A program made the position numbers and the translations under genes. DNA of 64,000 bases from Pseudomonas eutrophicaquae. Its GTDB lineage: Bacteria; Pseudomonadota; Gammaproteobacteria; Pseudomonadales; Pseudomonadaceae. Location: NCBI RefSeq assembly GCF_023544715.1, contig NZ_JAMJEZ010000008.1, forward strand, positions 62,001-126,000. Reading direction: 5' to 3'. Under the pieces are notes generated by a model that was given only the letters and a program-made list of their open reading frames with translations, had not been told where the DNA came from and did not search any database. Positions 1-64,000 of the stretch are shown piece after piece (within the stretch, counting starts at the first letter, position 1; the number at the start of each line of letters is the position of its first letter).

Positions 1-949
1 TGGACAGCACCGCCATACGGATGGCGATGCCATAGGTCACCTGATTGAGGATCACCGACTGGGCGCCGTCGGCGACCGCCGATTCGATCTCCACCCCGCG
101 GTTGATCGGCCCCGGATGCATGACGATGGCATCGGGTTTGGCGAGCTTGAGGCGCTGCTCGGTGAGGCCGTAGAGCTTGTAGAACTCGCCCTGGCTGGGC
201 AGCAGGCCACCCTGCATGCGCTCGCGCTGCAGACGCAGCATGATCACCACATCGACATCCTTGAGGCCTTCAGCCAGATCGGTGTAGGCGCGCACGCCGT
301 ACTGCTCGATGCCGATCGGCAGCAGGGTCTTGGGCGCGATCACCCGGATGTCCGGGCAGCCGAGGGTCTTCAGTGCCAGCATGTTCGAGCGCGCCACCCG
401 CGAGTGCAGGATATCGCCGACGATCGCCACCGAAAGGTTCTCGAAGCTGCCCTTATGCCGGCGGATGGTCAGCATGTCGAGCATGCCCTGGGTCGGGTGC
501 GCGTGGCGGCCATCGCCGCCGTTGATCACCGCGACATGCGGGCAGACATGCTCGGCGATGAAGTGCGCAGCGCCCGAGTCGGCGTGGCGCACCACGAACA
601 TATCGGCGGCCATCGCCTCGAGGTTGCGCAGGGTGTCGGTCAGCGTCTCGCCCTTGCTGGTCGAGGAGGTCGACACATTCAGGGTGATCACGTCCGCCGA
701 CAGGCGCTGGGCGGCCAGCTCGAAGGTGGTGCGGGTACGGGTGGAGTTCTCGAAGAACACGTTGCACACGGTACGCCCGCGCAGCAGCGGAACCTTCTTC
801 ACCGCACGCGCCCCGACCTCGAGGAAGGAGTCGGCGGTGTCGAGAATTTCAGTCAGCAGCTCGCGGGGCAGGCCGTCGAGCGAGAGGAAGTGGCGCAGCT
901 GGCCCTGGTCGTTGAGCTGCAGCGGGCGCTTGGCGTCGTTCGGCGTCAT
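1..949 (-). CDS. pyrB: Aspartate carbamoyltransferase catalytic chain (3' end cut by window edge)
   Basis: Catalyses carbamoyl phosphate + aspartate to carbamoyl-aspartate, the first committed step of pyrimidine synthesis, in the cytoplasm. The frame is open from the ATG at 949 to the window edge, giving 316 residues of a family that usually has about 330. The carbamoyl-phosphate motif STRTR is at residues 69-73, and the HPTQ motif follows in mid-protein. It begins 10 nt after the pyrR stop, so the two are probably co-transcribed in the algH-ruvX-pyrR-pyrB order known from Pseudomonas. The last residues lie outside the window. Confidence 0.96.
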
Positions 950-959
950 CGCGGGATTC

Positions 960-1472
960 TCAGTGGGAGGCGGCGAGGGTCTGCAGCTCGAGGGCGAGCG
1001 GTGCGGGACCATGCAATTTTACCCGCTCATCGGCGGCCAGCGACAGGGTCGCCCCCAGCACATCGGCGCAGATCGGCAGCTCGCGGGCGTTCAGATCCAG
1101 CAGGCTGACCAGCGTCACGCTGGCCGGGCGTCCGTAGTCGAACAGGGCATTGAGGGCGGCGCGCACCGTGCGCCCGCTCATCAGCACATCGTCGATCAGC
1201 ACCAGGTGCTGATCCTCGACCTCGAAGGGCAGCTCCGAGGGCTGCACCTGCGGGTGCAGGCCGGTGCGGCTGAAGTCGTCACGGTAGAAGGACACGTTGA
1301 GGGTGCCAAGCGGCGCCTCGCTCTGGCCCAGTTCGGCCAGCAGGGCGCGGGCGACCCAGACGCCGCCGGTCTGGATGCCGACAAAATGTGGCTCAAGGAT
1401 GCCGCGGGTCAGGTGGTCGCGCAGGTCGGTGGCCATCTGCGCCAGCAGGGCGGCGGGGTCGGGCAGGTGCAT
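960..1472 (-). CDS. pyrR: PyrR bifunctional protein (uracil phosphoribosyltransferase / pyr regulator)
   Basis: The 170-aa protein has the phosphoribosyltransferase PRPP-binding signature [12 protein letters not shown] near residues 92-103 and the N-terminal [11 protein letters not shown] loop. PyrR proteins convert uracil and PRPP to UMP, and in many bacteria regulate pyr gene expression. In pseudomonads the regulatory role is less clear, and I see no PyrR attenuator in this stretch. It lies 17 nt after ruvX and 10 nt before pyrB, consistent with one operon. Confidence 0.93.
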
Positions 1473-1489
1473 GGGCAGTCCTTGGATGA

Positions 1490-1924
1490 TCAGGGCGAAG
1501 AGGTGGGGTGCTGCTGCAGCCAGCCTTCCAGCAGCAGGGCCGCGGCCAGGGCATCGACCGGGCGCTCGCGGTAGCCGCCGCGCTGGCCTTCGTTCAGTCG
1601 CAGGCCTTTGGCCTCGAAGGTGGTCAGGCGCTCGTCATGGGTAAAGACCGGCCGGTTGAAGCGGCCGTGCAGGCGACGGGCGAACTTTTCGGCGCGCGCA
1701 CTCATCTCGCTGGGCGTGCCGTCCATGTTCAGCGGCAGGCCGACGACGATCGCATCCGGCTGCCATTCGTTGACCAGGCGCTCGATCTGGCTCCAGTCCG
1801 GCACGCCGTTCTGCGCCTTGAGCACGCACAGCTCGCGGGCCTGGCCGGTGATCGCCTGGCCGACGGCCACGCCGATCTGCCGGGTGCCGTAGTCAAAGCC
1901 AAGCAGCAGCCGCGGGGTGCTCAT
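1490..1924 (-). CDS. ruvX: Putative pre-16S rRNA nuclease YqgF/RuvX
   Basis: A 144-aa RNase H-fold protein of the YqgF family, which processes the 5' end of pre-16S rRNA and was earlier called a Holliday-junction resolvase. The N-terminal [15 protein letters not shown] carries the first catalytic Asp, [11 protein letters not shown] the middle motif, and the C-terminal [15 protein letters not shown] the last acidic residue. The ATG at 1922-1924 overlaps the algH stop as ATGA, so translation is coupled. Longer upstream frames in the same phase belong to the shadow of algH. Confidence 0.94.
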
Positions 1925-2490
1925 GCGTGGCCGGCCTGGGGCGCCAGACGGCCCAGATCGATCCCCAGCGACGCCACGGCCTGCTGCAGGCGCTGGTCGC
2001 TGGCGGTATCGAACAGGACGGCCGGGTCGGCCGGGCAGGTCAGCCAGGCGTTGTCGAGCAGTTCGGCTTCCAGCTGGCCGATGTCCCAGCCGGCATAGCC
2101 CAAGGCAATCAGGCAGCGCTCGGGACCGTGACCTTCGGCGATGGCGATCAGGCTGTCCTGGGAGGTGGACATCGACAGCGGGCCCAGATCGACGGTGGCT
2201 TGGAACTGCCAGCCGTGCGGATGCAGAACGAAGCCGCGATCGCTGTGCAGCGGGCCGCCGGCATAGATCGGCACCTGCTGACGCGCCTCGACGGCCTTCA
2301 GCTCCGGTTGCAGCTGCTCGAGGACATGCCCAAGGGTCAGCCCGGTATCGCGGTTGATCACCAGCCCCATGGCGCCGAACTCGTTGTGCTCGACGATATA
2401 GACCACGGTGTGGGCGAAATGGGGATCGGCCATCTGCGGCATGGCGATCAGGAAGTGGTGCTTGAGGGAGTGATGTGCGGTCGTATTCAT
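1921..2490 (-). CDS. algH: YqgE/AlgH family protein
   Basis: 189-aa member of the UPF0301 family (called AlgH in Pseudomonas for a reported link to alginate regulation; its biochemical role is unsettled). Conserved segments visible are [10 protein letters not shown] at the N terminus, [14 protein letters not shown]...RGFVLH and the late [14 protein letters not shown] chose the ATG at 2490 because family members begin a few residues before HHFLIAMP; a longer form from 2526 would add 12 residues with no ribosome site. It ends in an ATGA overlap with ruvX. Confidence 0.92.
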
Positions 2491-2537
2491 GCGCGCTAGT
2501 GTCGACCTTCCGGCGGCGCGCTTCAAGTCTGCTGCGG

Positions 2538-3404
2538 CTATGGACTGGCCAGCCGGTGGCCGCGCTCAAAGCGCCAGGTGCGGACGATTTCCAGCACATC
2601 GACATCGGCCAGATCGCCACTGAACGGGCTGAACGGTGCTGCCAGACGCACGATGCGCAGCGCGGCCTGATCGAGCAGTGGCTGGCCGGAGGATTCCAGC
2701 AGGGTCACCTCGCGCAGGCTGCCGTCGCGGTTGATCGCCACCCGCAGGCGTAGGCTGCCGTAGAGCTGCTGGTGCCGTGCGGCCTCGGGGTAGTTGAGAT
2801 TGCCGACCCGCTCGACCTTGCGCCGCCACTCCTCGCGGTACCAGTTGCCCTTGTCACGCCGGCTGCTGCGGGCATCCAGACGGTGTACGCGCAGCCCGCG
2901 CGGGGCGGCGAAGGTTTGCTCGCGGCTCAGCCCAGCCACCTCGGCGGCCAGCGAGGTGCTGTCAAAGCGCAGGCTTGGTGCGGGCACGGCCGCCTTTTGC
3001 GTGGCGCGGGCGGGGGCTGGCTTGGCAGGCGCTGCGCGCTGGGGCGCGGGCGTGGGTCGGGTGGTATCTGGCACGCTGCGCGCTGGACGCGCGGGCGGGC
3101 GCGGAGTGGGTGTGGCCGCGGTGGCAGGCCGGACCGGCGCCGGTGCAGCAGGGGGCATGCTCGGGGCGACCGCCGCGGCTGGCGGCGGCGGTGCCGGGCT
3201 GGCAGATGGCGTATCCGCGCGCTCGATCGGCGCTGGCGCGGCCGGGGCAGGCGTGCTCGGGCGCTCCAGCTGCAGATCAAAACTGCGGATCGGCGTCGGC
3301 GCGGACAGCCGCGGCGCCTGCAGGGCGCCAAGGACCAGCAGGTGCAAGGCAGCCGCCAGCGCCAGCCAGGGCAGCAGGGACGGCAGGCGGCGGGGCAGGG
3401 GCAT
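2538..3404 (-). CDS. tonB: TonB-family energy transducer (TonB3-like)
   Basis: 288-aa protein with one N-terminal membrane anchor (about residues 8-28), a long periplasmic Pro/Ala-rich spacer (about 45-150) and a C-terminal TonB domain (about 205-285) containing [19 protein letters not shown] and a late VRTWRFERG. TonB proteins carry ExbBD-derived energy to outer-membrane receptors. The neighbours match the locus of PAO1 tonB3, which has been tied to twitching motility rather than iron uptake. No exbB or exbD is nearby. Confidence 0.9.
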
Positions 3405-3470
3405 CGGGGCGCAGCGCCAGTGGCTCTGGCCGGGGCGTAGCCGGTGATGGCGGCGCCCCGGCAGTACTCG

Positions 3471-4430
3471 TCAGGCGCGGCGGGCCTGCAGGTGGCGCTC
3501 GATCACTGTCATCAGCTGACCGGCGATGTCGGTATCGAACGCGGCGTCGATCTCGCGGATGCAGGTCGGACTGGTGACGTTGATCTCGGTGAGGTGCTCA
3601 CCGATCACATCCAGGCCGACGAACAGCAGCCCCATCTCGCGCAGGGTCGGGCCGACCTGGGTGGCGATCCAGCGGTCGCGCTCGGTCAGCGGGCGGGCCT
3701 CGCCACGGCCGCCAGCGGCCAGGTTGCCACGGGTCTCGCCCTGGGCCGGGATGCGCGCCAGGCAGTAGGGAACCGGCTCGCCGTCGAGCATCAGGATGCG
3801 CTTGTCGCCGTCCTGGATCGCCGGCAGGTAGCGCTGCGCCATGATCTGCCGGCTGCCGTGGGCGGTGAGGATCTCAAGGATCACCGAGAGGTTCGGATCG
3901 CCCGCGCGGTGGCGGAAGATCGACGAGCCGCCCATGCCATCGAGCGGCTTGAAGATCACATCGTGATGCTCCTGGGCGAAGCGGCGCAGCACATCACTGC
4001 GGCGGCTGACCAGGGTGGGTGGGGTGCAGTGCGGGAAGCGGGTGGCGAAGAGCTTTTCGTTGCAGTCGCGCAGGCTTTGCGGGCGGTTGACCACCAGCAG
4101 GCCGCGGCGCTCAGCTTGCTCCAGCAGGTGGGTGCAGTAGAGAAATTCGCTGTCGAACGGCGGGTCCTTGCGCATCAGCACCACATCCAGCTCGTGCAGG
4201 GCGATGTCCTGCTCGTCGCCCAGTTCGAACCAGTGCTTGGGGTCATTGAAGACCTTGAGCGGGCGCGGGCAGGCGCGCACCTCGCCGTCGCGCAGGTACA
4301 GATCTTGCTGCTCGAGGTAGAACAGCGACCAGCCGCGGGCCTGGGCCGCCATCAGCATGGCCAGCGAGCTGTCCTTCTTGAAGGCGATATGGGCGATGGG
4401 ATCCATGATGATGCCCAGACGAATGCTCAT
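3471..4430 (-). CDS. gshB: Glutathione synthetase
   Basis: 319-aa ATP-grasp enzyme that joins gamma-glutamylcysteine and glycine to form glutathione. The N terminus LGIIMDPIAHIAFKKDSS is characteristic of proteobacterial GshB. The ATP-grasp loop VIFKPLDGMGGSSIFR and the metal/ATP-binding INVTSPTCIREID near the C terminus are intact. Length is normal. It sits upstream of the tonB-like gene in the usual Pseudomonas order. Confidence 0.97.
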   Translation of the reverse strand: MSIRLGIIMDPIAHIAFKKDSSLAMLMAAQARGWSLFYLEQQDLYLRDGEVRACPRPLKVFNDPKHWFELGDEQDIALHELDVVLMRKDPPFDSEFLYCTHLLEQAERRGLLVVNRPQSLRDCNEKLFATRFPHCTPPTLVSRRSDVLRRFAQEHHDVIFKPLDGMGGSSIFRHRAGDPNLSVILEILTAHGSRQIMAQRYLPAIQDGDKRILMLDGEPVPYCLARIPAQGETRGNLAAGGRGEARPLTERDRWIATQVGPTLREMGLLFVGLDVIGEHLTEINVTSPTCIREIDAAFDTDIAGQLMTVIERHLQARRA

Positions 4431-4535
4431 CGGTGGTGCTCCTGGGTAGGGCGACGGCGGGGCCGTCGGGAAGGTGGCAGGCGCTCAAGGTGGCGGCGCT
4501 ATGCGGCGGAGTCAAGGGGCGGCGGCGCGTGGCGC

Positions 4536-5255
4536 TCAGAAATCGCCCCACAGCTGCTGGGCAACGCTCAGCGCGACCACCGGTGCGGTTTCGGTGCGCA
4601 GCACCCGTGGCCCGAGGCGGGCGGCCTGGAAGCCGCTGCGCTGGGCGGCCTGGACTTCCTCGTCACTCAGCCCGCCTTCCGGACCGATCAGAAAGGCCAG
4701 CGAAGCCGGGCGGACGTGACTTTCCAGCGGTGCGGCAACCGGGTGCAGGACCAGCTTGAGGTCCGCCTGCAGTGACGCGAGCCAGCTCTCCAGCGCCACC
4801 GGCGGGTGGATCACCGGCACCACCGAGCGGCCGCACTGCTCGCAGGCACTGATCGCCACCTGCTGCCAGTGGGCCAGGCGCTTGTCGGCGCGCTCATCGC
4901 GCAGGCGCACCTCGCAGCGGCTGCTGACGATCGGGGTGATTTCACTCACGCCCAGCTCGGTGGCCTTCTGGATCGCCCAGTCCATGCGCTCGCCGCGCGA
5001 CAGACCCTGACCCAGATGCAGGTGCAGGGGCGACTCAGGCAGGCCGGCGATCCGCTCATGCAGCTCGACGGTGGCGCTCTTCTTGCTGAGCGCGCCGAGC
5101 GTGGCACGAAACTCCCAGCCGCTGCCGTCGAATAGCTGCAGCGCATCGCCGCTGCCAAGGCGCAGCACGCGGGTCATGTAGTGGGTCTGGGTCTCGGACA
5201 GGGTGTGGGTGCCAAGACTTAGCGGGGTATCGATAAAGAAGCGGGACAGGCGCAT
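4536..5255 (-). CDS. rsmE: 16S rRNA m3U1498 methyltransferase RsmE
   Basis: 239-aa SPOUT-class methyltransferase for U1498 of 16S rRNA. The N-terminal RNA-binding domain begins MRLSRFFID, and the C-terminal knot shows FLIGPEGGLSDEEV and LGPRVLRTETAPVVAL, which form the S-adenosylmethionine pocket. Full family length. It lies 105 nt upstream of gshB on the same strand. In PAO1, as I recall it, the pil-chp chemosensory genes lie between these two, so this junction differs. Confidence 0.96.
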   Translation of the reverse strand: MRLSRFFIDTPLSLGTHTLSETQTHYMTRVLRLGSGDALQLFDGSGWEFRATLGALSKKSATVELHERIAGLPESPLHLHLGQGLSRGERMDWAIQKATELGVSEITPIVSSRCEVRLRDERADKRLAHWQQVAISACEQCGRSVVPVIHPPVALESWLASLQADLKLVLHPVAAPLESHVRPASLAFLIGPEGGLSDEEVQAAQRSGFQAARLGPRVLRTETAPVVALSVAQQLWGDF

Positions 5256-5345
5256 GGCAGCAGGGCAATGAAGGAGGGGCTGGCAAGCTTACTGGCCGCG
5301 GGGCGGAGCGGGTAGGGCTGTGCGAGGGCGAAGGCCAGAAACGCG

Positions 5346-5378
5346 CACGCCGCCCGCTGCAGTGCAGCGGGCGGCGTG
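5346..5378. terminator. Perfect 16-bp hairpin between rsmE start and lipoprotein end
   Basis: The arm CACGCCGCCCGCTGCA (5346-5361) pairs with its complement at 5363-5378 around a single base (about 3-4 nt when folded). It lies 25 nt after the stop of the minus-strand lipoprotein gene and probably ends its transcript. No strong T-run follows. Confidence 0.65.
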
Positions 5379-5403
5379 GTGTTTACAGCAGCTGTGCCTG
5401 GGA

Positions 5404-6639
5404 TTACAGGCCGAGGATGCCGAGATTCAGGAGGCCGGTACCTGCCGAGGCTTCGGTCGTGCTGCCATCCGTGCTGACGCTGGCATCAGTGCCGGTCAGG
5501 CCGCTAGTCAGGCCGCCGAGCAAGTCGCCGCCCAGTACGCCGTCCACAGTGCCTTCCACCAGATCCACGACCGGCTCCAGCAGAGCACCGTCACCAGTTG
5601 CCAGGGTGTCGACCAGATCGCCGACCGGCTGCAGGGCGCCACCTTCAGCGGTCAGGCTTTCCAGCGGGCTGGTCAGGCCATCGAGAGTGCTGCCGCTCGG
5701 GTCGACCAGGTTGTCGACCACCGAGGTCAGGCCACCGAGGGCGGTATCGTCCAGCAGGGTGTCGACGGTGTTCTGCACGTCGGTGATGGTGCCGTCGCCG
5801 CTGCCGCCATTGTTGCTGCTGTCCACCAGGCCGGTCAGACCACCGGTGACGCCGCCCAGCAGGCTGTCAGTGCCCAGCAGGTTGGTCACGGTGCCGTCCA
5901 GGGTGTCGACCAGCGGCTGCAGCAGGGCATCGTCGCCAGTGGCCAGGGTATCAACCAGATCGCCGACCGGCTGCAGGGCGCCGCTGGTGCCGGTCAGGTT
6001 GTCGAGCGAGGAGGTGACCGGAGCCAGGACGCCGGTGGTGGGATCGATCAGGGTATCCACCAGCGAGACCACCGGGCTCAGGGCGGTATCGTCGCTCAGT
6101 GTATCCAGAGTGCCCTGCAGGTCAGAAATGGTGCCGCTGCCGTCGTTGCTGCCGGCGGTCAGGTTGTCGAGCAGGCCGGTTACCGGAGACAGCAGGCCGC
6201 TATCAGAGTCGACCAAGGTTTCGACCAGGCCGTCGACCGGCTCGAGCAGGGTGCCGTCGGTCAGGTTGCTGACCGTATCCTGCACGTTACCAATCAGGCC
6301 GCTGGTGGCGGTGGTGCCGGTATCCGTGCCGGTGCCATCAGTGACAGTGCCAGTGCCATCAGTGACCAGAGAGTCATCACCAGTGCCGGTGCCGGTATTG
6401 GTGTCGGTTGTGGTATCGCCCGCACCCACGCCGCCGCCTTGGCTGGCATCGCCAGTGGTGTCGCCGCCATCCGTGCCATCAGTCCCACCAAGGCTGCTGG
6501 AGCCATCGGTCTGCTGCGCCGCGCTGCTGTCATCAACGACGTAATACCGCTTGCTGGAGCCGCTGCAGCCTGCCAGCAGACCGGTCGCCAGGATCAGGGC
6601 CAGAGCAGTGGAGCTGCGGACAGAAAGGAGTTTGGTCAT
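5404..6639 (-). CDS. Repeat-rich acidic lipoprotein
   Basis: 411-aa predicted lipoprotein. The start at 6639 has GAGGGA upstream and gives a signal peptide ending in the lipobox LLAGCSGS; the in-frame extension to 6756 has no support. After the Cys come a Gly/Thr/Asp-rich linker (about residues 45-110) and then Val/Leu/Asp-rich modules to the end. Two long modules share QPVGDLVDTLATGD, and shorter units carry LVDTL, LDNLT and VDNLVDP. It has almost no Lys or Arg after the signal and is strongly acidic. I do not recognise a functional family; similar pseudomonad proteins are sometimes labelled collagen-like, but no Gly-X-Y run is visible. An exposed structural or matrix role is a guess. Confidence 0.8.
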   Translation of the reverse strand: MTKLLSVRSSTALALILATGLLAGCSGSSKRYYVVDDSSAAQQTDGSSSLGGTDGTDGGDTTGDASQGGGVGAGDTTTDTNTGTGTGDDSLVTDGTGTVTDGTGTDTGTTATSGLIGNVQDTVSNLTDGTLLEPVDGLVETLVDSDSGLLSPVTGLLDNLTAGSNDGSGTISDLQGTLDTLSDDTALSPVVSLVDTLIDPTTGVLAPVTSSLDNLTGTSGALQPVGDLVDTLATGDDALLQPLVDTLDGTVTNLLGTDSLLGGVTGGLTGLVDSSNNGGSGDGTITDVQNTVDTLLDDTALGGLTSVVDNLVDPSGSTLDGLTSPLESLTAEGGALQPVGDLVDTLATGDGALLEPVVDLVEGTVDGVLGGDLLGGLTSGLTGTDASVSTDGSTTEASAGTGLLNLGILGL

Positions 6640-6882
6640 AGGTCTATCCCTCAGAGAATGACGGTATTCATGCGGGGTGGAGGAAACTTCCCCCCTTTGT
6701 GAAATATGAGACCATTTTTCTGTGAAACGTTCAGCAAAAAAGTGATAAGCGTGCATTTTTGCGTGATTTAGCCATCATTTTTTGCAGTTTCGCAGATTTT
6801 TAGGCAAAAATACGTCGGCTGTATGCCTGCATCCTTTTTAAGTTGCCTGCGGTGTCAAATTACTGGCGATCTATTTGTGGCT

Positions 6883-8289
6883 TCAGCCCGGATCATGAAA
6901 CGTCGCCCGCGCGCTCGCGGATGGACGCACGGTAACCCGCGCTGAAGTGGCCAGGTCGATGCCCTCGCTGGCCACCTCGGCGAGAAAGTCGATCTGCTCT
7001 AGGCTGATCACGTAGGGCGGCAGGAAGTACACCACGCTGCCCAGCGGGCGCAGCAGCGCACCACGGCGCAGCGCATGCTGATAGACCACCAGCCCACGGC
7101 GCTCCTGCCACGGATAGGGCGTCTTGCTGGCCTTGTCGGCGACCATCTCGATGGCCAGCGCCATGCCGGTCTGGCGTACCTCGGCAACGTGCGGATGCTC
7201 CTTGAGGTGCTCGGTGGCGTGGCCCATGTGCGCGGCCAGCGCCTGGTTGCGCACGATCACGTCGTCTTCGGCGAAGATGTCCAGGGTTGCCAGCGCCGCG
7301 GCGCAGGCCAGCGGGTTGCCGGTGTAGGTGTGCGAGTGCAGGAAGGCCTTGAGGGTCGCGTAGTCGGCGTAGAAGGCCTGATAGACGGTATCGGTGGTCA
7401 GCACCGCCGCCATCGGCAGGTAGCCGCCGGTCAGTGCCTTGGAGAGAATCAGAAAATCCGGCGTGATCCCCGCCTGTTCGCAGGCGAACAGCGTGCCGGT
7501 GCGGCCGAAGCCGACGGCGATTTCGTCGGCGATCAGGTGCACGCCGTAGCGGTCACAGGCCTCGCGCAGCAGGGTCAGGTAGATCGGGTGATACATGCGC
7601 ATGCCGCCGGCGCCTTGGATCAGTGGCTCGACGATCACCGCGGCGATCTCCTGATGATGCTCGGCGAGGGTCTGCTCCATGTGCGCGAACATGGTCCGCG
7701 AATGCGCCTCCCAGCTCACTCCCTCGGGGCGCAGGTAGCAGTCGGGGCTCGGCACCTTGAAGGTATCGAGCAGCAGCGGCTTGTAGGTGTCGGTGAACAG
7801 CGCCACATCGCCCACCGACATCGCCGCCATGGTTTCGCCGTGGTAGCTGTTGGTGAGGGTGACGAAGCGCTGCTTGCGGGTCTGGCCGGCGTTGCGCCAG
7901 TAGTGGAAGCTCATCTTCAGCGCCACCTCAATCCCCGAGGAGCCGTTGTCGGCGTAGAACACCCGCTCCAGCCCCGGCGGGGTGAGCGCCACCAGGCGCT
8001 CGGACAGCTCGATCACCGGTTGATGGCTGAAACCGGCGAGCATCACGTGCTCGAGGCTATCCAGCTGCTCACGAATCCGTGCATTGATCCGCGGGTTGGC
8101 GTGGCCGAACACGTTGACCCACCAGGAGCTGACCGCATCCAGGTAGCGCTTGCCATCGAAGTCCTCCAGCCACACGCCGGAGGCGGAACGGATCGGGATC
8201 AGCGGCAGCTGCTCGTGGTCCTTCATCTGCGTGCAGGGGTGCCAGAGCACGGCCAGATCGCGCTCCATCCAGTGCTGGTTGTGGCTCAT
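6883..8289 (-). CDS. bioA: Adenosylmethionine-8-amino-7-oxononanoate aminotransferase
   Basis: 468-aa class-III PLP aminotransferase that makes 7,8-diaminopelargonate in biotin synthesis, using S-adenosylmethionine as amino donor. Visible are the N-terminal LWHPCTQMKDHE and SSWWVNVFGHANPRI (substrate pocket), YHGETMAAMSVGD, IADEIAVGFGRTGTLFACE and the PLP lysine in LSKALTGGYLPM. The start at 8289 has GGAG upstream and matches the family start; the in-frame extension to 8373 looks like untranslated leader. The gene stands apart from other bio genes. Confidence 0.97.
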   Translation of the reverse strand: MSHNQHWMERDLAVLWHPCTQMKDHEQLPLIPIRSASGVWLEDFDGKRYLDAVSSWWVNVFGHANPRINARIREQLDSLEHVMLAGFSHQPVIELSERLVALTPPGLERVFYADNGSSGIEVALKMSFHYWRNAGQTRKQRFVTLTNSYHGETMAAMSVGDVALFTDTYKPLLLDTFKVPSPDCYLRPEGVSWEAHSRTMFAHMEQTLAEHHQEIAAVIVEPLIQGAGGMRMYHPIYLTLLREACDRYGVHLIADEIAVGFGRTGTLFACEQAGITPDFLILSKALTGGYLPMAAVLTTDTVYQAFYADYATLKAFLHSHTYTGNPLACAAALATLDIFAEDDVIVRNQALAAHMGHATEHLKEHPHVAEVRQTGMALAIEMVADKASKTPYPWQERRGLVVYQHALRRGALLRPLGSVVYFLPPYVISLEQIDFLAEVASEGIDLATSARVTVRPSASARATFHDPG

Positions 8290-8420
8290 CGCAAGGCTCC
8301 GCGGGGCAGTGGGGGGGCCACAGTTTAGCGGGGCGCTCCAGCCTTCGGGCAATCCGCCTGCTGCGCCGGCCATGCGCTGTTGTTACCCTTGCGCGGTGTT
8401 TTCTCAACGGGTGCATCTTC

Positions 8421-8972
8421 ATGCCATGGCGCAACTCGGCCGAGCGTTACGGCCTGATCGGTATTCTGCTGCACTGGAGTATGGCCCTGCTGGTGGTAGG
8501 GCTGTTTGGACTCGGGCTGTGGATGAGCGGGCTGGATCTGTTCAGTCCCTGGTACACGCAGGCGCCACGGCTGCATCAGGGGTTGGGCGTACTGCTGGCC
8601 TTGTTGCTGCTGCTGCGCCTGTTCTGGCGGGTGCTGAGTCCGCCACCCCGGCCGCTGGCCAGCCACGGGCGTGGCATACGGATGGCGGCGCGGATCAGCC
8701 ACGGCCTGCTGTACGCCGGACTGCTGGGGATGGTGCTATCCGGCTATCTGCTGTCCAGTGCCGAGGGGCGTCCTGTCGAGGTGTTCGGCCTGTTCAGCCT
8801 GCCAGCGCTGTTCGCACCGTGGCCGGGGCAGCGGCTGCTGGCGGGCAGCCTGCACCAGGGGCTGGCCTGGGGGCTGATGGGGCTGGCGCTGCTGCACGCC
8901 CTGGCTGCGCTCAAGCATCACCTGATCGATCGCGATGCCACGCTGCGGCGGATCCTCGGGGGTGGCTCGTGA
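8421..8972 (+). CDS. Cytochrome b561
   Basis: 183-aa membrane protein with four predicted helices and paired histidines (LLHWSMALLV, RLHQGLGVLLA, ISHGLLYAG, LHALAALKHHL) that fit haem b ligation in the bacterial CybB/YodB family. Such proteins pass electrons from the quinol pool, for example to periplasmic acceptors; in E. coli CybB acts as a superoxide:ubiquinone oxidoreductase. It is divergent from bioA and followed by the channel gene after 48 nt. Confidence 0.9.
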   Translation: MPWRNSAERYGLIGILLHWSMALLVVGLFGLGLWMSGLDLFSPWYTQAPRLHQGLGVLLALLLLLRLFWRVLSPPPRPLASHGRGIRMAARISHGLLYAGLLGMVLSGYLLSSAEGRPVEVFGLFSLPALFAPWPGQRLLAGSLHQGLAWGLMGLALLHALAALKHHLIDRDATLRRILGGGS

Positions 8973-9020
8973 GGGCAGCGTACGGGCTGAGCACATCAGC
9001 GCAGCAGCGAGGTCTCTGCC

Positions 9021-9653
9021 ATGCTGAATGAGCACCTGCTGCACTACCGCTTTCGCCTGCTGCTGCTGGCCAGCTGCCTGCTGACACTGGTGCTCGGCTG
9101 GCCACAGCCACCCTGGTGGCTGGAATGGGGCTGCCTGCTGGCGCTGGTGCTGGCGGCGATCAACACCCTGCGGCATCGCCGGCTGTTTCAGCAGCTGGCC
9201 CTGCTGCTGGGGCTGTTCAACCTGAGCCTGCTTGGGCTGGAGCAGCTGATCAATCTGCCGCAGGCGCTGGCCGATGGACTGACCCGGCTGTTCTTCTACC
9301 TGTTGCTGACGGTGGCGCTGTTTCACCGGGTGACGGTAGAGCGCCCGGTGACCCGTGAGCTGCTGTATGGCCTGTGCGCGCTGTACATCCAGATTGCCCT
9401 GGCGTTTGCCTCTGCTTATCACCTGCTCAACAGCCTGCAGCCCGGCGCCTTCCGGGGGCCGGATGCGCTGATGGGGCTGGATGACTTCATCTACTACAGC
9501 CTGGCCACGCTGACCACCGTAGGCTACGGCGATATCCACGCACTGGCGCCGCTGGCCCGTCTGCTGGCGGGCGCCGAGGCGGTGGCGGGCGTGATGTTCA
9601 TCGCGCTGGCGATTGCCCGCGGCCTGACCCTGATGCACGACGAGGAGATCTGA
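9021..9653 (+). CDS. Ion channel family protein (K+-channel-like)
   Basis: 210-aa inner-membrane protein. The selectivity filter TVGYGD is at residues 166-171 between two helices, the pore module of 2-TM potassium channels. Four or five further hydrophobic helices precede it (residues 10-130). No cytoplasmic RCK/TrkA domain is present. The first pore helix carries ALYIQIALAFASAYHLL. Cation conduction is inferred from the filter; the gating stimulus is unknown. Confidence 0.85.
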   Translation: MLNEHLLHYRFRLLLLASCLLTLVLGWPQPPWWLEWGCLLALVLAAINTLRHRRLFQQLALLLGLFNLSLLGLEQLINLPQALADGLTRLFFYLLLTVALFHRVTVERPVTRELLYGLCALYIQIALAFASAYHLLNSLQPGAFRGPDALMGLDDFIYYSLATLTTVGYGDIHALAPLARLLAGAEAVAGVMFIALAIARGLTLMHDEEI

Positions 9654-9677
9654 GCCGCACCCAACGGGGTGCGGCTC
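9652..9677. terminator. Hairpin between convergent channel and helicase genes
   Basis: GAGCCGCACCC (9652-9662) pairs perfectly with 9667-9677 around AACG. It lies in the 39-nt gap between the two stop codons, so it can serve both strands. Confidence 0.75.
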
Positions 9678-9692
9678 GGCAGGGGCTGACCC

Positions 9693-11588
9693 TTACTTGG
9701 GACGGGTCAGCAGGGCTGGCTTCTCGCTGCGCGGCCGGCGCTCCAGCTCATCGAGCTGCTCGGCCGTCGGCAGGCGATCATTGTTGCGCGAGGGCTTGTG
9801 GACGATCAGCGGCTGGGTCTCGCGCGGCGGACGGGCACTGCCCGGCTCGCGCAGCGGCGCATCGCTCATCAGGCTCGGCGCCGCCTTGCGGCCACGCCCG
9901 CCCTGTCCGCCACCCTGGCGCGCTACAGGCTTGCCGCCCTGCCCGCCATTGCTGCGCGGGGCCGCGTTGGCTGCACCACCCGGACGGCGCGCACCGCCCT
10001 GTCCGCGATTGTTGCGGGCGTTCTGGTAGGGGCTGACGTACTCGACGCTGTTGCCAAAGTTGTCGTACTCATCATCGAGGAACGCCTCCGGGTCCCGATC
10101 AGGGCGGGCCGGCAGCGGCAGCTCACCGGGCGCGCGCTGGATCGCCGCCGGCTGGTTGCGGCGCGGATTTTGTCCGCTGCCCTGAGCGCCCCGGCGGCTG
10201 CGCGCGGCCTCGCCGCCCTGCGCCGACTCGCCCCGTCCGCTGCGCGGCTGGGCCTTATCGCCCTTGGCCGGCTGGCCGCTGCGCGCGGTCTTGGCGGCTT
10301 TTTCACCCTGCTCGGCGCGGCCGGTGCCCTGGCGAGCCGGGCGCTCCTTGCGCTCCTGCGGCAGGTCCTTGCGGCCGTGGCCACGACCCTGGCGCGGCGG
10401 GCGCTCATCGCTGTCGGCCGGGCCGGTTTCCACCACTTGGCTCGGGTCGAAGCCCTGCATGTCGCCCTCGGGGATGCGCTGCTTGGTCAGCCGCTCGATG
10501 GCCTTGAGCAGCTTCTCCTCGTCTGGCGCCACCAGCGAGATCGCCTCGCCGCTGCGCCCGGCGCGGCCGGTACGGCCGATACGGTGCACGTAGTCTTCCT
10601 CGACGTTGGGCAGCTCGTAGTTGACTACATGCGGCAGCTGGTCGATGTCCAGGCCGCGTGCGGCGATATCGGTGGCGACCAGGATGCGCACCGCGTTGGC
10701 CTTGAAGTCAGCCAGCGCCTTGGTGCGCGCGTTCTGGCTCTTGTTGCCGTGGATCGCCGCAGCCGGCAGGCCCTGCTTGGTCAGGTACTCGGCCAAGCGA
10801 TTGGCGCCGTGCTTGGTGCGGGTGAACACCAACACCTGCTCCCAGGCGCCTAGGGTCACCAGGTGAGCGAGCAGGGCGCGCTTCTGGGTGGCACCGATGC
10901 GGAACACCCGCTGCTCGATGCGCTCCACCGTGGTGTTCGGCGGCGTCACCTCGATGCGCTCGGGGTTGTGCAGCAGCTTGCCGGCGAGATCGGTGATGTC
11001 CTTGGAGAAGGTCGCCGAGAACAGCAGGTTCTGCCGCTTGCTCGGCAGTTTGGCCAGCACCTTCTTCACGTCATGGATGAAGCCCATGTCGAGCATGCGG
11101 TCGGCTTCGTCAAGGACGAGGATTTCCACATGGGACAGGTCGATGGCCTTCTGGTTGGCCAGATCGAGCAGGCGGCCGGGACAGGCGACCAGCACATCCA
11201 CGCCCTTGGCCAGCGCCTGGATCTGCGGATTCATGCCGACGCCGCCGAAGATGCAGGCGCTCTTGAACGGCAGGTCGCGAGCGTACAGCTTGAAGCTGTC
11301 ATGCACCTGCGCGGCCAGCTCGCGGGTCGGGGTCAGCACCAGCACGCGCGGCTGCTTGGGGCCGTGGCGTTGTTCGCGGTCGGGATGACCGCCCGGGAAC
11401 AGCAGTTCGAGCACCGGCAGGGCAAAGCCGCCGGTCTTGCCGGTGCCGGTCTGCGCGGCGACCATCAGGTCGCGGCCCTGCAGCACGGCGGGAATGGCGC
11501 GTTGCTGCACCGGGGTGGGTGCACTGTAGCCGGCCGCTTCGACGGCGCTGGCCAGTGCCTCGGAAAGGCCGAGGGAAGTGAAGGACAT
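9693..11588 (-). CDS. rhlE: DEAD-box ATP-dependent RNA helicase RhlE
   Basis: 631-aa RNA helicase. The core (about residues 1-375) has the Q motif PTPVQQRAI, Walker [17 protein letters not shown], the SAT motif and [11 protein letters not shown]. The remaining ~250 residues are a low-complexity basic tail rich in Arg, Gly, Gln and Pro, typical of RhlE proteins that act in RNA decay, ribosome assembly and cold growth. The ATG at 11588 has AGGA at good spacing; the ATG at 11606 has none. In PAO1 rhlE follows mexAB-oprM; here the pump is elsewhere. Confidence 0.93.
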
Positions 11589-11840
11589 GCGGGGTTCCTG
11601 TGTCATGTCGGCAACCCGCCGACTCGGGGGGGATCATCGGTGATCCCGCGCGCATCATCAGGGCTTCGAACAGGGCGCAGCTGAGAGGCCGCGCCCCCGC
11701 CCGACGGCCAGCGCCCTGCGCCGGGCGGTGGTCTGGACGGAGGTCCGTAGCGTATTGGGCGTGCCGGCGCACTGCGCGGCAGCCCGGGTTCACCGCGCTG
11801 GCGGACCAGTGCGGTGGCAGGCAGGCCCGAAGGCCGAATC

Positions 11841-12686
11841 TCAGCGTGGCAGCTTGAGGTTGTTCCAGATCGCCAGGCTCGGTTCGGCCTGGTTCAGGGT
11901 GTAGAAGTGCAGGCCCGGGGCGCCGCCCTCGAGCAGCCGCTCGCACATTTCGGTGATCACCTGCTCGCCGAACGCCTGGATGCTCTCCAGATCATCGCCG
12001 TAGGCTTCGAGCTGCTTGCGGATCCAGCGCGGAATCTCGGCGCCACAGGCATCGGAGAAGCGTGCCAGCTTGCTGTAATTGGTGATCGGCATGATGCCGG
12101 GGGTGATCGGGATCTCTACGCCCAGCTTGCGCACGCGCTCGACAAAGTAGAAGTAGCAGTCGGCGCTGAAGAAGTACTGGGTGATCGCGCTGTCGGCGCC
12201 GGCGTGGCACTTGCGGGCGAAATTCTGCAGATCATCCTCGAAATGGCGCGCCTGGGGGTGCATTTCCGGATAGGCGGCGACTTCGATGTGGAAGTGATCG
12301 CCCGTTTCGCTGCGGATGAACTCGACCAGCTCGTTGGCATAGCGCAGCTCGCCATGCGCTTGGCCCATGCCCGAGGGCAGGTCGCCGCGCAGGGCGACGA
12401 TGCGGCGGATACCGGCGTCCTTGTAGGTGCTGAGCAGCTGGCGCAACTCGGCCTTGCTGTCGCCGACGCAGGACAGGTGCGGCGCGGTCGGCACCTTCAC
12501 CTCGCCGTCGAGCTGCAGCACGGTGTTCAGGGTGCGATCGCGGGTCGAGCCACCGGCCCCGTAGGTGCAGGAGAAGAAGTCGGGGTTGTAGCTGGCCAGC
12601 TGGCGGGCCACGGCGATCAGTTTTTCGTGCCCGGCTTCGGTCTTGGTCGGGAAGAACTCGAAGCTGTAGCGGCGTTCCTGGGTCAT
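11841..12686 (-). CDS. metF: Methylenetetrahydrofolate reductase
   Basis: 281-aa flavoprotein reducing 5,10-methylene-THF to 5-methyl-THF, the methyl donor for methionine synthases such as MetE, whose gene lies further right. The N terminus YSFEFFPTKTEAG and the barrel motif YGAGGSTRDRT are typical. The start at 12686 has AAGGAA upstream. It is 54 nt downstream of ahcY, so both are probably one transcript of the activated-methyl cycle under the SAH riboswitch. Confidence 0.97.
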   Translation of the reverse strand: MTQERRYSFEFFPTKTEAGHEKLIAVARQLASYNPDFFSCTYGAGGSTRDRTLNTVLQLDGEVKVPTAPHLSCVGDSKAELRQLLSTYKDAGIRRIVALRGDLPSGMGQAHGELRYANELVEFIRSETGDHFHIEVAAYPEMHPQARHFEDDLQNFARKCHAGADSAITQYFFSADCYFYFVERVRKLGVEIPITPGIMPITNYSKLARFSDACGAEIPRWIRKQLEAYGDDLESIQAFGEQVITEMCERLLEGGAPGLHFYTLNQAEPSLAIWNNLKLPR

Positions 12687-12740
12687 TGCGGATTCCTTCG
12701 GCATAAGGAGGGCGGAGCCGCAGCCCCGCCCTCCCGGCGA

Positions 12741-14135
<1,395 letters not shown>

Positions 14136-14160
14136 GAATAACTCCATTCGTGGGTCGAAT

Positions 14161-14276
14161 GGGCGCCGTTGAGTCAGGAACGGCTGCAAACAGCCGTGGC
14201 GACACCCCGTCCGAGCCTGACAGACCCTCGCCGCCGGATGGGGCGGGTCTGCTGCAGCGCCCCTCGAACGGGAGGC
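14161..14276 (-). promoter_or_regulatory. SAH riboswitch in the ahcY leader
   Basis: On the minus strand the leader folds as the SAH riboswitch. P1 is CCCGTTCGAG pairing over 10 bp with CTCGGACGGG. The conserved junction GGGCGCTGCAGC follows the 5' arm, and CAGGCTCGG closes the core. P2 is CAGACCC/GGGTCTG. The 3' segment AACGGCGCCC pairs with GGGCGC in the junction to form the pseudoknot. It ends 25 nt before the ahcY ATG. In this class SAH binding turns expression on. Confidence 0.88.
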
Positions 14277-14306
14277 GGGAGCGGCCAGAGGCCGCAAAGC
14301 GCGTGG

Positions 14307-14335
14307 ATTATAGCCCTGCCAGCGCCAGTGCCCAA
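14307..14335 (-). promoter_or_regulatory. Sigma-70 promoter of ahcY-metF
   Basis: On the minus strand TTGGGC (14330-14335) and TATAAT (14307-14312) are separated by exactly 17 nt. The predicted start falls just upstream of the riboswitch. Confidence 0.75.
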
Positions 14336-14471
14336 GCCTTTGCCGGCAATTGCCGGGCAGACCCGCCCGCGCGACCGATTGACACGGCCTGTTACGCCGG
14401 CAGGACTTGGCCGCCTGCGGTGATCTGCGGATACTGTCGCGCCACGTTCATCCCTCCTGCCGAGATGTGCC

Positions 14472-16880
<2,409 letters not shown>

Positions 16881-16890
16881 GCGCGCCATT

Positions 16891-17035
<145 letters not shown>

Positions 17036-17044
<9 letters not shown>

Positions 17045-17093
17045 TTTGGTCACAGCTTCTCGGTTGGTTGAACTGCTGGTCACAGCTTCTCGA
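17036..17093 (+). repeat. Left-arm integrase site candidates (GGTCACAG repeats)
   Basis: Three direct copies of GGTCACAGCT begin at 17036, 17048 and 17078; the last two extend as GGTCACAGCTTCTCG. The same sequence occurs three times at the other end of the element next to the integrase gene. Position and orientation fit arm-type sites of a tyrosine recombinase. Confidence 0.55.
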
Positions 17094-17160
17094 CCTCGAC
17101 CAGCCCCTCGACCAACACCAGCACGACAGCCGCCTCGACGCCGACCAAGGTGTGACGCTG

Positions 17161-17183
17161 CTACTACGAAAATTTCGTAGTAG
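17161..17183. promoter_or_regulatory. 23-bp palindrome with TACGA-n5-TCGTA core
   Basis: Perfect inverted repeat centred at 17172 with core TACGAAAATTTCGTA. It lies 54 nt beyond the 3' end of the 107-aa gene. A related palindrome, TACGATTTTCGTA, lies on the other side of that gene. Confidence 0.5.
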
Positions 17184-17236
17184 TCCGGGCGGCGCAGCGC
17201 CAGGACTTCCACCACTGGTGGATGTTCCCCAGCAGG

Positions 17237-17560
17237 TCACAGCCCCAACTGCTCGACGATCTCCTCCGGCCCGGCACCACGTCGCAGCAGTCGGCGCGCA
17301 GCAGTGACCAGCCGCTCGACGGCGCGGGCCTCGGCGCGATCTGCCAGGGTCACAGCATGGCGGGCTATCGCCTTGGCGATCAGCGCCGGGTTGGTGTCAG
17401 GCGCCAGCATGGCCAGCGCCTCCCGGCTGGCCTGTGCCACGGTCTGCTGCTCGATGCGCTCCCCCTCTGCGGCGGCGGCTCGGGCGATCCGGGCAGCCAG
17501 CGCCAAGGGGATCGGCTCGGGCTGGCGCTCGGGCAGGTAGTCGCGGCGGATGATGCTCAT
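17237..17560 (-). CDS. Element protein of unknown function, MSII-RDYL family (long form)
   Basis: 107 aa beginning MSIIRRDYLPERQPEPIPL and ending RRGAGPEEIVEQLGL. It is predicted all-helical, Ala/Arg-rich, with no membrane segment. The start at 17560 has AGAGAGG upstream and matches the start of the 67-aa protein at 18145-18348, with which it shares both ends; this copy has about 40 extra middle residues. I recognise no family. It is the last gene before the left attachment site and is flanked by two related palindromes. A DNA-binding or replication-accessory role is possible but unsupported. Confidence 0.65.
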   Translation of the reverse strand: MSIIRRDYLPERQPEPIPLALAARIARAAAAEGERIEQQTVAQASREALAMLAPDTNPALIAKAIARHAVTLADRAEARAVERLVTAARRLLRRGAGPEEIVEQLGL

Positions 17561-17976
17561 GGGCTGGCCTCTCTGGCGGTTGGTGTTGGTGCCGGTTACT
17601 GCAACGGTGATGTAACGGCACTGAGCGTTACCAGGCGCGGGGTGATCCCGCCACCTACCCGCTGGCAATGTACGATTTTCGTACTTTAAAACCCCGAATT
17701 CCGGGTATTTACGGAAGCCCTCGCGCGCACGCGCGCGCACAACGGGAAATTTCCGGGTTTGCGATGAAAGAAAGGGGACGGGGCGGTATTGCTGCGGGGA
17801 CCCTCAGACTTTTGCACCGCCCTCCCGCCTCGAAAAAACGCGGCGGGTCCTTCCCAGCGTAATCCGCTCCCGCTGGGGGGCGGGTGATCCAGCCGCCAGC
17901 GGCGGGCAGATGGCCGTGACCTGCTGGCGTCCGTCTGCTGGGCTATGCTCCAGATCCACCAAGGGAGGCACTGAAC
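17561..17976. other. Gene-poor stretch with inverted repeats
   Basis: No convincing gene. It contains GTAACG/CGTTAC (17612-17631), the palindrome at 17670-17684, an AT-richer patch (17665-17720) and an alternating CG/CA run (17721-17740). A 64-codon frame on plus from 17668 starts inside the palindrome and has no ribosome site. The stretch probably holds the promoters of the flanking divergent genes. Confidence 0.5.
17670..17684. promoter_or_regulatory. Palindrome GTACGATTTTCGTAC
   Basis: 15-bp inverted repeat about 110 bp upstream of the 107-aa gene start. It shares TACGA/TCGTA half-sites with the palindrome at 17161-17183, suggesting one protein binds both. Confidence 0.5.
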
Positions 17977-18126
17977 ATGGATGTGATGTGGGAACTTGCC
18001 ATAGTGGCGCTGGCGCAGGGATTCATTGTGGCGATGGGGGCCGGGCTTGGCCTGCTGCTGGTCGGGCCGCTGCTGCTGCGGGTGCTCGATGCGTTGGCGG
18101 CTTGGCGGCTGCGGCGGATGAAGTAA
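17977..18126 (+). CDS. Small single-pass membrane protein (49 aa)
   Basis: ATG at 17977 is preceded by the strong ribosome site AAGGGAGG at 8-9 nt. The product begins MDVMWELAIVALAQGFI, has one hydrophobic helix (about residues 6-40, Gly/Leu-rich) and ends in the basic tail AAWRLRRMK. It is the only element gene read rightward in this part. Unknown family; the strong ribosome site and the helix-plus-basic-tail design support a real gene. Confidence 0.6.
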   Translation: MDVMWELAIVALAQGFIVAMGAGLGLLLVGPLLLRVLDALAAWRLRRMK

Positions 18127-18144
18127 GTGCCAGCGGGCTGGCCG

Positions 18145-18348
18145 TCACAGCCCCAGCTGCCAGCGGACTTGCTCGATGGTCTGGCCGACTCGCAGGTGGC
18201 GGCGGGCCGCGTGGATCATTTCATCTAGCGCCTTGTCCTCGAACTCCTCCGCCATCGTGGCAGCCTTGCGGGCGATCAGCAGCGCCAGCTCAGGCGGGAA
18301 CTCCACCGGCTTGACCGGCTCTAGGTAGTCGCGTTCGATGATTGACAT
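18145..18348 (-). CDS. Element protein of unknown function, MSII-RDYL family (short form)
   Basis: 67 aa, beginning MSIIERDYLEPVKPVEFPP and ending GQTIEQVRWQLGL. Shares with the 107-aa protein at 17237 the N-terminal MSII-RDYL block, an IAR-AA helix, an AARR-LR segment and the terminal QLGL, so the two are paralogues. Soluble, helical and acidic in the middle. It converges on the 49-aa membrane gene with 18 nt between stops. Function unknown. Confidence 0.65.
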   Translation of the reverse strand: MSIIERDYLEPVKPVEFPPELALLIARKAATMAEEFEDKALDEMIHAARRHLRVGQTIEQVRWQLGL

Positions 18349-18679
18349 GGTGTCGGCCTCGCTGCTGGTCGGATGCCGCCATTATCCCATGGCGTAGAAG
18401 ATCAGCAGCGGGCGCGCTGGCGCTCGGGCATAGGATGGGCTAGGGGTCGATGGCTTCCGCGCCTCTAGCGGCCTCTGCGGGCCTGCTGGCGGGGCTTTGC
18501 GGGTGATCCGGCACTGGAACCACGGGCGCGGCGATTGGCTCGCATATAGCGAAAGGTCGAGGTCGCACTTACCCGCGCGGGGTGGTGGTGGTTCCCAGTA
18601 CCTTGACCGGGGGTGGACTCGACGGCCAGCTCGACGCCGGCCTCGACGGTGGTGTGCAGCCATCCGTGGCAGCGGTGGA
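18349..18679. other. 331-bp stretch without a supportable gene
   Basis: Frames here lack ribosome sites. One minus-strand frame just after the 257-aa gene reads VEAGVELAVES, which resembles the start region of that gene (EAGVEMAV) and could be a decayed duplicate. Otherwise I see nothing. Confidence 0.4.
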
Positions 18680-19453
18680 TCAGTCCATTGGTGTGTTGTC
18701 ATACCGCTGGCGCAGATCAGCACCAGCGGCGCAGTAGCGGCCCGTGGCGGCATGGCAGGCGCGGCAGGTCATCAGGTGGCTGGTGTATGCCGCATCAGCT
18801 TCTTGCCAGGCTGCAGACGCCGTTGCGGCGGTGCGGGTGAACCGCTGCGGCTCGACCTCCTCCTCGACGATGCGCTCGACCGGCTGCTCGACCGGCTGCG
18901 GGCGGTTGATCCATGCCGGGCTGCTGCGGATCGTGTCGGCGACCTGACTCGCATCAGTACCGGCCAGCCCGGCAAGGTCGTGCTGCTCCAGATGCCCGCC
19001 TTCCAGCAGCTCGGCAGGCCGGGTGCCGAGCAGACGGGCGACACGGGCAAGCCAGACGCTCGACGGTGGCGGCGGTGATGCAGGCGCAGCGAGGGTGCCA
19101 GCCAGCGCCTTGACGATCTCCTCCTCAGCGAGCAGACGCTCGACACCAGGAACGGCCACCGGCTCGACGCGCGCAGCAGCCACGCCGAAAACCGGGCGAT
19201 CCGCTCCAGTGATGCCGCACTGGATAACCTCGCCGCTATCCTGCAGCAGCAACCACAGCCAGGTGCTCGACGGCATCGGATCGTTGGCGGCGGCGACCAG
19301 CAGCTCGACCAGCTCGACCTTGTGCGCAGTCAGATCAGCGAGCAGGTCGGCGGACGGCTGGCGCTCGGCACGCAACAGCAGCCGCCCATCCTGCCCGACC
19401 GCCATCTCGACGCCGGCCTCGGTAGCGCGGCGGATCAGCTCGGCGGCGGTCAT
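18680..19453 (-). CDS. Element protein with TubC_N-like N terminus and Cys-rich tail
   Basis: 257 aa. Residues 1-50 (MTAAELIRRATEAGVEMAVG to VELVELL) resemble the TubC_N/docking-like helical domain found in some element and primase-linked proteins. The middle is Pro/Glu-rich. The tail carries HLMTCRACHAATGRYCAAG, a Cys/His cluster that could bind zinc. The ATG at 19453 overlaps the stop of the DUF3987 gene as ATGA, so it is the last gene of the replication operon. A replication-accessory role is inferred from context only. Confidence 0.65.
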   Translation of the reverse strand: MTAAELIRRATEAGVEMAVGQDGRLLLRAERQPSADLLADLTAHKVELVELLVAAANDPMPSSTWLWLLLQDSGEVIQCGITGADRPVFGVAAARVEPVAVPGVERLLAEEEIVKALAGTLAAPASPPPPSSVWLARVARLLGTRPAELLEGGHLEQHDLAGLAGTDASQVADTIRSSPAWINRPQPVEQPVERIVEEEVEPQRFTRTAATASAAWQEADAAYTSHLMTCRACHAATGRYCAAGADLRQRYDNTPMD

Positions 19454-21126
19454 AGCGACAGCTCCCACTGCTCATCGGCATCTGCGGACGCCGGGGGCTG
19501 CGGATTCTGCGGATTCTGCGGAAGGCCGCGTGGTTGCTGGGTTTCAGCTTGCGGAAGGTTTGCGGAAGTTTGCGGAAGCTCTGCGGAAGCCGGACGGGCT
19601 GCGGGGGTGATCCGCGCAACTTCCGCAACTTTCCGCAAATCTTCCGCAATCGCAAAGCCGCGTGGCTGCTGGGTTTCCGCAGAATCCGCAGCTTCCGCAA
19701 GGGGGTTGAGCCTGAATTGCTTGCCGTCGCTGCTCAGAAGGTGGTGATGCCGCACCAGGACAGCGAGAACCCGGTCGCGCACCTTGGCCGAACGCATCGC
19801 AGCCGGCCCCGACTTGCCCAGGTCATTGGCGTGGAACTCCCCCCACTTCTTCACGCGCTTCTGGTCGCGCAGCCAGGCCATAAGCTCGACGGCCTTCTGC
19901 AGATCAGGATCAACCGCGCCGGCATCGGTGTAGCGCAGCCATTCGCTCAGGGAGTAGCGCGCCAGGGCGCACGCGCGGCGCATGCAATCGCCGTCGATAT
20001 GCTCGATACCCTCGAAGCAGCCCAGCACGGCAGCCAGGCGCAACGCCTGCTCGGCTCCTCGACGGGCAAACGGTTTCAGGCCGGAGAACTTGCCGAGCGG
20101 CCCGAGGTCGCTTTCGATCTCGTTGCGGAAGCTCACCCATGCCTGCTTTGCCTCTGCATCAGGCATCAGCACGGGCGGCGCGACCTCGCCGGTTTCCGGG
20201 TCGATATGCTCCGGGCTGGCGGCGATCTCTTTGCAGCGCGACCAGTACGCTTGCAGACGCGGGTCGGCATAGGCGCTGCGCTCCAGTGACTCGACGGTGA
20301 TGAAGCAGGTTCCCGCCAGGCTATCCGGTGCGGCGAGCAGGAAGCGCGCCAGGAAGCCTTGCCCGATCAGCAGTGGATTGCTCAACGTCTCGGCAACGGC
20401 TACCGGCTGCGCCAGCAGGTGAATGCTCAAGCGGCGGTTGTAGGCCACGCCTGAGCCTTCCGCGTTGCCCTTGGAGCGGGTGCGCTCGAAGTGGCCATCG
20501 TCAAAGCCCTTGGTCAGCCCTCCGAGTGTCGCGCCCACGGTGTCAGACTTGAGCGAGTGACCGCCTAGCATCTGCCCGCCTTCGTCCGTGTCCCAGCTCG
20601 CCGCCGGCATGCCTCGGATGAAGTCGCCGGCCAGCGGCTCGAAAGTCGCATCGCTGTATTGGGTCTTGGGATCGGGCGGCAGCGGATGGGCGGCCAGGAA
20701 CTCCTCACGCGCCTTGCCCTTCAGCCCGGCAGCCATTGCCTCGACCTCCGCGCAGGCTTGGCGCCAGCGGGTGCGCGCCTCCTTTTCCGCTTCGTCGATT
20801 GTCTTGAAGGCCAGCTTCCGCGCGCTCGACTTGCCTTCCCCAGAGCCGAACAGCGACAGCATGAACAGCGAGCAGGACGCACCTCCCGTCCTGCCCATCG
20901 GGTGCCATGCGTTGACGCGGGTCTGCGCCAGGTGGGTGACTGCGCCGACAACGCACTGCCCAGCGATGGCGGCAGGCACCATTGCGTGCTCGACGATGGC
21001 CTCGACTGCGCGGCGCATTTCGTAGGTCAGGGCGTCTACCGGGTAGGGTGTCGGCGGCGCGGTGTCCGGCAGCAACGGTTGCGGTGCCGGCCCGGTCTGA
21101 ATCTCAGTCATCAGTGGCGCAGTCAT
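19450..21126 (-). CDS. DUF3987-type ATPase/helicase-like protein
   Basis: 558 aa. The N-terminal half has a P-loop, LFGSGEGKSSARK (about residues 88-100), then SWDTDEGGQML, in the arrangement of DUF3987/YfjI proteins that accompany Toprim primases in phages and satellites. The last ~90 residues are low-complexity and contain AETQQPRG twice. That part is encoded over the TTCCGCA array at 19499-19699. The ATG at 21126 overlaps the Toprim gene stop (ATGA). Likely an ATP-driven replication protein of the element; actual helicase activity is inferred. Confidence 0.8.
   Translation of the reverse strand: MTAPLMTEIQTGPAPQPLLPDTAPPTPYPVDALTYEMRRAVEAIVEHAMVPAAIAGQCVVGAVTHLAQTRVNAWHPMGRTGGASCSLFMLSLFGSGEGKSSARKLAFKTIDEAEKEARTRWRQACAEVEAMAAGLKGKAREEFLAAHPLPPDPKTQYSDATFEPLAGDFIRGMPAASWDTDEGGQMLGGHSLKSDTVGATLGGLTKGFDDGHFERTRSKGNAEGSGVAYNRRLSIHLLAQPVAVAETLSNPLLIGQGFLARFLLAAPDSLAGTCFITVESLERSAYADPRLQAYWSRCKEIAASPEHIDPETGEVAPPVLMPDAEAKQAWVSFRNEIESDLGPLGKFSGLKPFARRGAEQALRLAAVLGCFEGIEHIDGDCMRRACALARYSLSEWLRYTDAGAVDPDLQKAVELMAWLRDQKRVKKWGEFHANDLGKSGPAAMRSAKVRDRVLAVLVRHHHLLSSDGKQFRLNPLAEAADSAETQQPRGFAIAEDLRKVAEVARITPAARPASAELPQTSANLPQAETQQPRGLPQNPQNPQPPASADADEQWELSL
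19499..19699. repeat. Iteron-like array of TTCCGCA in two opposed blocks
   Basis: On the plus strand TGCGGAA starts at 19517, 19550, 19561, 19571 and 19582, with TGCGGAT at 19499 and 19508. In the opposite orientation TTCCGCA starts at 19621, 19631, 19642, 19675 and 19693, with ATCCGCA at 19684. Spacings are 9-9-33-11-10-11 on the left and 10-11-33-9-9 on the right, a mirror pattern about 19604. A direct repeat containing CTGGGTTT sits in each 33-nt gap. Replication-origin iterons are the leading idea. Confidence 0.7.
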
Positions 21127-22115
21127 GCCCGGCCCTCCGTCCACAGGTGCAAATCGTTGAAGTCGCTCAGATGCAGCGGCGCGTCATCCGGCCAGGCCGG
21201 CAGGACGTACCCGCAACCGAGCTGAGCAGCCGCATGGATCGCCGCCAGCTTGCCCGCGTTGGGCTTGCCCTCGGCTTCCTTGGCGCGGTCATCGTCACCG
21301 CCGACGATCAGCACGGCATCGGGATAGCGGCGCTTCAGCTCAAAACCGGCTGGCAGCAAGTTTCCCGAACTCATTGCAGCGGCCACCGGCTTGCCGGTCT
21401 GCTCGTGCAGGGTGGCGGCGGTGGCGATGCCCTCGACGATCAGCAGCTCGACGCCGGCCTCGATACGTCCGAACGGGCAGTAGCAGCCGGTGATCCTCCC
21501 GCCAGGCAGGAACCGCTTGGAGCCATCGGCAGTGATGCGCTGAAGGTTGACCACTTCCCCGCGCCAGCAGATCGGAGCGAGCAGCAGGTCGCCGAGCTGG
21601 CGCAGGTGGTGCGGCCTGATGCCCTTGCGGGCCAGGTACGGGTGATCGGGGTCAGGCAGGCCAGCGAGGGCGAAGTCGCGACGTGCTCGGGCGGCAGCAC
21701 GATCCCAGCCGGCCTGCCGCTCTGCGTCGGCCTTGCGCTGGCGCTGGTCACGCTGGCGGGCGATGCGCTGGCGCTCGGCCTCCTCGGCGAGCAGGTCGCG
21801 CTTGGGCAGGTCGCCGCCGAACGGCAGTCCGAGCTGCTGGGCAATCATGCGGGCGGCATCGGCCTGCCGGCAGCCGCGCAGGTAGGCCAGCAGCGATACA
21901 AGGTCGCCGCCTTTGTCGCCGCTGGCGAAGTCGAGCCAGGTGCCGGAGTGCAGGTTGATGCTGAAGCTGCCCGGCTGGCGGTCGCCGCGTACCGGGTTGG
22001 TCGGCCAGTACTCTTTCCCCTTGCGGGTGCCGTCCGGCAGCCAGTCGGCGAGCAGGTGGTCAGCCTGCTGCAGAGCGGCATCAGCGATGCGCTGAATCTC
22101 GAAGTGAAGGGTCAT
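21123..22115 (-). CDS. Toprim-domain DNA primase
   Basis: 330 aa. The first ~100 residues carry GSFSINLHSGTWLDFASGD, a zinc-less analogue of the primase N-terminal module common in satellites. Residues about 200-300 form a Toprim domain with the acidic Glu in LLIVEGIATAATLHE and the Asp cluster in VLIVGGDDDRA. It probably primes replication of the excised element together with the DUF3987 protein downstream. It overlaps that gene by ATGA and the upstream 79-aa gene by one base. Confidence 0.85.
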   Translation of the reverse strand: MTLHFEIQRIADAALQQADHLLADWLPDGTRKGKEYWPTNPVRGDRQPGSFSINLHSGTWLDFASGDKGGDLVSLLAYLRGCRQADAARMIAQQLGLPFGGDLPKRDLLAEEAERQRIARQRDQRQRKADAERQAGWDRAAARARRDFALAGLPDPDHPYLARKGIRPHHLRQLGDLLLAPICWRGEVVNLQRITADGSKRFLPGGRITGCYCPFGRIEAGVELLIVEGIATAATLHEQTGKPVAAAMSSGNLLPAGFELKRRYPDAVLIVGGDDDRAKEAEGKPNAGKLAAIHAAAQLGCGYVLPAWPDDAPLHLSDFNDLHLWTEGRA

Positions 22116-22354
22116 CAGTGCAGGCCCTCCGGCGCTTCGTGAACGTCCAGGCGGGCAGCGTCCAGAGCCTTGAGCAGCGTGTCACGACCCAAGCCCTTGG
22201 CTTGCAGGATCGTGCTCAGGCACAGCCAGGCGGCCATCGTGACAACTTCGGACGGGGTGTTGCTGGCGCGGGCATAGCCGACGATCAGCGGGAGTAACTG
22301 CTCGAAGATGAACGGCTCGTGATCCTCGACGCGGTGGGTGGTGTAGGTGGTCAT
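22115..22354 (-). CDS. Small element protein of unknown function (79 aa)
   Basis: Begins MTTYTTHRVEDHEPFIFEQL and has two amphipathic helices, no membrane segment and no motif I recognise. Its stop shares one base with the primase ATG, and its ATG overlaps the stop of the 51-aa gene, so it is translationally coupled inside the replication operon. Confidence 0.65.
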   Translation of the reverse strand: MTTYTTHRVEDHEPFIFEQLLPLIVGYARASNTPSEVVTMAAWLCLSTILQAKGLGRDTLLKALDAARLDVHEAPEGLH

Positions 22355-22506
22355 TTCGACACCTCCACCAGCCAGTACAGGGCGATCAGCGCCAGCGGGA
22401 TCAGTACGCCGACGAACTCCTCGACGGTGAACAGCGACAGGACGCTGGCTTTCTTCAGGCCGAACGATGCCGGCCCCGCCACGCGGCGGAGTTGTTGGGT
22501 AGGCAT
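22351..22506 (-). CDS. Small single-pass membrane protein (51 aa)
   Basis: ATG at 22506, 3 nt after the alpA stop. The product begins MPTQQLRRVAGPASFGLKK, then has one hydrophobic helix (FVGVLIPLALIALYWLV) and ends EVSK. It ends in an ATGA overlap with the 79-aa gene. The tight fit between two genes supports it despite its size. Function unknown. Confidence 0.6.
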   Translation of the reverse strand: MPTQQLRRVAGPASFGLKKASVLSLFTVEEFVGVLIPLALIALYWLVEVSK

Positions 22507-22509
22507 GGG

Positions 22510-22734
22510 TTAAGCCTCCGACTGCTGGGTCAGGAAGGCTTCGACGGCCTCAACCGGCCAGCGAACCGAGCGGCCGAAGCGGACGGCACGCGGGAAGCCG
22601 GCAGTCTTCGACCAGCGCCACCAAGTCGTGCGGCTGACGGTGTAGCGGGTGCAGAGCTGTGCGGTAGTGGCGAAGGTGCCGGGAATCGGCAGGTTGGGTG
22701 CTGCGGTGGTGTTGCAGGTGGCAGTCTGTGCCAT
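22510..22734 (-). CDS. AlpA-family excisionase/transcriptional regulator
   Basis: 74 aa. The C-terminal winged helix-turn-helix has the AlpA pattern: TTAQLCTRYTVSRTTWWRW, then FPRAVRFGRSVRWPVEAVEAFL. AlpA proteins in P4-like elements activate int or act as recombination directionality factors. The ATG at 22734 has GGAG at 9 nt, which is part of a small CTCCAAATGGAG palindrome; an in-frame ATG at 22749 adds five residues. It heads the leftward replication operon and faces away from the int-side regulatory region. Confidence 0.85.
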   Translation of the reverse strand: MAQTATCNTTAAPNLPIPGTFATTAQLCTRYTVSRTTWWRWSKTAGFPRAVRFGRSVRWPVEAVEAFLTQQSEA

Positions 22735-22865
22735 AGGTAGGTTCTCCAAATGGAGTTGAAGAACCCGAGGGTGCGATCAGGATGCCACCGGAACCGCTCG
22801 ACGGATCGTATGCGCTAATGCACAACAATCCGTTGAAATTCTGCGTCCCACGCAATACCTTTGTG

Positions 22866-22881
22866 TATGGGTGAACCCATA
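22866..22881. promoter_or_regulatory. Operator-like palindrome TATGGGTGAACCCATA
   Basis: 7-bp arms around GA, about 130 bp upstream of the alpA start. A plausible binding site for AlpA or a repressor; no matching copy was found elsewhere in the element. Confidence 0.45.
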
Positions 22882-22939
22882 GTTCGCTCATCTGAAGCCC
22901 TCTCAAAAGCTTCTCCCCTCGGGGTGTACTGGCTTGCTG

Positions 22940-23011
22940 GTATGCGCGGACGTTGCGAGCGTCCTTCCCGGATCAGCCCCCGAGCATTGCGAGTGCCGGG
23001 GGCTTTTCTTT
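22940..23011 (+). ncRNA. Candidate small RNA with twin TTGCGAG loops
   Basis: Hairpin 1 is GGACG-TTGCGAG-CGTCC (22948-22964). Hairpin 2 is the terminator AGCCCCCG/CGGGGGCT, whose loop also contains TTGCGAG (22987-22993). Two loops with the same heptamer followed by a T-run suggest a regulatory RNA ending here. The 5' end is not determined; no clear promoter was found. Confidence 0.4.
22975..23011 (+). terminator. Rho-independent terminator
   Basis: 8-bp GC stem (AGCCCCCG with CGGGGGCT) around a 14-nt loop, followed by TTTTCTTT on the plus strand. No plus-strand protein gene lies before it. Confidence 0.75.
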
Positions 23012-23197
23012 GTCTGCATTCCAGCGGCGACAATCTACCTCGACTCTACGTCTCATCGGCCACCAAAGGGCGGCGAGTCGTTTCATCTTGGCGCAATGTT
23101 TCAGCCAGCGGTTTGGATGGTAACGGCGCGTTTTAAGATTTTCTAGGGCACCAAAAATCCCTTATGCCTTGATGCACTGGATATTTTTGTCCACCCC

Positions 23198-23227
23198 GTA
23201 CCATTGCGTACCAATACGTATCAATGC
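23198..23227. repeat. Three phased 10-bp repeats
   Basis: GTACCATTGC, GTACCAATAC and GTATCAATGC follow each other with no gap, one per helical turn, about 50 bp beyond the int stop. Possible binding site for an excision or replication protein. Confidence 0.4.
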
Positions 23228-23277
23228 ATGCAGTTACATTTTGGGGAGTGCGATTCCGTGAAACATTTTGTTTCAAT

Positions 23278-24717
23278 TCACTTCCTCCTCGACAGCTTCA
23301 CCACGTTGTCGGCCTGCCCCTCTCCCAGCACCTTGGCGAGCGCCCGGTCGAACAGTTCGATGGCGCGTTGCTTCTCCGGCAATGCTGCCTCGGGGTTGTT
23401 GCGGTAGTGCAGGTTCGCCACGCCGGTCTGGCCATGCGCTTGGAGCAGGTCAGACAGTTGGTCGCTGACGCCGTGCTTCTGCATCAGTTGGGCGCAGGTG
23501 CGGCGCAGGTCGCGCGGCGAGAAGCTGGGCGCCTGCTTTCCGTCGATAACCGCGTGCTCCGACTGCAGCCAGTCGGCGATGGCATGGCGCGGGCTGCTGA
23601 CGACGATGTGCTGCTTTCCGGTGGTGGTCCACGGCCAGGGGTGGCAGCCGTTGATCTCTCTCACGCGCTCCAGAATGGCGACGGCGCGCGGCGACAGCGG
23701 TACAAGGTGCGGCCTGCTCATCGTCTGGCCTCCGCGCCCCTTGCGGTGGATCAGCCGCACGGTGCCGGCTTCCAGGTCGTAGTCATCCCAAGTGGTCTGG
23801 CAGACGTTGAGAATGCGTTGCCCGCCTGTGGCAATGACGAACTTGAACAACAGCGCCATGACCGGCCCGACGCCTTCGGTGGCTTCGATGGTTTCCCAGA
23901 GCTGGCGCAGCTCGGCATCCGACAGCGCCCGGGTGGCTGGCGCTGACACCTTCTCGACCGCCACCACGGTGGCCGGGTTGCTCTCCAGATGGTAGCTCTT
24001 GGCATTCGACCTGCCGACCGCGTTCTCGGCTCGCAGGCCATGATTGAATGCCGCCGACAGGAACGAACGCATACGCTCGGCCTGAACCTTTGCGCCGCGC
24101 TCCCAGATCGGATTGAGAATGTCGAGGATGTGGTCGGGGCGAATGTCGCGCGCCTTCATCGCCATGATGCTAGGGTGCGGGCCAACCATGTTGGTCTGGT
24201 ACAGCCGTTCCAGTTCCTTGACGACGCCGGGGGTGGCCTTCTCCCGGCGCGATTCGATGTAGTCGAGAAACAGCTCGCTGAAGGTGCCGCGTGACGCTTC
24301 GATCTCGGCTAGGCGCTGGCGCTCTTGGGCTTCCTCCTCCGCCTGCAGGCGTGCCGCCTCGACGGCGCGCTCGTGCTCGACTCGTGCTGCTTCTGCATCC
24401 GCTTCCAGCTTCGCCAGGTACGCCTTAACGTCGCCGTGCTCTTTGGCTATCTGCGCCATTGCGGCGGCCTTGTCGCGCAGCTCCGGCAGGGTGTGGCCGA
24501 CTTCCCGAGCGGTGCGTCGATACGCCCCCAGCTTCACCAGCACTTGCTTGCCGGCCAGGTGATAGCGGTAGTAACAGACGGGTGCGCCATCGTTCGGACG
24601 CTTGAAGATCAGCGAACCCGTGCCGCGCCCGGGCAGGCTCTCGACCAGCGGCGAGCAGCCGGGCGTCATGCCTCGCACCTTCTGGTCGTTCACGGTCTTC
24701 GATGTGTTGCTCGCCAT
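23278..24717 (-). CDS. int: Tyrosine-type site-specific recombinase (integrase)
   Basis: 479 aa. N-terminal arm-binding domain (FKRPNDGAPVCYYRYHLAGK, KLGAY), a coiled coil (about 75-150), a core-binding domain, and a catalytic domain with Arg I in GGQRILNV, Arg II in SPRDLRRTCAQLM (usual His replaced by Arg, as in many relatives), LQAHGQTGVANLHY with the late His, and the Tyr in that segment. The ATG at 24717 is preferred to the GTG at 24774, because the extra codons are GGTCACAG repeats that look like arm sites. It drives integration at tRNA-Thr. Confidence 0.9.
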   Translation of the reverse strand: MASNTSKTVNDQKVRGMTPGCSPLVESLPGRGTGSLIFKRPNDGAPVCYYRYHLAGKQVLVKLGAYRRTAREVGHTLPELRDKAAAMAQIAKEHGDVKAYLAKLEADAEAARVEHERAVEAARLQAEEEAQERQRLAEIEASRGTFSELFLDYIESRREKATPGVVKELERLYQTNMVGPHPSIMAMKARDIRPDHILDILNPIWERGAKVQAERMRSFLSAAFNHGLRAENAVGRSNAKSYHLESNPATVVAVEKVSAPATRALSDAELRQLWETIEATEGVGPVMALLFKFVIATGGQRILNVCQTTWDDYDLEAGTVRLIHRKGRGGQTMSRPHLVPLSPRAVAILERVREINGCHPWPWTTTGKQHIVVSSPRHAIADWLQSEHAVIDGKQAPSFSPRDLRRTCAQLMQKHGVSDQLSDLLQAHGQTGVANLHYRNNPEAALPEKQRAIELFDRALAKVLGEGQADNVVKLSRRK

Positions 24718-24735
24718 TGGTTGCCCCTCGGGTTT

Positions 24736-24784
24736 GGTCACAGCTTCTCGGGTTTTGGTCACAGCTTTGGTCACAGCTTCTCGG
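24736..24784 (+). repeat. Right-arm integrase site candidates (GGTCACAG repeats)
   Basis: GGTCACAGCTTCTCGG at 24736 and 24769 and GGTCACAGCT at 24757, in the same orientation as the left-arm copies. They lie between the int start and the right attachment repeat. Confidence 0.55.
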
Positions 24785-24907
24785 GTGACTGAAGGCTACA
24801 ACGTGCAACAGGGCGAAACAACGGTTAAGGCTGAAAGTCTTGTATATCAAGGGCTTGGGCGATTTCGTGTTATCTGCTGAATCATGGAAAAACGCGGGGA
24901 CAAGCCG

Positions 24908-25030
24908 CTTGTAATCAGTAGTTCACGGGTTCAACTCCTGGTGCCGGCACCAATAAAATCAACGACTTAGGCTCGCAGCGATGCGGGCCTTTGTTGTTTC
25001 TGGGGTCAGATGCCCCGATTTGCTCACAGT
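24908..25030 (+). repeat. Right attachment repeat with tRNA-Thr 3' fragment (attR-like)
   Basis: 24908-24951 is a 44-nt copy of the tRNA-Thr 3' half ending CCA, with three changes. The downstream terminator hairpin is copied exactly. There is no acceptor 5' arm or promoter, so it is not a functional tRNA gene. Confidence 0.85.
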
Positions 25031-25206
25031 TTCTCGACCTCGACCAGTGGCTCGACGATCTCCCCAACGCCGATCTCGCCGGCCAGGGTGGTCGATTCCA
25101 TGCGTACCCGCTCGACCGGCAACTGCTGAGCGTCCCTCCCTGCGGCCAGCGCAGCACTGCCGCCAGCGCCCGGATCAAGATCATGAGCATCCCTCTTGAT
25201 CATCAC
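25024..25206 (-). pseudogene. Gene remnant beyond the right attachment repeat
   Basis: A 60-codon frame ending EIVEPLVEVEKL. A decayed frame at the same relative place inside the left end of the element (stop at 17080-17082) ends LVEGLVEVEKL, so both derive from one ancestor. Its N terminus MMIKRD is vaguely like the MSII-RDYL proteins. Probably the residue of an older, related element. Confidence 0.4.
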
Positions 25207-25280
25207 AAATTAATTGAGTTTGTTTCATCATCATCCTGCCAAGGAGAATGCCGCCGTCCAATCTGACAGGAGGTTTCCCC

Positions 25281-27581
25281 ATGGCTCTGGCCCACACCCT
25301 CGGCTTTCCACGCATCGGCCGCGACCGCGAGCTGAAGAAGGCGCTGGAAGCGTACTGGAAAGGCGAACTTGACGAGGCCGGCCTGCGGGCCGTCGGCCGC
25401 ACGCTGCGAGCCGCCCACTGGCAGGCCCAGCAGGACGCCGGCATCGCGCTGCTGCCCGTCGGCGACTTCGCCTGGTACGACCAGGTACTGACCCATTCGC
25501 TGACCTTCGGCGTGATTCCCGAGCGCTTTCGCCCGGCCGAAGGCACCCCGCCAGGCCTCGACACCCTGTTCGCCATGGCCCGCGGCGTCGACGCCTCCCG
25601 CTGCGCCGCAGGTTTTGCCCAGGAAATGACCAAGTGGTTCGATACCAACTACCACTACCTGGTCCCCGAATTCACCGCCGAGCAGACCTTCACCCTGAGC
25701 TGGGAGCAGCTGTTCGAGGAAGTCGCTGAGGCCCAGGCGCTCGGGCATCGGGTCAAGCCGGTGCTGATCGGTCCGCTGACCTACCTGTGGCTGGGCAAGT
25801 GCAAAGGCGGCAGCTTCGATCGCCTGCAGCTGCTCGAGCGCCTGCTGCCGCTGTACGGGGAAATCTTCCGTCGCCTGGCGGCGCAGGGGGTCGAATGGGT
25901 GCAGATCGATGAGCCGATCCTGGTGCTTGACCTGCCCCAGGACTGGAAGAATGCCTTCGAGCGCGCCTACCACCTGCTGCAGCGCGAGCCGCTGAAAAAG
26001 CTGGTGGCCACCTACTTCGGCGCCCTGGACGACAACCTGGGACTGGCCGCCGGCCTTCCGGTGGAAGGCCTGCACGTTGATCTGGTCCGTGCCCCCGAGC
26101 AGTTCCCGCAGATCCTCGATCGCCTGCCGGCCTACAAGGTGCTGTCCCTTGGGCTGGTCAATGGCCGCAACATCTGGCGCTGCGACCTTGAGGCCGCCCT
26201 CGATACAGCCCGCCAGGCCGCGCAGCGGCTCGGTGAGCGGCTGTGGATCGCGCCATCCTGCTCGCTGCTGCACTGCCCGGTTGACCTGCAGCGCGAGGAT
26301 CAGCTCGATGGCGAGCTCAAGCGCTGGCTGGCCTTTGCCGTGCAGAAGTGCACCGAGGTGGCGCTGCTGGCGCAGGCCATCAACCAACCCGAGGCCCCTG
26401 AAGTCCACGCGGCCCTGGCCCTGAGCCGCGAGGTGCAGGCCAGTCGTGCGGCCTCGGCCCGCATCCACAAGCCGCAGGTCCAGGCCCGTGTGGCAGCCAT
26501 CACCGCCAGTGACAGCCAGCGGGCCACGCCGTTTGCCACGCGCATCGCCCGCCAGCGGGCGGCCTGCGCGCTGCCGGCCTTCCCGACCACCACGATCGGC
26601 TCCTTCCCGCAGACGCCGGCCATCCGTCAGGCCCGCCAGGCCTTCAAGGCCGGCCGCCTGAGCGCGGCGGAGTACACCCAGACCATGCAGGCGGAAATCC
26701 GCCACGCGGTGCAGGTGCAGGAGCGGCTCGGGCTGGACGTGCTGGTGCATGGCGAGGCGGAGCGCAACGACATGGTGGAGTACTTTGCCGAGCAGCTCGA
26801 CGGCTACGCCCTGACCCGCTTTGGCTGGGTGCAGAGCTATGGCTCGCGCTGCGTCAAGCCGGCGGTCATCTACGGCGATCTGAGCCGTCCGCAGGCGATG
26901 ACCGTGGAATGGATCAGCTACGCCCAGCGCTGCACCGCGCGACCGATGAAGGGCATGCTCACCGGGCCTGTGACCATGCTGATGTGGTCCTTCCCCCGCG
27001 AGGATGTCAGCCGCGAGGTGCAGGCCCGTCAGCTGGCGCTGGCGATCCGTGACGAGGTGCTGGACCTTGAGGCGGCCGGGATCCGCATCATCCAGATCGA
27101 TGAGGCGGCCTTTCGCGAGGGGCTGCCGCTGCGCCGCGCCCAGTGGCAGGCCTATCTGGACTGGGCCAGCGAGGCCTTCCGCCTGACCGCCAGCGGCGTG
27201 CAGGACACGACGCAGATCCACACCCACATGTGCTACAGCGAGTTCAACGATGTGATCGAGGCCATCGCGGCGATGGATGCCGACGTGATCACCATCGAGA
27301 CCTCGCGCTCGGACATGGAGCTGCTGTCGGCCTTCGAGCGCTTCGAGTACCCCAACGACATCGGCCCCGGCGTCTACGACATCCACTCGCCCAGGGTGCC
27401 GGCGGTGGCCGAGATGGTGGCGCTGATGCGCAAGGCCGCCCAGCGCATCCCGGCCGAGCGGCTGTGGGTCAACCCCGACTGCGGCCTGAAGACCCGCGGC
27501 TGGCCGGAGACCGAGGCGGCGCTGGTCAACATGGTGGCGGCGGCGCAGCAGTTGCGCGCCGAGCAGGCGGTGCAGGCCTGA
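25281..27581 (+). CDS. metE: Cobalamin-independent methionine synthase
   Basis: 766-aa 5-methyltetrahydropteroyltriglutamate-homocysteine methyltransferase. The N-terminal half begins [21 protein letters not shown]. The C-terminal catalytic half has [26 protein letters not shown], the zinc ligands in [10 protein letters not shown] and the final NPDCGLKTR. Start at 25281 with an ideal AGGAGG site 8 nt before. It uses the 5-methyl-THF made by MetF. It stands about 250 bp from the edge of the mobile element, with no metR and no B12 riboswitch visible upstream. Confidence 0.97.
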
Positions 27582-27586
27582 GGGAG

Positions 27587-27613
27587 CACCCCGCCCCCGG
27601 TGGGGGCGGGGTG
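27587..27613. terminator. Hairpin between metE and the convergent helicase gene
   Basis: CACCCCGCCCCC pairs over 12 bp with GGGGGCGGGGTG around GGT, followed by GTTTAA on plus. It lies between two converging stop codons and can serve both. Confidence 0.8.
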
Positions 27614-27615
27614 GT

Positions 27616-30600
27616 TTAACCGGCATTCAGGGCAAAGCGCACGCTCATCGGCTGACTGCCGCTGTGGCTTTGGTAGCTCAGTGTGCCGTGATAGCAAAAC
27701 GGTGCGGCTTTGCCGTTTTCCAGCTTGTGTTCGCGCACAAACAGGTGAATGGCGATGCCCAGTGCCGCGTGCTGGATGATCTCACGGCCGCGCTTGCTGT
27801 CGGGCGAGGTCTGGTTTTGCGTCTGCCAGTGGAAGTGCTGCGCGTCGATCCAGTGATCGTGATAGCGCAGATCCATGGCTTTGCCCTGCTTGTTCAGGGT
27901 GACCAGCAACACATGGGCGCGGCGCTCGGCGATCACCACATGACCGCTGTTCCAGCTGCCGGGATTGAACGCGACACCAAACAGCGCCGGGATGTCCTCA
28001 CGCATGAAGCGCTGGCCAATCTGCATTTCCAGCGGGTCGATCACCGCCTTCAGGCGGGCGAAGGTTCTGAACTGCTGCTGCAGTTCGGGGCTGACCAGAA
28101 TGTCGGCATAGTCGGGGTTATAGGCCCGCAGGCGGTACTGGCCGCTGGGCTCCTTGAGCACCTGGCGCAGCAGGTATTGATTGTCGCCGGCCTCATCCTG
28201 GCGTTCGATGGCCAGCACTGAGCCGGTGATGCTGCCGCCGCGCTCGCCGCTGAGCACTTCCAGCAGCAGGTAATCACCATCACGGATCGGCTGTTTGCCG
28301 CCGTTCATCGAGTGGCCGACCGCCCGGGCCAGGCAGTGACGGCTGGGATCGAGGACACCATAGTGGCGCGCCAGGGTACGGCGTTCTGCATGATCAGCCC
28401 GGCTGCTGCGAAAATGCCCGCAGGCGATCTGCAGGCTGGGGAAATAGGCCAACTCCACCGCCTGCGGGCGCTGAGGCAGCGTCACGACGGATGCGGGCTC
28501 ATGCTCTGCATCGGCGCTGGCGCGGCTCAGGCGGTAGTCGATCAACTCCTGCACCAGTGCGCTCAGCGGCTCCAGGGCGGCGTCTTCGACCATGAGGTTG
28601 GCGATGAGCTGCTCGTCCTCGAGGCTGAAATAACGCAGCCGGCACCAGGGGGCGATGGCGCTGCGTTGCCAGTACGCCGGCCAGTCGGCGGGCCTCTCGT
28701 GCGCATGACGGTAAGACTCAGGCAGTGCCCGCAGCAGGGCGCGTCGCCGCTGCAGAATCTGCCAGGCCTGTTCGGCCAGCGCGCTCAGGCTTACGGCATT
28801 GCGCCAGCCGTCCAGCTGCTGGAAGGCTTCAAGGGTCACCAGGGTATGGCCCTGATGCAGCGCGCTGGTTTCCAGCGTCTGCAAAAAGGCGCCGTGCACG
28901 TCGATCAGTTGGCGCTCGATCGGGCTCAGCGCGGCTTCGGTGCCGGCCTCATCCTCATGGGCGACCAGCGCAAACCAGTGGCCAAACAGCCGGCGCATCT
29001 CCTGCAGGCTGGCGCCGGCGCGGTAGAACTCGCTGAGGCTGGGGCGCCGGCCGAGGGTTTCACACAGGCTGCGGTACTCCTTGAGTACGCTGTCGCTGTC
29101 CAGTGATTTGAGGAAGTCGAGAAACGCGAGGTCGTAGTTGATGAAGCAGCCCTTGGGGAGGGCCAGTTGGCCCTGCTCGGCCTGTCTGGCGAAGTCGGCC
29201 AGCTGGCGGTGGTTCATGCTGTGGTTCATCAGTGCCATGGGCTTGTGCAGGAAGCTCCTGTGATTGGCGACAAAGTCGAGCACCACCAGGCGCTCCTTGC
29301 CCTCTGCGCGCCGCAAACCGCGGCCTAGCTGCTGCAAAAAGAGGATTTTCGATTCGGTCGGGCGCAGCAGCATCACCGTATCGATGCCTGGAAGATCGAC
29401 CCCTTCATTGAAGAGATCGACGCAGAACAGCACCTGCAGTGTGCCGTTTTCCAGCCGCTCCAGTGCTTCACCCCGTGAGAGCACCGAGTCGGCATAGACG
29501 GCTGCGGCGCGGATCCCCTGCTCGCTGAAATAACGCGCCATGTAATCGGCGTGGCGGGTGGAGACGCAAAAGGCCAGCGTGCGTTGCTGGGCGTGCTGTT
29601 GCCAGTGTTGCAGGGCATGGCGGGCACGGCTCAGGGTGGCCAGCTTGCTGGCCAATAGCTCCGGGTCGAAGCGGCCGTTGCGCCAGGGGATCGCCTGATA
29701 GTCCACCTCGCTGTCCAAGATGCCGTAGTAATGGAACGGTACCAGCAGCTGCGCTTGCACCCCGCAGAACAGATTGCGCTGATAGACCAGGTTGTCATCA
29801 CACAGGGCGAGGATGTCGGCATTGTCAGTGCGATCGGGGGTGGCGGTCAGGCCGAGCAGGAAGCCTGGGGTGAAATGCTGCAACAGGCGCCGATAGGTGG
29901 GGGCCGAGGCGTGGTGAAATTCATCCACCACCACATAGTCGAAGTGCTGCGGCGCAAAGCGCTCAAGATGTTCTGCCCGGCCCAGGGTTTGCACGGAGGC
30001 GCAGAGCCAATCGACCTGCGTGTCGCGTTGCTGGCCGCGGTAAAAACCGATGCGGGCACGGGGCTGGATGCGGGCAAAGGTGGCGGCCGCCTGATTGAGG
30101 ATTTCCTCGCGGTGGGCGACGAAGAGTACCCGCTGTGCGCCCATCTGCTGTACATCAAAGGCGGCCAGCCAGGTTTTGCCCAGCCCGGTGGCCAGTACCA
30201 CCAGACCGCGCTGATAGCCCTCGGCACGGGTGGCGCGCAGGGCCTCGAGGGCCTCGCATTGCAGTGGGTTCGGCGTGGGCGGCAGGTCGTTGTCGTGATG
30301 GTCCGGTGTGGGGCGATACGCGGTTTGGGCGCGGCGCTGCTGGTAATCGGCAATCCAGGCGTCGCTGAGCAGCGTGCTGCGGGGATGGTGAAACAGCGCC
30401 TCGAAGCGGCGCCGGGCTTCCAGATAGCCGTCATCGCCTGGGTAGTCGATGCGGTAGTTCCACTCCAGACCATGGCGCAGGGCCTGACGGCTGATGTTGC
30501 TGGAGCCGATGAACGCCCGCCCCCAGTCAGCACCGGCAAACAGATAGGCCTTGAGGTGGAAGCTGCTGCCCTGGCTTTCATAGATGCGCACCTCAGCGCC

Positions 30601-30894
30601 CTGTTCGGCCAGCAGCATCAGCAGGCGCAGCGCCTGTGGATCGGTGACTTCCAGATAGTCACTGGTGAGGATGCGCAGCTGCGCGGGCGGCAGTTGAGTG
30701 CCACGGTGCTGCAGGGCTTCCAGCAGGTCGGGGAGCAGTAGGCGCAGGCCGCTGACCTTGATGAAGGCCACCGCCATATCGATGTATTGGGCCTGATGGA
30801 TCGCGGCACACAGGTGCGGCAGCAGGGGGTGATCCTCGCCACCGCTCACCAGTTTGAGGGGCGTATCAGCGGTGATGTTGCGGGGCGTATCCAT
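27616..30894 (-). CDS. PLD nuclease / SF2 helicase / S24-like / DUF3427 protein
   Basis: 1092 aa. Residues ~1-175: phospholipase-D fold with HLK (113-115) and GSSNIS (130-135). About 210-560: SF2 helicase with Walker [22 protein letters not shown], and [13 protein letters not shown]. About 810-930: a LexA/S24-like segment with the Ser motif GHSMNGG and [10 protein letters not shown], but Arg at the expected Lys position. About 950-1092: a DUF3427-type C terminus ([21 protein letters not shown]). This multidomain plan resembles restriction or phage-defence helicases; the target is unknown. A single gene with no methyltransferase beside it. Confidence 0.85.
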
Positions 30895-31112
30895 GTTGGT
30901 GACCTGCGCTCTGCCTTGAGGGGCGCCACCATACCCAGCCTGGGAAACGCGGTAAAGGCCATGGGCGAGGCCGCCGCCGACTCAAGCGCCTGCGCTGGGC
31001 GTCGGCAAAAAAATTCACAGCCGCTGCATCCAAAGACGCTGCCGGCGGGTAGTCAGCATCAGGCAGCCGGAAGCTGCTGCTGACAATCCCGACCCTTTGT
31101 GGAGTAACCTCG

Positions 31113-31658
31113 ATGCAAATTGCCTCCCTTTCCCGCCATACCTCCCAACGTCTGCTGGCCGCCGCGGCGCTGCTGGTCGCCGGCAACGCGCTGGCGCAGA
31201 GCGCGCTGCCCGAGAGCATCCAGGTGCCGGCCGGCCATGTGCTGGCGCTGGAAACCGTCGGTGTCGGCGAGATCACCTACGAGTGCCGTGCCAAGGCCGA
31301 TGCGGCGGGCCAGTTCGAGTGGGTGTTCGTCGGCCCGAAGGCGGTCCTCAATGACCGCAGCGGTCAGCAGGTCGGCAGCTACTACGGCCCGCCGGCCACC
31401 TGGGAGTCCACCGATGGCTCCAAGGTCACCGGCACCCAGCTGGCGGTAGCCCCGGCCGGCGCCGGCAACATCCCCTTCCAGCTGGTACAGGCCAATCCGG
31501 CGACGGGTGAGGGCAGCATGCAGGGCGTCACCTATATCCAGCGCACCGCCACACAGGGCGGTGTGGCGCCGGCCAAGGCTTGCGCGGCGGGCAATACCGG
31601 TGCTCAGGAGATCGTCCAGTACCAGGCCGACTACCTGTTCTGGAAGAAGGCTGACTGA
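31113..31658 (+). CDS. DUF3455 secreted protein
   Basis: 181 aa with a Sec signal peptide ending NALAQS (about residue 29). The mature part has the DUF3455 pattern: VPAGHVLALETVGVGEITYEC, WVFVGPKAVL, YYGPPATWESTDGS and a late ADYLFWKK. Function of the family is unknown; members often sit next to ECF sigma/anti-sigma pairs, as here. Two Cys could form a disulfide. Probably a periplasmic or surface protein made under the control of the downstream sigma factor. Confidence 0.85.
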   Translation: MQIASLSRHTSQRLLAAAALLVAGNALAQSALPESIQVPAGHVLALETVGVGEITYECRAKADAAGQFEWVFVGPKAVLNDRSGQQVGSYYGPPATWESTDGSKVTGTQLAVAPAGAGNIPFQLVQANPATGEGSMQGVTYIQRTATQGGVAPAKACAAGNTGAQEIVQYQADYLFWKKAD

Positions 31659-31694
31659 GCCCAGTGGCTCGGGTAGTCTGAAGCGTCCCGAAAC

Positions 31695-31718
31695 GAACCC
31701 CCGCCCCGGCGGGGGTTC
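31695..31718 (+). terminator. GC hairpin between DUF3455 and ECF sigma genes
   Basis: GAACCCCCGCC pairs with GGCGGGGGTTC with only CC between, so the real loop opens by a base pair or two. No T-run follows, and the sigma-gene ribosome site begins 10 nt later, so it may act as an attenuator or processing site rather than a full stop. Confidence 0.5.
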
Positions 31719-31737
31719 CTGCGCCTGGAAGCGTCCC

Positions 31738-32298
31738 GTGCCTGATCACGATTTCGACTATGAAGCGGCCCTGCACGCCTGCGCCGCCGGCGAGCAGGCG
31801 GCGCTGCAGCGCCTGTATCAGCATGAGGGGCCGCGGCTGCTCGGGGTGGTCAAGCGTCTGGTGCGCGACCATGCCCTGGCCGAGGACATCGTGCACGATG
31901 CCTGCCTGCGCATCTGGATGCGGGCGGCGAGTTTTGACCCGCAGCGTGGCTCGGCCCGCAGCTGGATCTACAGCATCGCCCGCCATCTGGCCCTCAATGC
32001 ACGGCGCGATGGCGGGCGGGAACTGACCCTGGACGATGAGGCCCATACCCGGCTCGATGTCCTCCAGTCCCTGGCGGCCTGGCAGGCGGGCGGCGATGCC
32101 CTCCTGCAGCAGGTGGAGATGGCCCGCATCGGCCACTGCCTGCAGCAGCTGGAGCCGGTGCGGCGCCAGTGCATCGTGCTGGCCTACGTCGAGGGGCATT
32201 CCCACAGCGAGATTGCCCAGGTGCTGCAGGCGCCGCTGGGCACGGTCAAGGCCTGGATCACGCGCAGCCTCAAGGCGCTGCGGGAGTGTCTGTCATGA
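31738..32298 (+). CDS. ECF RNA polymerase sigma factor
   Basis: 186 aa. Region 2 shows LVRDHALAEDIVHDACLRIW and RGSARSWIYSIARHLALNARR; region 4 shows QCIVLAYVEGHSHSEIAQVL and PLGTVKAWITRSLKAL. I chose the GTG at 31738 (GGAAG upstream), because no ATG is available between it and conserved region 2. The stop overlaps the anti-sigma ATG (ATGA). Belongs to the SigK/RskA-like group by its partner. Confidence 0.9.
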   Translation: MPDHDFDYEAALHACAAGEQAALQRLYQHEGPRLLGVVKRLVRDHALAEDIVHDACLRIWMRAASFDPQRGSARSWIYSIARHLALNARRDGGRELTLDDEAHTRLDVLQSLAAWQAGGDALLQQVEMARIGHCLQQLEPVRRQCIVLAYVEGHSHSEIAQVLQAPLGTVKAWITRSLKALRECLS

Positions 32299-33008
32299 GT
32301 GAGCCGGCATCCACCGATCTGCACGCCCTGGCGGGCGAGTATGTACTGGGCACCCTGCCGGCCGAGCAGCGCCGCGCCCTTGAGCAGCGCCTTGGCGCTG
32401 ATCCGGCGCTGGCGGCGGCGGTGCGTGACTGGGAGGAGCGGCTGCTGCCCCTCACGGCGCTGGCCGGTAGCCTGGCGCCCTCGCCGCAGCTCTGGCCACG
32501 CATCGAGCGCAGCCTCGCAGCCCTTGAGGGGCCTGCGGCGCGTCCAGTGGCGGCGGCCAGACCCTGGCAGCGTCTGGCCTTCTGGCGCGGTCTCAGTGCG
32601 GCCGCGCTGGCGGCCTGTCTGCTGCTGGGGCTGAGTACGCTGCTGCTGCTCAATCGCCCGGCGCCCGCTCCGCGCTTTGTCGTGGTGCTGGCGGCCCCGC
32701 AGGACCGCACCCCCGGCTGGGTGGTACAGGCCGGCGATGAGCGCCATCTGCGCCTGATTCCCCTGACCCGCACGGAGCTGCCGGCTGATCGGGCCCTGCA
32801 GTTCTGGACCAAGGCCGACAGCTGGGCCGCGCCGGTGTCGCTGGGGCTGGTACAGCCGGGGCAGAGCCTTGAGCTGGCGCTGGAGCAGCTGCCGCCGCTG
32901 GAGGCGGATCAGCTGTTCGAGCTGACCCTGGAGCAGGCGGGCGGTTCGCCCAGCGGCCGACCGAGCGGGCCGATCCAGTTCATCGGCCGTGCGGTGTCGG
33001 TGTTCTGA
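32295..33008 (+). CDS. RskA-type anti-sigma factor
   Basis: 237 aa. The cytoplasmic N terminus (residues 1-95: LHALAGEYVLGTLPAEQRRALEQRL) is the sigma-binding zinc-less anti-sigma domain. One membrane helix lies at about 105-127 (AALAACLLLGLSTLLLLN). The periplasmic C-terminal domain has APQDRTPGWVV and PLTRTELPADRALQFW, typical of RskA. It is translationally coupled to the sigma gene and should hold it inactive at the membrane until regulated proteolysis. Confidence 0.9.
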   Translation: MSEPASTDLHALAGEYVLGTLPAEQRRALEQRLGADPALAAAVRDWEERLLPLTALAGSLAPSPQLWPRIERSLAALEGPAARPVAAARPWQRLAFWRGLSAAALAACLLLGLSTLLLLNRPAPAPRFVVVLAAPQDRTPGWVVQAGDERHLRLIPLTRTELPADRALQFWTKADSWAAPVSLGLVQPGQSLELALEQLPPLEADQLFELTLEQAGGSPSGRPSGPIQFIGRAVSVF

Positions 33009-33014
33009 GCCGCG

Positions 33015-33443
33015 TCACGACGCTCCGGCTTCGCTCTCGGCTTCGGCGCCCGCGTGCTGCAGGCGCTCGAGCAGCTGGTCGCGCTGGGTCTGGCTGTAGC
33101 GCCGGCCGTACATGATGTCGCTCAGTGCACGGTACAGGCAGTCGAAGGTCTTGCGATCCAGCCACAGCCTGGCGGCGGCCTGGTCGTGGGGGTTGTCCAG
33201 CAGCGTGCGGACGGCGACCAGCGCCTCTTCATGGCTGGAATGGCTGGGGGCGCCGTGGTTGATGGCGTCCTCGAGCACGTCCTGCAGCTCCTCGAGCAGC
33301 GCCCGGTACAGCCACAGGCCATCGGTGAGCGCACGCAGGCGCAGGACTTCGGCGGCCAGCTGGCGGATCAGCGCGGCGGGGACGCGCGGCGGATCCTCGG
33401 TGTCCAGCAGGCGGTGCAGCAGGGCAGGGCTCAGTTCACTCAT
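33015..33443 (-). CDS. Conserved hypothetical helical protein
   Basis: 142 aa, leucine-rich and predicted all-helical, with no signal peptide or membrane segment. Recognisable stretches are ALIRQLAAEVLRLRALTDGL and IMYGRRYSQTQRDQLLERL. The start at 33443 has GGAG at 9 nt; the in-frame ATG at 33452 does not. It converges on the anti-sigma gene with 6 nt between stops. I do not recognise the family. Confidence 0.7.
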   Translation of the reverse strand: MSELSPALLHRLLDTEDPPRVPAALIRQLAAEVLRLRALTDGLWLYRALLEELQDVLEDAINHGAPSHSSHEEALVAVRTLLDNPHDQAAARLWLDRKTFDCLYRALSDIMYGRRYSQTQRDQLLERLQHAGAEAESEAGAS

Positions 33444-33541
33444 GGCGGGCATCTCCGGTTGTCTGCTGAGTCTAGTGCGTGACCGGCGCCATGACGCAAG
33501 AACCCACGCCGGGGCGTGGGTTCTCTGCGGGTTTGGCTCGA

Positions 33542-35098
33542 TCAGCCCTGACGGATCAGGTGATCGAAGGCCGACAGCGAGGCCTTGGCGCCTTCACCGA
33601 CCGCAATGACGATCTGCTTGTAGGGCACGGTGGTCACGTCGCCGGCAGCGAACACGCCAGGCAGGTTGGTCTGGCCCTTGGCATCCACCACGATCTCGCC
33701 AAAGCGCGACAGCTCGACGGTGCCCTTGAGCCAGTCGCTGTTGGGCAGCAGACCGATCTGCACGAAGATGCCTTCCAGCTCGACGGTGTGCACCGAGTCG
33801 TTGTGGCGATCCTTGTAGACCAGGCCGGTGACTTTCTGCCCATCGCCCAGCACTTCGGTGGTTTGTGCCATGGTCAGGATGGTGACGTTGGGCAGGCTGC
33901 GCAGCTTGTTCTGCAGCACCGCATCGGCGCGCATCTGCTCACCGAACTCCAGCAGGGTGACATGGGCGACGATGCCGGCCAGATCGATGGCCGCCTCGAC
34001 GCCGGAGTTGCCGCCGCCGATCACTGCCACGCGCTTGCCCTTGAACAGCGGGCCGTCGCAGTGCGGGCAGTAGGCCACGCCGCGGCCGCGGTATTCCTGC
34101 TCGCCCGGCACGTTCATTTCCCGCCAGCGGGCGCCGGTGGCGAGGATCACGGTCCGGGCCTTCAGCTCGCCGCCGTTCTCGAACTGCACGGTGTGCAGGC
34201 CGTCCTCGGTCTCGGCCGGCACTAGCTTGCTGGCGCGCTGCAGGTTCATGATGTCCACCTCGTACTGGCGGACGTGTTCTTCCATGGCGCGGGCCAGTTT
34301 CGGGCCTTCGGTTTCCTGCACGGAGATGAAGTTCTCGATGCCCATGGTGTCGAGCACCTGACCGCCGAAGCGCTCGGCAGCCACGCCGGTACGGATGCCC
34401 TTGCGCGCCGAGTAGATGGCGGCGGCGGCGCCAGCCGGGCCACCGCCGACCACCAGCACATCAAAGGCGCTCTTGGCCTTGAGCTTTTCGGCCTCGCGGC
34501 TGGCGCTGCCGGTGTCGAGCTTGGCGACGATTTCCTCGACGCCCATGCGCCCGGCACCGAAGACCTCGCCATTGAGGTAGACGGTCGGCACCGACATGAT
34601 CTGCCGGCGCTCGACCTCGTCTTGGAACAGCGCACCGTCGATGGCGGTGTGCTTGATGTTGGGGTTGAGCACCGCCATCAGGTTCAGCGCCTGCACCACA
34701 TCCGGGCAGTTCTGGCAGGACAGCGAGTAGTAGGTCTCGAAGACGAACTCGCCCTCCAGCGACTGGATCTGCTCGATCAGCTCGGCGCTCAGCTTGGAGG
34801 GGTGGCCGCCGACCTGCAGCAGGGCCAGCACCAGCGAGGTGAATTCGTGGCCCATCGGCAGACCGGCAAAGCGCAGGCTGATCTCGCGGTCATGGCGCAC
34901 CAGGGCAAAGGACGGCACGCGAGCATCGTGGCCTGCGGTGTTCAGGGAAATCTTCTCGCTCAGGCTGTTGATGTCATTGAGCAGGGCGAGCATTTCCCGC
35001 GACTTGGCGCCGTCATCCAGGGTCGCAACGATCTCGAACGGCTGGGTGACCTTCTCGAGGTAGGCCTTCAACTGGGTCTTAAGATTGGCGTCCAGCAT
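33542..35098 (-). CDS. ahpF: Alkyl hydroperoxide reductase subunit F
   Basis: 518-aa flavoprotein that passes electrons from NADH to AhpC. N-terminal double-thioredoxin domain with CQNCPD (about residues 129-134), FAD-binding [10 protein letters not shown], redox-active CPHCDGP and NAD-binding [10 protein letters not shown], ending [16 protein letters not shown]. The start at 35098 has AGAGGA upstream; the in-frame extension to 35179 is leader. Downstream of ahpC with a hairpin in the 126-nt gap. Confidence 0.97.
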
Positions 35099-35181
35099 GG
35101 TGACGGTGTCCTCTGCAGGGTTCAGGGCGAAATGCGGAAAAAAGAATGCCCAGGCAAGGGCGCCCAGGCATTCGGGCACTG

Positions 35182-35199
35182 GGAGGGGCGAGCCCCTCC
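35182..35199. terminator. Hairpin in the ahpC-ahpF gap
   Basis: GGAGGGGC pairs with GCCCCTCC around GA, 25 nt after the ahpC stop, with no T-run. Probably lowers ahpF relative to ahpC or marks RNA processing. Confidence 0.5.
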
Positions 35200-35224
35200 G
35201 CGGCGCTACAGCAGGGGGGACGGC

Positions 35225-35788
35225 TTAGATCTTGCCGACCAGGTCCAGCGACGGGGTCAGGGTCGCTTCACCTTCCTGCCACTTGGCCGGGCAGACCTGG
35301 CCCGGGTTGGCGGCGGTGAACTGGGCAGCCTTGAGCTTGCGCAGGGTTTCCTTGACGTCGCGGGCGATTTCGTTGGAGTGGATCTCGGCAGTCTTGATCA
35401 CGCCTTCCGGGTTGATCACGAAGGTACCGCGCAGGGCCAGACCTTCTTCAGCGATGTGCACGCCGAAGGCGTTGGTCAGCTGGTGGGTCGGATCGCCGAC
35501 CAGCGGGAACTGGGCCTTGCCGACCGCCGGGGAGGTTTCGTGCCAGACCTTGTGGGAGAAGTGGGTGTCGGTGGTGACGATGTACACCTCGGCACCGGCC
35601 TTCTGGAACTCGGCGTAGTTGTCGGCAGCGTCCTCGATCTCGGTCGGGCAGTTGAAGGTGAAGGCGGCCGGCATGAAGATCAGCACGGACCACTTGCCCT
35701 TCAGGGCGTGCTCGGTGACTTCCACGAACTTGCCGTTGTGGAAGGCGGTGGTGCTGAAGGGCTGGACGTGGGTATTGATCAGGGACAT
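35225..35788 (-). CDS. ahpC: Alkyl hydroperoxide reductase subunit C (peroxiredoxin)
   Basis: 187-aa typical 2-Cys peroxiredoxin that reduces H2O2 and organic peroxides. Peroxidatic Cys lies in AFTFNCPTEIED (Cys47) and resolving Cys in GQVCPAKWQEG. Asn precedes the peroxidatic Cys where Val is usual. Reduced by AhpF, encoded downstream. An OxyR-like site lies 70-106 bp upstream of the start. Confidence 0.97.
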   Translation of the reverse strand: MSLINTHVQPFSTTAFHNGKFVEVTEHALKGKWSVLIFMPAAFTFNCPTEIEDAADNYAEFQKAGAEVYIVTTDTHFSHKVWHETSPAVGKAQFPLVGDPTHQLTNAFGVHIAEEGLALRGTFVINPEGVIKTAEIHSNEIARDVKETLRKLKAAQFTAANPGQVCPAKWQEGEATLTPSLDLVGKI

Positions 35789-35857
35789 TCACTGAACTCC
35801 ATAGGAGGGGTGGGAAACTATGAGCAGCACGATACAGCGACAGGCAGTCTGGTGAAA

Positions 35858-35894
35858 ATTGATTGAAGGAATCAATCTGATAGCGCCTGCCTAT
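35858..35894 (-). promoter_or_regulatory. OxyR-like operator upstream of ahpC
   Basis: The right half, ATAG-N7-CTAT (35880-35894), matches the OxyR half-element exactly in its ends. The left half at 35858-35872 matches about 7 of 10 consensus positions. The halves are separated by 7 nt, as in the known tetramer site. An AATCAAT/ATTGATT inverted repeat overlaps the left half. Confidence 0.6.
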
Positions 35895-35948
35895 GCCGTG
35901 CGCCCGTCGGTCCGGATGGACCGGCCCCGAGTCTAAGCCAGCGGACGC

Positions 35949-36653
35949 TCACTGTGCAGCCGTTGTCGGCGCATCCCGCACGATTCGCCCGTCGACCAGT
36001 TCGATGCAGCGTGGACAGCGAGCCGCCAGGCGCGGGTCGTGGGTGACCACCAGCACTGCGCAGCCGAACTCGCGGTTGAAGCGCCTGAACAGCTCGAACA
36101 CCGTGTCGGCGCTGCGGGTATCGAGGTTGCCGGTCGGCTCGTCGGCTAGCAGCAGGACCGGACGGGTGATCAGCGCCCGGGCGATCGCCACCCGCTGCTG
36201 CTGACCACCGGAGAGCTGTCCGGCCGGCTTGTGTTGCAGATCGCCCAGCCCGACGGCGGCCAGCAGTTCGCCGGCCCGGGCGCGGGTCTCGGCATCCGGG
36301 CGGCCGTGGCGGATCATCAGCGGCATCAGCACGTTGTCCAGCACGCTGAAGGCGCTGATCAGGTGATGGAACTGGAAGACGAAGCCGAGCTTGTGGTTGC
36401 GCAGGCGGGTGCGGGCGTCGTCGTCCAGCGCGCGGGTCGGCACCCCTTCCAGGTACAGCTCGCCCTCGGTCGGGGTGTCGAGCAGGCCGATCAAGTTCAG
36501 CAGGGTGCTCTTGCCGGAGCCCGACGGGCCGATCAGCGCGCACAGCTCGCCGCGCGCTAGCTGCAGGTCGATGCCCTGCAGTACCCGCTGCTCGAGCGCA
36601 GTGCCGGGGTTGTAGGCCTTGCCGAGGCCCTCAAGGCGCAGCACCTCAGACAT
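35949..36653 (-). CDS. ABC exporter ATP-binding protein (MacB/LolD type)
   Basis: 234 aa. Walker [11 protein letters not shown]-loop FVFQFHHLI, signature [15 protein letters not shown], Walker [13 protein letters not shown] and the H-loop VVTHD are all intact. This group powers MacB/LolCDE/FtsX-type mechanotransmission systems. The start at 36653 overlaps the end of the permease by 8 nt. It is the last gene of the three-gene exporter. Confidence 0.93.
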
Positions 36654-37887
36654 AACGGATCGCCACGGCCGGATCGAGGCGGGCGGCGCGGCGGGCCGGC
36701 AGCGCGGCGGCCAGCACACCGCTGAGGGTAGCGATGGCCATCGCGCCCAGCACCAGATCCGGCGCTACCGGGATCTCGAACAGGCGGGGGCCGAACAGGT
36801 TGAACACCTGCACCAGCGCCCAACCGACCAGCGCACCGAGCGCCGAGCCGGCCAGCCCGAGCAGCCCGCCCTGCAGCAGAAAGACCCGCAGGATCTGCCC
36901 GCGCGGGCTGCCCATCGCCCGCAGGATGCCGATCTCGCGGGTGCGCTGCACCACGGTGACCGCCAGCACGCTGGCGATGCCAAAGGCCACCGACAGGCCG
37001 ACGAACAGGCGGATCATCTGGGTGGTCATGGTCTGTGAGCGCAGTGCATTGAGCAGCTGGCTGTTGGTGCTCATCCAGCTTTCGGCGCGCAGGCCGGTCA
37101 GTGCCGCGAGGCGCTGGGCGAGGGCTTCGGCGGCGAAGATGTCGTCCAGGGTGGTTTCGATCACCGTCACCGCGCCGGGCAGATCCAGCAGGGTCTGGGC
37201 CTGACGCAGATCGACGTAGACGTTGCGGGTGTCGATCTCGCGCACGCCCAGCTCGAAGATTCCGGCAATCTCGATCACCGCCTCGCGGCCATTGCCGCCG
37301 TCCACTCGCAGCTTGTCGCCCACGCCAAGGCCCAGATCGGCAGCCAGCTCGCTGCCGATCAGCCCGCTGCCGGCCGGCACGGCAAACTCGCCGGCCAGCA
37401 GCGCCTCATCTAGAGCAATGATCTGCCGGTAGCGCGCCGGGTCGATGCCGATCAGGGTGATCGAGGCGCGCGCGGCGCCGCGCCGGGCAATCGCCGGGCC
37501 ACTGACCAGCGGCGACACCGCGCGCAGCAGCGGCTGGGCGTCGAGGACGGCGCGCAGGTCATCGGCGTTGAGCAGGGCGCGCAGCCGCTGGGCGCGCGGG
37601 CTTTCCAGCGTCAGATCCAGCAGGCCGGGTGCCAGTGGCGCGCGTCGGTTGATCTCGTCGGGTGGCAGCAGGCGGATATGCGCCTGACTGCCCAGAGTGC
37701 GTTCGATGACGTTGGCCTGCAGGCCGGTGATCAGCGCGGTGATGAACACGATCACCGCGCTGCCGACGCCAATGCCGATGCAGATCAGCAGGGTCTGCAG
37801 CGGGTTGTCGGCCAGAAAGCGCAGGGCGATCTTGCTTTCCAGCCAGAGCGCCGCCAGCGCCGAGCGTGAGGCCGCCTCAGCGGGCAT
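36646..37887 (-). CDS. ABC transporter permease, FtsX/MacB family
   Basis: 413 aa. One N-terminal helix (about 28-55), a large periplasmic domain (60-270), and three C-terminal helices around 290-395 with the FtsX pattern [21 protein letters not shown] and [13 protein letters not shown]. Fits the permease of a MacAB-like tripartite exporter or a lipoprotein-handling system. It overlaps both the fusion-protein gene (11 nt) and the ATPase gene (8 nt). Confidence 0.9.
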
Positions 37888-39055
37888 CGGACGACTCCTG
37901 ACGGACGCCGGGCAAGGGCTGCGGCTGCAGGCGCGCCCGCTGGCCGACTTCGGCCGCCCCGGCCAGCACCGGATCGCCGGCCGCCAGCCCTTCGAGCACC
38001 TCGCTCAGGGTGCTGCCGGCCAGTCCGAGGCGCACGGCGCGCTCCTCGACCCGCCCATCCTGCGCGAGCACCCGCACGCGCGCCTGGGCGCCCTGGCGCG
38101 CGTAGAGGGCATCGTGGGGGATCACCAGCGCCCGCTCGCGGGCGGCGGTGCGAATATCTACCGAGACGGTCATGCCCTGGCGCAGGAAGGGCGCGGGGTC
38201 TTCGACCTCCAGGTGCACATCGACGGTGCCGCGGGCGCTGTCGATGGCCGGGGCGATGAAGCTGACCCGCGCCGGCAGCGCCTGCTGCGGGTAAGCATCG
38301 GCGATCACGTAGGCCGGCTGGCCGATCGCCAGCGGGGCCAGGTGTTTTTCGTCCAGCGCCACGCGAATTTCCCGGCTGTCGGCGCGGGTCAGCTCCAGCA
38401 GCAGGCGGCCGGGCTGGACCAGATCGCCCGGCTCGACATCGCGGCTCTGCACGGTGCCGTCCACCGGGGCGAGGATGCGGGTGCGCGCCAGGGTGGCCTG
38501 GGCAGCCGCCAGACGCTGTTCCAGCTGCTGTTCCTGGCTGGCGCCGGGGGCGAGGGCGGCCAGATTCAGCTGCGCCCGGCGCTCGGCCTCGCGGGCACTG
38601 GTTTCACTGCGCCGGGCCTGTTCGAGGGCTTCCAGCGGCAACAGGTTGCGGGTCTGCAGCGCTTCGCGCCGTGCGCGCTCGCGCTGTGCCTGGGTGTGCT
38701 GGCTTTGTGCTTCACGCAGGGCGGCCGCCGCCTGCGGGCGCTCCAGCTCGCGCAGCTGGCGCAGCGCCGCCTCGGCTTCACGCACCCGCGCGCGCGGCTC
38801 GTCGCTGCGCAGTTCGATGAGCAGATCACCGGCGCGCACCGCATCGCCCTCGCGCACCAGCCGGCGCTCGACCGTGGCGGTGATTTCGCTGCCGATCTGG
38901 ATGCGCGACTGGCTGCTGACCAGCCCGCTGGCCACCACCCGCTGCTGCAGCGGCTGATAGTCGAGCACATAGCCCGGCAGCAACGGCCCCTGCCAGGCGC
39001 GCCAGGCGGGGAAGGCGAGCAGCAGCAGGGGCAGGGCGAGCAGCAGGCGTTTCAT
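37877..39055 (-). CDS. HlyD/MacA-like membrane fusion protein
   Basis: 392 aa. Short N-terminal signal anchor (LLLALPLLLLAFPAW), a split lipoyl domain (VVASGLVSSQSRIQIGSEITATV and LAPVDGTVQSRDVEPGDLV), an alpha-hairpin coiled coil (about 85-180) and a beta-barrel. It links the permease to the outer membrane. No outer-membrane factor is encoded here, so a shared TolC-like protein would be needed. It begins 8 nt after the MvaT-like gene. Confidence 0.9.
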   Translation of the reverse strand: MKRLLLALPLLLLAFPAWRAWQGPLLPGYVLDYQPLQQRVVASGLVSSQSRIQIGSEITATVERRLVREGDAVRAGDLLIELRSDEPRARVREAEAALRQLRELERPQAAAALREAQSQHTQAQRERARREALQTRNLLPLEALEQARRSETSAREAERRAQLNLAALAPGASQEQQLEQRLAAAQATLARTRILAPVDGTVQSRDVEPGDLVQPGRLLLELTRADSREIRVALDEKHLAPLAIGQPAYVIADAYPQQALPARVSFIAPAIDSARGTVDVHLEVEDPAPFLRQGMTVSVDIRTAARERALVIPHDALYARQGAQARVRVLAQDGRVEERAVRLGLAGSTLSEVLEGLAAGDPVLAGAAEVGQRARLQPQPLPGVRQESSDAR

Positions 39056-39063
39056 GGCGGGCG

Positions 39064-39417
39064 TCAGTCCTGCCGCCAGTGGCTGACAAACTGCTCGCCG
39101 TATTCGGCTTTCCAGCGCTTCAGGGTCTTGTTATTGGCGCTCTTGGTTTCCAGGACTTCGCCGGTAATGGGGTTTTTCCAGATCTGTACTTTGCGTCCGC
39201 GCTGCAATACGTCCAGTTGCGGAATATGCACGGCGGGCGGATCGAGAATATCCACCACCTGGGTCAGGCGCATGCCGTATTCCTGCATCAGGGCCTTGAG
39301 TTGTTGCTCGAATTCCATTTCGCGCTTGAGTTCGGAATCTTGTTTGAGCGATTCCAGAAGAGCCAGTTGTTCGGCAAGTTCGCGCTCGGCGCGGCGAAAC
39401 TCCAGCAGTTTGGACAC
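39064..39417 (-). CDS. MvaT/MvaU-family H-NS-like xenogeneic silencer
   Basis: 117 aa. N-terminal oligomerisation coiled coil (LEFRRAERELAEQLALLESL to about residue 60) and the C-terminal AT-rich-DNA-binding domain RGRKVQIWKNPITGEVLETK, then NNKTLKRWKAEYG, the hallmark of Pseudomonas MvaT/MvaU. These proteins coat and silence AT-rich foreign DNA. Here it directly precedes a MacAB-type exporter with an 8-nt gap, suggesting co-transcription. Confidence 0.9.
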   Translation of the reverse strand: MSKLLEFRRAERELAEQLALLESLKQDSELKREMEFEQQLKALMQEYGMRLTQVVDILDPPAVHIPQLDVLQRGRKVQIWKNPITGEVLETKSANNKTLKRWKAEYGEQFVSHWRQD

Positions 39418-39545
39418 GAAAAGTCTCCGTCGGAGGCAAAGTCAGGGGAATGAAAGATGAAAACGGGCGGGATCACAGGGAGCCCGCCCGTCTGGCTCTC
39501 GTTGTAAAGACAAGCGTTGCCAGCGTCAACCGGCAGCGTGGCCGC

Positions 39546-40238
39546 TTAATGCAGGCAGCATTGTTTGAACTTCTTGCCGCTGCCACAACTGCACGGATCA
39601 TTACGTCCCGGTTTGGCGACCTTGGGCTTTTCACTTTCGTTGATCCAGAAGTCACGCACGGCAAAGACCGAATCGACAATCGCCTCGCGCAGCAGGTCCA
39701 GATCGGCGGCATCGGGCTGTTCGCCGTCTCCCAGCGAATAGCCGCTGAAGATCATCATCGGTGCCAGCAGTTCCGCCTGCTGCTCCAGCAGCGGCTGCCA
39801 GCGCTGTTCGTGCATTTCCACGGCGCGCATGTAGCCGTAGCACCATTCATCGACGATGATTTCTTCCTCGTCACCGTCCTCGCCGTCGCCGATCTCATAG
39901 ATCGGTGCAAAGTCTTCCGGGTGCTCGTACAGGTTGTCGGCCAGGGTATTCATGTGCCGGATCAGAAGGTCGGTCAGGTGCTGCAGGTCATCCTCGCTGG
40001 CAAAGGTCGGCAATTTGCCGCGCCACAGCGCCGGCAGCCAGACCGAGGGGGAAACCGGCTCGGGGCCGGTCAGAAGGGCCGTAAGAAAACCGTCCAGCTC
40101 GGAAATGCTGAAGACGCAATCCACTTCCTCGCCCGGTTTGCCGTGGGTTTGTTCCACCTGTTCGGAATAATCGAACAGCAACTGGTTGAGCTGATCGATT
40201 TCCGCATCATCAAGCGGGGCGATCTGTACTTCTTTCAT
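39546..40238 (-). CDS. YecA/UPF0149 family protein with SecA-type zinc tail
   Basis: 230 aa. The UPF0149 domain occupies about residues 15-190, very acidic in the middle (GDGEDGDEEEIIVDEW). The C terminus NDPCSCGSGKKFKQCCLH is the zinc-binding motif shared with SecA and YecA, which contacts ribosomes or SecB. Probably a ribosome- or secretion-linked accessory factor. Length is normal for YecA (about 220). Confidence 0.9.
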   Translation of the reverse strand: MKEVQIAPLDDAEIDQLNQLLFDYSEQVEQTHGKPGEEVDCVFSISELDGFLTALLTGPEPVSPSVWLPALWRGKLPTFASEDDLQHLTDLLIRHMNTLADNLYEHPEDFAPIYEIGDGEDGDEEEIIVDEWCYGYMRAVEMHEQRWQPLLEQQAELLAPMMIFSGYSLGDGEQPDAADLDLLREAIVDSVFAVRDFWINESEKPKVAKPGRNDPCSCGSGKKFKQCCLH

Positions 40239-40295
40239 CGGATATGTTCCTGAAAAGGGCCGGGCGCATTAAAGGCGGTTTGCCAGAGCAGCGCC

Positions 40296-40646
40296 TTACT
40301 TTTGCTGTTTGTCCAGCAGGGCTTTGAGATCGGCGAACGGGTTATGTTTGACCTGCGGTGATTTCTCACCGGGAATTACGGCACTGCCGTTTTCGCCGTT
40401 ATAGATCGAATACTTGGAATGTTCGTGGTCGTGGCAATACAGGCAGAGCAGTTCCCAGTTACTGCCATCGGCCGGGTTGTTATCGTGGTTGTGGTCGATG
40501 TGGTGAACGGTGAGCTGGCTGAGGTTGGAATAGGTAAATTCCCGCGCGCAGCGTCCGCACACCCACGGATACATCTTCAATGCCTTGTCGCGATAGCCTG
40601 CCTCGCGCTGCCGGTAACTGGCGCTGCTGCCTGTACGGTCGGACAT
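40296..40646 (-). CDS. yajD: HNH nuclease family protein YajD
   Basis: 116 aa. The HNH fold is visible: CGRCAREF (zinc Cys pair), LTVHHIDHNHDNNPADGSN (catalytic His) and LLCLYCHDHEH (second Cys pair). YajD is widespread in gammaproteobacteria; its cellular role is unclear. The ATG at 40646 is preferred to the in-frame ATG at 40730, as relatives begin near MSDRTGS. No toxin-antitoxin or restriction partner is adjacent. Confidence 0.9.
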   Translation of the reverse strand: MSDRTGSSASYRQREAGYRDKALKMYPWVCGRCAREFTYSNLSQLTVHHIDHNHDNNPADGSNWELLCLYCHDHEHSKYSIYNGENGSAVIPGEKSPQVKHNPFADLKALLDKQQK

Positions 40647-40745
40647 GGTCCTTGGGCCTCTGTGTCGGTGATGAGGGGGTCGCCTTGACCCGTTGGCCGA
40701 CAGTCTGGGGCAGTGCGCGCAGGCCGACAACTGCCGGCCGCCGCT

Positions 40746-41384
40746 TCAGGCCGGGCGGCGCAGGGCCGGGCTGTGGCGCAGCATGTCGAGCAGCGCCGCG
40801 ACCAGCGCTGGCGCCTCACTCTCCAGCGGGTAGCTGTCCGGGCGCAGCAGCCAGTTGTCGATCAGGCCGTGGATATAGGCGTGCACGGCAATCGCGGCAC
40901 GCGGCAGGTCAAGGTCGGCCGGCAACTGGCCGTGGGCGATGGCATTACCGAGGGTCTGGGCGATGTCGTGGTCGATCTCATCGCCCGTATCCTGCAGGCG
41001 CTGGCGCAGGGCCTGCTGCTCGCCTGCCAGCTCGCATTTGTGGTGGAGGATGTCACTGACGCGCCGATGCTGCGGGTCGAGCACCACCTTGGCGAGAAAG
41101 TGGCAGAGCAGGGTATGCATCTGGCCCAGCGGGTCGTGCTCGTCGGCGGCCAGCGCCGCGGCACAGACCACCTTGTTACTGTCACGCTGCCGGGCCAGCA
41201 TGGCGTCGAGCACGTCGATCTTGCTGGCAAAGTGCCAGTACACCGCCCCGCGCGAGACGCCGGCATCGCTGGCGATATCGGCCATGGTGGTGTGCGCCAC
41301 GCCCCGCTCGGCAAAGACCCGCTCGGCGCTGTCGAGGATCTGCTGGCGGGTGATTTCGGCGTCTTCTTTGGTTCTGCGGGCCAT
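40746..41384 (-). CDS. ttgR: TetR-family repressor of the RND pump (TtgR/AcrR-like)
   Basis: 212 aa. N-terminal helix-turn-helix MARRTKEDAEITRQQILDSA and MADIASDAGVSRGAVYWHF; the ligand domain follows, with VSDILHHKCELAGEQQAL, typical of TtgR/AcrR. Divergent from the pump genes with 136 nt between starts, where a TtgR-like operator lies. It should repress the pump until a hydrophobic drug or solvent binds. The symbol is given by similarity. Confidence 0.9.
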   Translation of the reverse strand: MARRTKEDAEITRQQILDSAERVFAERGVAHTTMADIASDAGVSRGAVYWHFASKIDVLDAMLARQRDSNKVVCAAALAADEHDPLGQMHTLLCHFLAKVVLDPQHRRVSDILHHKCELAGEQQALRQRLQDTGDEIDHDIAQTLGNAIAHGQLPADLDLPRAAIAVHAYIHGLIDNWLLRPDSYPLESEAPALVAALLDMLRHSPALRRPA

Positions 41385-41417
41385 GGCGCTCTCGGGGTTG
41401 CCGACCGTTCCGTGTCG

Positions 41418-41447
41418 TTTACAAACAAACGTGAATGTAAGTATATT
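41418..41447. promoter_or_regulatory. TtgR-type operator
   Basis: TTTACAAACA...GAATGTAAGTATATT closely matches the Pseudomonas putida TtgR operator as I remember it, with an imperfect inverted repeat TTTACA/TGTAAG. It lies between the divergent repressor and pump genes and probably controls both. Confidence 0.75.
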
Positions 41448-41520
41448 GCCTGAACCGGGAGATGCAATCCTCTCTCCTGTCCGATTCCTGCTTGAGCTCA
41501 ACGATTTCGAGGCGTTCCCG

Positions 41521-42708
41521 ATGAAATGCACTCCCGCTCGCGCGACGCTGCGGCCACTGGCCCTGCTGTCGCTTTCGCTGTGGCTGCTGGCTGGTTGTCA
41601 GCAGGAGCAGAGTACCGCCGCGCCGCCGCGCCCGGCGCCGCTGGTTGGGGTCATCACCCTCGAGGCGCAGCCCTACACCCTGACCAGCGCGCTGCCCGGC
41701 CGTACCGTGGCTTACCGCGTCGCCGAGGTGCGCCCGCAGGTCGATGGCATCCTGCAAAAGCGCCTGTTCAGTGAAGGCAGCAACGTGCAGGCCGGCCAGC
41801 CGCTCTATCAGATCGATCCGGCCACCTACGAGGCGACCCTCAAGAGTGCCGAGGCGAGCCTTTTGGCCAGCCGGGCGCTGGCCGAGCGCTACCGGGCGCT
41901 GGTTGCCGAGCAGGCGGTGAGCCGTCAGCAGTACGACGAAGCCCGTGCTGCCCAGCTGCAGGCCGAGGCGGCGCTGGAGCGGGCGCGCATCGACCTGCGC
42001 TACACCCGTGTGCTCGCACCGATCAATGGGCGCATCGGGCGCTCGGCGGCCAGTGAAGGGGCGCTGCTGCGCAGCGGCCAGAACGAGGCGCTGGCGGTGA
42101 TCCAGCAGCTGGACCCGATTTATGTCGATATCACTCAGCCGGCCACCGAGCTGCTGCGCCTGCGCCGCGAGCTGGCCAGTGGCCAGCTGGAAACGGTTGC
42201 CGCAGGCGCGGCGCGCGTCGAGCTGCAATTGCCCGATGGCAGCCGCTACCCCCATGCCGGGCAGCTGGCGGTCTCGGAAGTGTCGGTGGATGAGGGCACC
42301 GGTTCGGTGACCCTGCGGGCGCAGTTCCCCAACCCCGAGCAGCAGCTGCTGCCGGGCATGTTCGTTACCGCGCAGCTGCCGACCGCCGGCAAGTCAGCGG
42401 CGATCCTCGCCCCGCAGCAGGGCGTGACGCGCAACCCGAAGGGTGAGGCGGTGGCCATGGTGGTCAACGCCGACAACAAGGTTGAGCTGCGCACCCTCAA
42501 GGCCGAGCGCACGGTGGGCAACTTCTGGCTGGTCAGCGAGGGGTTGGCGGCGGGTGATCGGCTGATCACCGAGGGGTTGCAGTTCGTGCAGCCGGGGGTG
42601 GCGGTGCAGGTCAAGCCGGCGGGCAATGTCCCGGCGCTGGCGGCCCCGGCCGCATCTGGCACCTCCGCCACGCCAGCCGCCCCGGCGGCGGCTGCCGAGC
42701 GTCGTTGA
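41521..42708 (+). CDS. ttgA: RND efflux periplasmic adaptor (TtgA/MexA-like)
   Basis: 395-aa lipoprotein: lipobox LLAGCQQEQ, then VVG-like start LVGVITLEAQPYTLTSALPGR, lipoyl half-motifs VRPQVDGILQKRLFSEGSNV and TRVLAPINGRIGRSAASEG, a coiled coil between them, and an Ala/Pro-rich tail. It bridges the RND pump and the outer-membrane channel. First gene of a three-gene operon; the ATG at 41521 has GAGG upstream. Confidence 0.95.
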   Translation: MKCTPARATLRPLALLSLSLWLLAGCQQEQSTAAPPRPAPLVGVITLEAQPYTLTSALPGRTVAYRVAEVRPQVDGILQKRLFSEGSNVQAGQPLYQIDPATYEATLKSAEASLLASRALAERYRALVAEQAVSRQQYDEARAAQLQAEAALERARIDLRYTRVLAPINGRIGRSAASEGALLRSGQNEALAVIQQLDPIYVDITQPATELLRLRRELASGQLETVAAGAARVELQLPDGSRYPHAGQLAVSEVSVDEGTGSVTLRAQFPNPEQQLLPGMFVTAQLPTAGKSAAILAPQQGVTRNPKGEAVAMVVNADNKVELRTLKAERTVGNFWLVSEGLAAGDRLITEGLQFVQPGVAVQVKPAGNVPALAAPAASGTSATPAAPAAAAERR

Positions 42709-42720
42709 GGGAGCGTCAGC

Positions 42721-45700
42721 ATGTCGAAATTCTTTATTGATCGGCCGATCTTCGCCTGGGTGATTGCCCTGGTGATCATGCTGGCCGGGGGGCTGGCGAT
42801 CCTCAAACTGCCGGTCAACCAGTACCCGAGCATCGCCCCGCCGGCCATCGGCATCTCGGTCCGCTATCCGGGCGCCTCGGCGCAGACCGTGCAGGACACC
42901 GTGGTGCAGGTCATCGAGCAGCAGCTCAACGGCATCGACGGGCTGCGCTATATCAGCTCGTCGAGCAACGCCGATGGCAGCATGGAAATCACCGTGACCT
43001 TCGAGCAGGGCATCGATCCGGACGTGGCCCAGGTGCAGGTGCAGAACAAGCTGCAGCTGGCCACGCCCTCCCTGCCGCAGGAGGTGCAGCAGCAGGGCAT
43101 CCGCGTCACCAAGTCGGTGCGCAACTTCCTGATGGTGATCGGCCTGGTCTCCGAGGATGGCCGTCTGGATCGTAACGATCTGGCTGACTACATCGTCTCC
43201 AACGTCCAGGACCCGCTGTCGCGCACCAAGGGTGTCGGTGACTTCCAGGTGTTCGGCGCGCAGTACGCCATGCGCATCTGGCTGGATCCGGCCCGGCTCA
43301 ACAACTACGCCCTGACGCCTGGGGATGTGCGCAGTGCGATTCAGGCGCAGAATGTGCAGATCTCCTCTGGGCAACTGGGCGGCCTGCCGGCGGTGCCCGG
43401 CCAGCAGCTGACCGCCACGCTGATCGGCAAGACCCGTCTGCAGACGCCCGAGCAGTTCCGCAACATCCTGCTCAAGGTCAATCCGGATGGCTCCCAGGTG
43501 CGGCTGGGCGATGTCGCGCGGATCGAGCTGGGCGGTGAGAACTACAGCATCAGCGCCGAGTACAACGGCCTGGCGGCCACCGGGATTGCCATCAAGCTGG
43601 CCTCCGGGGCCAACGCACTGGAGACTGCCGCGGCGGTGCGCCAGACCCTCGCCGAGCTTGAGCCGTTCTTCCCGCCGGGGGTCAAGGTGGTCTACGCCTA
43701 TGATTCGAGCCCGGTGGTGGCCGAGTCGATCAAGGGCGTGGTGATGACCCTGTTCGAGGCCATCGTGCTGGTCTTCCTGGTCATGTACCTGTTCCTGCAG
43801 AACCTGCGCGCCACCATCATCCCGACCCTGGCGGTGCCGGTGGTGCTGCTCGGCACCTTCGGCATCCTGGCGGCGTTCGGCTACAGCATCAACACGCTGA
43901 CCATGTTCGCGATGATCCTGGCCATTGGTCTTCTGGTGGACGATGCCATCGTGGTGGTGGAGAACGTCGAGCGGGTGATGAGCGAGGAGGGCCTCTCGCC
44001 GCTGGAGGCGACCCGCAAGTCGATGGGGCAGATCTCCGGCGCGCTGGTCGGCATCGGGCTGGTGCTTTCGGCGGTGTTCGTGCCGATGGCCTTCTTCCCC
44101 GGCTCCACCGGGGTGATCTACCAGCAGTTCTCGATCACCATCGTCTCGGCCATGGTGCTGTCGGTGCTGGTGGCGCTGATCTTCACCCCGGCGCTGTGCG
44201 CGACCCTGCTCAAGCCGATCCCGGCGGGCCATCACCATGGCAAGCGCGGCTTCTTCGGCTGGTTCAACCGCCGCTTCCAGAACGGCGTGGACAGCTATGG
44301 GCGCGGTGTGCAGGCGGTGCTGCGGCGCAAGAGCCCGTACCTGCTGCTGTATGTGCTGATCGTCGCCGGTCTGGCGGTGCTATTCACCCGCATCCCGACC
44401 GCCTTCCTGCCTGAGGAAGATCAGGGCGTGCTCTATGCCCAGGTCACCACGCCGGCCGGTGCCACCGCGATACGCACCGAGGCGGTGCTCGATGAGATGC
44501 GCCGCTACCTGCTGGAAGAAGAGGGCGATGTGGTGCGTTCGGTGTTCACCGTCAACGGCTTCAGCTTTGCCGGCCGTGGCCAGAACGCCGGGATCGCCTT
44601 CATCAACCTGCACCCCTGGGCAGAGCGTCCGGAGCCTGAGCAGAGTGTGTTTGCCCTGGCGCAGCGGGCCCAGCAGCGCTTCTTCGGCTTCCGCGATGCG
44701 ATGGCCTTTGCCTTCGCCCCGCCGGCGGTGCTGGAGCTGGGTAATGCCAACGGCTTCAATGTCTACCTGCAGGACCGCGCCGGGCTCGGTCAGGCGGCGC
44801 TGGCGGCGGCCCGTGACCAGCTCTTGGGGCTGGCGGCGCAGAGTTCGGTGCTGGTTGGCGTGCGCCCCAATGGTCTGCGCGATGAGCCGCAGTTCCAGCT
44901 GCTGATCGATGATGAAAAGGCCCGTGCCCACGGCGTGGCGATTGCCGACGTCAACCAGACCCTGTCGATCGCCTGGGGCGGCAGCTACGTCAATGACTTC
45001 ATCGACCGTGGCCGGGTGAAGAAGGTCTACCTGCAGGGCGAGGCCGAGGCGCGCATGAATCCTGAGGATCTGGACAAATGGTTCGTGCGCAACGCGGCGG
45101 GCCAGATGGTGCCGTTCAGCGCCTTTGCCAGCGGCCAGTGGGTGTTCGGCCCGCCCAAGCTCTCGCGCTACAACGGCGTGCCGGCGATGGAAATTCAGGG
45201 CGCCGCGGCGCCGGGCTTCAGTTCCGGCGAGGCGATGGTCGAGATCGAACGCCTGGCCCGTGAGCTGCCACCGGGAATCGGGCTGGCCTGGAGCGGCCTG
45301 TCGCTGGAGGAGCGCGAAGCCGGTGATCAGACCACCGCGCTGTATGTGCTGTCGATGCTGGTGGTGTTCCTGTGCCTGGCGGCGCTGTATGAGAGCTGGT
45401 CGATTCCGTTTGCGGTGATGCTGGTGGTGCCTCTGGGCATTCTCGGCGCGCTGCTGGCCACTTACGGGCGCGGGCTGTCCAATGATGTGTACTTCCAGAT
45501 CGGCCTGCTGACCACCATCGGCCTGTCGGCGCGTAACGCGATCCTGATCGTCGAGTTCGCCAAGTCGCTGCATGAGCAGGGCATGAGCCTGGTCGAGGCG
45601 GCGGTCGAGGCCTGCCGGATGCGTCTGCGCCCGATCGTGATGACCTCGCTGGCCTTTATCCTCGGCGTGGTGCCGCTGGCGCTGTCCAGCGGTGCGGGGG

Positions 45701-45861
45701 CTGGCAGCAAGCAGGCGATCGGTACCGGGGTGATCGGCGGCATGCTGTCGGCACTGCTGCTGGCGATCTTCTGGATTCCGCTGTTCTATGTCCTGATCTG
45801 CTCGCTGACCGAGCGCAAACGCAAGGCGGCCGGTGTGGCCGACAAGGAGTCCGTACAGTGA
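42721..45861 (+). CDS. ttgB: RND efflux transporter (TtgB/MexB-like, HAE1 family)
   Basis: 1046-aa proton-driven inner-membrane pump. Starts [20 protein letters not shown]. The proton-relay Asp pair lies in [17 protein letters not shown] in TM4, with the matching Lys/Arg helices later. Two large periplasmic loops and the C-terminal [15 protein letters not shown] and [19 protein letters not shown] are present. Length matches MexB/AcrB. It exports antibiotics and solvents to the medium with its partners. Confidence 0.97.
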
Positions 45862-47252
45862 GCAAGTCGATCCTGTCCCTGAGCGCGGCCGTGTTGCTGG
45901 GCGGCTGCTCGCTGATTCCGCAGTACCAGCGCCCGGTCGCGCCGGTGCCAGCCAGCCTGCCCGAACAGGGCGTGTATGCTGGCAGCACCACCCAGGCGGC
46001 GGCTGCGCTGCCGGACTGGCGGGGCTTCTTCCGTGATACCGCGCTGCAGGGGCTGATTGCCCAGGCGCTGGAAAACAATCGCGATCTGCAGGTTGCGGCA
46101 CTGAATGTCGAGAGCTTCCAGGCGCGCTACCGCATCCAGCGCGCCGAGCTGCTGCCGGCCCTGGATGTCGGGGCCAGTGGCACACGCCAGCGCCTGCCGG
46201 CTGACCTGGGCAGCGGCGGACAGGCGGGCATCAACAGCCAGTACGGGGTGAATCTGGGTACCAGTGCCTGGGAGCTGGACCTGTTCGGTCGCCTGCGCAG
46301 CCTGCGCGAGACGGCGCTGGAGGAATACCTGGCCAGCGAGCAGGCGCGTGCCGGCGTGCAGGTGGCCCTGGTGGCCAGCGTGGCCAGCGCTTGGCTGGGG
46401 CTGCAGGCGGATCAGGCGCAGCTGGCGCTGGCCGAGGAAACCCTGGCCAATTACCAGCGCAGTTTTGAGCTGACTCGGCGCAGTGCCGAGGTGGGGGTGG
46501 CCAGTGCGCTGGAGCTGAGTCAGGCGCAGACGCTGGTCGAAAGCGCGCGGGTGGCGGTGGCGCAGTACCGCCGGCTGGTGGCGCAGGATCGCAACGCACT
46601 GCAGCTGCTCTTGGGCGGCGCGCTGCCCGAGACGCTGCCGGCGGTCGAGCTGAGCGCCTCGCCGCTGGCGGCGCTGCCGGTGGCGCTGGCCTCCGAGCGT
46701 CTGCTGCAGCGTCCGGATATCCAGCAGGCCGAGGCGGCGCTGCGCGGCGCGAATGCCAACATCGGCGCGGCGCGTGCGGCGTTCTTCCCGCGTATCGCAC
46801 TGACCGCCAATGCCGGCACCGCCAGCAGCCAGCTGTCTGGGCTGTTCGATGCCGGCAGCGGCAGCTGGCTGTTCCAGCCGCGCCTTGAGCTGCCGATCTT
46901 CAACGCCGGACGCCTCAAGGCGAGCCTTGAAGTGGCCGAGCTGCAGCGTGATGTGCGGATCGCCCAGTATGAGCAGGCGATCCAGAATGCCTTCCGTGAG
47001 GTCAGTGATGGACTGGCGGCGCGCAGCACCTTTGCCGAGCAGTGGCAGGCCCAGCAGGATCTGGTCACCGCCAACCGCGAGTACTACCGGCTGGCCGAAG
47101 CGCGCTATCGCACCGGCGTGGACAGCCAGCTGACCCTGCTGGATGCCCAGCGCCAGCTGTTCGCGGCCCGCCAGCAGCTGATCGCCACCCGGCAGGCCCA
47201 GCTGGGCAGCGAGATTGCCCTGTACAAGGCACTGGGCGGCGGCGTGCAGTGA
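45858..47252 (+). CDS. ttgC: Outer-membrane efflux channel lipoprotein (TtgC/OprM-like)
   Basis: 464 aa, NodT family. The lipobox is [14 protein letters not shown]. Two repeated OEP domains show [19 protein letters not shown] and [22 protein letters not shown]. Start is a GTG overlapping the pump stop (GTGA), so translation is coupled. It forms the trimeric TolC-like exit duct. It might also serve the MacAB-type exporter, which lacks its own duct. Confidence 0.95.
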
Positions 47253-47258
47253 GTGGCT

Positions 47259-47294
47259 GCCCCGAAGTCGCGTCTGGTAGACGCGCTTCGGGGC
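47259..47294 (+). terminator. Terminator after the RND operon
   Basis: GCCCCGAAG and CGCGTCT pair with AGACGCG and CTTCGGGGC in one long interrupted-by-one-base stem. It sits between the ttgC stop and the convergent methyltransferase gene. Confidence 0.75.
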
Positions 47295-47318
47295 GGGATC
47301 AGGATTGGCCGCGGCTCC

Positions 47319-48533
47319 TCAGCGCTCGGCCAGCAGCATCACATTGCGCGGGGTGAGCGGCGTGGCGCAGAAGGTGCCGAGCTGCACCCGATAACCCTGC
47401 TCAAGCAGATACAGCGCCCGGTCGAGGAGCAGCCATAGCTCCAGCGGCCGGCGGAACAGCCCGCGCAGCAGCTCCAGATTGCGCACCTCGGCCAGGCGCT
47501 GCCAGCCGTGCGCCTCCAGCGCCGCCCAATCCTGCGGGCCAGATTCTGGCAGCCCCTTGAGGGCGGCCAGCTCGCGGCACCAGTCGGCGAATGGCCAGTC
47601 CAGCCAGGGGGCGGGCAGTGGGGGCGTTGGCAGGTATTCGTCGCAGCCGCGCAGCGCGCGCTGCAGCTGATCGAAGGCCAGCCGCCGGGCCATCGAGCGG
47701 TCACGTTGCCGGCGCACCCGTGCCCCGGCGGTGACGGTTTCGGCCAGCGGCAGGCGCAGGTCGTCACGACTGAGCTGCAGGGCTGAATCCTGCGCGGCGC
47801 GTGACATCGGCGTGTAGTGCGCGCTCCGGATGCGGTTGTAGCAGCAGGGCACCACCGCCAGCTGCCGGCAGCCACGGGTGCTGGCCAGCTCCAGCAGGCG
47901 CATGTGCAGCTCGCCACAGGCGTGCAGCGCCACCGGCGTGTGCTGCGCGTGCAGCTGCTGCGCGGCGCTGTCTGCCAGCACATCCTGCTCCCGGTGGATG
48001 GCCGTGAGCGTCAGGCGATCACTGAGCTGTTGGCCAGCCTGAACCAGTGCCGGATCGAACTCCAGGCAGATCAGCGGCGCGCCGCCGTAGGCCAGCCGGC
48101 GCCCGAGATGCCCCTTGCCGGCGCACCAGTCCAGCCAGTGCTGCGTCGGCGCCTGAAACTGCAGGCGGCGGGCGAAGGCATCGATCTGCTGCCATTTGCG
48201 CCCCGGCACGTCCACGCTCAGCGCGGTGGGCAGCGCGGGTGCGGCGCAGGCCGGCAGCTCGCCGATGGCGGCCAGGCGCTGGGCCTCGGCCGCCAGCTGC
48301 GGGAAGGGCGCAGGTGCCGGGAGTGTCTCGGGGGTGTTATGGGCGGCGTCGGCCTCGGCCAGGCTGCGCCCGCGCAGCCAGTGGGCCAGCGCCGGGTACT
48401 CGGCCTCCCAGCGCAGCTGCGCCTGGGTGAACGGCTTTTCCCGCCACAGCGCCTGGTGCTCGAGAAGAAAATCATCCAGGTCGCGGAAGCGCTCCAAGAG
48501 CGCCTGACCGCTCAGGGGCGCGGGGTGGGTCAT
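47319..48533 (-). CDS. SAM-dependent methyltransferase (Methyltransf_32-like)
   Basis: 404 aa. The SAM-binding motif is HWLDWCAGKGHLGRRLAYG (about residues 143-161), followed by LEFDPALVQAG, VALHACGEL and AVVPCCYNRI, the pattern of the RRNAD1/METTL25-type methyltransferases. The first ~130 residues and the last ~120 are helical additions. The substrate is unknown; tRNA or rRNA is possible. It stands alone on minus, between the RND pump and the flagellar genes. Confidence 0.8.
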   Translation of the reverse strand: MTHPAPLSGQALLERFRDLDDFLLEHQALWREKPFTQAQLRWEAEYPALAHWLRGRSLAEADAAHNTPETLPAPAPFPQLAAEAQRLAAIGELPACAAPALPTALSVDVPGRKWQQIDAFARRLQFQAPTQHWLDWCAGKGHLGRRLAYGGAPLICLEFDPALVQAGQQLSDRLTLTAIHREQDVLADSAAQQLHAQHTPVALHACGELHMRLLELASTRGCRQLAVVPCCYNRIRSAHYTPMSRAAQDSALQLSRDDLRLPLAETVTAGARVRRQRDRSMARRLAFDQLQRALRGCDEYLPTPPLPAPWLDWPFADWCRELAALKGLPESGPQDWAALEAHGWQRLAEVRNLELLRGLFRRPLELWLLLDRALYLLEQGYRVQLGTFCATPLTPRNVMLLAER

Positions 48534-48580
48534 GGCGGAGTCTGCAAAAAAGTGGGGCGGCGATTATAGCGGCCCCCCGC

Positions 48581-49033
48581 TCATGCCTTGGAAGACAGCC
48601 CACTCAGGCCGGCGCGCCGCGCCTGACCGCTCGGGTCATACAGCCCTTGCCCCGCCGCCTCATTGAGGAAGTTGAGGATGCGCTGGTTCTGCGCCATGCG
48701 CAGATGGATGATCTCGCCATTGATCTGGTTGAGGGTCTGGGCGCGCTCGGCCAGCTCACGCAGGGCGTGCCAGGCGGGCAGACAATCGGCATCGCGGGCC
48801 GCCTGCTCAGCGCCGGCATGCCCTTGCGGATAGCCGAGCTTGAGCTGGGCGCCGCTGCGTAGTGCTTCCTGCTGCCCGATGTGCTCCAGCAGGCCTTGCT
48901 TGCGCTCGACAATCTCCAGCAAGGCTTGCCCATCGACCTCCGGCGCCCCCAGCAGGCGCTGCTCGTCTTCCAGCAGGGCGATGAAGGTCTGCAGGGTCTG
49001 CTGCTGGCGGGCGAGGTGGTTGGCAAGGCTCAT
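48581..49033 (-). CDS. flgN: Flagella synthesis protein FlgN (chaperone for FlgK/FlgL)
   Basis: 150 aa, helical. The N terminus has LANHLARQQQTLQTFIALLEDEQ, the C terminus NQRILNFLNEAAGQGLYDPSGQ, a tail typical of FlgN. It keeps the hook-filament junction proteins FlgK and FlgL soluble before export. It lies 20 nt downstream of flgM and should share its FliA promoter. Confidence 0.93.
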   Translation of the reverse strand: MSLANHLARQQQTLQTFIALLEDEQRLLGAPEVDGQALLEIVERKQGLLEHIGQQEALRSGAQLKLGYPQGHAGAEQAARDADCLPAWHALRELAERAQTLNQINGEIIHLRMAQNQRILNFLNEAAGQGLYDPSGQARRAGLSGLSSKA

Positions 49034-49053
49034 GGGAAGTGCTCCGGTGGGGA

Positions 49054-49305
49054 TTACGACAAATCGTGCTGCAGCAGCTCGCGCACGCTGCCGATCAGGC
49101 CGTCGGCGATGCGCTCGGCGCGGATTTCCAGCTTGCCCTCGCTGATGGCCTGGCGAATCGCCTCGACATTGGCGTGGTCGATGTCCTGGGTCTCGGTGCT
49201 GCCCGGTGCGGCCTGTGCCGCGTCACCGGCGCCCGCGCGGCGGGTGGCCGATTTGCCGGCGAGGGGCTGCAGGCGTGGCAGCGGCGGTGTACTGTCGATT
49301 TTCAC
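49054..49305 (-). CDS. flgM: Anti-sigma-28 factor FlgM
   Basis: 83 aa. Family features are the start VKIDSTPPLP, a disordered middle and the sigma-binding C terminus NVEAIRQAISEGKLEIRAERIADGLI. I chose the GTG at 49305, which has AGGAG at about 10 nt and lies just after a FliA promoter; the in-frame ATG at 49398 is inside flgA. It holds FliA inactive until it is exported through the finished hook. Confidence 0.92.
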   Translation of the reverse strand: MKIDSTPPLPRLQPLAGKSATRRAGAGDAAQAAPGSTETQDIDHANVEAIRQAISEGKLEIRAERIADGLIGSVRELLQHDLS

Positions 49306-49335
49306 GGCGAGTATTCTCCTCAAGGCTTGCCAGAG

Positions 49336-49362
49336 GTATCGGCCAGCCGGCGGTGAACTTGA
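49336..49362 (-). promoter_or_regulatory. FliA (sigma-28) promoter of flgMN
   Basis: On the minus strand TCAA-N15-GCCGATAC, against the consensus TAAA-N15-GCCGATAA. It lies in the gap between flgA and flgM, 31 bp before the flgM start codon. Confidence 0.8.
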
Positions 49363-49366
49363 CGGC

Positions 49367-50047
49367 TCAAGGCTGCACCTGCAGGCGGTTGCGGTCAATC
49401 ACCCGGGCACGCAGCACTTCACCGTTATCGGCACGCACGCGGATTTCGCTGCCCAGTGCGCCCGGCTCCAGCGCGACGCCCTCGCGGCGGATATGAAAAC
49501 CGCGGCCCAGCACCTCAATACTGACCCGCGCATTGCGCTCGACCAAGCGTGGGGCGCGCAGGTTGCGCGGCTGCAGCGGCACCTCAGGCTCCAGCGGGCG
49601 CAGCGCCTGTTTGCCGAGCGCATCGGCCGGATCCTGGATGAACTGACGGGGCAGGCGCTCCAAGGGGCCTTGGCGCCATTCGAGCAGCTCTGGCTGCAGG
49701 GTCTCGCCGATCGCCACCACACGGTTGACCACCAGATAGTCCGCCAGCACGCTGATCTGCGCCTGCAGGTAGCGGGTCTGCCCGCCGCGGCAGCGCACCC
49801 CGACTGCCACCTGGCCCAGCAGGCGCTGCCCCGGTTGCGGCAGGAAGGGCTCTGCCGCTTCACAGGGCGGCATGGCATGGCCTGGGCGCACTTCTACCGT
49901 ACCGGCTAGTCCCTGCGCCTGCAGTTGCTGGTGGAGAAAATCCTCGATCTGCTGGGTCAGCCACTCATCCGCCTGCGCGGCCGATAGCCAGACGCTGGCC
50001 AAAAGGCTCAAGAGCAGACGGCACAAGCGGGCAGGGGATAACAGCAT
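49367..50047 (-). CDS. flgA: Flagellar P-ring assembly chaperone FlgA
   Basis: 226 aa with a signal peptide ending SAAQA (about residue 26). The C-terminal SAF domain shows LPRQFIQDPADALGKQALRPL and VRADNGEVLRARVIDRN. It helps FlgI assemble into the P ring. I took the ATG at 50047 because it gives a normal signal peptide; in-frame ATGs at 50080 and 50137 are possible but lack good ribosome sites. Divergent from flgB. Confidence 0.93.
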   Translation of the reverse strand: MLLSPARLCRLLLSLLASVWLSAAQADEWLTQQIEDFLHQQLQAQGLAGTVEVRPGHAMPPCEAAEPFLPQPGQRLLGQVAVGVRCRGGQTRYLQAQISVLADYLVVNRVVAIGETLQPELLEWRQGPLERLPRQFIQDPADALGKQALRPLEPEVPLQPRNLRAPRLVERNARVSIEVLGRGFHIRREGVALEPGALGSEIRVRADNGEVLRARVIDRNRLQVQP

Positions 50048-50194
50048 GGGGCATTCCGCGGCAGGACAAGGGGTGACCATTCTAGGCACCTCGGTGCGGG
50101 CATGTGCGACAAATGGCAGGTGGTTTTTCATCTGCATTTGTCCTGCGCTGGCTTATGATAGGGTCTTGAAATCATCATTTGCGGAGAAGCAGGC

Positions 50195-50608
50195 ATGCTC
50201 GACAAGCTCGATGGCGCCCTGCGCTTCCATCAGGAAGCACTCAACCTGCGCGCCGAGCGCCAGCAGGTACTGGCCAACAACATCGCCAACGCCGATACCC
50301 CGCATTACAAGGCGCGCGACTTCGACTTCGCCCGTGAGCTGGCCAGCGCGGTGGAAAAAGGCCGCCCGGCGGGTACGGCCATGGCTCTTAACACCACCTC
50401 GCCCCGCCACCTGCAGGGGCGTATGGAAACGCCGGCGGTGCGCGAACTGCTTTACCGCGTTCCCGACCAGCCAAGCCTGGATGGCAACACGGTGGACATG
50501 GACCGCGAGCGCACCGCCTTTGCCGATAATGCGGTGAAATACCAGGCCAGCCTGACCTTCATCAACAGTCGTCTGCAGGGCCTCAAGTCGGCCATGCAGC
50601 CGGAGTGA
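50195..50608 (+). CDS. flgB: Flagellar basal-body rod protein FlgB
   Basis: 137-aa proximal rod protein. The N-terminal [20 protein letters not shown] motif and the C-terminal [20 protein letters not shown] helix are typical. First gene of the flgBCDEFGHIJKL series. The 147 bp upstream hold no convincing sigma-54 promoter by eye. Confidence 0.97.
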
Positions 50609-50622
50609 CCGGGTAGCTCACC

Positions 50623-51030
50623 ATGTCGATGTTCAAGATCTTTGATATCTCCGCCTCAGCGCTGATGGCCCAGTCCCAGCGCATGAACGTGACCGCCAGC
50701 AACCTGGCCAATGCCGACAGCGTCAGCGGCCCGGACGGCCAGCCTTACCGTGCTAAGCAGGTCTTGTTCGAGGCACAGAGCATGGACGGCTCACCGATCG
50801 GTGGCGTGCGCGCGACTCGGGTGATTGATGATCCCACACCGTTTCGCCTGGAGTATCGCCCCGAGCATCCGCTGGCCGATGAGCAGGGCTATATCCGTAT
50901 GCCCAACGTCGAGCCGGTGCATGAAATGGTCAACATGATTTCCGCCTCGCGCTCCTATCAGGCCAACGTCGAGGTGCTCAACACCAGCAAGCAGCTGCTG
51001 CTCAAGACCCTGACCCTGGGCGAAGGCTGA
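50623..51030 (+). CDS. flgC: Flagellar basal-body rod protein FlgC
   Basis: 135-aa proximal rod protein with [20 protein letters not shown] near the N terminus and the C-terminal [20 protein letters not shown]. It starts 14 nt after flgB. Confidence 0.97.
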
Positions 51031-51041
51031 CGGAGGCCCCC

Positions 51042-51713
51042 ATGACCACCATTGATAGCAACCTGATCAGCCAGATCAACGGCGTACCACCCGGCCAGGC
51101 CGCCGAGCAGAAGACCTCCGAGGATCTGCGCAGCAACTTCATGACCATGCTGGTCACCCAGTTGCAAAATCAGGACCCCTTGAAGCCGATGGAGAACGCC
51201 GAGCTGACCAGTCAGCTGGCGCAGCTCAACACCCTGAGCGGCATCGAGGAGCTCAACACCACCCTCAAGCTGATCACCGGACAGATCGATACCGCACAGA
51301 CCATGCAGGCGGCCGCCATGATCGGGCGCGGCGTGCTGGTGCCGGGTAACCGCATTTTGGTCGGTGGCGAGCAGGCCACGCCATTCGGCATCCAGTTGGA
51401 CAGCCCGGCGGATAGCGTCAAGGTGACCATCACCGATGGCGCCGGTCAGGTGGTGCGCCAGTACGATCTGGGTGAGCTGGAGGCTGGCGTGGAGTCCTTC
51501 ACCTGGGATGCCACCCTGGATGATGGCTCCATCGCGCCGGCCGGCTCCTATCGGGTCAGTGTCGAGTCCAGCGCCGGTGACAAACCGGTGCTGAGTACCC
51601 TGCTGGCCTATGGTCAGGTAGGTGGAGTGAGCGCTGGTGACAGCGGGCCGCTGCTGGATCTGGGCGCAACCATGGGACGGGTCGGTCTGGCGGATATTCG
51701 CCAGATTCTCTGA
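51042..51713 (+). CDS. flgD: Flagellar hook assembly (scaffolding) protein FlgD
   Basis: 223 aa. The N-terminal FMTMLVTQLQNQDPLKPMEN is the classic FlgD motif. A FlgD-like Ig/tudor domain follows (about 110-200: TWDATLDDGSIAPAGSYRV). It caps the growing hook. 11 nt after flgC. Confidence 0.97.
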   Translation: MTTIDSNLISQINGVPPGQAAEQKTSEDLRSNFMTMLVTQLQNQDPLKPMENAELTSQLAQLNTLSGIEELNTTLKLITGQIDTAQTMQAAAMIGRGVLVPGNRILVGGEQATPFGIQLDSPADSVKVTITDGAGQVVRQYDLGELEAGVESFTWDATLDDGSIAPAGSYRVSVESSAGDKPVLSTLLAYGQVGGVSAGDSGPLLDLGATMGRVGLADIRQIL

Positions 51714-51740
51714 ATCTAATATTCAAGTCTTTCGCAGGGG

Positions 51741-51756
51741 GCGCCGCAGGCGGCGC
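51741..51756 (+). terminator. Hairpin between flgD and flgE
   Basis: GCGCCGC-AG-GCGGCGC, 25 nt after the flgD stop, without a T-run. It could trim or stabilise the message so that FlgE, needed in the largest amount, is made independently. Confidence 0.45.
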
Positions 51757-51785
51757 TCGCTGCCCGAGTCATTCAGGAGTCGATC

Positions 51786-53060
51786 ATGAGCTTTTCTCAG
51801 GCACTCAGCGGACTGCGCGCCGCCAACAACAACCTCAGCGTCGTCGGCAACAACATCGCCAACTCGCAGACCGTAGGCTTCAAGAGCTCCACTACGCTGT
51901 TCGCCGATGTGTACACCACCGCCTCGGAGATTGGTCTGGGTGTGTCGGTGCCCGACATCCGCCAGAACTTCACCAACGGTACCGTCGAAGCCACTGGCCG
52001 GGCGCTGGACCTGGCGATTGTCGGTGAAGGCTTCTTCAAGATGCAGCAGGGCACCGGGCAGATCGTCTACTCGCGCAATGGCCAGCTGGTGCTGAACCCC
52101 GAGGGCTATCTGGAAAATGCCCAGGGCGCACGGATGATGGACGGCGAGAAGCTGATTCAGGTGAATACTGAGGCGATGGATGCCCAGCCAACCACGCGGA
52201 TGAACTCGGTATATAACCTGCAGGCCAGCACTCCAGTTATCGATGCAGCGACTCCCTTCGATCCGACTGATCCAGCTACCTATTCCTATTCCAGTACTGC
52301 TACTACTTTTGATTCACTCGGTGTGGCTCATCAGCTGAACAAGTACTTCCGCAAGACCGAAATTGGGACGTGGGAAGTGTATGGCACGCTGGATGGACGG
52401 GTGATTGGGGAGCCGGGTGCTGCTGCCGGTGATCCTGCGACCCCGGATGTGTTAGCAACACTGACCTTTGATGAGAACGGTCTGTTGACGACGGTCGCTG
52501 ATGGCACAGCTGCGCTTGGCAACACCGATATCCCTCCCACTATCAAGCTCAACATCCCTGCTCAAACAACACCCTTGGCGGATGGTGATCCCGCTGGCAT
52601 TGATAACGGTGCCGCTGACCTAGAGTTTGACTTGGTCATCACCGGCACCACCCAATTCGGCAACAACTTCGACCAGTCCAGCCTCAACCAGAATGGCTAC
52701 TCCGGTGGCAGTCTGGTCGGTCTGCAGATCGACAAGAACGGCCGCGTCTACGGTAACTACTCTAACGAACAGCGCCAGGAAATCGGCAGCCTGACCCTGG
52801 CCACCTTCCTCAGCCCGGAAGGCCTGCAGCCGATCGGTGAGAACGTCTGGGTGCAGACCACGGCCTCTGGTCAGCCGCTGTTCGGTACGCCCGGCCTTGG
52901 CCGTTTTGGCGCCATTGAGGCGGGTGCGGTGGAGAACTCCAACGTCGATCTGACCAAGGAGCTGGTCGATCTGATCATTGCCCAGCGCTACTTCCAGGCC
53001 AATACCCAGTCCGTGCGCTCGCAGAGCGAAGTGCTGGAACTGACGGTCAACCTGCGCTGA
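51786..53060 (+). CDS. flgE: Flagellar hook protein FlgE
   Basis: 424 aa. Conserved N terminus SFSQALSGLRAANNNLSVVG and C terminus LTKELVDLIIAQRYFQANTQ. The exposed middle (about residues 145-280) is rich in Thr, Asp and Pro, as usual for the variable hook surface. It is less GC-rich at 52200-52620 than its neighbours, which may reflect exchange of the antigenic domain. Good AGGAG site upstream. Confidence 0.97.
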   Translation: MSFSQALSGLRAANNNLSVVGNNIANSQTVGFKSSTTLFADVYTTASEIGLGVSVPDIRQNFTNGTVEATGRALDLAIVGEGFFKMQQGTGQIVYSRNGQLVLNPEGYLENAQGARMMDGEKLIQVNTEAMDAQPTTRMNSVYNLQASTPVIDAATPFDPTDPATYSYSSTATTFDSLGVAHQLNKYFRKTEIGTWEVYGTLDGRVIGEPGAAAGDPATPDVLATLTFDENGLLTTVADGTAALGNTDIPPTIKLNIPAQTTPLADGDPAGIDNGAADLEFDLVITGTTQFGNNFDQSSLNQNGYSGGSLVGLQIDKNGRVYGNYSNEQRQEIGSLTLATFLSPEGLQPIGENVWVQTTASGQPLFGTPGLGRFGAIEAGAVENSNVDLTKELVDLIIAQRYFQANTQSVRSQSEVLELTVNLR

Positions 53061-53082
53061 TAAGTCGCCAAGGAGCTGACTG

Positions 53083-53835
53083 ATGGATCGCATGCTGTAC
53101 GTCGCCATGAGCGGCGCCAAGCAGACCATGGACCAGCAGGCGGTGGTCACCCACAACCTGGCCAACGTTTCAACGCCCGGTTTTCGCGCTCAGCTGCACG
53201 CCATGCAGGCGGTGCCGGTGGCGGGCGAGACCCTGCCCACCCGCACCTCGGTGCAGGCCACCACGCCGGGTGTCGATCACAGTCAGGGGCCGGTCAACTA
53301 CACCGGCCGTGCCCTGGATATCGCGCTGGCCGGCGACAGCTGGTTGGCGGTGCAGGATGCCAACGGCCGCGAGGCCTACACCAAGCGCGGCGATCTGCAG
53401 GTCGATAACAACGGCGTCCTGCAGGTGGCCGGTCGTGCGGTGATCGGGGAGGGTGGCCCGCTGGTGGTGCCGCTGGGCAGTCAGGTGAGCATCGGCAGCG
53501 ATGGCACGGTCAGCGCGCTGGGGCTGGGTGAAACACCGGAAAGCCTCGCGGCGGTCGGGCGGATCAAGCTGGTGACCGCCGCGCCGGGTGAGCTGTTGCG
53601 CGGCGATGACACCCTGTTCCGTACCCCCGCCGATGCCGCCGGCAACAGCGCGCCGCTGGCTGCCGATGAAACGGCGCGAGTCGCATCCGGCGCCCTGGAG
53701 GGCAGCAATGTCAGCGCCACCGAGGCGATGGTCGCGCTGATCAATAATGCCCGCCGCTATGAACTGCAGATGAAGTCGATCAGCACGGCGAGCGAGAACG
53801 CCCAGCGTGCCAACGGCCTGCTGTCACTGAGCTGA
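53083..53835 (+). CDS. flgF: Flagellar rod protein FlgF
   Basis: 250-aa proximal rod protein. Begins [20 protein letters not shown] with [18 protein letters not shown], and ends in the FlgF-type [20 protein letters not shown]. It starts 22 nt after flgE. Confidence 0.96.
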
Positions 53836-53884
53836 TGAATGGCCGGGCGCGCTGCGGCGTGGCCCCGCCCTGAGGAATGCAAGC

Positions 53885-54667
53885 ATGATGCGCTCACTGT
53901 GGACCGCCAAGACCGGTCTGGAAGCCCAGCAGGTACAGCTGGACGTGATCTCCAACAACCTGGCCAACGTCAGCACCAGCGGCTTCAAGCGCTCGCGGGC
54001 GGTGTTCGAGGATCTGCTTTATCAGACCGTGCGCCAGCCCGGTGCCCAGAGCACCAATCAGACCGAGCTGCCCTCGGGCCTGCAGATCGGTACCGGCGTG
54101 CGCCCGGTGGCCACTGAGCGTCTGCACACCCAGGGTGGCATGCAGAACACCGGCAACTCCCGTGATCTGGCGATTGCCGGCAATGGCTTTTTCAAGGTGC
54201 TGATGGCCGATGGCAGCACCGCCTATACCCGCGATGGCAGCTTCCAGATTGATCAGAACGGCCAGATGGTCACCGCCAGCGGCTATCCGCTGGAGCCGGC
54301 GATCACCATCCCGGAGAATGCCCTGAGCATCACCGTGGGCATGGACGGCACCGTGAGCATCACCGAGCCGGGCAACCCGGAAAGCCAGCAGGTCGGTCAG
54401 CTGAGCTTGGCGCTGTTCATCAACCCGACCGGTCTTGAGAGCATCGGCGAGAACCTGTACCTCGAGACCACCGCCTCCGGCGCGCCCAACGACAACATGC
54501 CGGGCATGAACGGTGCCGGGCGCATCTACCAGAACTATGTCGAGGCCTCCAACGTCAGCGTGGTCGAGGAGATGGTCAGCATGATCGTCACCCAGCGTGC
54601 TTACGAGGTGAACAGCAAGGCGGTCAAGGTCTCCGACGAGATGCTGGCCCGTCTGGCCCAGCTGTGA
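53885..54667 (+). CDS. flgG: Flagellar distal rod protein FlgG
   Basis: 260 aa. [20 protein letters not shown] at the N terminus and [20 protein letters not shown] at the C terminus; length matches FlgG (about 260). It starts with ATGATG, so initiation could be at 53885 or 53888; GAGGAA lies upstream of both. Confidence 0.97.
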
Positions 54668-54688
54668 GTCGCAGTTCGGAGGTGGCGG

Positions 54689-55354
54689 GTGCTTGAGCGT
54701 GTTCTGATGCTGGCCGGCCTGCTGTTGATGCTGGCCGGTTGCGCGCAGCTGCCGCGCCCCTCGGTGGTCGGCGAGCAGGCGCAGGTGCAGATTCCCCAGC
54801 GCCCGCCGCTGCAGGCTAATGGCGCGATCTTTCAGGCCAGTCACGGCTTTCAGCCGCTGTTCGAGGATCGCCGCCCGCGCATGGTCGGCGATATCCTGAC
54901 CATCGTGCTCAACGAGCAGGTCAGCGCCAGCAAGAACTCGGCCTCCAATGCCAACCGCAGCGGCAGCTCCGGTTTCACCCCGACGCTGATTCCCCGCCAG
55001 CTGCGCCGCATCGGCGATCTGGGCTTTGAGGTCGAGGGCGAGAATGACTTTACCGGCGGCGGCGGCTCGCGGGCCAACAACTCCTTTACCGGGACGCTGA
55101 CGGTCTCGGTGGTCGAGGTGATGCCCAATGGCAACCTGCTGGTGCGTGGCGAGAAGCAGATTGCCATCAATCAGGGCACCGAGTTCATCCGCTTCTCCGG
55201 GGTGGTCAACCCGCGCACCATCACCGGGCAGAACACTGTGCCCTCGACACAGGTGGCCGATGCTCGCATTGAATACGTGGGCGATGGCTACATCAACGAA
55301 GCCCAGCACATGGGCTGGTTGCAGCGATTCTTCCTGAATATCTCGCCCCTCTGA
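54689..55354 (+). CDS. flgH: Flagellar L-ring protein FlgH
   Basis: 221-aa lipoprotein that forms the outer-membrane bushing. The lipobox is [13 protein letters not shown] at 54689 has GGAGG at about 7 nt; an ATG six codons later would shorten the signal. Family motifs: [10 protein letters not shown]-like [35 protein letters not shown] and [11 protein letters not shown]. Confidence 0.95.
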
Positions 55355-55364
55355 GAGAGCTGTC

Positions 55365-56501
55365 ATGTCCGTATCCTCGCGTCTCGCCCGTTCCTTGCGC
55401 CGCCGTGCCTGCTGGGTTTTGCTGGCCCTGTGCGGCGGGCTGGCACCGCTGGCCCAGGCGGAGCGGGTGGCGGATCTGGCTGACTTTGCCGGCGTGCGGG
55501 AGAACGTGTTGGTCGGCTACGGGCTGGTGATCGGCCTGGATGGCACCGGCGATCAGACCATGCAGGCGCCCTTTACCGGGCAGGGCCTGACCAACATGCT
55601 CTCGCAGTTGGGCATTACCGTACCGCCCGGCACCAACATGCAGCTGCGCAATATCGCCGCGGTGATGGTCACTGCGCGCCTGCCGGCCTTTGCCCGGCCG
55701 GGGCAGAATCTGGATGTGGTGGTTTCCTCGGTGGGGAATGCGCGCAGCCTGCGCGGCGGCACCCTGCTGATGACCCCGCTCAAGGGCGTGGATGGCGAAA
55801 CCTATGCGCTGGCCCAGGGCAACCTGCTGGTCGGCGGTGCCGGGGCTGAGGCGGGGGGCTCCAGCGTGCAGATCAACCAGCAGGCCGGCGGGCGGATTGC
55901 GCGTGGCGCGATCATCGAGCGTGGCGTACCGCTGCAGCTGGGCGCGGCCGATGGCAGCCTGGAGCTGCTGCTGCGCCAACCGGACTTTGCCACCGCGCAG
56001 CGGATGGTCGCGGCGATCAACCGCGAGTTCGGGCGTCCAGTCGCTGCGGCCCGTGACGGCGGCTTGCTGGTGCTGCGCGGGCCGCAGAGTGACAACGAGC
56101 GGGTCAATTTTCTCGCCCGTGTCGAGAACGTCGAGGTATTGCCGGGTACGGTGCGCCCACGGGTGATCTTCAACTCGCGCACCGGTGCGGTGGTGCTCAA
56201 CGGCGCGGTGACCCTGCAACGTGCCGCGGTAGCGCACGGTAACCTATCGATCGTCATCGACAACGAGCCGCAGGTCTCCCAGCCGCAGCCCTTTGGTGGT
56301 GGGGAGACGGTAGTGACGGATCGCGCGAACATTTCCGTGCAGCAGCAGGGCACGGCGCTGCGCATGATCGAGGGTGGTGCTGATCTGGTCGAGGTGGTCA
56401 AGGCGCTCAACGCGCTGGGAGCGACCCCGCAGGATCTGATGTCGATCCTTGAAGCCCTCAAGGCCGCTGGTGCGCTGCGCGCTGAACTGGAGATCATCTG
56501 A
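55365..56501 (+). CDS. flgI: Flagellar P-ring protein FlgI
   Basis: 378 aa with a signal peptide ending LAPLAQA. Conserved [33 protein letters not shown] and the C-terminal [20 protein letters not shown]. It forms the peptidoglycan ring around the rod, assisted by FlgA. It overlaps flgJ by one base. Confidence 0.97.
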
Positions 56502-57559
56502 TGAGCATGGACAGCCTGTCCGGCCGCCTGGCCTTTGATGTACAGGGGCTGCAGCGTCTGCAGCAGTCGGCGCGCAGTCCGCAGGATGATCAGGCGCTGC
56601 GCGAGGCCAGTCGCCAGTTCGAGGCGATGTTCCTGCACAGCATGCTCAAGAGCATGCGCGCCGCCATCCCCCAGTCCGGGCTGCTGGACAGCAGCCAGCA
56701 GCAGTTCTACACCGAGCTGCTCGATCAGCAGCTGGCGCAGGAGCTGTCCGGGCAGGAGCTGTCCGGGCAGGGGCTGGGACTGGCGGAGCAATTGCTGGCG
56801 CAGCTGCAGCAGCAGCGCGACCTGGCGAACCAGATGCCCGATGAGAACGGCCTGATCGCCGGCATTCCCCAGGGTGTGGCGCGGCCGCTGTATGGTGCAC
56901 TGCCGCTGCCGGAGGCTGCCGTATCGGCACAGGCGAGCGCGCCCGTGGCTACGCCGCCAGCGCCGCTGCGTCGTGAGCCGCCGCCGGCGCTGCAGCCGGC
57001 CACGCTGGCGAGCAGTGCGCCAGGCGAGCGCGTGCGTGGTGCTGACCATGTCCGCGCATTCGTCGAGCAGCTGGCGGCCCCGGCGCAGGCGGCCAGTCGC
57101 CGCAGCGGGGTGCCGGCTGAGCTGATCCTCGCCCAGGCAGCGCTGGAAACGGGCTGGGGGCGGCGGGAAATCGCCACCGCCGCAGGCGGCAACAGCCATA
57201 ACCTGTTCGGTATCAAGGCAGGCAGCCAGTGGCGCGGCGCGACCACCGATGTGCTGACCACCGAATTCATCGATGGCCGCGCCGTCAAGCGGGTCGAGCG
57301 TTTTCGCGCTTATCCGTCCTACCAGGCGGCTTTCGATGACTATGCCCGCCTGATCGGCAGCAATCCCCGTTATGCCGGCGTGTTGAGCGCCGACAGCCCC
57401 GCCCAGGCCGCCCGTGCCCTGCAGCAGGGTGGCTACGCCACTGATCCGGCCTATGCCGACAAGCTGGTGGCGGTGATGGCCAGCATCGGACCGCTTTCTG
57501 CTCGCCCGCAGATCGCGCAGCTGGGTGATAATGCGGCCATTATGAACAACCGCCTCTGA
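56501..57559 (+). CDS. flgJ: FlgJ: rod scaffold and flagellum-specific muramidase
   Basis: 352 aa with two domains. The N-terminal rod-capping part has ASRQFEAMFLHSMLKSMR, then a Pro/Ala linker (about 140-180). The C-terminal glucosaminidase domain (about 185-345) has ILAQAALETGWGRREI with the catalytic Glu and GNSHNLFGIKAG. It opens the peptidoglycan for rod growth. An internal direct repeat encodes ELSGQELSGQGL. Confidence 0.95.
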   Translation: MSMDSLSGRLAFDVQGLQRLQQSARSPQDDQALREASRQFEAMFLHSMLKSMRAAIPQSGLLDSSQQQFYTELLDQQLAQELSGQELSGQGLGLAEQLLAQLQQQRDLANQMPDENGLIAGIPQGVARPLYGALPLPEAAVSAQASAPVATPPAPLRREPPPALQPATLASSAPGERVRGADHVRAFVEQLAAPAQAASRRSGVPAELILAQAALETGWGRREIATAAGGNSHNLFGIKAGSQWRGATTDVLTTEFIDGRAVKRVERFRAYPSYQAAFDDYARLIGSNPRYAGVLSADSPAQAARALQQGGYATDPAYADKLVAVMASIGPLSARPQIAQLGDNAAIMNNRL

Positions 57560-57578
57560 GGCCGGGATGGCCGGTGCC

Positions 57579-57605
57579 TCAAGAATCCACCGGCTGTGCC
57601 GATAC
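57579..57605 (+). promoter_or_regulatory. FliA (sigma-28) promoter of flgKL
   Basis: TCAA-N15-GCCGATAC, the same -35 and -10 sequence and spacing as the promoter before flgM. It lies in the 76-nt flgJ-flgK gap, 31 bp before the flgK start codon. Confidence 0.8.
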
Positions 57606-57635
57606 GCATCCACATGATGCATAGGGATACCGTCC

Positions 57636-59285
57636 ATGAGCATTTTCTCCATCGGCGTCAGTGGCATGAACACCGCACAGCGGGCTCTTGCTGCCACCAG
57701 CAACAACATCGCCAACGTCTACACCCCGGGCTATAACCGCGAGGTGCCGCTGCTGTCGGAAAACCGCAGCGGCCCGGGCGTGAACGCGGCGGCGGTCGAG
57801 CGCCAGTTCGACCGCTTCATCGCCACCCAGCTGAACAGCTCGATCAGTACCAGCAGTGGCCTTGAGACCTACGCCCAGCAGATCAATCAGCTCGACAACC
57901 TGCTGGCCGACCGGGACGCCGGCCTTGCGCCGATGATGCAGAACTTCTTCGCTTCAGTGCAGAAGCTGGTGGCTGCGCCCTCTGACCCGGCAGCCCGTCA
58001 GGGGGTGCTCGGCACGGCCGATACCCTGACCGCCCAGTTCCGGGCCTTCGACAACTACCTGCAGAGCATGCGTACCAGCATCGACGGGCAGATCGAGACC
58101 GGCGTGCAGCAGATCAACACGCTGGCCGAGCAGCTGGCCGGCATCAATCGCGACATCAGCCTGGCGCGGGCCAAGACCAACGCCGAACCCAACACCCTGC
58201 TCAATCAGCGCGACCAGCTGGTCACTGATCTCAGCCGGCTGATCGATGTGCGGGTGATCGAGCAGGATGGCGCCAGCTACAACGTCACCATCGGCAACGG
58301 GATTGCCCTGGTGGCCGGCTCCGACAGCTTCAAGCTGCAGGCCATGCCCGCCGCCGCCGATCCGACCCGTACAGTGGTCGGCTACCGTGATGGCAGCGGC
58401 AACCTGTTCGAGCTGCGCGAAAGCAACTTCCGCGGGGGGGAGCTGGGCGGCGTCCTGGCGTTTCGCAGCGAAACCCTGGACAAGGTGCAGAACCAGCTCG
58501 GCCAGATTGCCGTGTCGCTGGCGGTGGGCTTCAACGAGCAGCACCAGCAGGGTTTTGATGCCAATGGCCTGCCGGGTCAGGCGATGTTCAAGCTGGCTGA
58601 TCCGCAGGTGCCGGTATTTGGCAATGCACGCAATACCGGTACGGCAACCCTGAGTGCGACCTTCGACACAGCGAAGATCGACCAGCTGAGCAGTGCGGAC
58701 TACGAGATCCGCTACAGCGGCGGCGAGTATACGGTGACACGTCTGGATACCGGCGTTGCATCCAAGGTCATGCCGGACGCGGAGGGCACGCTGAGCTTTG
58801 GCGGCCTGAACGTCACCGTCGCGGGTACATTGGGTGAAGGGGATCGCTTCCAGCTGCAGCCGCTGCGCCGCGCGGCGGGCTCGATCAGCAATATCATCAC
58901 CAATCCCGGCAAGCTGGCCGCCGATGGCGGTAGTCTCGACGAGTCGACGGGGCTGCTGCAGCCGACCGGCCCCGGCAATAACGCCAATGCCCTGAAGCTG
59001 CTCAACCTGCAGAGCAGCAAGCTGGTCGGCGGCAGTGCCAGTCTCAGTGATGCCTATGCCGGGATCGTCGGTGATGTCGGCAACCGGACAGCGGTGGTCG
59101 AGGTCAACCTGACCTCCCAGCAGGGCCTGAGTACCCAGCTCAAGGCGCTGCAGCAGAGCGAATCCGGCGTCAACCTCGATGAGGAGGGCGCCAACCTGAT
59201 GCGCTATCAGCGCTATTATCAGGCCAATGCCAAGGTGATCGAGATCGGCAGCAGCATCCTCGATACCCTGCTCAACCTGCGCTGA
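57636..59285 (+). CDS. flgK: Flagellar hook-associated protein FlgK (HAP1)
   Basis: 549 aa. The N terminus ISGMNTAQ-like GVSGMNTAQRALAATSNNIA and the C terminus EEGANLMRYQRYYQANAKVI are the conserved D0/D1 helices. Forms the hook-filament junction with FlgL; FlgN is its chaperone. It has its own FliA promoter. Confidence 0.97.
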   Translation: MSIFSIGVSGMNTAQRALAATSNNIANVYTPGYNREVPLLSENRSGPGVNAAAVERQFDRFIATQLNSSISTSSGLETYAQQINQLDNLLADRDAGLAPMMQNFFASVQKLVAAPSDPAARQGVLGTADTLTAQFRAFDNYLQSMRTSIDGQIETGVQQINTLAEQLAGINRDISLARAKTNAEPNTLLNQRDQLVTDLSRLIDVRVIEQDGASYNVTIGNGIALVAGSDSFKLQAMPAAADPTRTVVGYRDGSGNLFELRESNFRGGELGGVLAFRSETLDKVQNQLGQIAVSLAVGFNEQHQQGFDANGLPGQAMFKLADPQVPVFGNARNTGTATLSATFDTAKIDQLSSADYEIRYSGGEYTVTRLDTGVASKVMPDAEGTLSFGGLNVTVAGTLGEGDRFQLQPLRRAAGSISNIITNPGKLAADGGSLDESTGLLQPTGPGNNANALKLLNLQSSKLVGGSASLSDAYAGIVGDVGNRTAVVEVNLTSQQGLSTQLKALQQSESGVNLDEEGANLMRYQRYYQANAKVIEIGSSILDTLLNLR

Positions 59286-59302
59286 TGGCTGAGGAGTTCA
59301 CC

Positions 59303-60487
59303 ATGCGGATCAGTACTGTCACCATCTTCGAGCAGAGCCTCAATGCCATGAGCCGCCAGCAGGGCGAATTCCTGCGGGTGGGGCAGCAGATTGCCAGCCG
59401 CCGGCGGGTACTCAACCCGTCCGATGACCCCCAGGCTGCTGCACGCGCGGTTGGCCTGCAGCAGTCGATCGCCACCAACCAGCAGTTCGCCGACGCCCGG
59501 ATCAGCACCCGCAACGCGCTGAGCCAGGAGGAGAGCGTGCTCAACAGCATTGCCGATGCCATCACCAGCGCCAAGACCCGTCTGGTGCAGGCGGGCAACG
59601 ATACCCTGAGCGATGCTGACCGCACCTCGATCGCCAGTGACCTGAAGGGGATCTATGAGGCGCTGGTCGGTCTGGGCAACTCGGCCGATGGCAATGGCCG
59701 TTACCTGTTCGCCGGTTACAAGGACAACAGCCCGCCGTTCGTCAAAAGTCCGGCAGGCAACATCGAGTACCAGGGTGATGAGGGCGTGATCGCCCAGCAG
59801 GTCGACAGCGCCCGGCAGATGCCCAGCAGCGACAACGGACGGCAGATCTTCCAGAGTGTGCACAGCGCATCCGGCTTTCTGGCCAGGGCGGCAGACGACA
59901 ATGCGGGTACGCTGACCTTCAAGGGGCCGGCGGGCAGTGGCGCTGCGGGCTTTGAGCTGAGCTTTGCGGTGGATGCCAGCGGCGGCGTGACCTACAGCAC
60001 GGATGGCGGTACCACCCATCAGCCCTATACGCCGGGCCAGACCGTCAGTGTCAATGGCCTGTCCCTGACCCTGGAAGGTATTCCGGCCGATGGTGATCGC
60101 CTCACGGTCAGCCGGGCGCAGGATGCCAAGCCTGACCTGTTCCGTACCCTCGAGGACATGATTGCCCGCCTCGACACGCCGGTCAGCAGTCCGGTCGATC
60201 AGGCGGCGCTGCGCAACACCTTGGCCACCTCGATGCGTGAGCTGGACAATGCGCTGGATAACGTACTGACCGTACGCGCCTCGGTCGGCTCGCGCCTCAA
60301 TGAGCTGGACATGCTGGACAGCGTGGCGGGCAATCGCCTGCTTAATTACCAGCAGACCCTGTCCGAGCTGGTCGATCTGGACTACAACAAGGCGGTTTCC
60401 GAGTACGCCCTGCGCCAGGTCGGGCTGCAGGCCGCGCAGAAGGCCTTCCTCGACGTGCAGAACCTGTCGATCTTTGATCGCATGTAA
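59303..60487 (+). CDS. flgL: Flagellar hook-associated protein FlgL (HAP3)
   Basis: 394 aa. The ATG at 59303 has GAGGAG at 7 nt and begins MRISTVTIFEQSLNAMSRQQ; an in-frame ATG at 59285 lacks a ribosome site. The flagellin-like N terminus (VLNPSDDPQAAARAVGLQQS) and C terminus (LVDLDYNKAVSEYALRQVGL) are intact. Converges on fliR. Confidence 0.96.
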   Translation: MRISTVTIFEQSLNAMSRQQGEFLRVGQQIASRRRVLNPSDDPQAAARAVGLQQSIATNQQFADARISTRNALSQEESVLNSIADAITSAKTRLVQAGNDTLSDADRTSIASDLKGIYEALVGLGNSADGNGRYLFAGYKDNSPPFVKSPAGNIEYQGDEGVIAQQVDSARQMPSSDNGRQIFQSVHSASGFLARAADDNAGTLTFKGPAGSGAAGFELSFAVDASGGVTYSTDGGTTHQPYTPGQTVSVNGLSLTLEGIPADGDRLTVSRAQDAKPDLFRTLEDMIARLDTPVSSPVDQAALRNTLATSMRELDNALDNVLTVRASVGSRLNELDMLDSVAGNRLLNYQQTLSELVDLDYNKAVSEYALRQVGLQAAQKAFLDVQNLSIFDRM

Positions 60488-60524
60488 AAGTGCCAGGCGG
60501 CGGCGGGCGAGCGTCTGTCGCCGC

Positions 60525-61313
60525 TCAGCCTGCCGCCATGCTCAGCAGCAGGCTCTGCAGGAACTGCAGGGTCTCGCTGAACAGCTTTTCCAGATAGCGG
60601 GCAAGATCGGTCATCAGCACCATCAGCAGCACCAGCCCCACGGTCAATGACAGCGGGAAGCCTACCGAGAACACTGTCAGCTGCGGTGCCGAACGGTTGA
60701 GGATCCCCATGGTCAGGTTGATGATCAGCAGTGAAGCAACCAGCGGCAGTGCCAGCAGCAGCCCGGCGCTGAAAATGGTCGCGCCATAGCGGGCCAGCAT
60801 GTTCCAGGCATCCGGGTTGAAGCTGACCAGACCGATCGGCAGGCTCTGGAAGGTGCCCGCGAGGATCTCGATCACCATCAGGTGACCGTTGAAGGCGAGA
60901 AACATCAGCATGGCGATCATGTTGAAGTAGCGCGCCAGAATCATGGTGTTGCCGCCACTGTCCGGTGAGAAGAACGTGGCAAAGCCCAGACCCATCTGCA
61001 GGCCGATGATGTCACCGGCGACCTGCACCGCAGTGAAGGCCAGGCGCATCACCAGCCCCATCGCCAGCCCGATCAGCAGTTGCTCGATCATCACCCCCAG
61101 CCCGGCCCAGGAGACGATCGGTACCGCTGGCAGCGGTGGCAGGGTCGGGGCGACCACCAGCGTGAGCAGTACGCCCAGGCCGATCTTGGCCTGATTGGGA
61201 ATGCTGCTGTGCCCAAGCACCGGGGCGGCAACCAGAAAGGCGGTGATGCGTACCAGCGGCCACAGGAAGGCGGCGACCCACAGTTGCAGCTGTGCGGAGC
61301 TGACCTCGATCAC
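60525..61313 (-). CDS. fliR: Flagellar export apparatus protein FliR
   Basis: 262-aa inner-membrane protein with about six hydrophobic helices, including FLVAAPVLGHSSIPNQAKIG and GLQMGLGFATFFSPDSGG. It forms the export gate with FliP and FliQ. It starts 4 nt after fliQ. In most pseudomonads flhB follows fliR; here the flgL end follows instead. Confidence 0.96.
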   Translation of the reverse strand: MIEVSSAQLQLWVAAFLWPLVRITAFLVAAPVLGHSSIPNQAKIGLGVLLTLVVAPTLPPLPAVPIVSWAGLGVMIEQLLIGLAMGLVMRLAFTAVQVAGDIIGLQMGLGFATFFSPDSGGNTMILARYFNMIAMLMFLAFNGHLMVIEILAGTFQSLPIGLVSFNPDAWNMLARYGATIFSAGLLLALPLVASLLIINLTMGILNRSAPQLTVFSVGFPLSLTVGLVLLMVLMTDLARYLEKLFSETLQFLQSLLLSMAAG

Positions 61314-61317
61314 GGCG

Positions 61318-61587
61318 TCAGCCGAGCATGGCCGGCAGGTTGTTGAACAGCTCGCGGGTGAAGTCGACGATCTGCTGGATCATCATCGGCCCGGCAAAGA
61401 TCAGCACCACGAACACCGCGAGAATCTTGGGGATGAACGAGAGGGTCATCTCGTTGATCTGGGTGGCGGCCTGGAACAGGCTGATCAACAGACCGACCAG
61501 GAGGGCGGTGAGCAGCAGCGGGGCAGCCAGCAGCAGGGTGACGCGCATGCCCTGGTAGGCGAGGTCCATGACCATTTCCGGTGTCAT
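61318..61587 (-). CDS. fliQ: Flagellar export apparatus protein FliQ
   Basis: 89 aa with two membrane helices: MTPEMVMDLAYQGMRVTLLL and FVVLIFAGPMMIQQIVDFTR; the loop carries FQAATQINEMTLSFIPKI. The ATG at 61587 is the family start; the in-frame extension to 61614 overlaps fliP. Confidence 0.96.
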   Translation of the reverse strand: MTPEMVMDLAYQGMRVTLLLAAPLLLTALLVGLLISLFQAATQINEMTLSFIPKILAVFVVLIFAGPMMIQQIVDFTRELFNNLPAMLG

Positions 61588-61613
61588 CGCGGTACTCCCC
61601 GGGCGCGCGCCCA

Positions 61614-62348
61614 CTACAGGTAGAAGCTCTGGGCCAGCGAGCCGAGCAGCAGCTGCCAGCCATCGACCAGCACGAACAGCATCAGCTTGAAGGGCAGCGA
61701 GATGGTGGCCGGTGGCACCATCATCATCCCCAGCGCCATCAGTACGCTGGCGACCACCAGGTCGATGACCAGAAACGGAATGAAGATGGTGAAGCCGATC
61801 TGGAAGGCGGTCTTCAGCTCGCTGGTCACGAAGGCCGGCATCAGGACCTGCAATGGCACCTGCTCGGGGCCTTCCAGTTCCTCAAGGCCGGCCAGGCGGG
61901 CAAACAGCGCCAGATCCGGCTCGCGGGTCTGGGCCAGCATGAACTCGCGCAGCGGCTGACTGCCGGTCTCCAGGAACTGCTCGAAGTTGATCTCATCCCG
62001 CGAGAAGGGCTGCCAGGCACTTTCATGCACCTTGCTCAGCACCGGCGACATGATGAATAGGGTGAGAAACAGCGCCAGCCCCAGCAGCACCTGGTTGGGG
62101 GGCGCTGACTGGGTGCCCATGGCGGTACGCAGCAGGCTGAGCACGATGATGATGCGGGTGAAGCTGGTCATCATCAGCAGCAGCGCCGGCAGGAAGGCCA
62201 TCGAGCTGAGCAGCAGCAGGGTCTGCAGGCTCAGCGACCACTGCTGGCTGCCATCGGCCAGCGCCTGGCTGGTGAAGGCCGGCAGGGTCTGCGCAAGGGC
62301 CAGCTGTGGCAACAACAGGCTGGCCAGCAACAACAGGCCACGGATCAT
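61614..62348 (-). CDS. fliP: Flagellar export apparatus protein FliP
   Basis: 244 aa with a cleavable signal ([14 protein letters not shown]) and four membrane helices. Conserved segments are [19 protein letters not shown] and [20 protein letters not shown]. It is the main pore-forming part of the export gate. It overlaps fliO by 4 nt. Confidence 0.97.
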
Positions 62349-62767
62349 GGGCGACCTCCGCTGAGGTTCTGCCGCAGTGCATCGGCCAGCCGGGTGGCAA
62401 AGGGCGGGGCGGGGGCGTCTGGCGCCTGCGCTGCATGCGGTGTCGGCGTGGCGTCCTCGGCGGGGGCGGGCAGCTCATGCAGGCGGCTGATCTGGGTCGG
62501 AGTGACGCCCAGCACCAGCCAGGTATCACGCACCTCGACCACCACTACCCGCTCGCGCGGGCCCAGCAACTGACTGCCGACGATCCGCAGGGGCTGACCA
62601 CGCCCGAGGCGTGCCGTGTTCAGGCGCCGCAGCAGCCAGCTGCACAGCAGGATCAGTCCGATGACCAGCGCCAGGGCCAGCGCCGTCTTGCCCAGCACCG
62701 CCAGGCCGCTGAGGCTGTCGGCACCCGTGCCGAGGCTGCTGGCGGTGGCGGGGGGCACAGTGTTCAT
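62345..62767 (-). CDS. fliO: Flagellar protein FliO
   Basis: 140 aa. A short periplasmic N terminus, one membrane helix (about 28-48: [19 protein letters not shown]), then a cytoplasmic domain with [20 protein letters not shown]. FliO is a scaffold for FliP assembly. It begins 42 nt after fliN and overlaps fliP. Confidence 0.93.
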
Positions 62768-62809
62768 CGGACGCTCCTCGGCCGGGGGGATGGGGGCCGC
62801 TCGATCGAC

Positions 62810-63286
62810 TCAGCGATTGAGCTTCTGCACCCGCTCGGAGGGGGTGATGATTTCGGTGATGCGGATGCCGTACTTGTCGTCGACCACCACCACCTCGCCC
62901 TGGGCGATCAGGTAGCCGTTGATCAGGATATCCATCGGCTCACCGGCCAGCCCCTCCAGCTCGACCACCGAGCCTTGGGCCAGCTCCAGCAGCTGCTTGA
63001 TGGTGATGCGCGTGCGGCCCAGCTCCACGGTCAGCTTGACCGGGATGTTCATGATCATTTCCAGATCACGCATGGTGCCGTTCGGCGCGCCCTTGTCGAG
63101 CGGCTTGAACACGCTGTCGCTGGCCGGGGTGTGGGTGACCTGCGGGGCGGCTTCGGCCTGTTCAGCCAGGGCGGCAGCCCAGGGATCATCTTCCACGCTC
63201 GTGCTGCTGGCGCTGGTCTGTTCGGCCATGGCCGCGGCCCAGTCATCGTCCAGGGCTGGCTCGTCGGGCTTGTTCGGGTCAGTCAT
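62810..63286 (-). CDS. fliN: Flagellar motor switch protein FliN
   Basis: 158 aa. An acidic Ala-rich N terminus (1-65, with the near-repeat DDDWAAAMAEQTSAS / EDDPWAAALAEQAEA) precedes the SpoA domain: NIPVKLTVELGRTRITIKQL and GEVVVVDDKYGIRITEI. Part of the C-ring that sets rotation direction. It overlaps fliM by 8 nt. Confidence 0.96.
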   Translation of the reverse strand: MTDPNKPDEPALDDDWAAAMAEQTSASSTSVEDDPWAAALAEQAEAAPQVTHTPASDSVFKPLDKGAPNGTMRDLEMIMNIPVKLTVELGRTRITIKQLLELAQGSVVELEGLAGEPMDILINGYLIAQGEVVVVDDKYGIRITEIITPSERVQKLNR

Positions 63287-64000
63287 GCTTGGTTTCCTTG
63301 GGGGCGGGCGTTGAGCCCTTCACGAACTGGTCGGTCACGGCCTTGCGGCCGGCGGGGGCATGGTCGATCAGCTCGCGCACACGCAGGGCGCGCTGGCCGC
63401 TCTGGCTGCCGTATTCGCAGATCATCACCGGCACGCCATCCACCCGCCCGGTGACCAGCTCGGGCAGATCCAGGGGCAACACATCACCGACCTTGAGGGC
63501 CATGACCTCGCCGATGCTGCAGGGAATATCGACAAAGTCGGCGATCAGCTCGATCTGTGACTGGCGTAATTCGCCGGCCATCCGCGAGCTCCACTGGCGG
63601 TCTTCTTCCGAATTGCTGTCGTTGAGCGGGCCGTTGAGCAGGCTGCGCAGCGGTTCGATCATCGTGTAGGGCAGGACGATGTTGAAATCGCTGGTCAGGT
63701 TGCCGACTTCCAGATGGAAGGTGGTGTTGACCACGATGTCATTGGGCGAGCTGGTGATGTTGGCGAACTTGACCTGCATCTCCGAGCGCATGTAGTCGAT
63801 TTCCAGCGGATACACCGACTTCCAAGCGCCCTGATAGGCATCGACCGCCAGCCCCAGCAGGCGGCGGATGATCCGCTGCTCGGTGTTGGTGAACTCGCGC
63901 CCCTCGGAGCGGGCGAGAAAGCGCCCGTCGCCACCGAACAGGTTGTCGACCACCATGAACACCAGGTTCGGTGGGAAGACCACCAGCGCGGTCCCGCGAA
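63279..64000 (-). CDS. fliM: Flagellar motor switch protein FliM (5' end cut by window edge)
   Basis: The frame is open to the window edge and gives about 240 C-terminal residues of a protein that usually has about 325. Visible are FRGTALVVFPPNLVFMVVDN, FGGDGRF, RSEGREFTNTEQRIIRRLL and the C-terminal SpoA domain ADFVDIPCSIGEVMALKVGD. It binds CheY-P and changes rotor direction. A GTG or ATG inside the window is not the true start. Confidence 0.95.
   Translation of the reverse strand, partial: RGTALVVFPPNLVFMVVDNLFGGDGRFLARSEGREFTNTEQRIIRRLLGLAVDAYQGAWKSVYPLEIDYMRSEMQVKFANITSSPNDIVVNTTFHLEVGNLTSDFNIVLPYTMIEPLRSLLNGPLNDSNSEEDRQWSSRMAGELRQSQIELIADFVDIPCSIGEVMALKVGDVLPLDLPELVTGRVDGVPVMICEYGSQSGQRALRVRELIDHAPAGRKAVTDQFVKGSTPAPKETKHD

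Follow-up and report, generated by a model that had tools for sequence, protein, structure and literature searches.

A mirrored heptamer array within the end of a DUF3987 helicase gene as a probable replication origin of satellite-type elements

In Pseudomonas eutrophicaquae, the final 86 codons of a gene for a DUF3987 helicase-type ATPase contain a mirror-symmetric array of heptamers. We propose, with a probability of roughly 0.8, that a small integrated element of the satellite type starts its replication at this array, which is probably bound by the element's own DUF3987 helicase. An earlier note on this DNA had suggested the array as a candidate origin, and this reading is supported by heptamer spacing that is kept among relatives, by heptamers that do not behave as neutral sequence, and by a position like that of PICI and SaPI origins. 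In what follows, "the window" is the whole stretch of DNA that was analysed, 64,000 nucleotides in length.

The array and selection on its DNA

The element is an island of ~8 kb at a tRNA-Thr gene, bounded by a 125-nt repeat whose copies are 94% identical (Table 1). The Pfam DUF3987 match covers residues 56-404 of the ATPase (P0001), and the AlpA-like protein matches HTH_17 above the Pfam cut-off and Phage_AlpA, at 0.026, below it. According to tblastn searches of eight close relatives, the Toprim and DUF3987 genes are present in all eight, P0003 in seven, the 79-aa protein in four and the AlpA-like protein in three. The integrase is 75-86% identical in three of these relatives and about 26% identical in four, and was undetected in L012. 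The array had been placed at the end of the primase/ATPase genes; the position is right, but the array lies within the DUF3987 reading frame and not after it.

Table 1. Positions of the array, the island and its genes in the window
Feature	Position	Strand	Evidence or remark
tRNA-Thr (TGT), integration target	16891..16966	+	ARAGORN, Rfam RF00005
Left 125-nt flanking repeat, att side	16922..17046	.	Overlaps 3' part of tRNA-Thr; repeat search
167-aa ORF	17237..17740	-	No family above cut-off
67-aa ORF	18145..18348	-	No family
262-aa protein (P0003), downstream partner gene	18680..19468	-	Starts within DUF3987 gene end; no Pfam family above cut-off
Proposed initiator P0001, a 564-aa DUF3987 helicase-type ATPase	19450..21144	-	Pfam DUF3987 2.6e-49; PHROG DNA helicase 5.7e-31
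Array arm, TGCGGAA orientation	19482..19588	+	Five exact copies, at 19517, 19550, 19561, 19571 and 19582 (+ strand reading); three variants, TGCGGAC at 19482 and TGCGGAT at 19499 and 19508
Centre of mirror array	19589..19620	.	G+C-rich, A+T about 0.22-0.26
Array arm, TTCCGCA on + strand	19621..19699	-	Five exact copies, at 19621, 19631, 19642, 19675 and 19693 (+ strand reading); variant ATCCGCA at 19684
P0001 C-terminal region, residues 401-490, probably DNA-binding (winged-helix-like)	19675..19944	-	Word covariation; fold inferred
Toprim primase, 330 aa (P0002)	21123..22115	-	Pfam Toprim_3 4.3e-08; PHROG DNA primase 1.4e-50
79-aa protein	22115..22354	-	No Pfam or PHROG family
AlpA/excisionase-like HTH protein, 79 aa	22510..22749	-	Pfam HTH_17 2e-07; PHROG 66 excisionase and regulator 4.3e-08
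Tyrosine integrase, 498 aa	23278..24774	-	Pfam Phage_integrase 2.5e-10, Phage_int_M 1.2e-07
Right 125-nt flanking repeat, far island end	24908..25032	.	Repeat search, 94% identical to left copy

The ten exact heptamers span positions 19517-19699, near-copies begin at 19482, and the array as a whole contains 14 TCCGCA/TGCGGA cores. All five exact copies previously listed for each orientation are present with their one-base variants, to which we add the variant at 19482, and re-measurement of the spacings returned the same series, 9-9-33-11-10-11 and 10-11-33-9-9. The suggestion that neighbouring copies lie on the same helix face holds for those 10 or 11 bp apart, but not for the outer triplets, whose 9-bp spacing makes successive copies rotate gradually around the helix. 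Across the 64 kb the heptamer is present 19 times, compared with a shuffle mean of 9.1 (19 was reached in 0/100 shuffles), and 10 of the 19 occurrences are packed into 183 bases. When the 64 kb were scanned in 201-base segments with a 67-base step, no segment outside the array held more than five copies of any 7-mer.

Selection acts on the DNA of the array, because synonymous reshuffling never reproduces it, fourfold sites within it are kept, and the position of the stop codon relative to it shifts among relatives. After permutation of synonymous codons over the whole gene, the tail contained on average 0.44 heptamers, versus 2.07 when permutation was confined to the tail; ten heptamers were reached in 0/20,000 permutations by either procedure. 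Among nine close members (the window, L005-L011 and L013, with L012 omitted because of its stop), identity at fourfold sites is 94.4% inside heptamers (786 comparisons), versus 52.9% in the rest of the tail (340 comparisons) and 61.8% in the rest of the gene (7,693), and the heptamers thus do not vary like neutral synonymous sites. Amino-acid identity among the same members is 59.0% in the tail versus 77.7% in the rest of the protein. Copies in the window occupy codon phases 1 and 2, and in-frame copies use more than one phase in 27/28 loci. The argument that such phases point to selection on DNA and not to a protein repeat is borne out by the codon permutations and the fourfold sites.

The relation of the array to the stop codon was determined for 37 array loci. 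All copies lie inside the initiator's coding sequence in 24 (the window and 23 others), the array straddles the stop codon in four (L012, L030, L032 and L034), and it lies wholly after the stop codon in nine. Where an ORF runs through the array, one sequence serves two purposes; in some relatives the same array is retained beyond the ORF.

The protein tail is of low complexity, with NPQNPQ and two copies of ETQQPRG. A protein-level repeat (an LPQ/NPQ linker) or a neutral minisatellite might produce such a tail, but as an account of the array either is contradicted by the codon permutations, the fourfold sites and the multiple codon phases, as well as by arrays outside the ORF and by replacement of the heptamer as a set (see below), and has next to no chance of being correct.

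An operator or an mRNA hairpin that controls the DUF3987-P0003 operon would be consistent with the location of the array, where two overlapping genes meet, and with arms that are inverted repeats. However, the arms in the window are complementary at 41/42 iteron positions versus 22/51 spacer positions, and spacer complementarity over ten loci is 28-51%, where 25% is expected at random. Since the arms are complementary in their iterons and much less so in their spacers, we rejected a hairpin as the main conserved feature. An operator would also not usually have at least 12 sites in two opposed sets, and control of the operon is a very improbable function for the array.

One spacing and many heptamers among relatives

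Protein searches yielded eight relatives in named records and, at E 1e-60, relatives in 24/399 genomes of the family; wider searches at E 1e-30 yielded 30/390 genomes of the order and 14/369 of the class, and each of these three tallies includes the window's own genome. A profile scan of viral contigs contributed 19 loci, after a scan of these contigs for close relatives of P0001 had given no match; tblastn of P0001 against a phage collection also gave no match. The apparently identical contigs L014, L015 and L016 were counted once with L008, L011 and L012, and L137, L139 and L182 were removed as duplicates.

We scored a locus as positive if a 7-mer, sought de novo no more than 450 nt from the 3' end of the gene, had at least five copies in 260 bp and exceeded the maximum of 60 dinucleotide shuffles. 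Among 97 DUF3987 loci, a set that still contains near-copies (for example, L033/L028 and L190/L151), 53 have such a cluster at the 3' end of the gene. At least five copies of a 7-mer are found in 2/97 loci in a control stretch 500-1400 nt upstream. Three of the positives, L154, L164 and L180, resemble simple repeats.

The remaining 44 of the 97 loci did not score as positive. They include 10 remote DUF3987 proteins (L158-L168 minus L164) and 13 members of a phage group (L188-L203 minus L190, L192 and L200). Several of them narrowly miss with four copies, including L018, which we retained in the TTCCGCA class on the basis of one exact and nine near copies, and L035, L142, L149 and L152 are plainly negative although they are fairly close relatives. 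The expectation that relatives with the Toprim-DUF3987 pair keep the heptamer spacing therefore holds for close relatives, but no array was seen in some DUF3987 relatives. A search of related elements for TTCCGCA blocks had also been suggested; such blocks are present in one class, and elsewhere a different heptamer takes over at all positions together.

Counted outwards from the innermost copy, the copies lie at about 0, 10, 21, 55, 64 and 73, in mirrored arms that typically have six or seven copies each. We call this arrangement the ruler, and the heptamer that occupies it the word. Variants of the ruler have outer copies at 54, 63 and 72 or, with an extra copy, follow 0, 11, 21, 32, 65, 74 and 83. 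Our survey of 38 loci allowed at most one mismatch per copy. The exact 0-10-21-55-64-73 series occurs on both arms, with six copies each, in L003, L019, L021, L027 and L031. L136 and L140 have a ruler variant, and in L007, L010, L023 and L024 near-copies that are missing or additional displace the series. The fit is poor or limited to one arm in L018, L032, L034, L138, L145, L146, L151 and L186. At the best split, orientation is fully mirrored in 29/31 loci.

Words are specific to clades, and include TTCCGCA, TTCGCCA, TGTCGCA, TGTCGCC, TTAAGCA, TTGCACA, TTAGTCA and others, and the word switches as a set between related elements. Spacers match those of the window's right arm at 5-10/29 positions in L019, L003, L021, L143, L185 and L031, at 9/31 in L136 and at 16/37 in L169. 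Given these low spacer matches and the differing words, the spacing is mostly kept where word and spacer are not. The ideas of TTCCGCA as a widespread, fixed origin word and of a host factor that reads it were dropped, because DUF3987 relatives change the word while the ruler stays. The centre of the array has a low A+T content, 0.22-0.38, in the window and in eight of its close relatives; A+T is higher in L012 (0.59) and in the distant L136 (0.67), L143 (0.68) and L186 (0.80).

In plasmids, iteron arrays have a further role in copy-number control, and the array could be a copy-control, incompatibility or partition site of an element whose replication truly starts elsewhere. The heptamers would then bind the initiator or a partition protein, so that copies are limited or segregated. 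At least 12 copies is more than a minimal binding site, as might be expected of such a site. However, Pfam detected no partition family in the nine ORFs scanned, the 64 kb hold no second comparable cluster, and in 53/97 loci the helicase gene has the cluster at its 3' end, with a word that tracks the helicase C-terminus. We give this possibility little credence.

The probable reader of the heptamers

The DUF3987 protein is the most likely reader of the heptamers, and, as judged from covariation between protein and word, probably the actual one. Whether two proteins share a word is predicted with an AUC of 0.855 by sequence identity in region 405-490, versus 0.744 by identity in residues 40-400 (20 dereplicated proteins). 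Trees were built from 42 of the 53 proteins, with 11 near-copies, fragments or doubtful sequences omitted (L006, L008, L009, L010, L033, L138, L173, L177, L181, L184 and L190). When the tree is based on the ATPase region, L019 and L185, whose words are of the TGTCGC type, are located among TTCCGCA members (support 83 for a 10-row group and 94 for a 9-row group), and L025 (TTCCGCA) pairs with L036 (TGTCGCA) with support 97. The C-terminal region gives a tree in which the 12 TGTCGC members all cluster together with support 97; L025 is outside this group, and its placement beside the TTCCGCA members is not resolved. L019 and L185 are thus chimeras, with a window-like ATPase, a TGTCGC array and an LQREGP region, and L025 is the reverse.

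The corresponding segment in the window is LGKSGP (P0001 residues 442-447), in a region, 401-490, that overlaps the first array copies. At residues 443-447, the ten TTCCGCA tree members from Pseudomonadaceae have GK[SA]GP, GK[SA]WP or GKSGY, and all 12 TGTCGC tree members have QR[EDL]GP. Among TGTCGC rows outside the tree, L033, L173 and L177 have QR, and L138 has TR. A two-residue specificity code, GK versus QR, was nevertheless rejected: no simple residue code applies, because the TTCCGCA members L145, L146 and L169 lack GK. A test of independent pairs comprised only three, of which two are concordant, none discordant and one a tie (p 0.5). The C-terminal region adjoins the array, and therefore co-transfer by one crossover would link them too.

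The C-terminal region of P0001 appears to be winged-helix-like. Pfam detected no domain in this region of the window protein when it was searched in isolation; the same region of L021 matches IclR-HTH at E 0.16, and that of L136 matches the winged-helix family DUF6293_C at E 0.0039, below the cut-off. A profile search of solved structures with the region returned nothing useful (best E 0.68).

The array could instead be an origin that is read by a host protein, P0003, the AlpA-like protein or the 79-aa protein. In favour of P0003, its gene adjoins DUF3987 and is detected in 7/8 close relatives. However, words differ between elements of one bacterial family, which argues against a fixed host factor, and tblastn misses P0003, the AlpA-like protein and the 79-aa protein in one, five and four, respectively, of eight array-bearing relatives. 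A reader other than the DUF3987 protein is therefore unlikely, if less so than the other functions considered for the array.

If the DUF3987 protein is the reader, replication could proceed as follows. The element, to judge by its gene content, would be excised by the integrase and the AlpA-like protein. The DUF3987 protein may then recognise the heptamers through its C-terminal winged-helix-like region, as covariation suggests. By analogy with SaPI Rep, each of the opposed arms, with six or seven copies, might organise one helicase ring, such that two rings would face opposite directions. The DNA would presumably be melted at or near the centre, after which the Toprim protein would prime synthesis and host polymerase would copy the circle.

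A circular Pseudomonas putida record of 19,249 bp carries DUF3987 and a TGTCGCC cluster just past the stop codon. No other replication gene was found in this record, whose annotation is incomplete and in which Pfam was applied to 8 of 18 further ORFs of at least 70 aa. The record is suggestive evidence in favour of an origin. Psychrobacter plasmids were rejected as proof of DUF3987-driven replication, because they also carry repM.

Other helicase families, known systems and implications

Arrays of this kind also accompany other helicases. A phased triple of TTCCGCA occurs in 85 viral stretches, versus nine for the reversed word. Further analysis covered 80 of the 85 (L042-L121). An ORF of at least 500 aa has its 3' end within 60 nt of the cluster in 23/80 stretches, and its 5' end in 0/80. 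All 23 ORFs fall into two protein clusters, with representatives that match Prim-Pol/AAA_25 (21 loci) and D5_N (two loci). A scan with D5_N recovered two contigs that were already known and no others.

Searches by protein alone identified 31 loci with Prim-Pol relatives, in six of which the gene runs off the contig. At least six copies of one 7-mer surround the 3' end of the gene in 24 of the 25 loci that include this end, although the loci include many near-copies, and some contigs were first found by the motif. The sole exception, L234, holds the first 108 residues only. The distance between the stop codon's first base and the start of the main group of copies is 3-11 nt, and L218, L220, L221 and L222 have two more copies about 150-160 nt inside the ORF. 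Words include the TTCCGCA type, TGGAGCA, TGTCCCG, TGTCGGA and TTCCGAC, and a control stretch 600-1500 nt upstream has a maximum of 3-5 copies.

Satellites require packaging sites, and the array could be a pac/cos-like or excision-related site, read by a protein of the helper phage or of the element; some array-bearing phage contigs do have a terminase in the neighbourhood. However, the array-bearing Prim-Pol phages have at least two families of large terminase (L054, L085 and L102 versus L056, L072 and L075), and despite these differing terminases the arrays stay at the 3' end of the primase-helicase gene. In DUF3987 elements, moreover, the word covaries with the helicase. Packaging or excision is accordingly even less probable than control of the operon.

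A profile comparison detected no sequence relation between the C-terminal regions of DUF3987 proteins and those of Prim-Pol proteins (probability 0.2%), and their common ancestry is thus unsupported. A general rule may nonetheless be considered, which we put forward tentatively and with the odds somewhat against it: phage and satellite helicases of the DUF3987, Prim-Pol/AAA_25 and D5_N families might each have an origin of their own where their gene ends, under one ruler, with about six iterons per arm for each hexamer, and with word and reading domain swapped jointly. If this rule is true, nature would have produced many initiator-origin pairs that are orthogonal to one another, and defences aimed at origins or rivalry between co-resident elements may have driven the process.

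The array can be compared with known origins as these are described in the portions of the published reports drawn on here. PICI origins are located directly 3' of the replication gene, with two iteron sets that flank an AT-rich stretch, and pri-rep-ori of EcCICFT073 was cloned to assay plasmid maintenance (PMC6092414). The array likewise is at the 3' end of a replication gene, where it overlaps, straddles or follows the stop codon, and has two iteron sets in the form of opposed arms, but the window and most close relatives lack an AT-rich region between them. The island also resembles Gram-negative PICIs in having integrase, AlpA-type and replication genes in one direction at a specific attachment site (PMC6092414). 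It differs from the PICIs described there in its Toprim and DUF3987 proteins, in an array inside the initiator ORF, and in a mirrored ruler shared by many words.

In SaPI Rep and SCCmec Cch2, the C-terminal domain recognises short repeats just downstream of the protein's own gene (PMC7581432). The self-adjacent repeats are similar here, where covariation and the three chimeras suggest that the C-terminal region may read them, although the helicase family and hosts are different, and the account of Cch2 gives three 5-nt iterons, versus at least 12 heptamers in two mirrored arms (PMC7581432). The V. cholerae PLE differs in that its RepA is described as a RepA_N protein without a predicted helicase, and in its three ~30-bp semi-palindromic iterons (PMC8263062, PMC7145576). 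Pfam found no RepA_N in the nine element ORFs, which include DUF3987 and Toprim instead. Pressure from an origin-directed nuclease has been shown for PLE (PMC8263062, PMC7145576), whereas for the present array it is no more than a possibility.

In phage lambda, as in the window, the coding sequence of the initiator (the O gene) contains the iterons of ori, but lambda has four 19-bp iterons and uses the host DnaB helicase, and its description includes no mirrored heptamer ruler (PMC3985674). PICMI elements of Vibrionaceae are also small, with an integrase, an AlpA-type protein and a DUF3987 or DUF5906 replication gene; the reference element is 6,110 bp (PMC10803314). They integrate beside fis, and the model used to search for them requires a Fis regulator (PMC10803314), whereas the target here is tRNA-Thr, and Pfam found no Fis family (PF02954) in the nine element ORFs. 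An earlier report predicted DUF3987 to be a helicase domain (PMC5862659).

We found no account of the array or the ruler in the open-licence literature searched. Open-licence papers that link DUF3987 with "satellite" or "origin of replication" do not have "iteron" in their main text, and the heptamer string used as a literature query gave no visible connection among the matches listed. To the earlier note we add that the word changes as a set while the ruler stays almost the same, apparently together with the region that probably reads it. The array otherwise resembles the origins of SaPIs and PICIs, but it lies within the initiator ORF and in most close members has no AT-rich centre.

The array and P0001 provide a testable origin and initiator for DUF3987 elements, here found across Gammaproteobacteria, whose ATPase still has the Pfam label "unknown function". 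If near-copies are counted, there are more than 30 putative natural origins with one ruler and many words, and they may offer a route to how sites are counted and read by a helicase that loads itself, and to which residues set specificity. An origin that overlaps the coding sequence of its initiator would also be documented in one more helicase family. As a simple signature, the array is a means by which putative origins of satellites and Prim-Pol phages could be annotated.

Heptamer arrays in phages, plasmids and a circular record

Phased heptamer arrays are found in IMG/VR phages that carry Prim-Pol/AAA_25 or D5_N genes (loci L204-L233, L102 and L094), where their distance past the stop codon of the primase-helicase gene ranges from a few bases to some tens. 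Several distinct words, the heptamer sequences used by individual arrays, occur among these phages.

A circular P. putida record of 19,249 bp (L138, NZ_CP043577.1) contains a DUF3987 gene and a TGTCGCC cluster. DUF3987 is the sole replication gene recognised: its incomplete annotation shows no other, nor do the eight ORFs scanned out of 18 further ones. Other genes include restriction-modification-type genes and an AIPR-family gene. The Psychrobacter plasmids pA37P2 and pA52P5 (L136 and L137) have their own repM together with an integrase-HTH-DUF3987 block, which is perhaps an element nested in the plasmid, and their TTAAGCA array is located entirely 3' of the DUF3987 stop codon.

The 262-aa protein gene and the flanking repeats

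In the window, DUF3987 shares its final 19 bases with the gene for a 262-aa protein, and the two may be translationally coupled. The 262-aa protein gene is found in seven of eight close relatives, and its product matched no family above the cut-off. Each flanking repeat of the island carries an identical terminator-like hairpin, immediately outside the tRNA part of the repeat.

Positions of features in the window
Feature	Position	Remark
262-aa protein gene	18680-19468	
DUF3987 C-terminal tip	19450-19480	equivalent place in relatives compared
ETQQPRG near-repeat copies	19525-19545; 19657-19677	one in each array arm
Terminator-like hairpins	16983-17004; 24969-24990	

The DUF3987 reading frame across the array

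The near-repeat encoding ETQQPRG is direct rather than inverted, and the array spacers therefore depart from mirror symmetry. In Halopseudomonas formosensis (L012), an in-frame TAA near position 7422 of that locus terminates the DUF3987 protein within the first array arm, and the remainder of the array is retained.

Among DUF3987 proteins whose ORF spans the array, 21 of 24 (counted by eye) have an aromatic residue among the last eight and a terminal L, I, V or F, with ends such as WELSL, FRGEI, FEEF and YGGEL. The C-terminal end may be a partner-binding tip, and this putative role may be why the ORF is kept open across the array.
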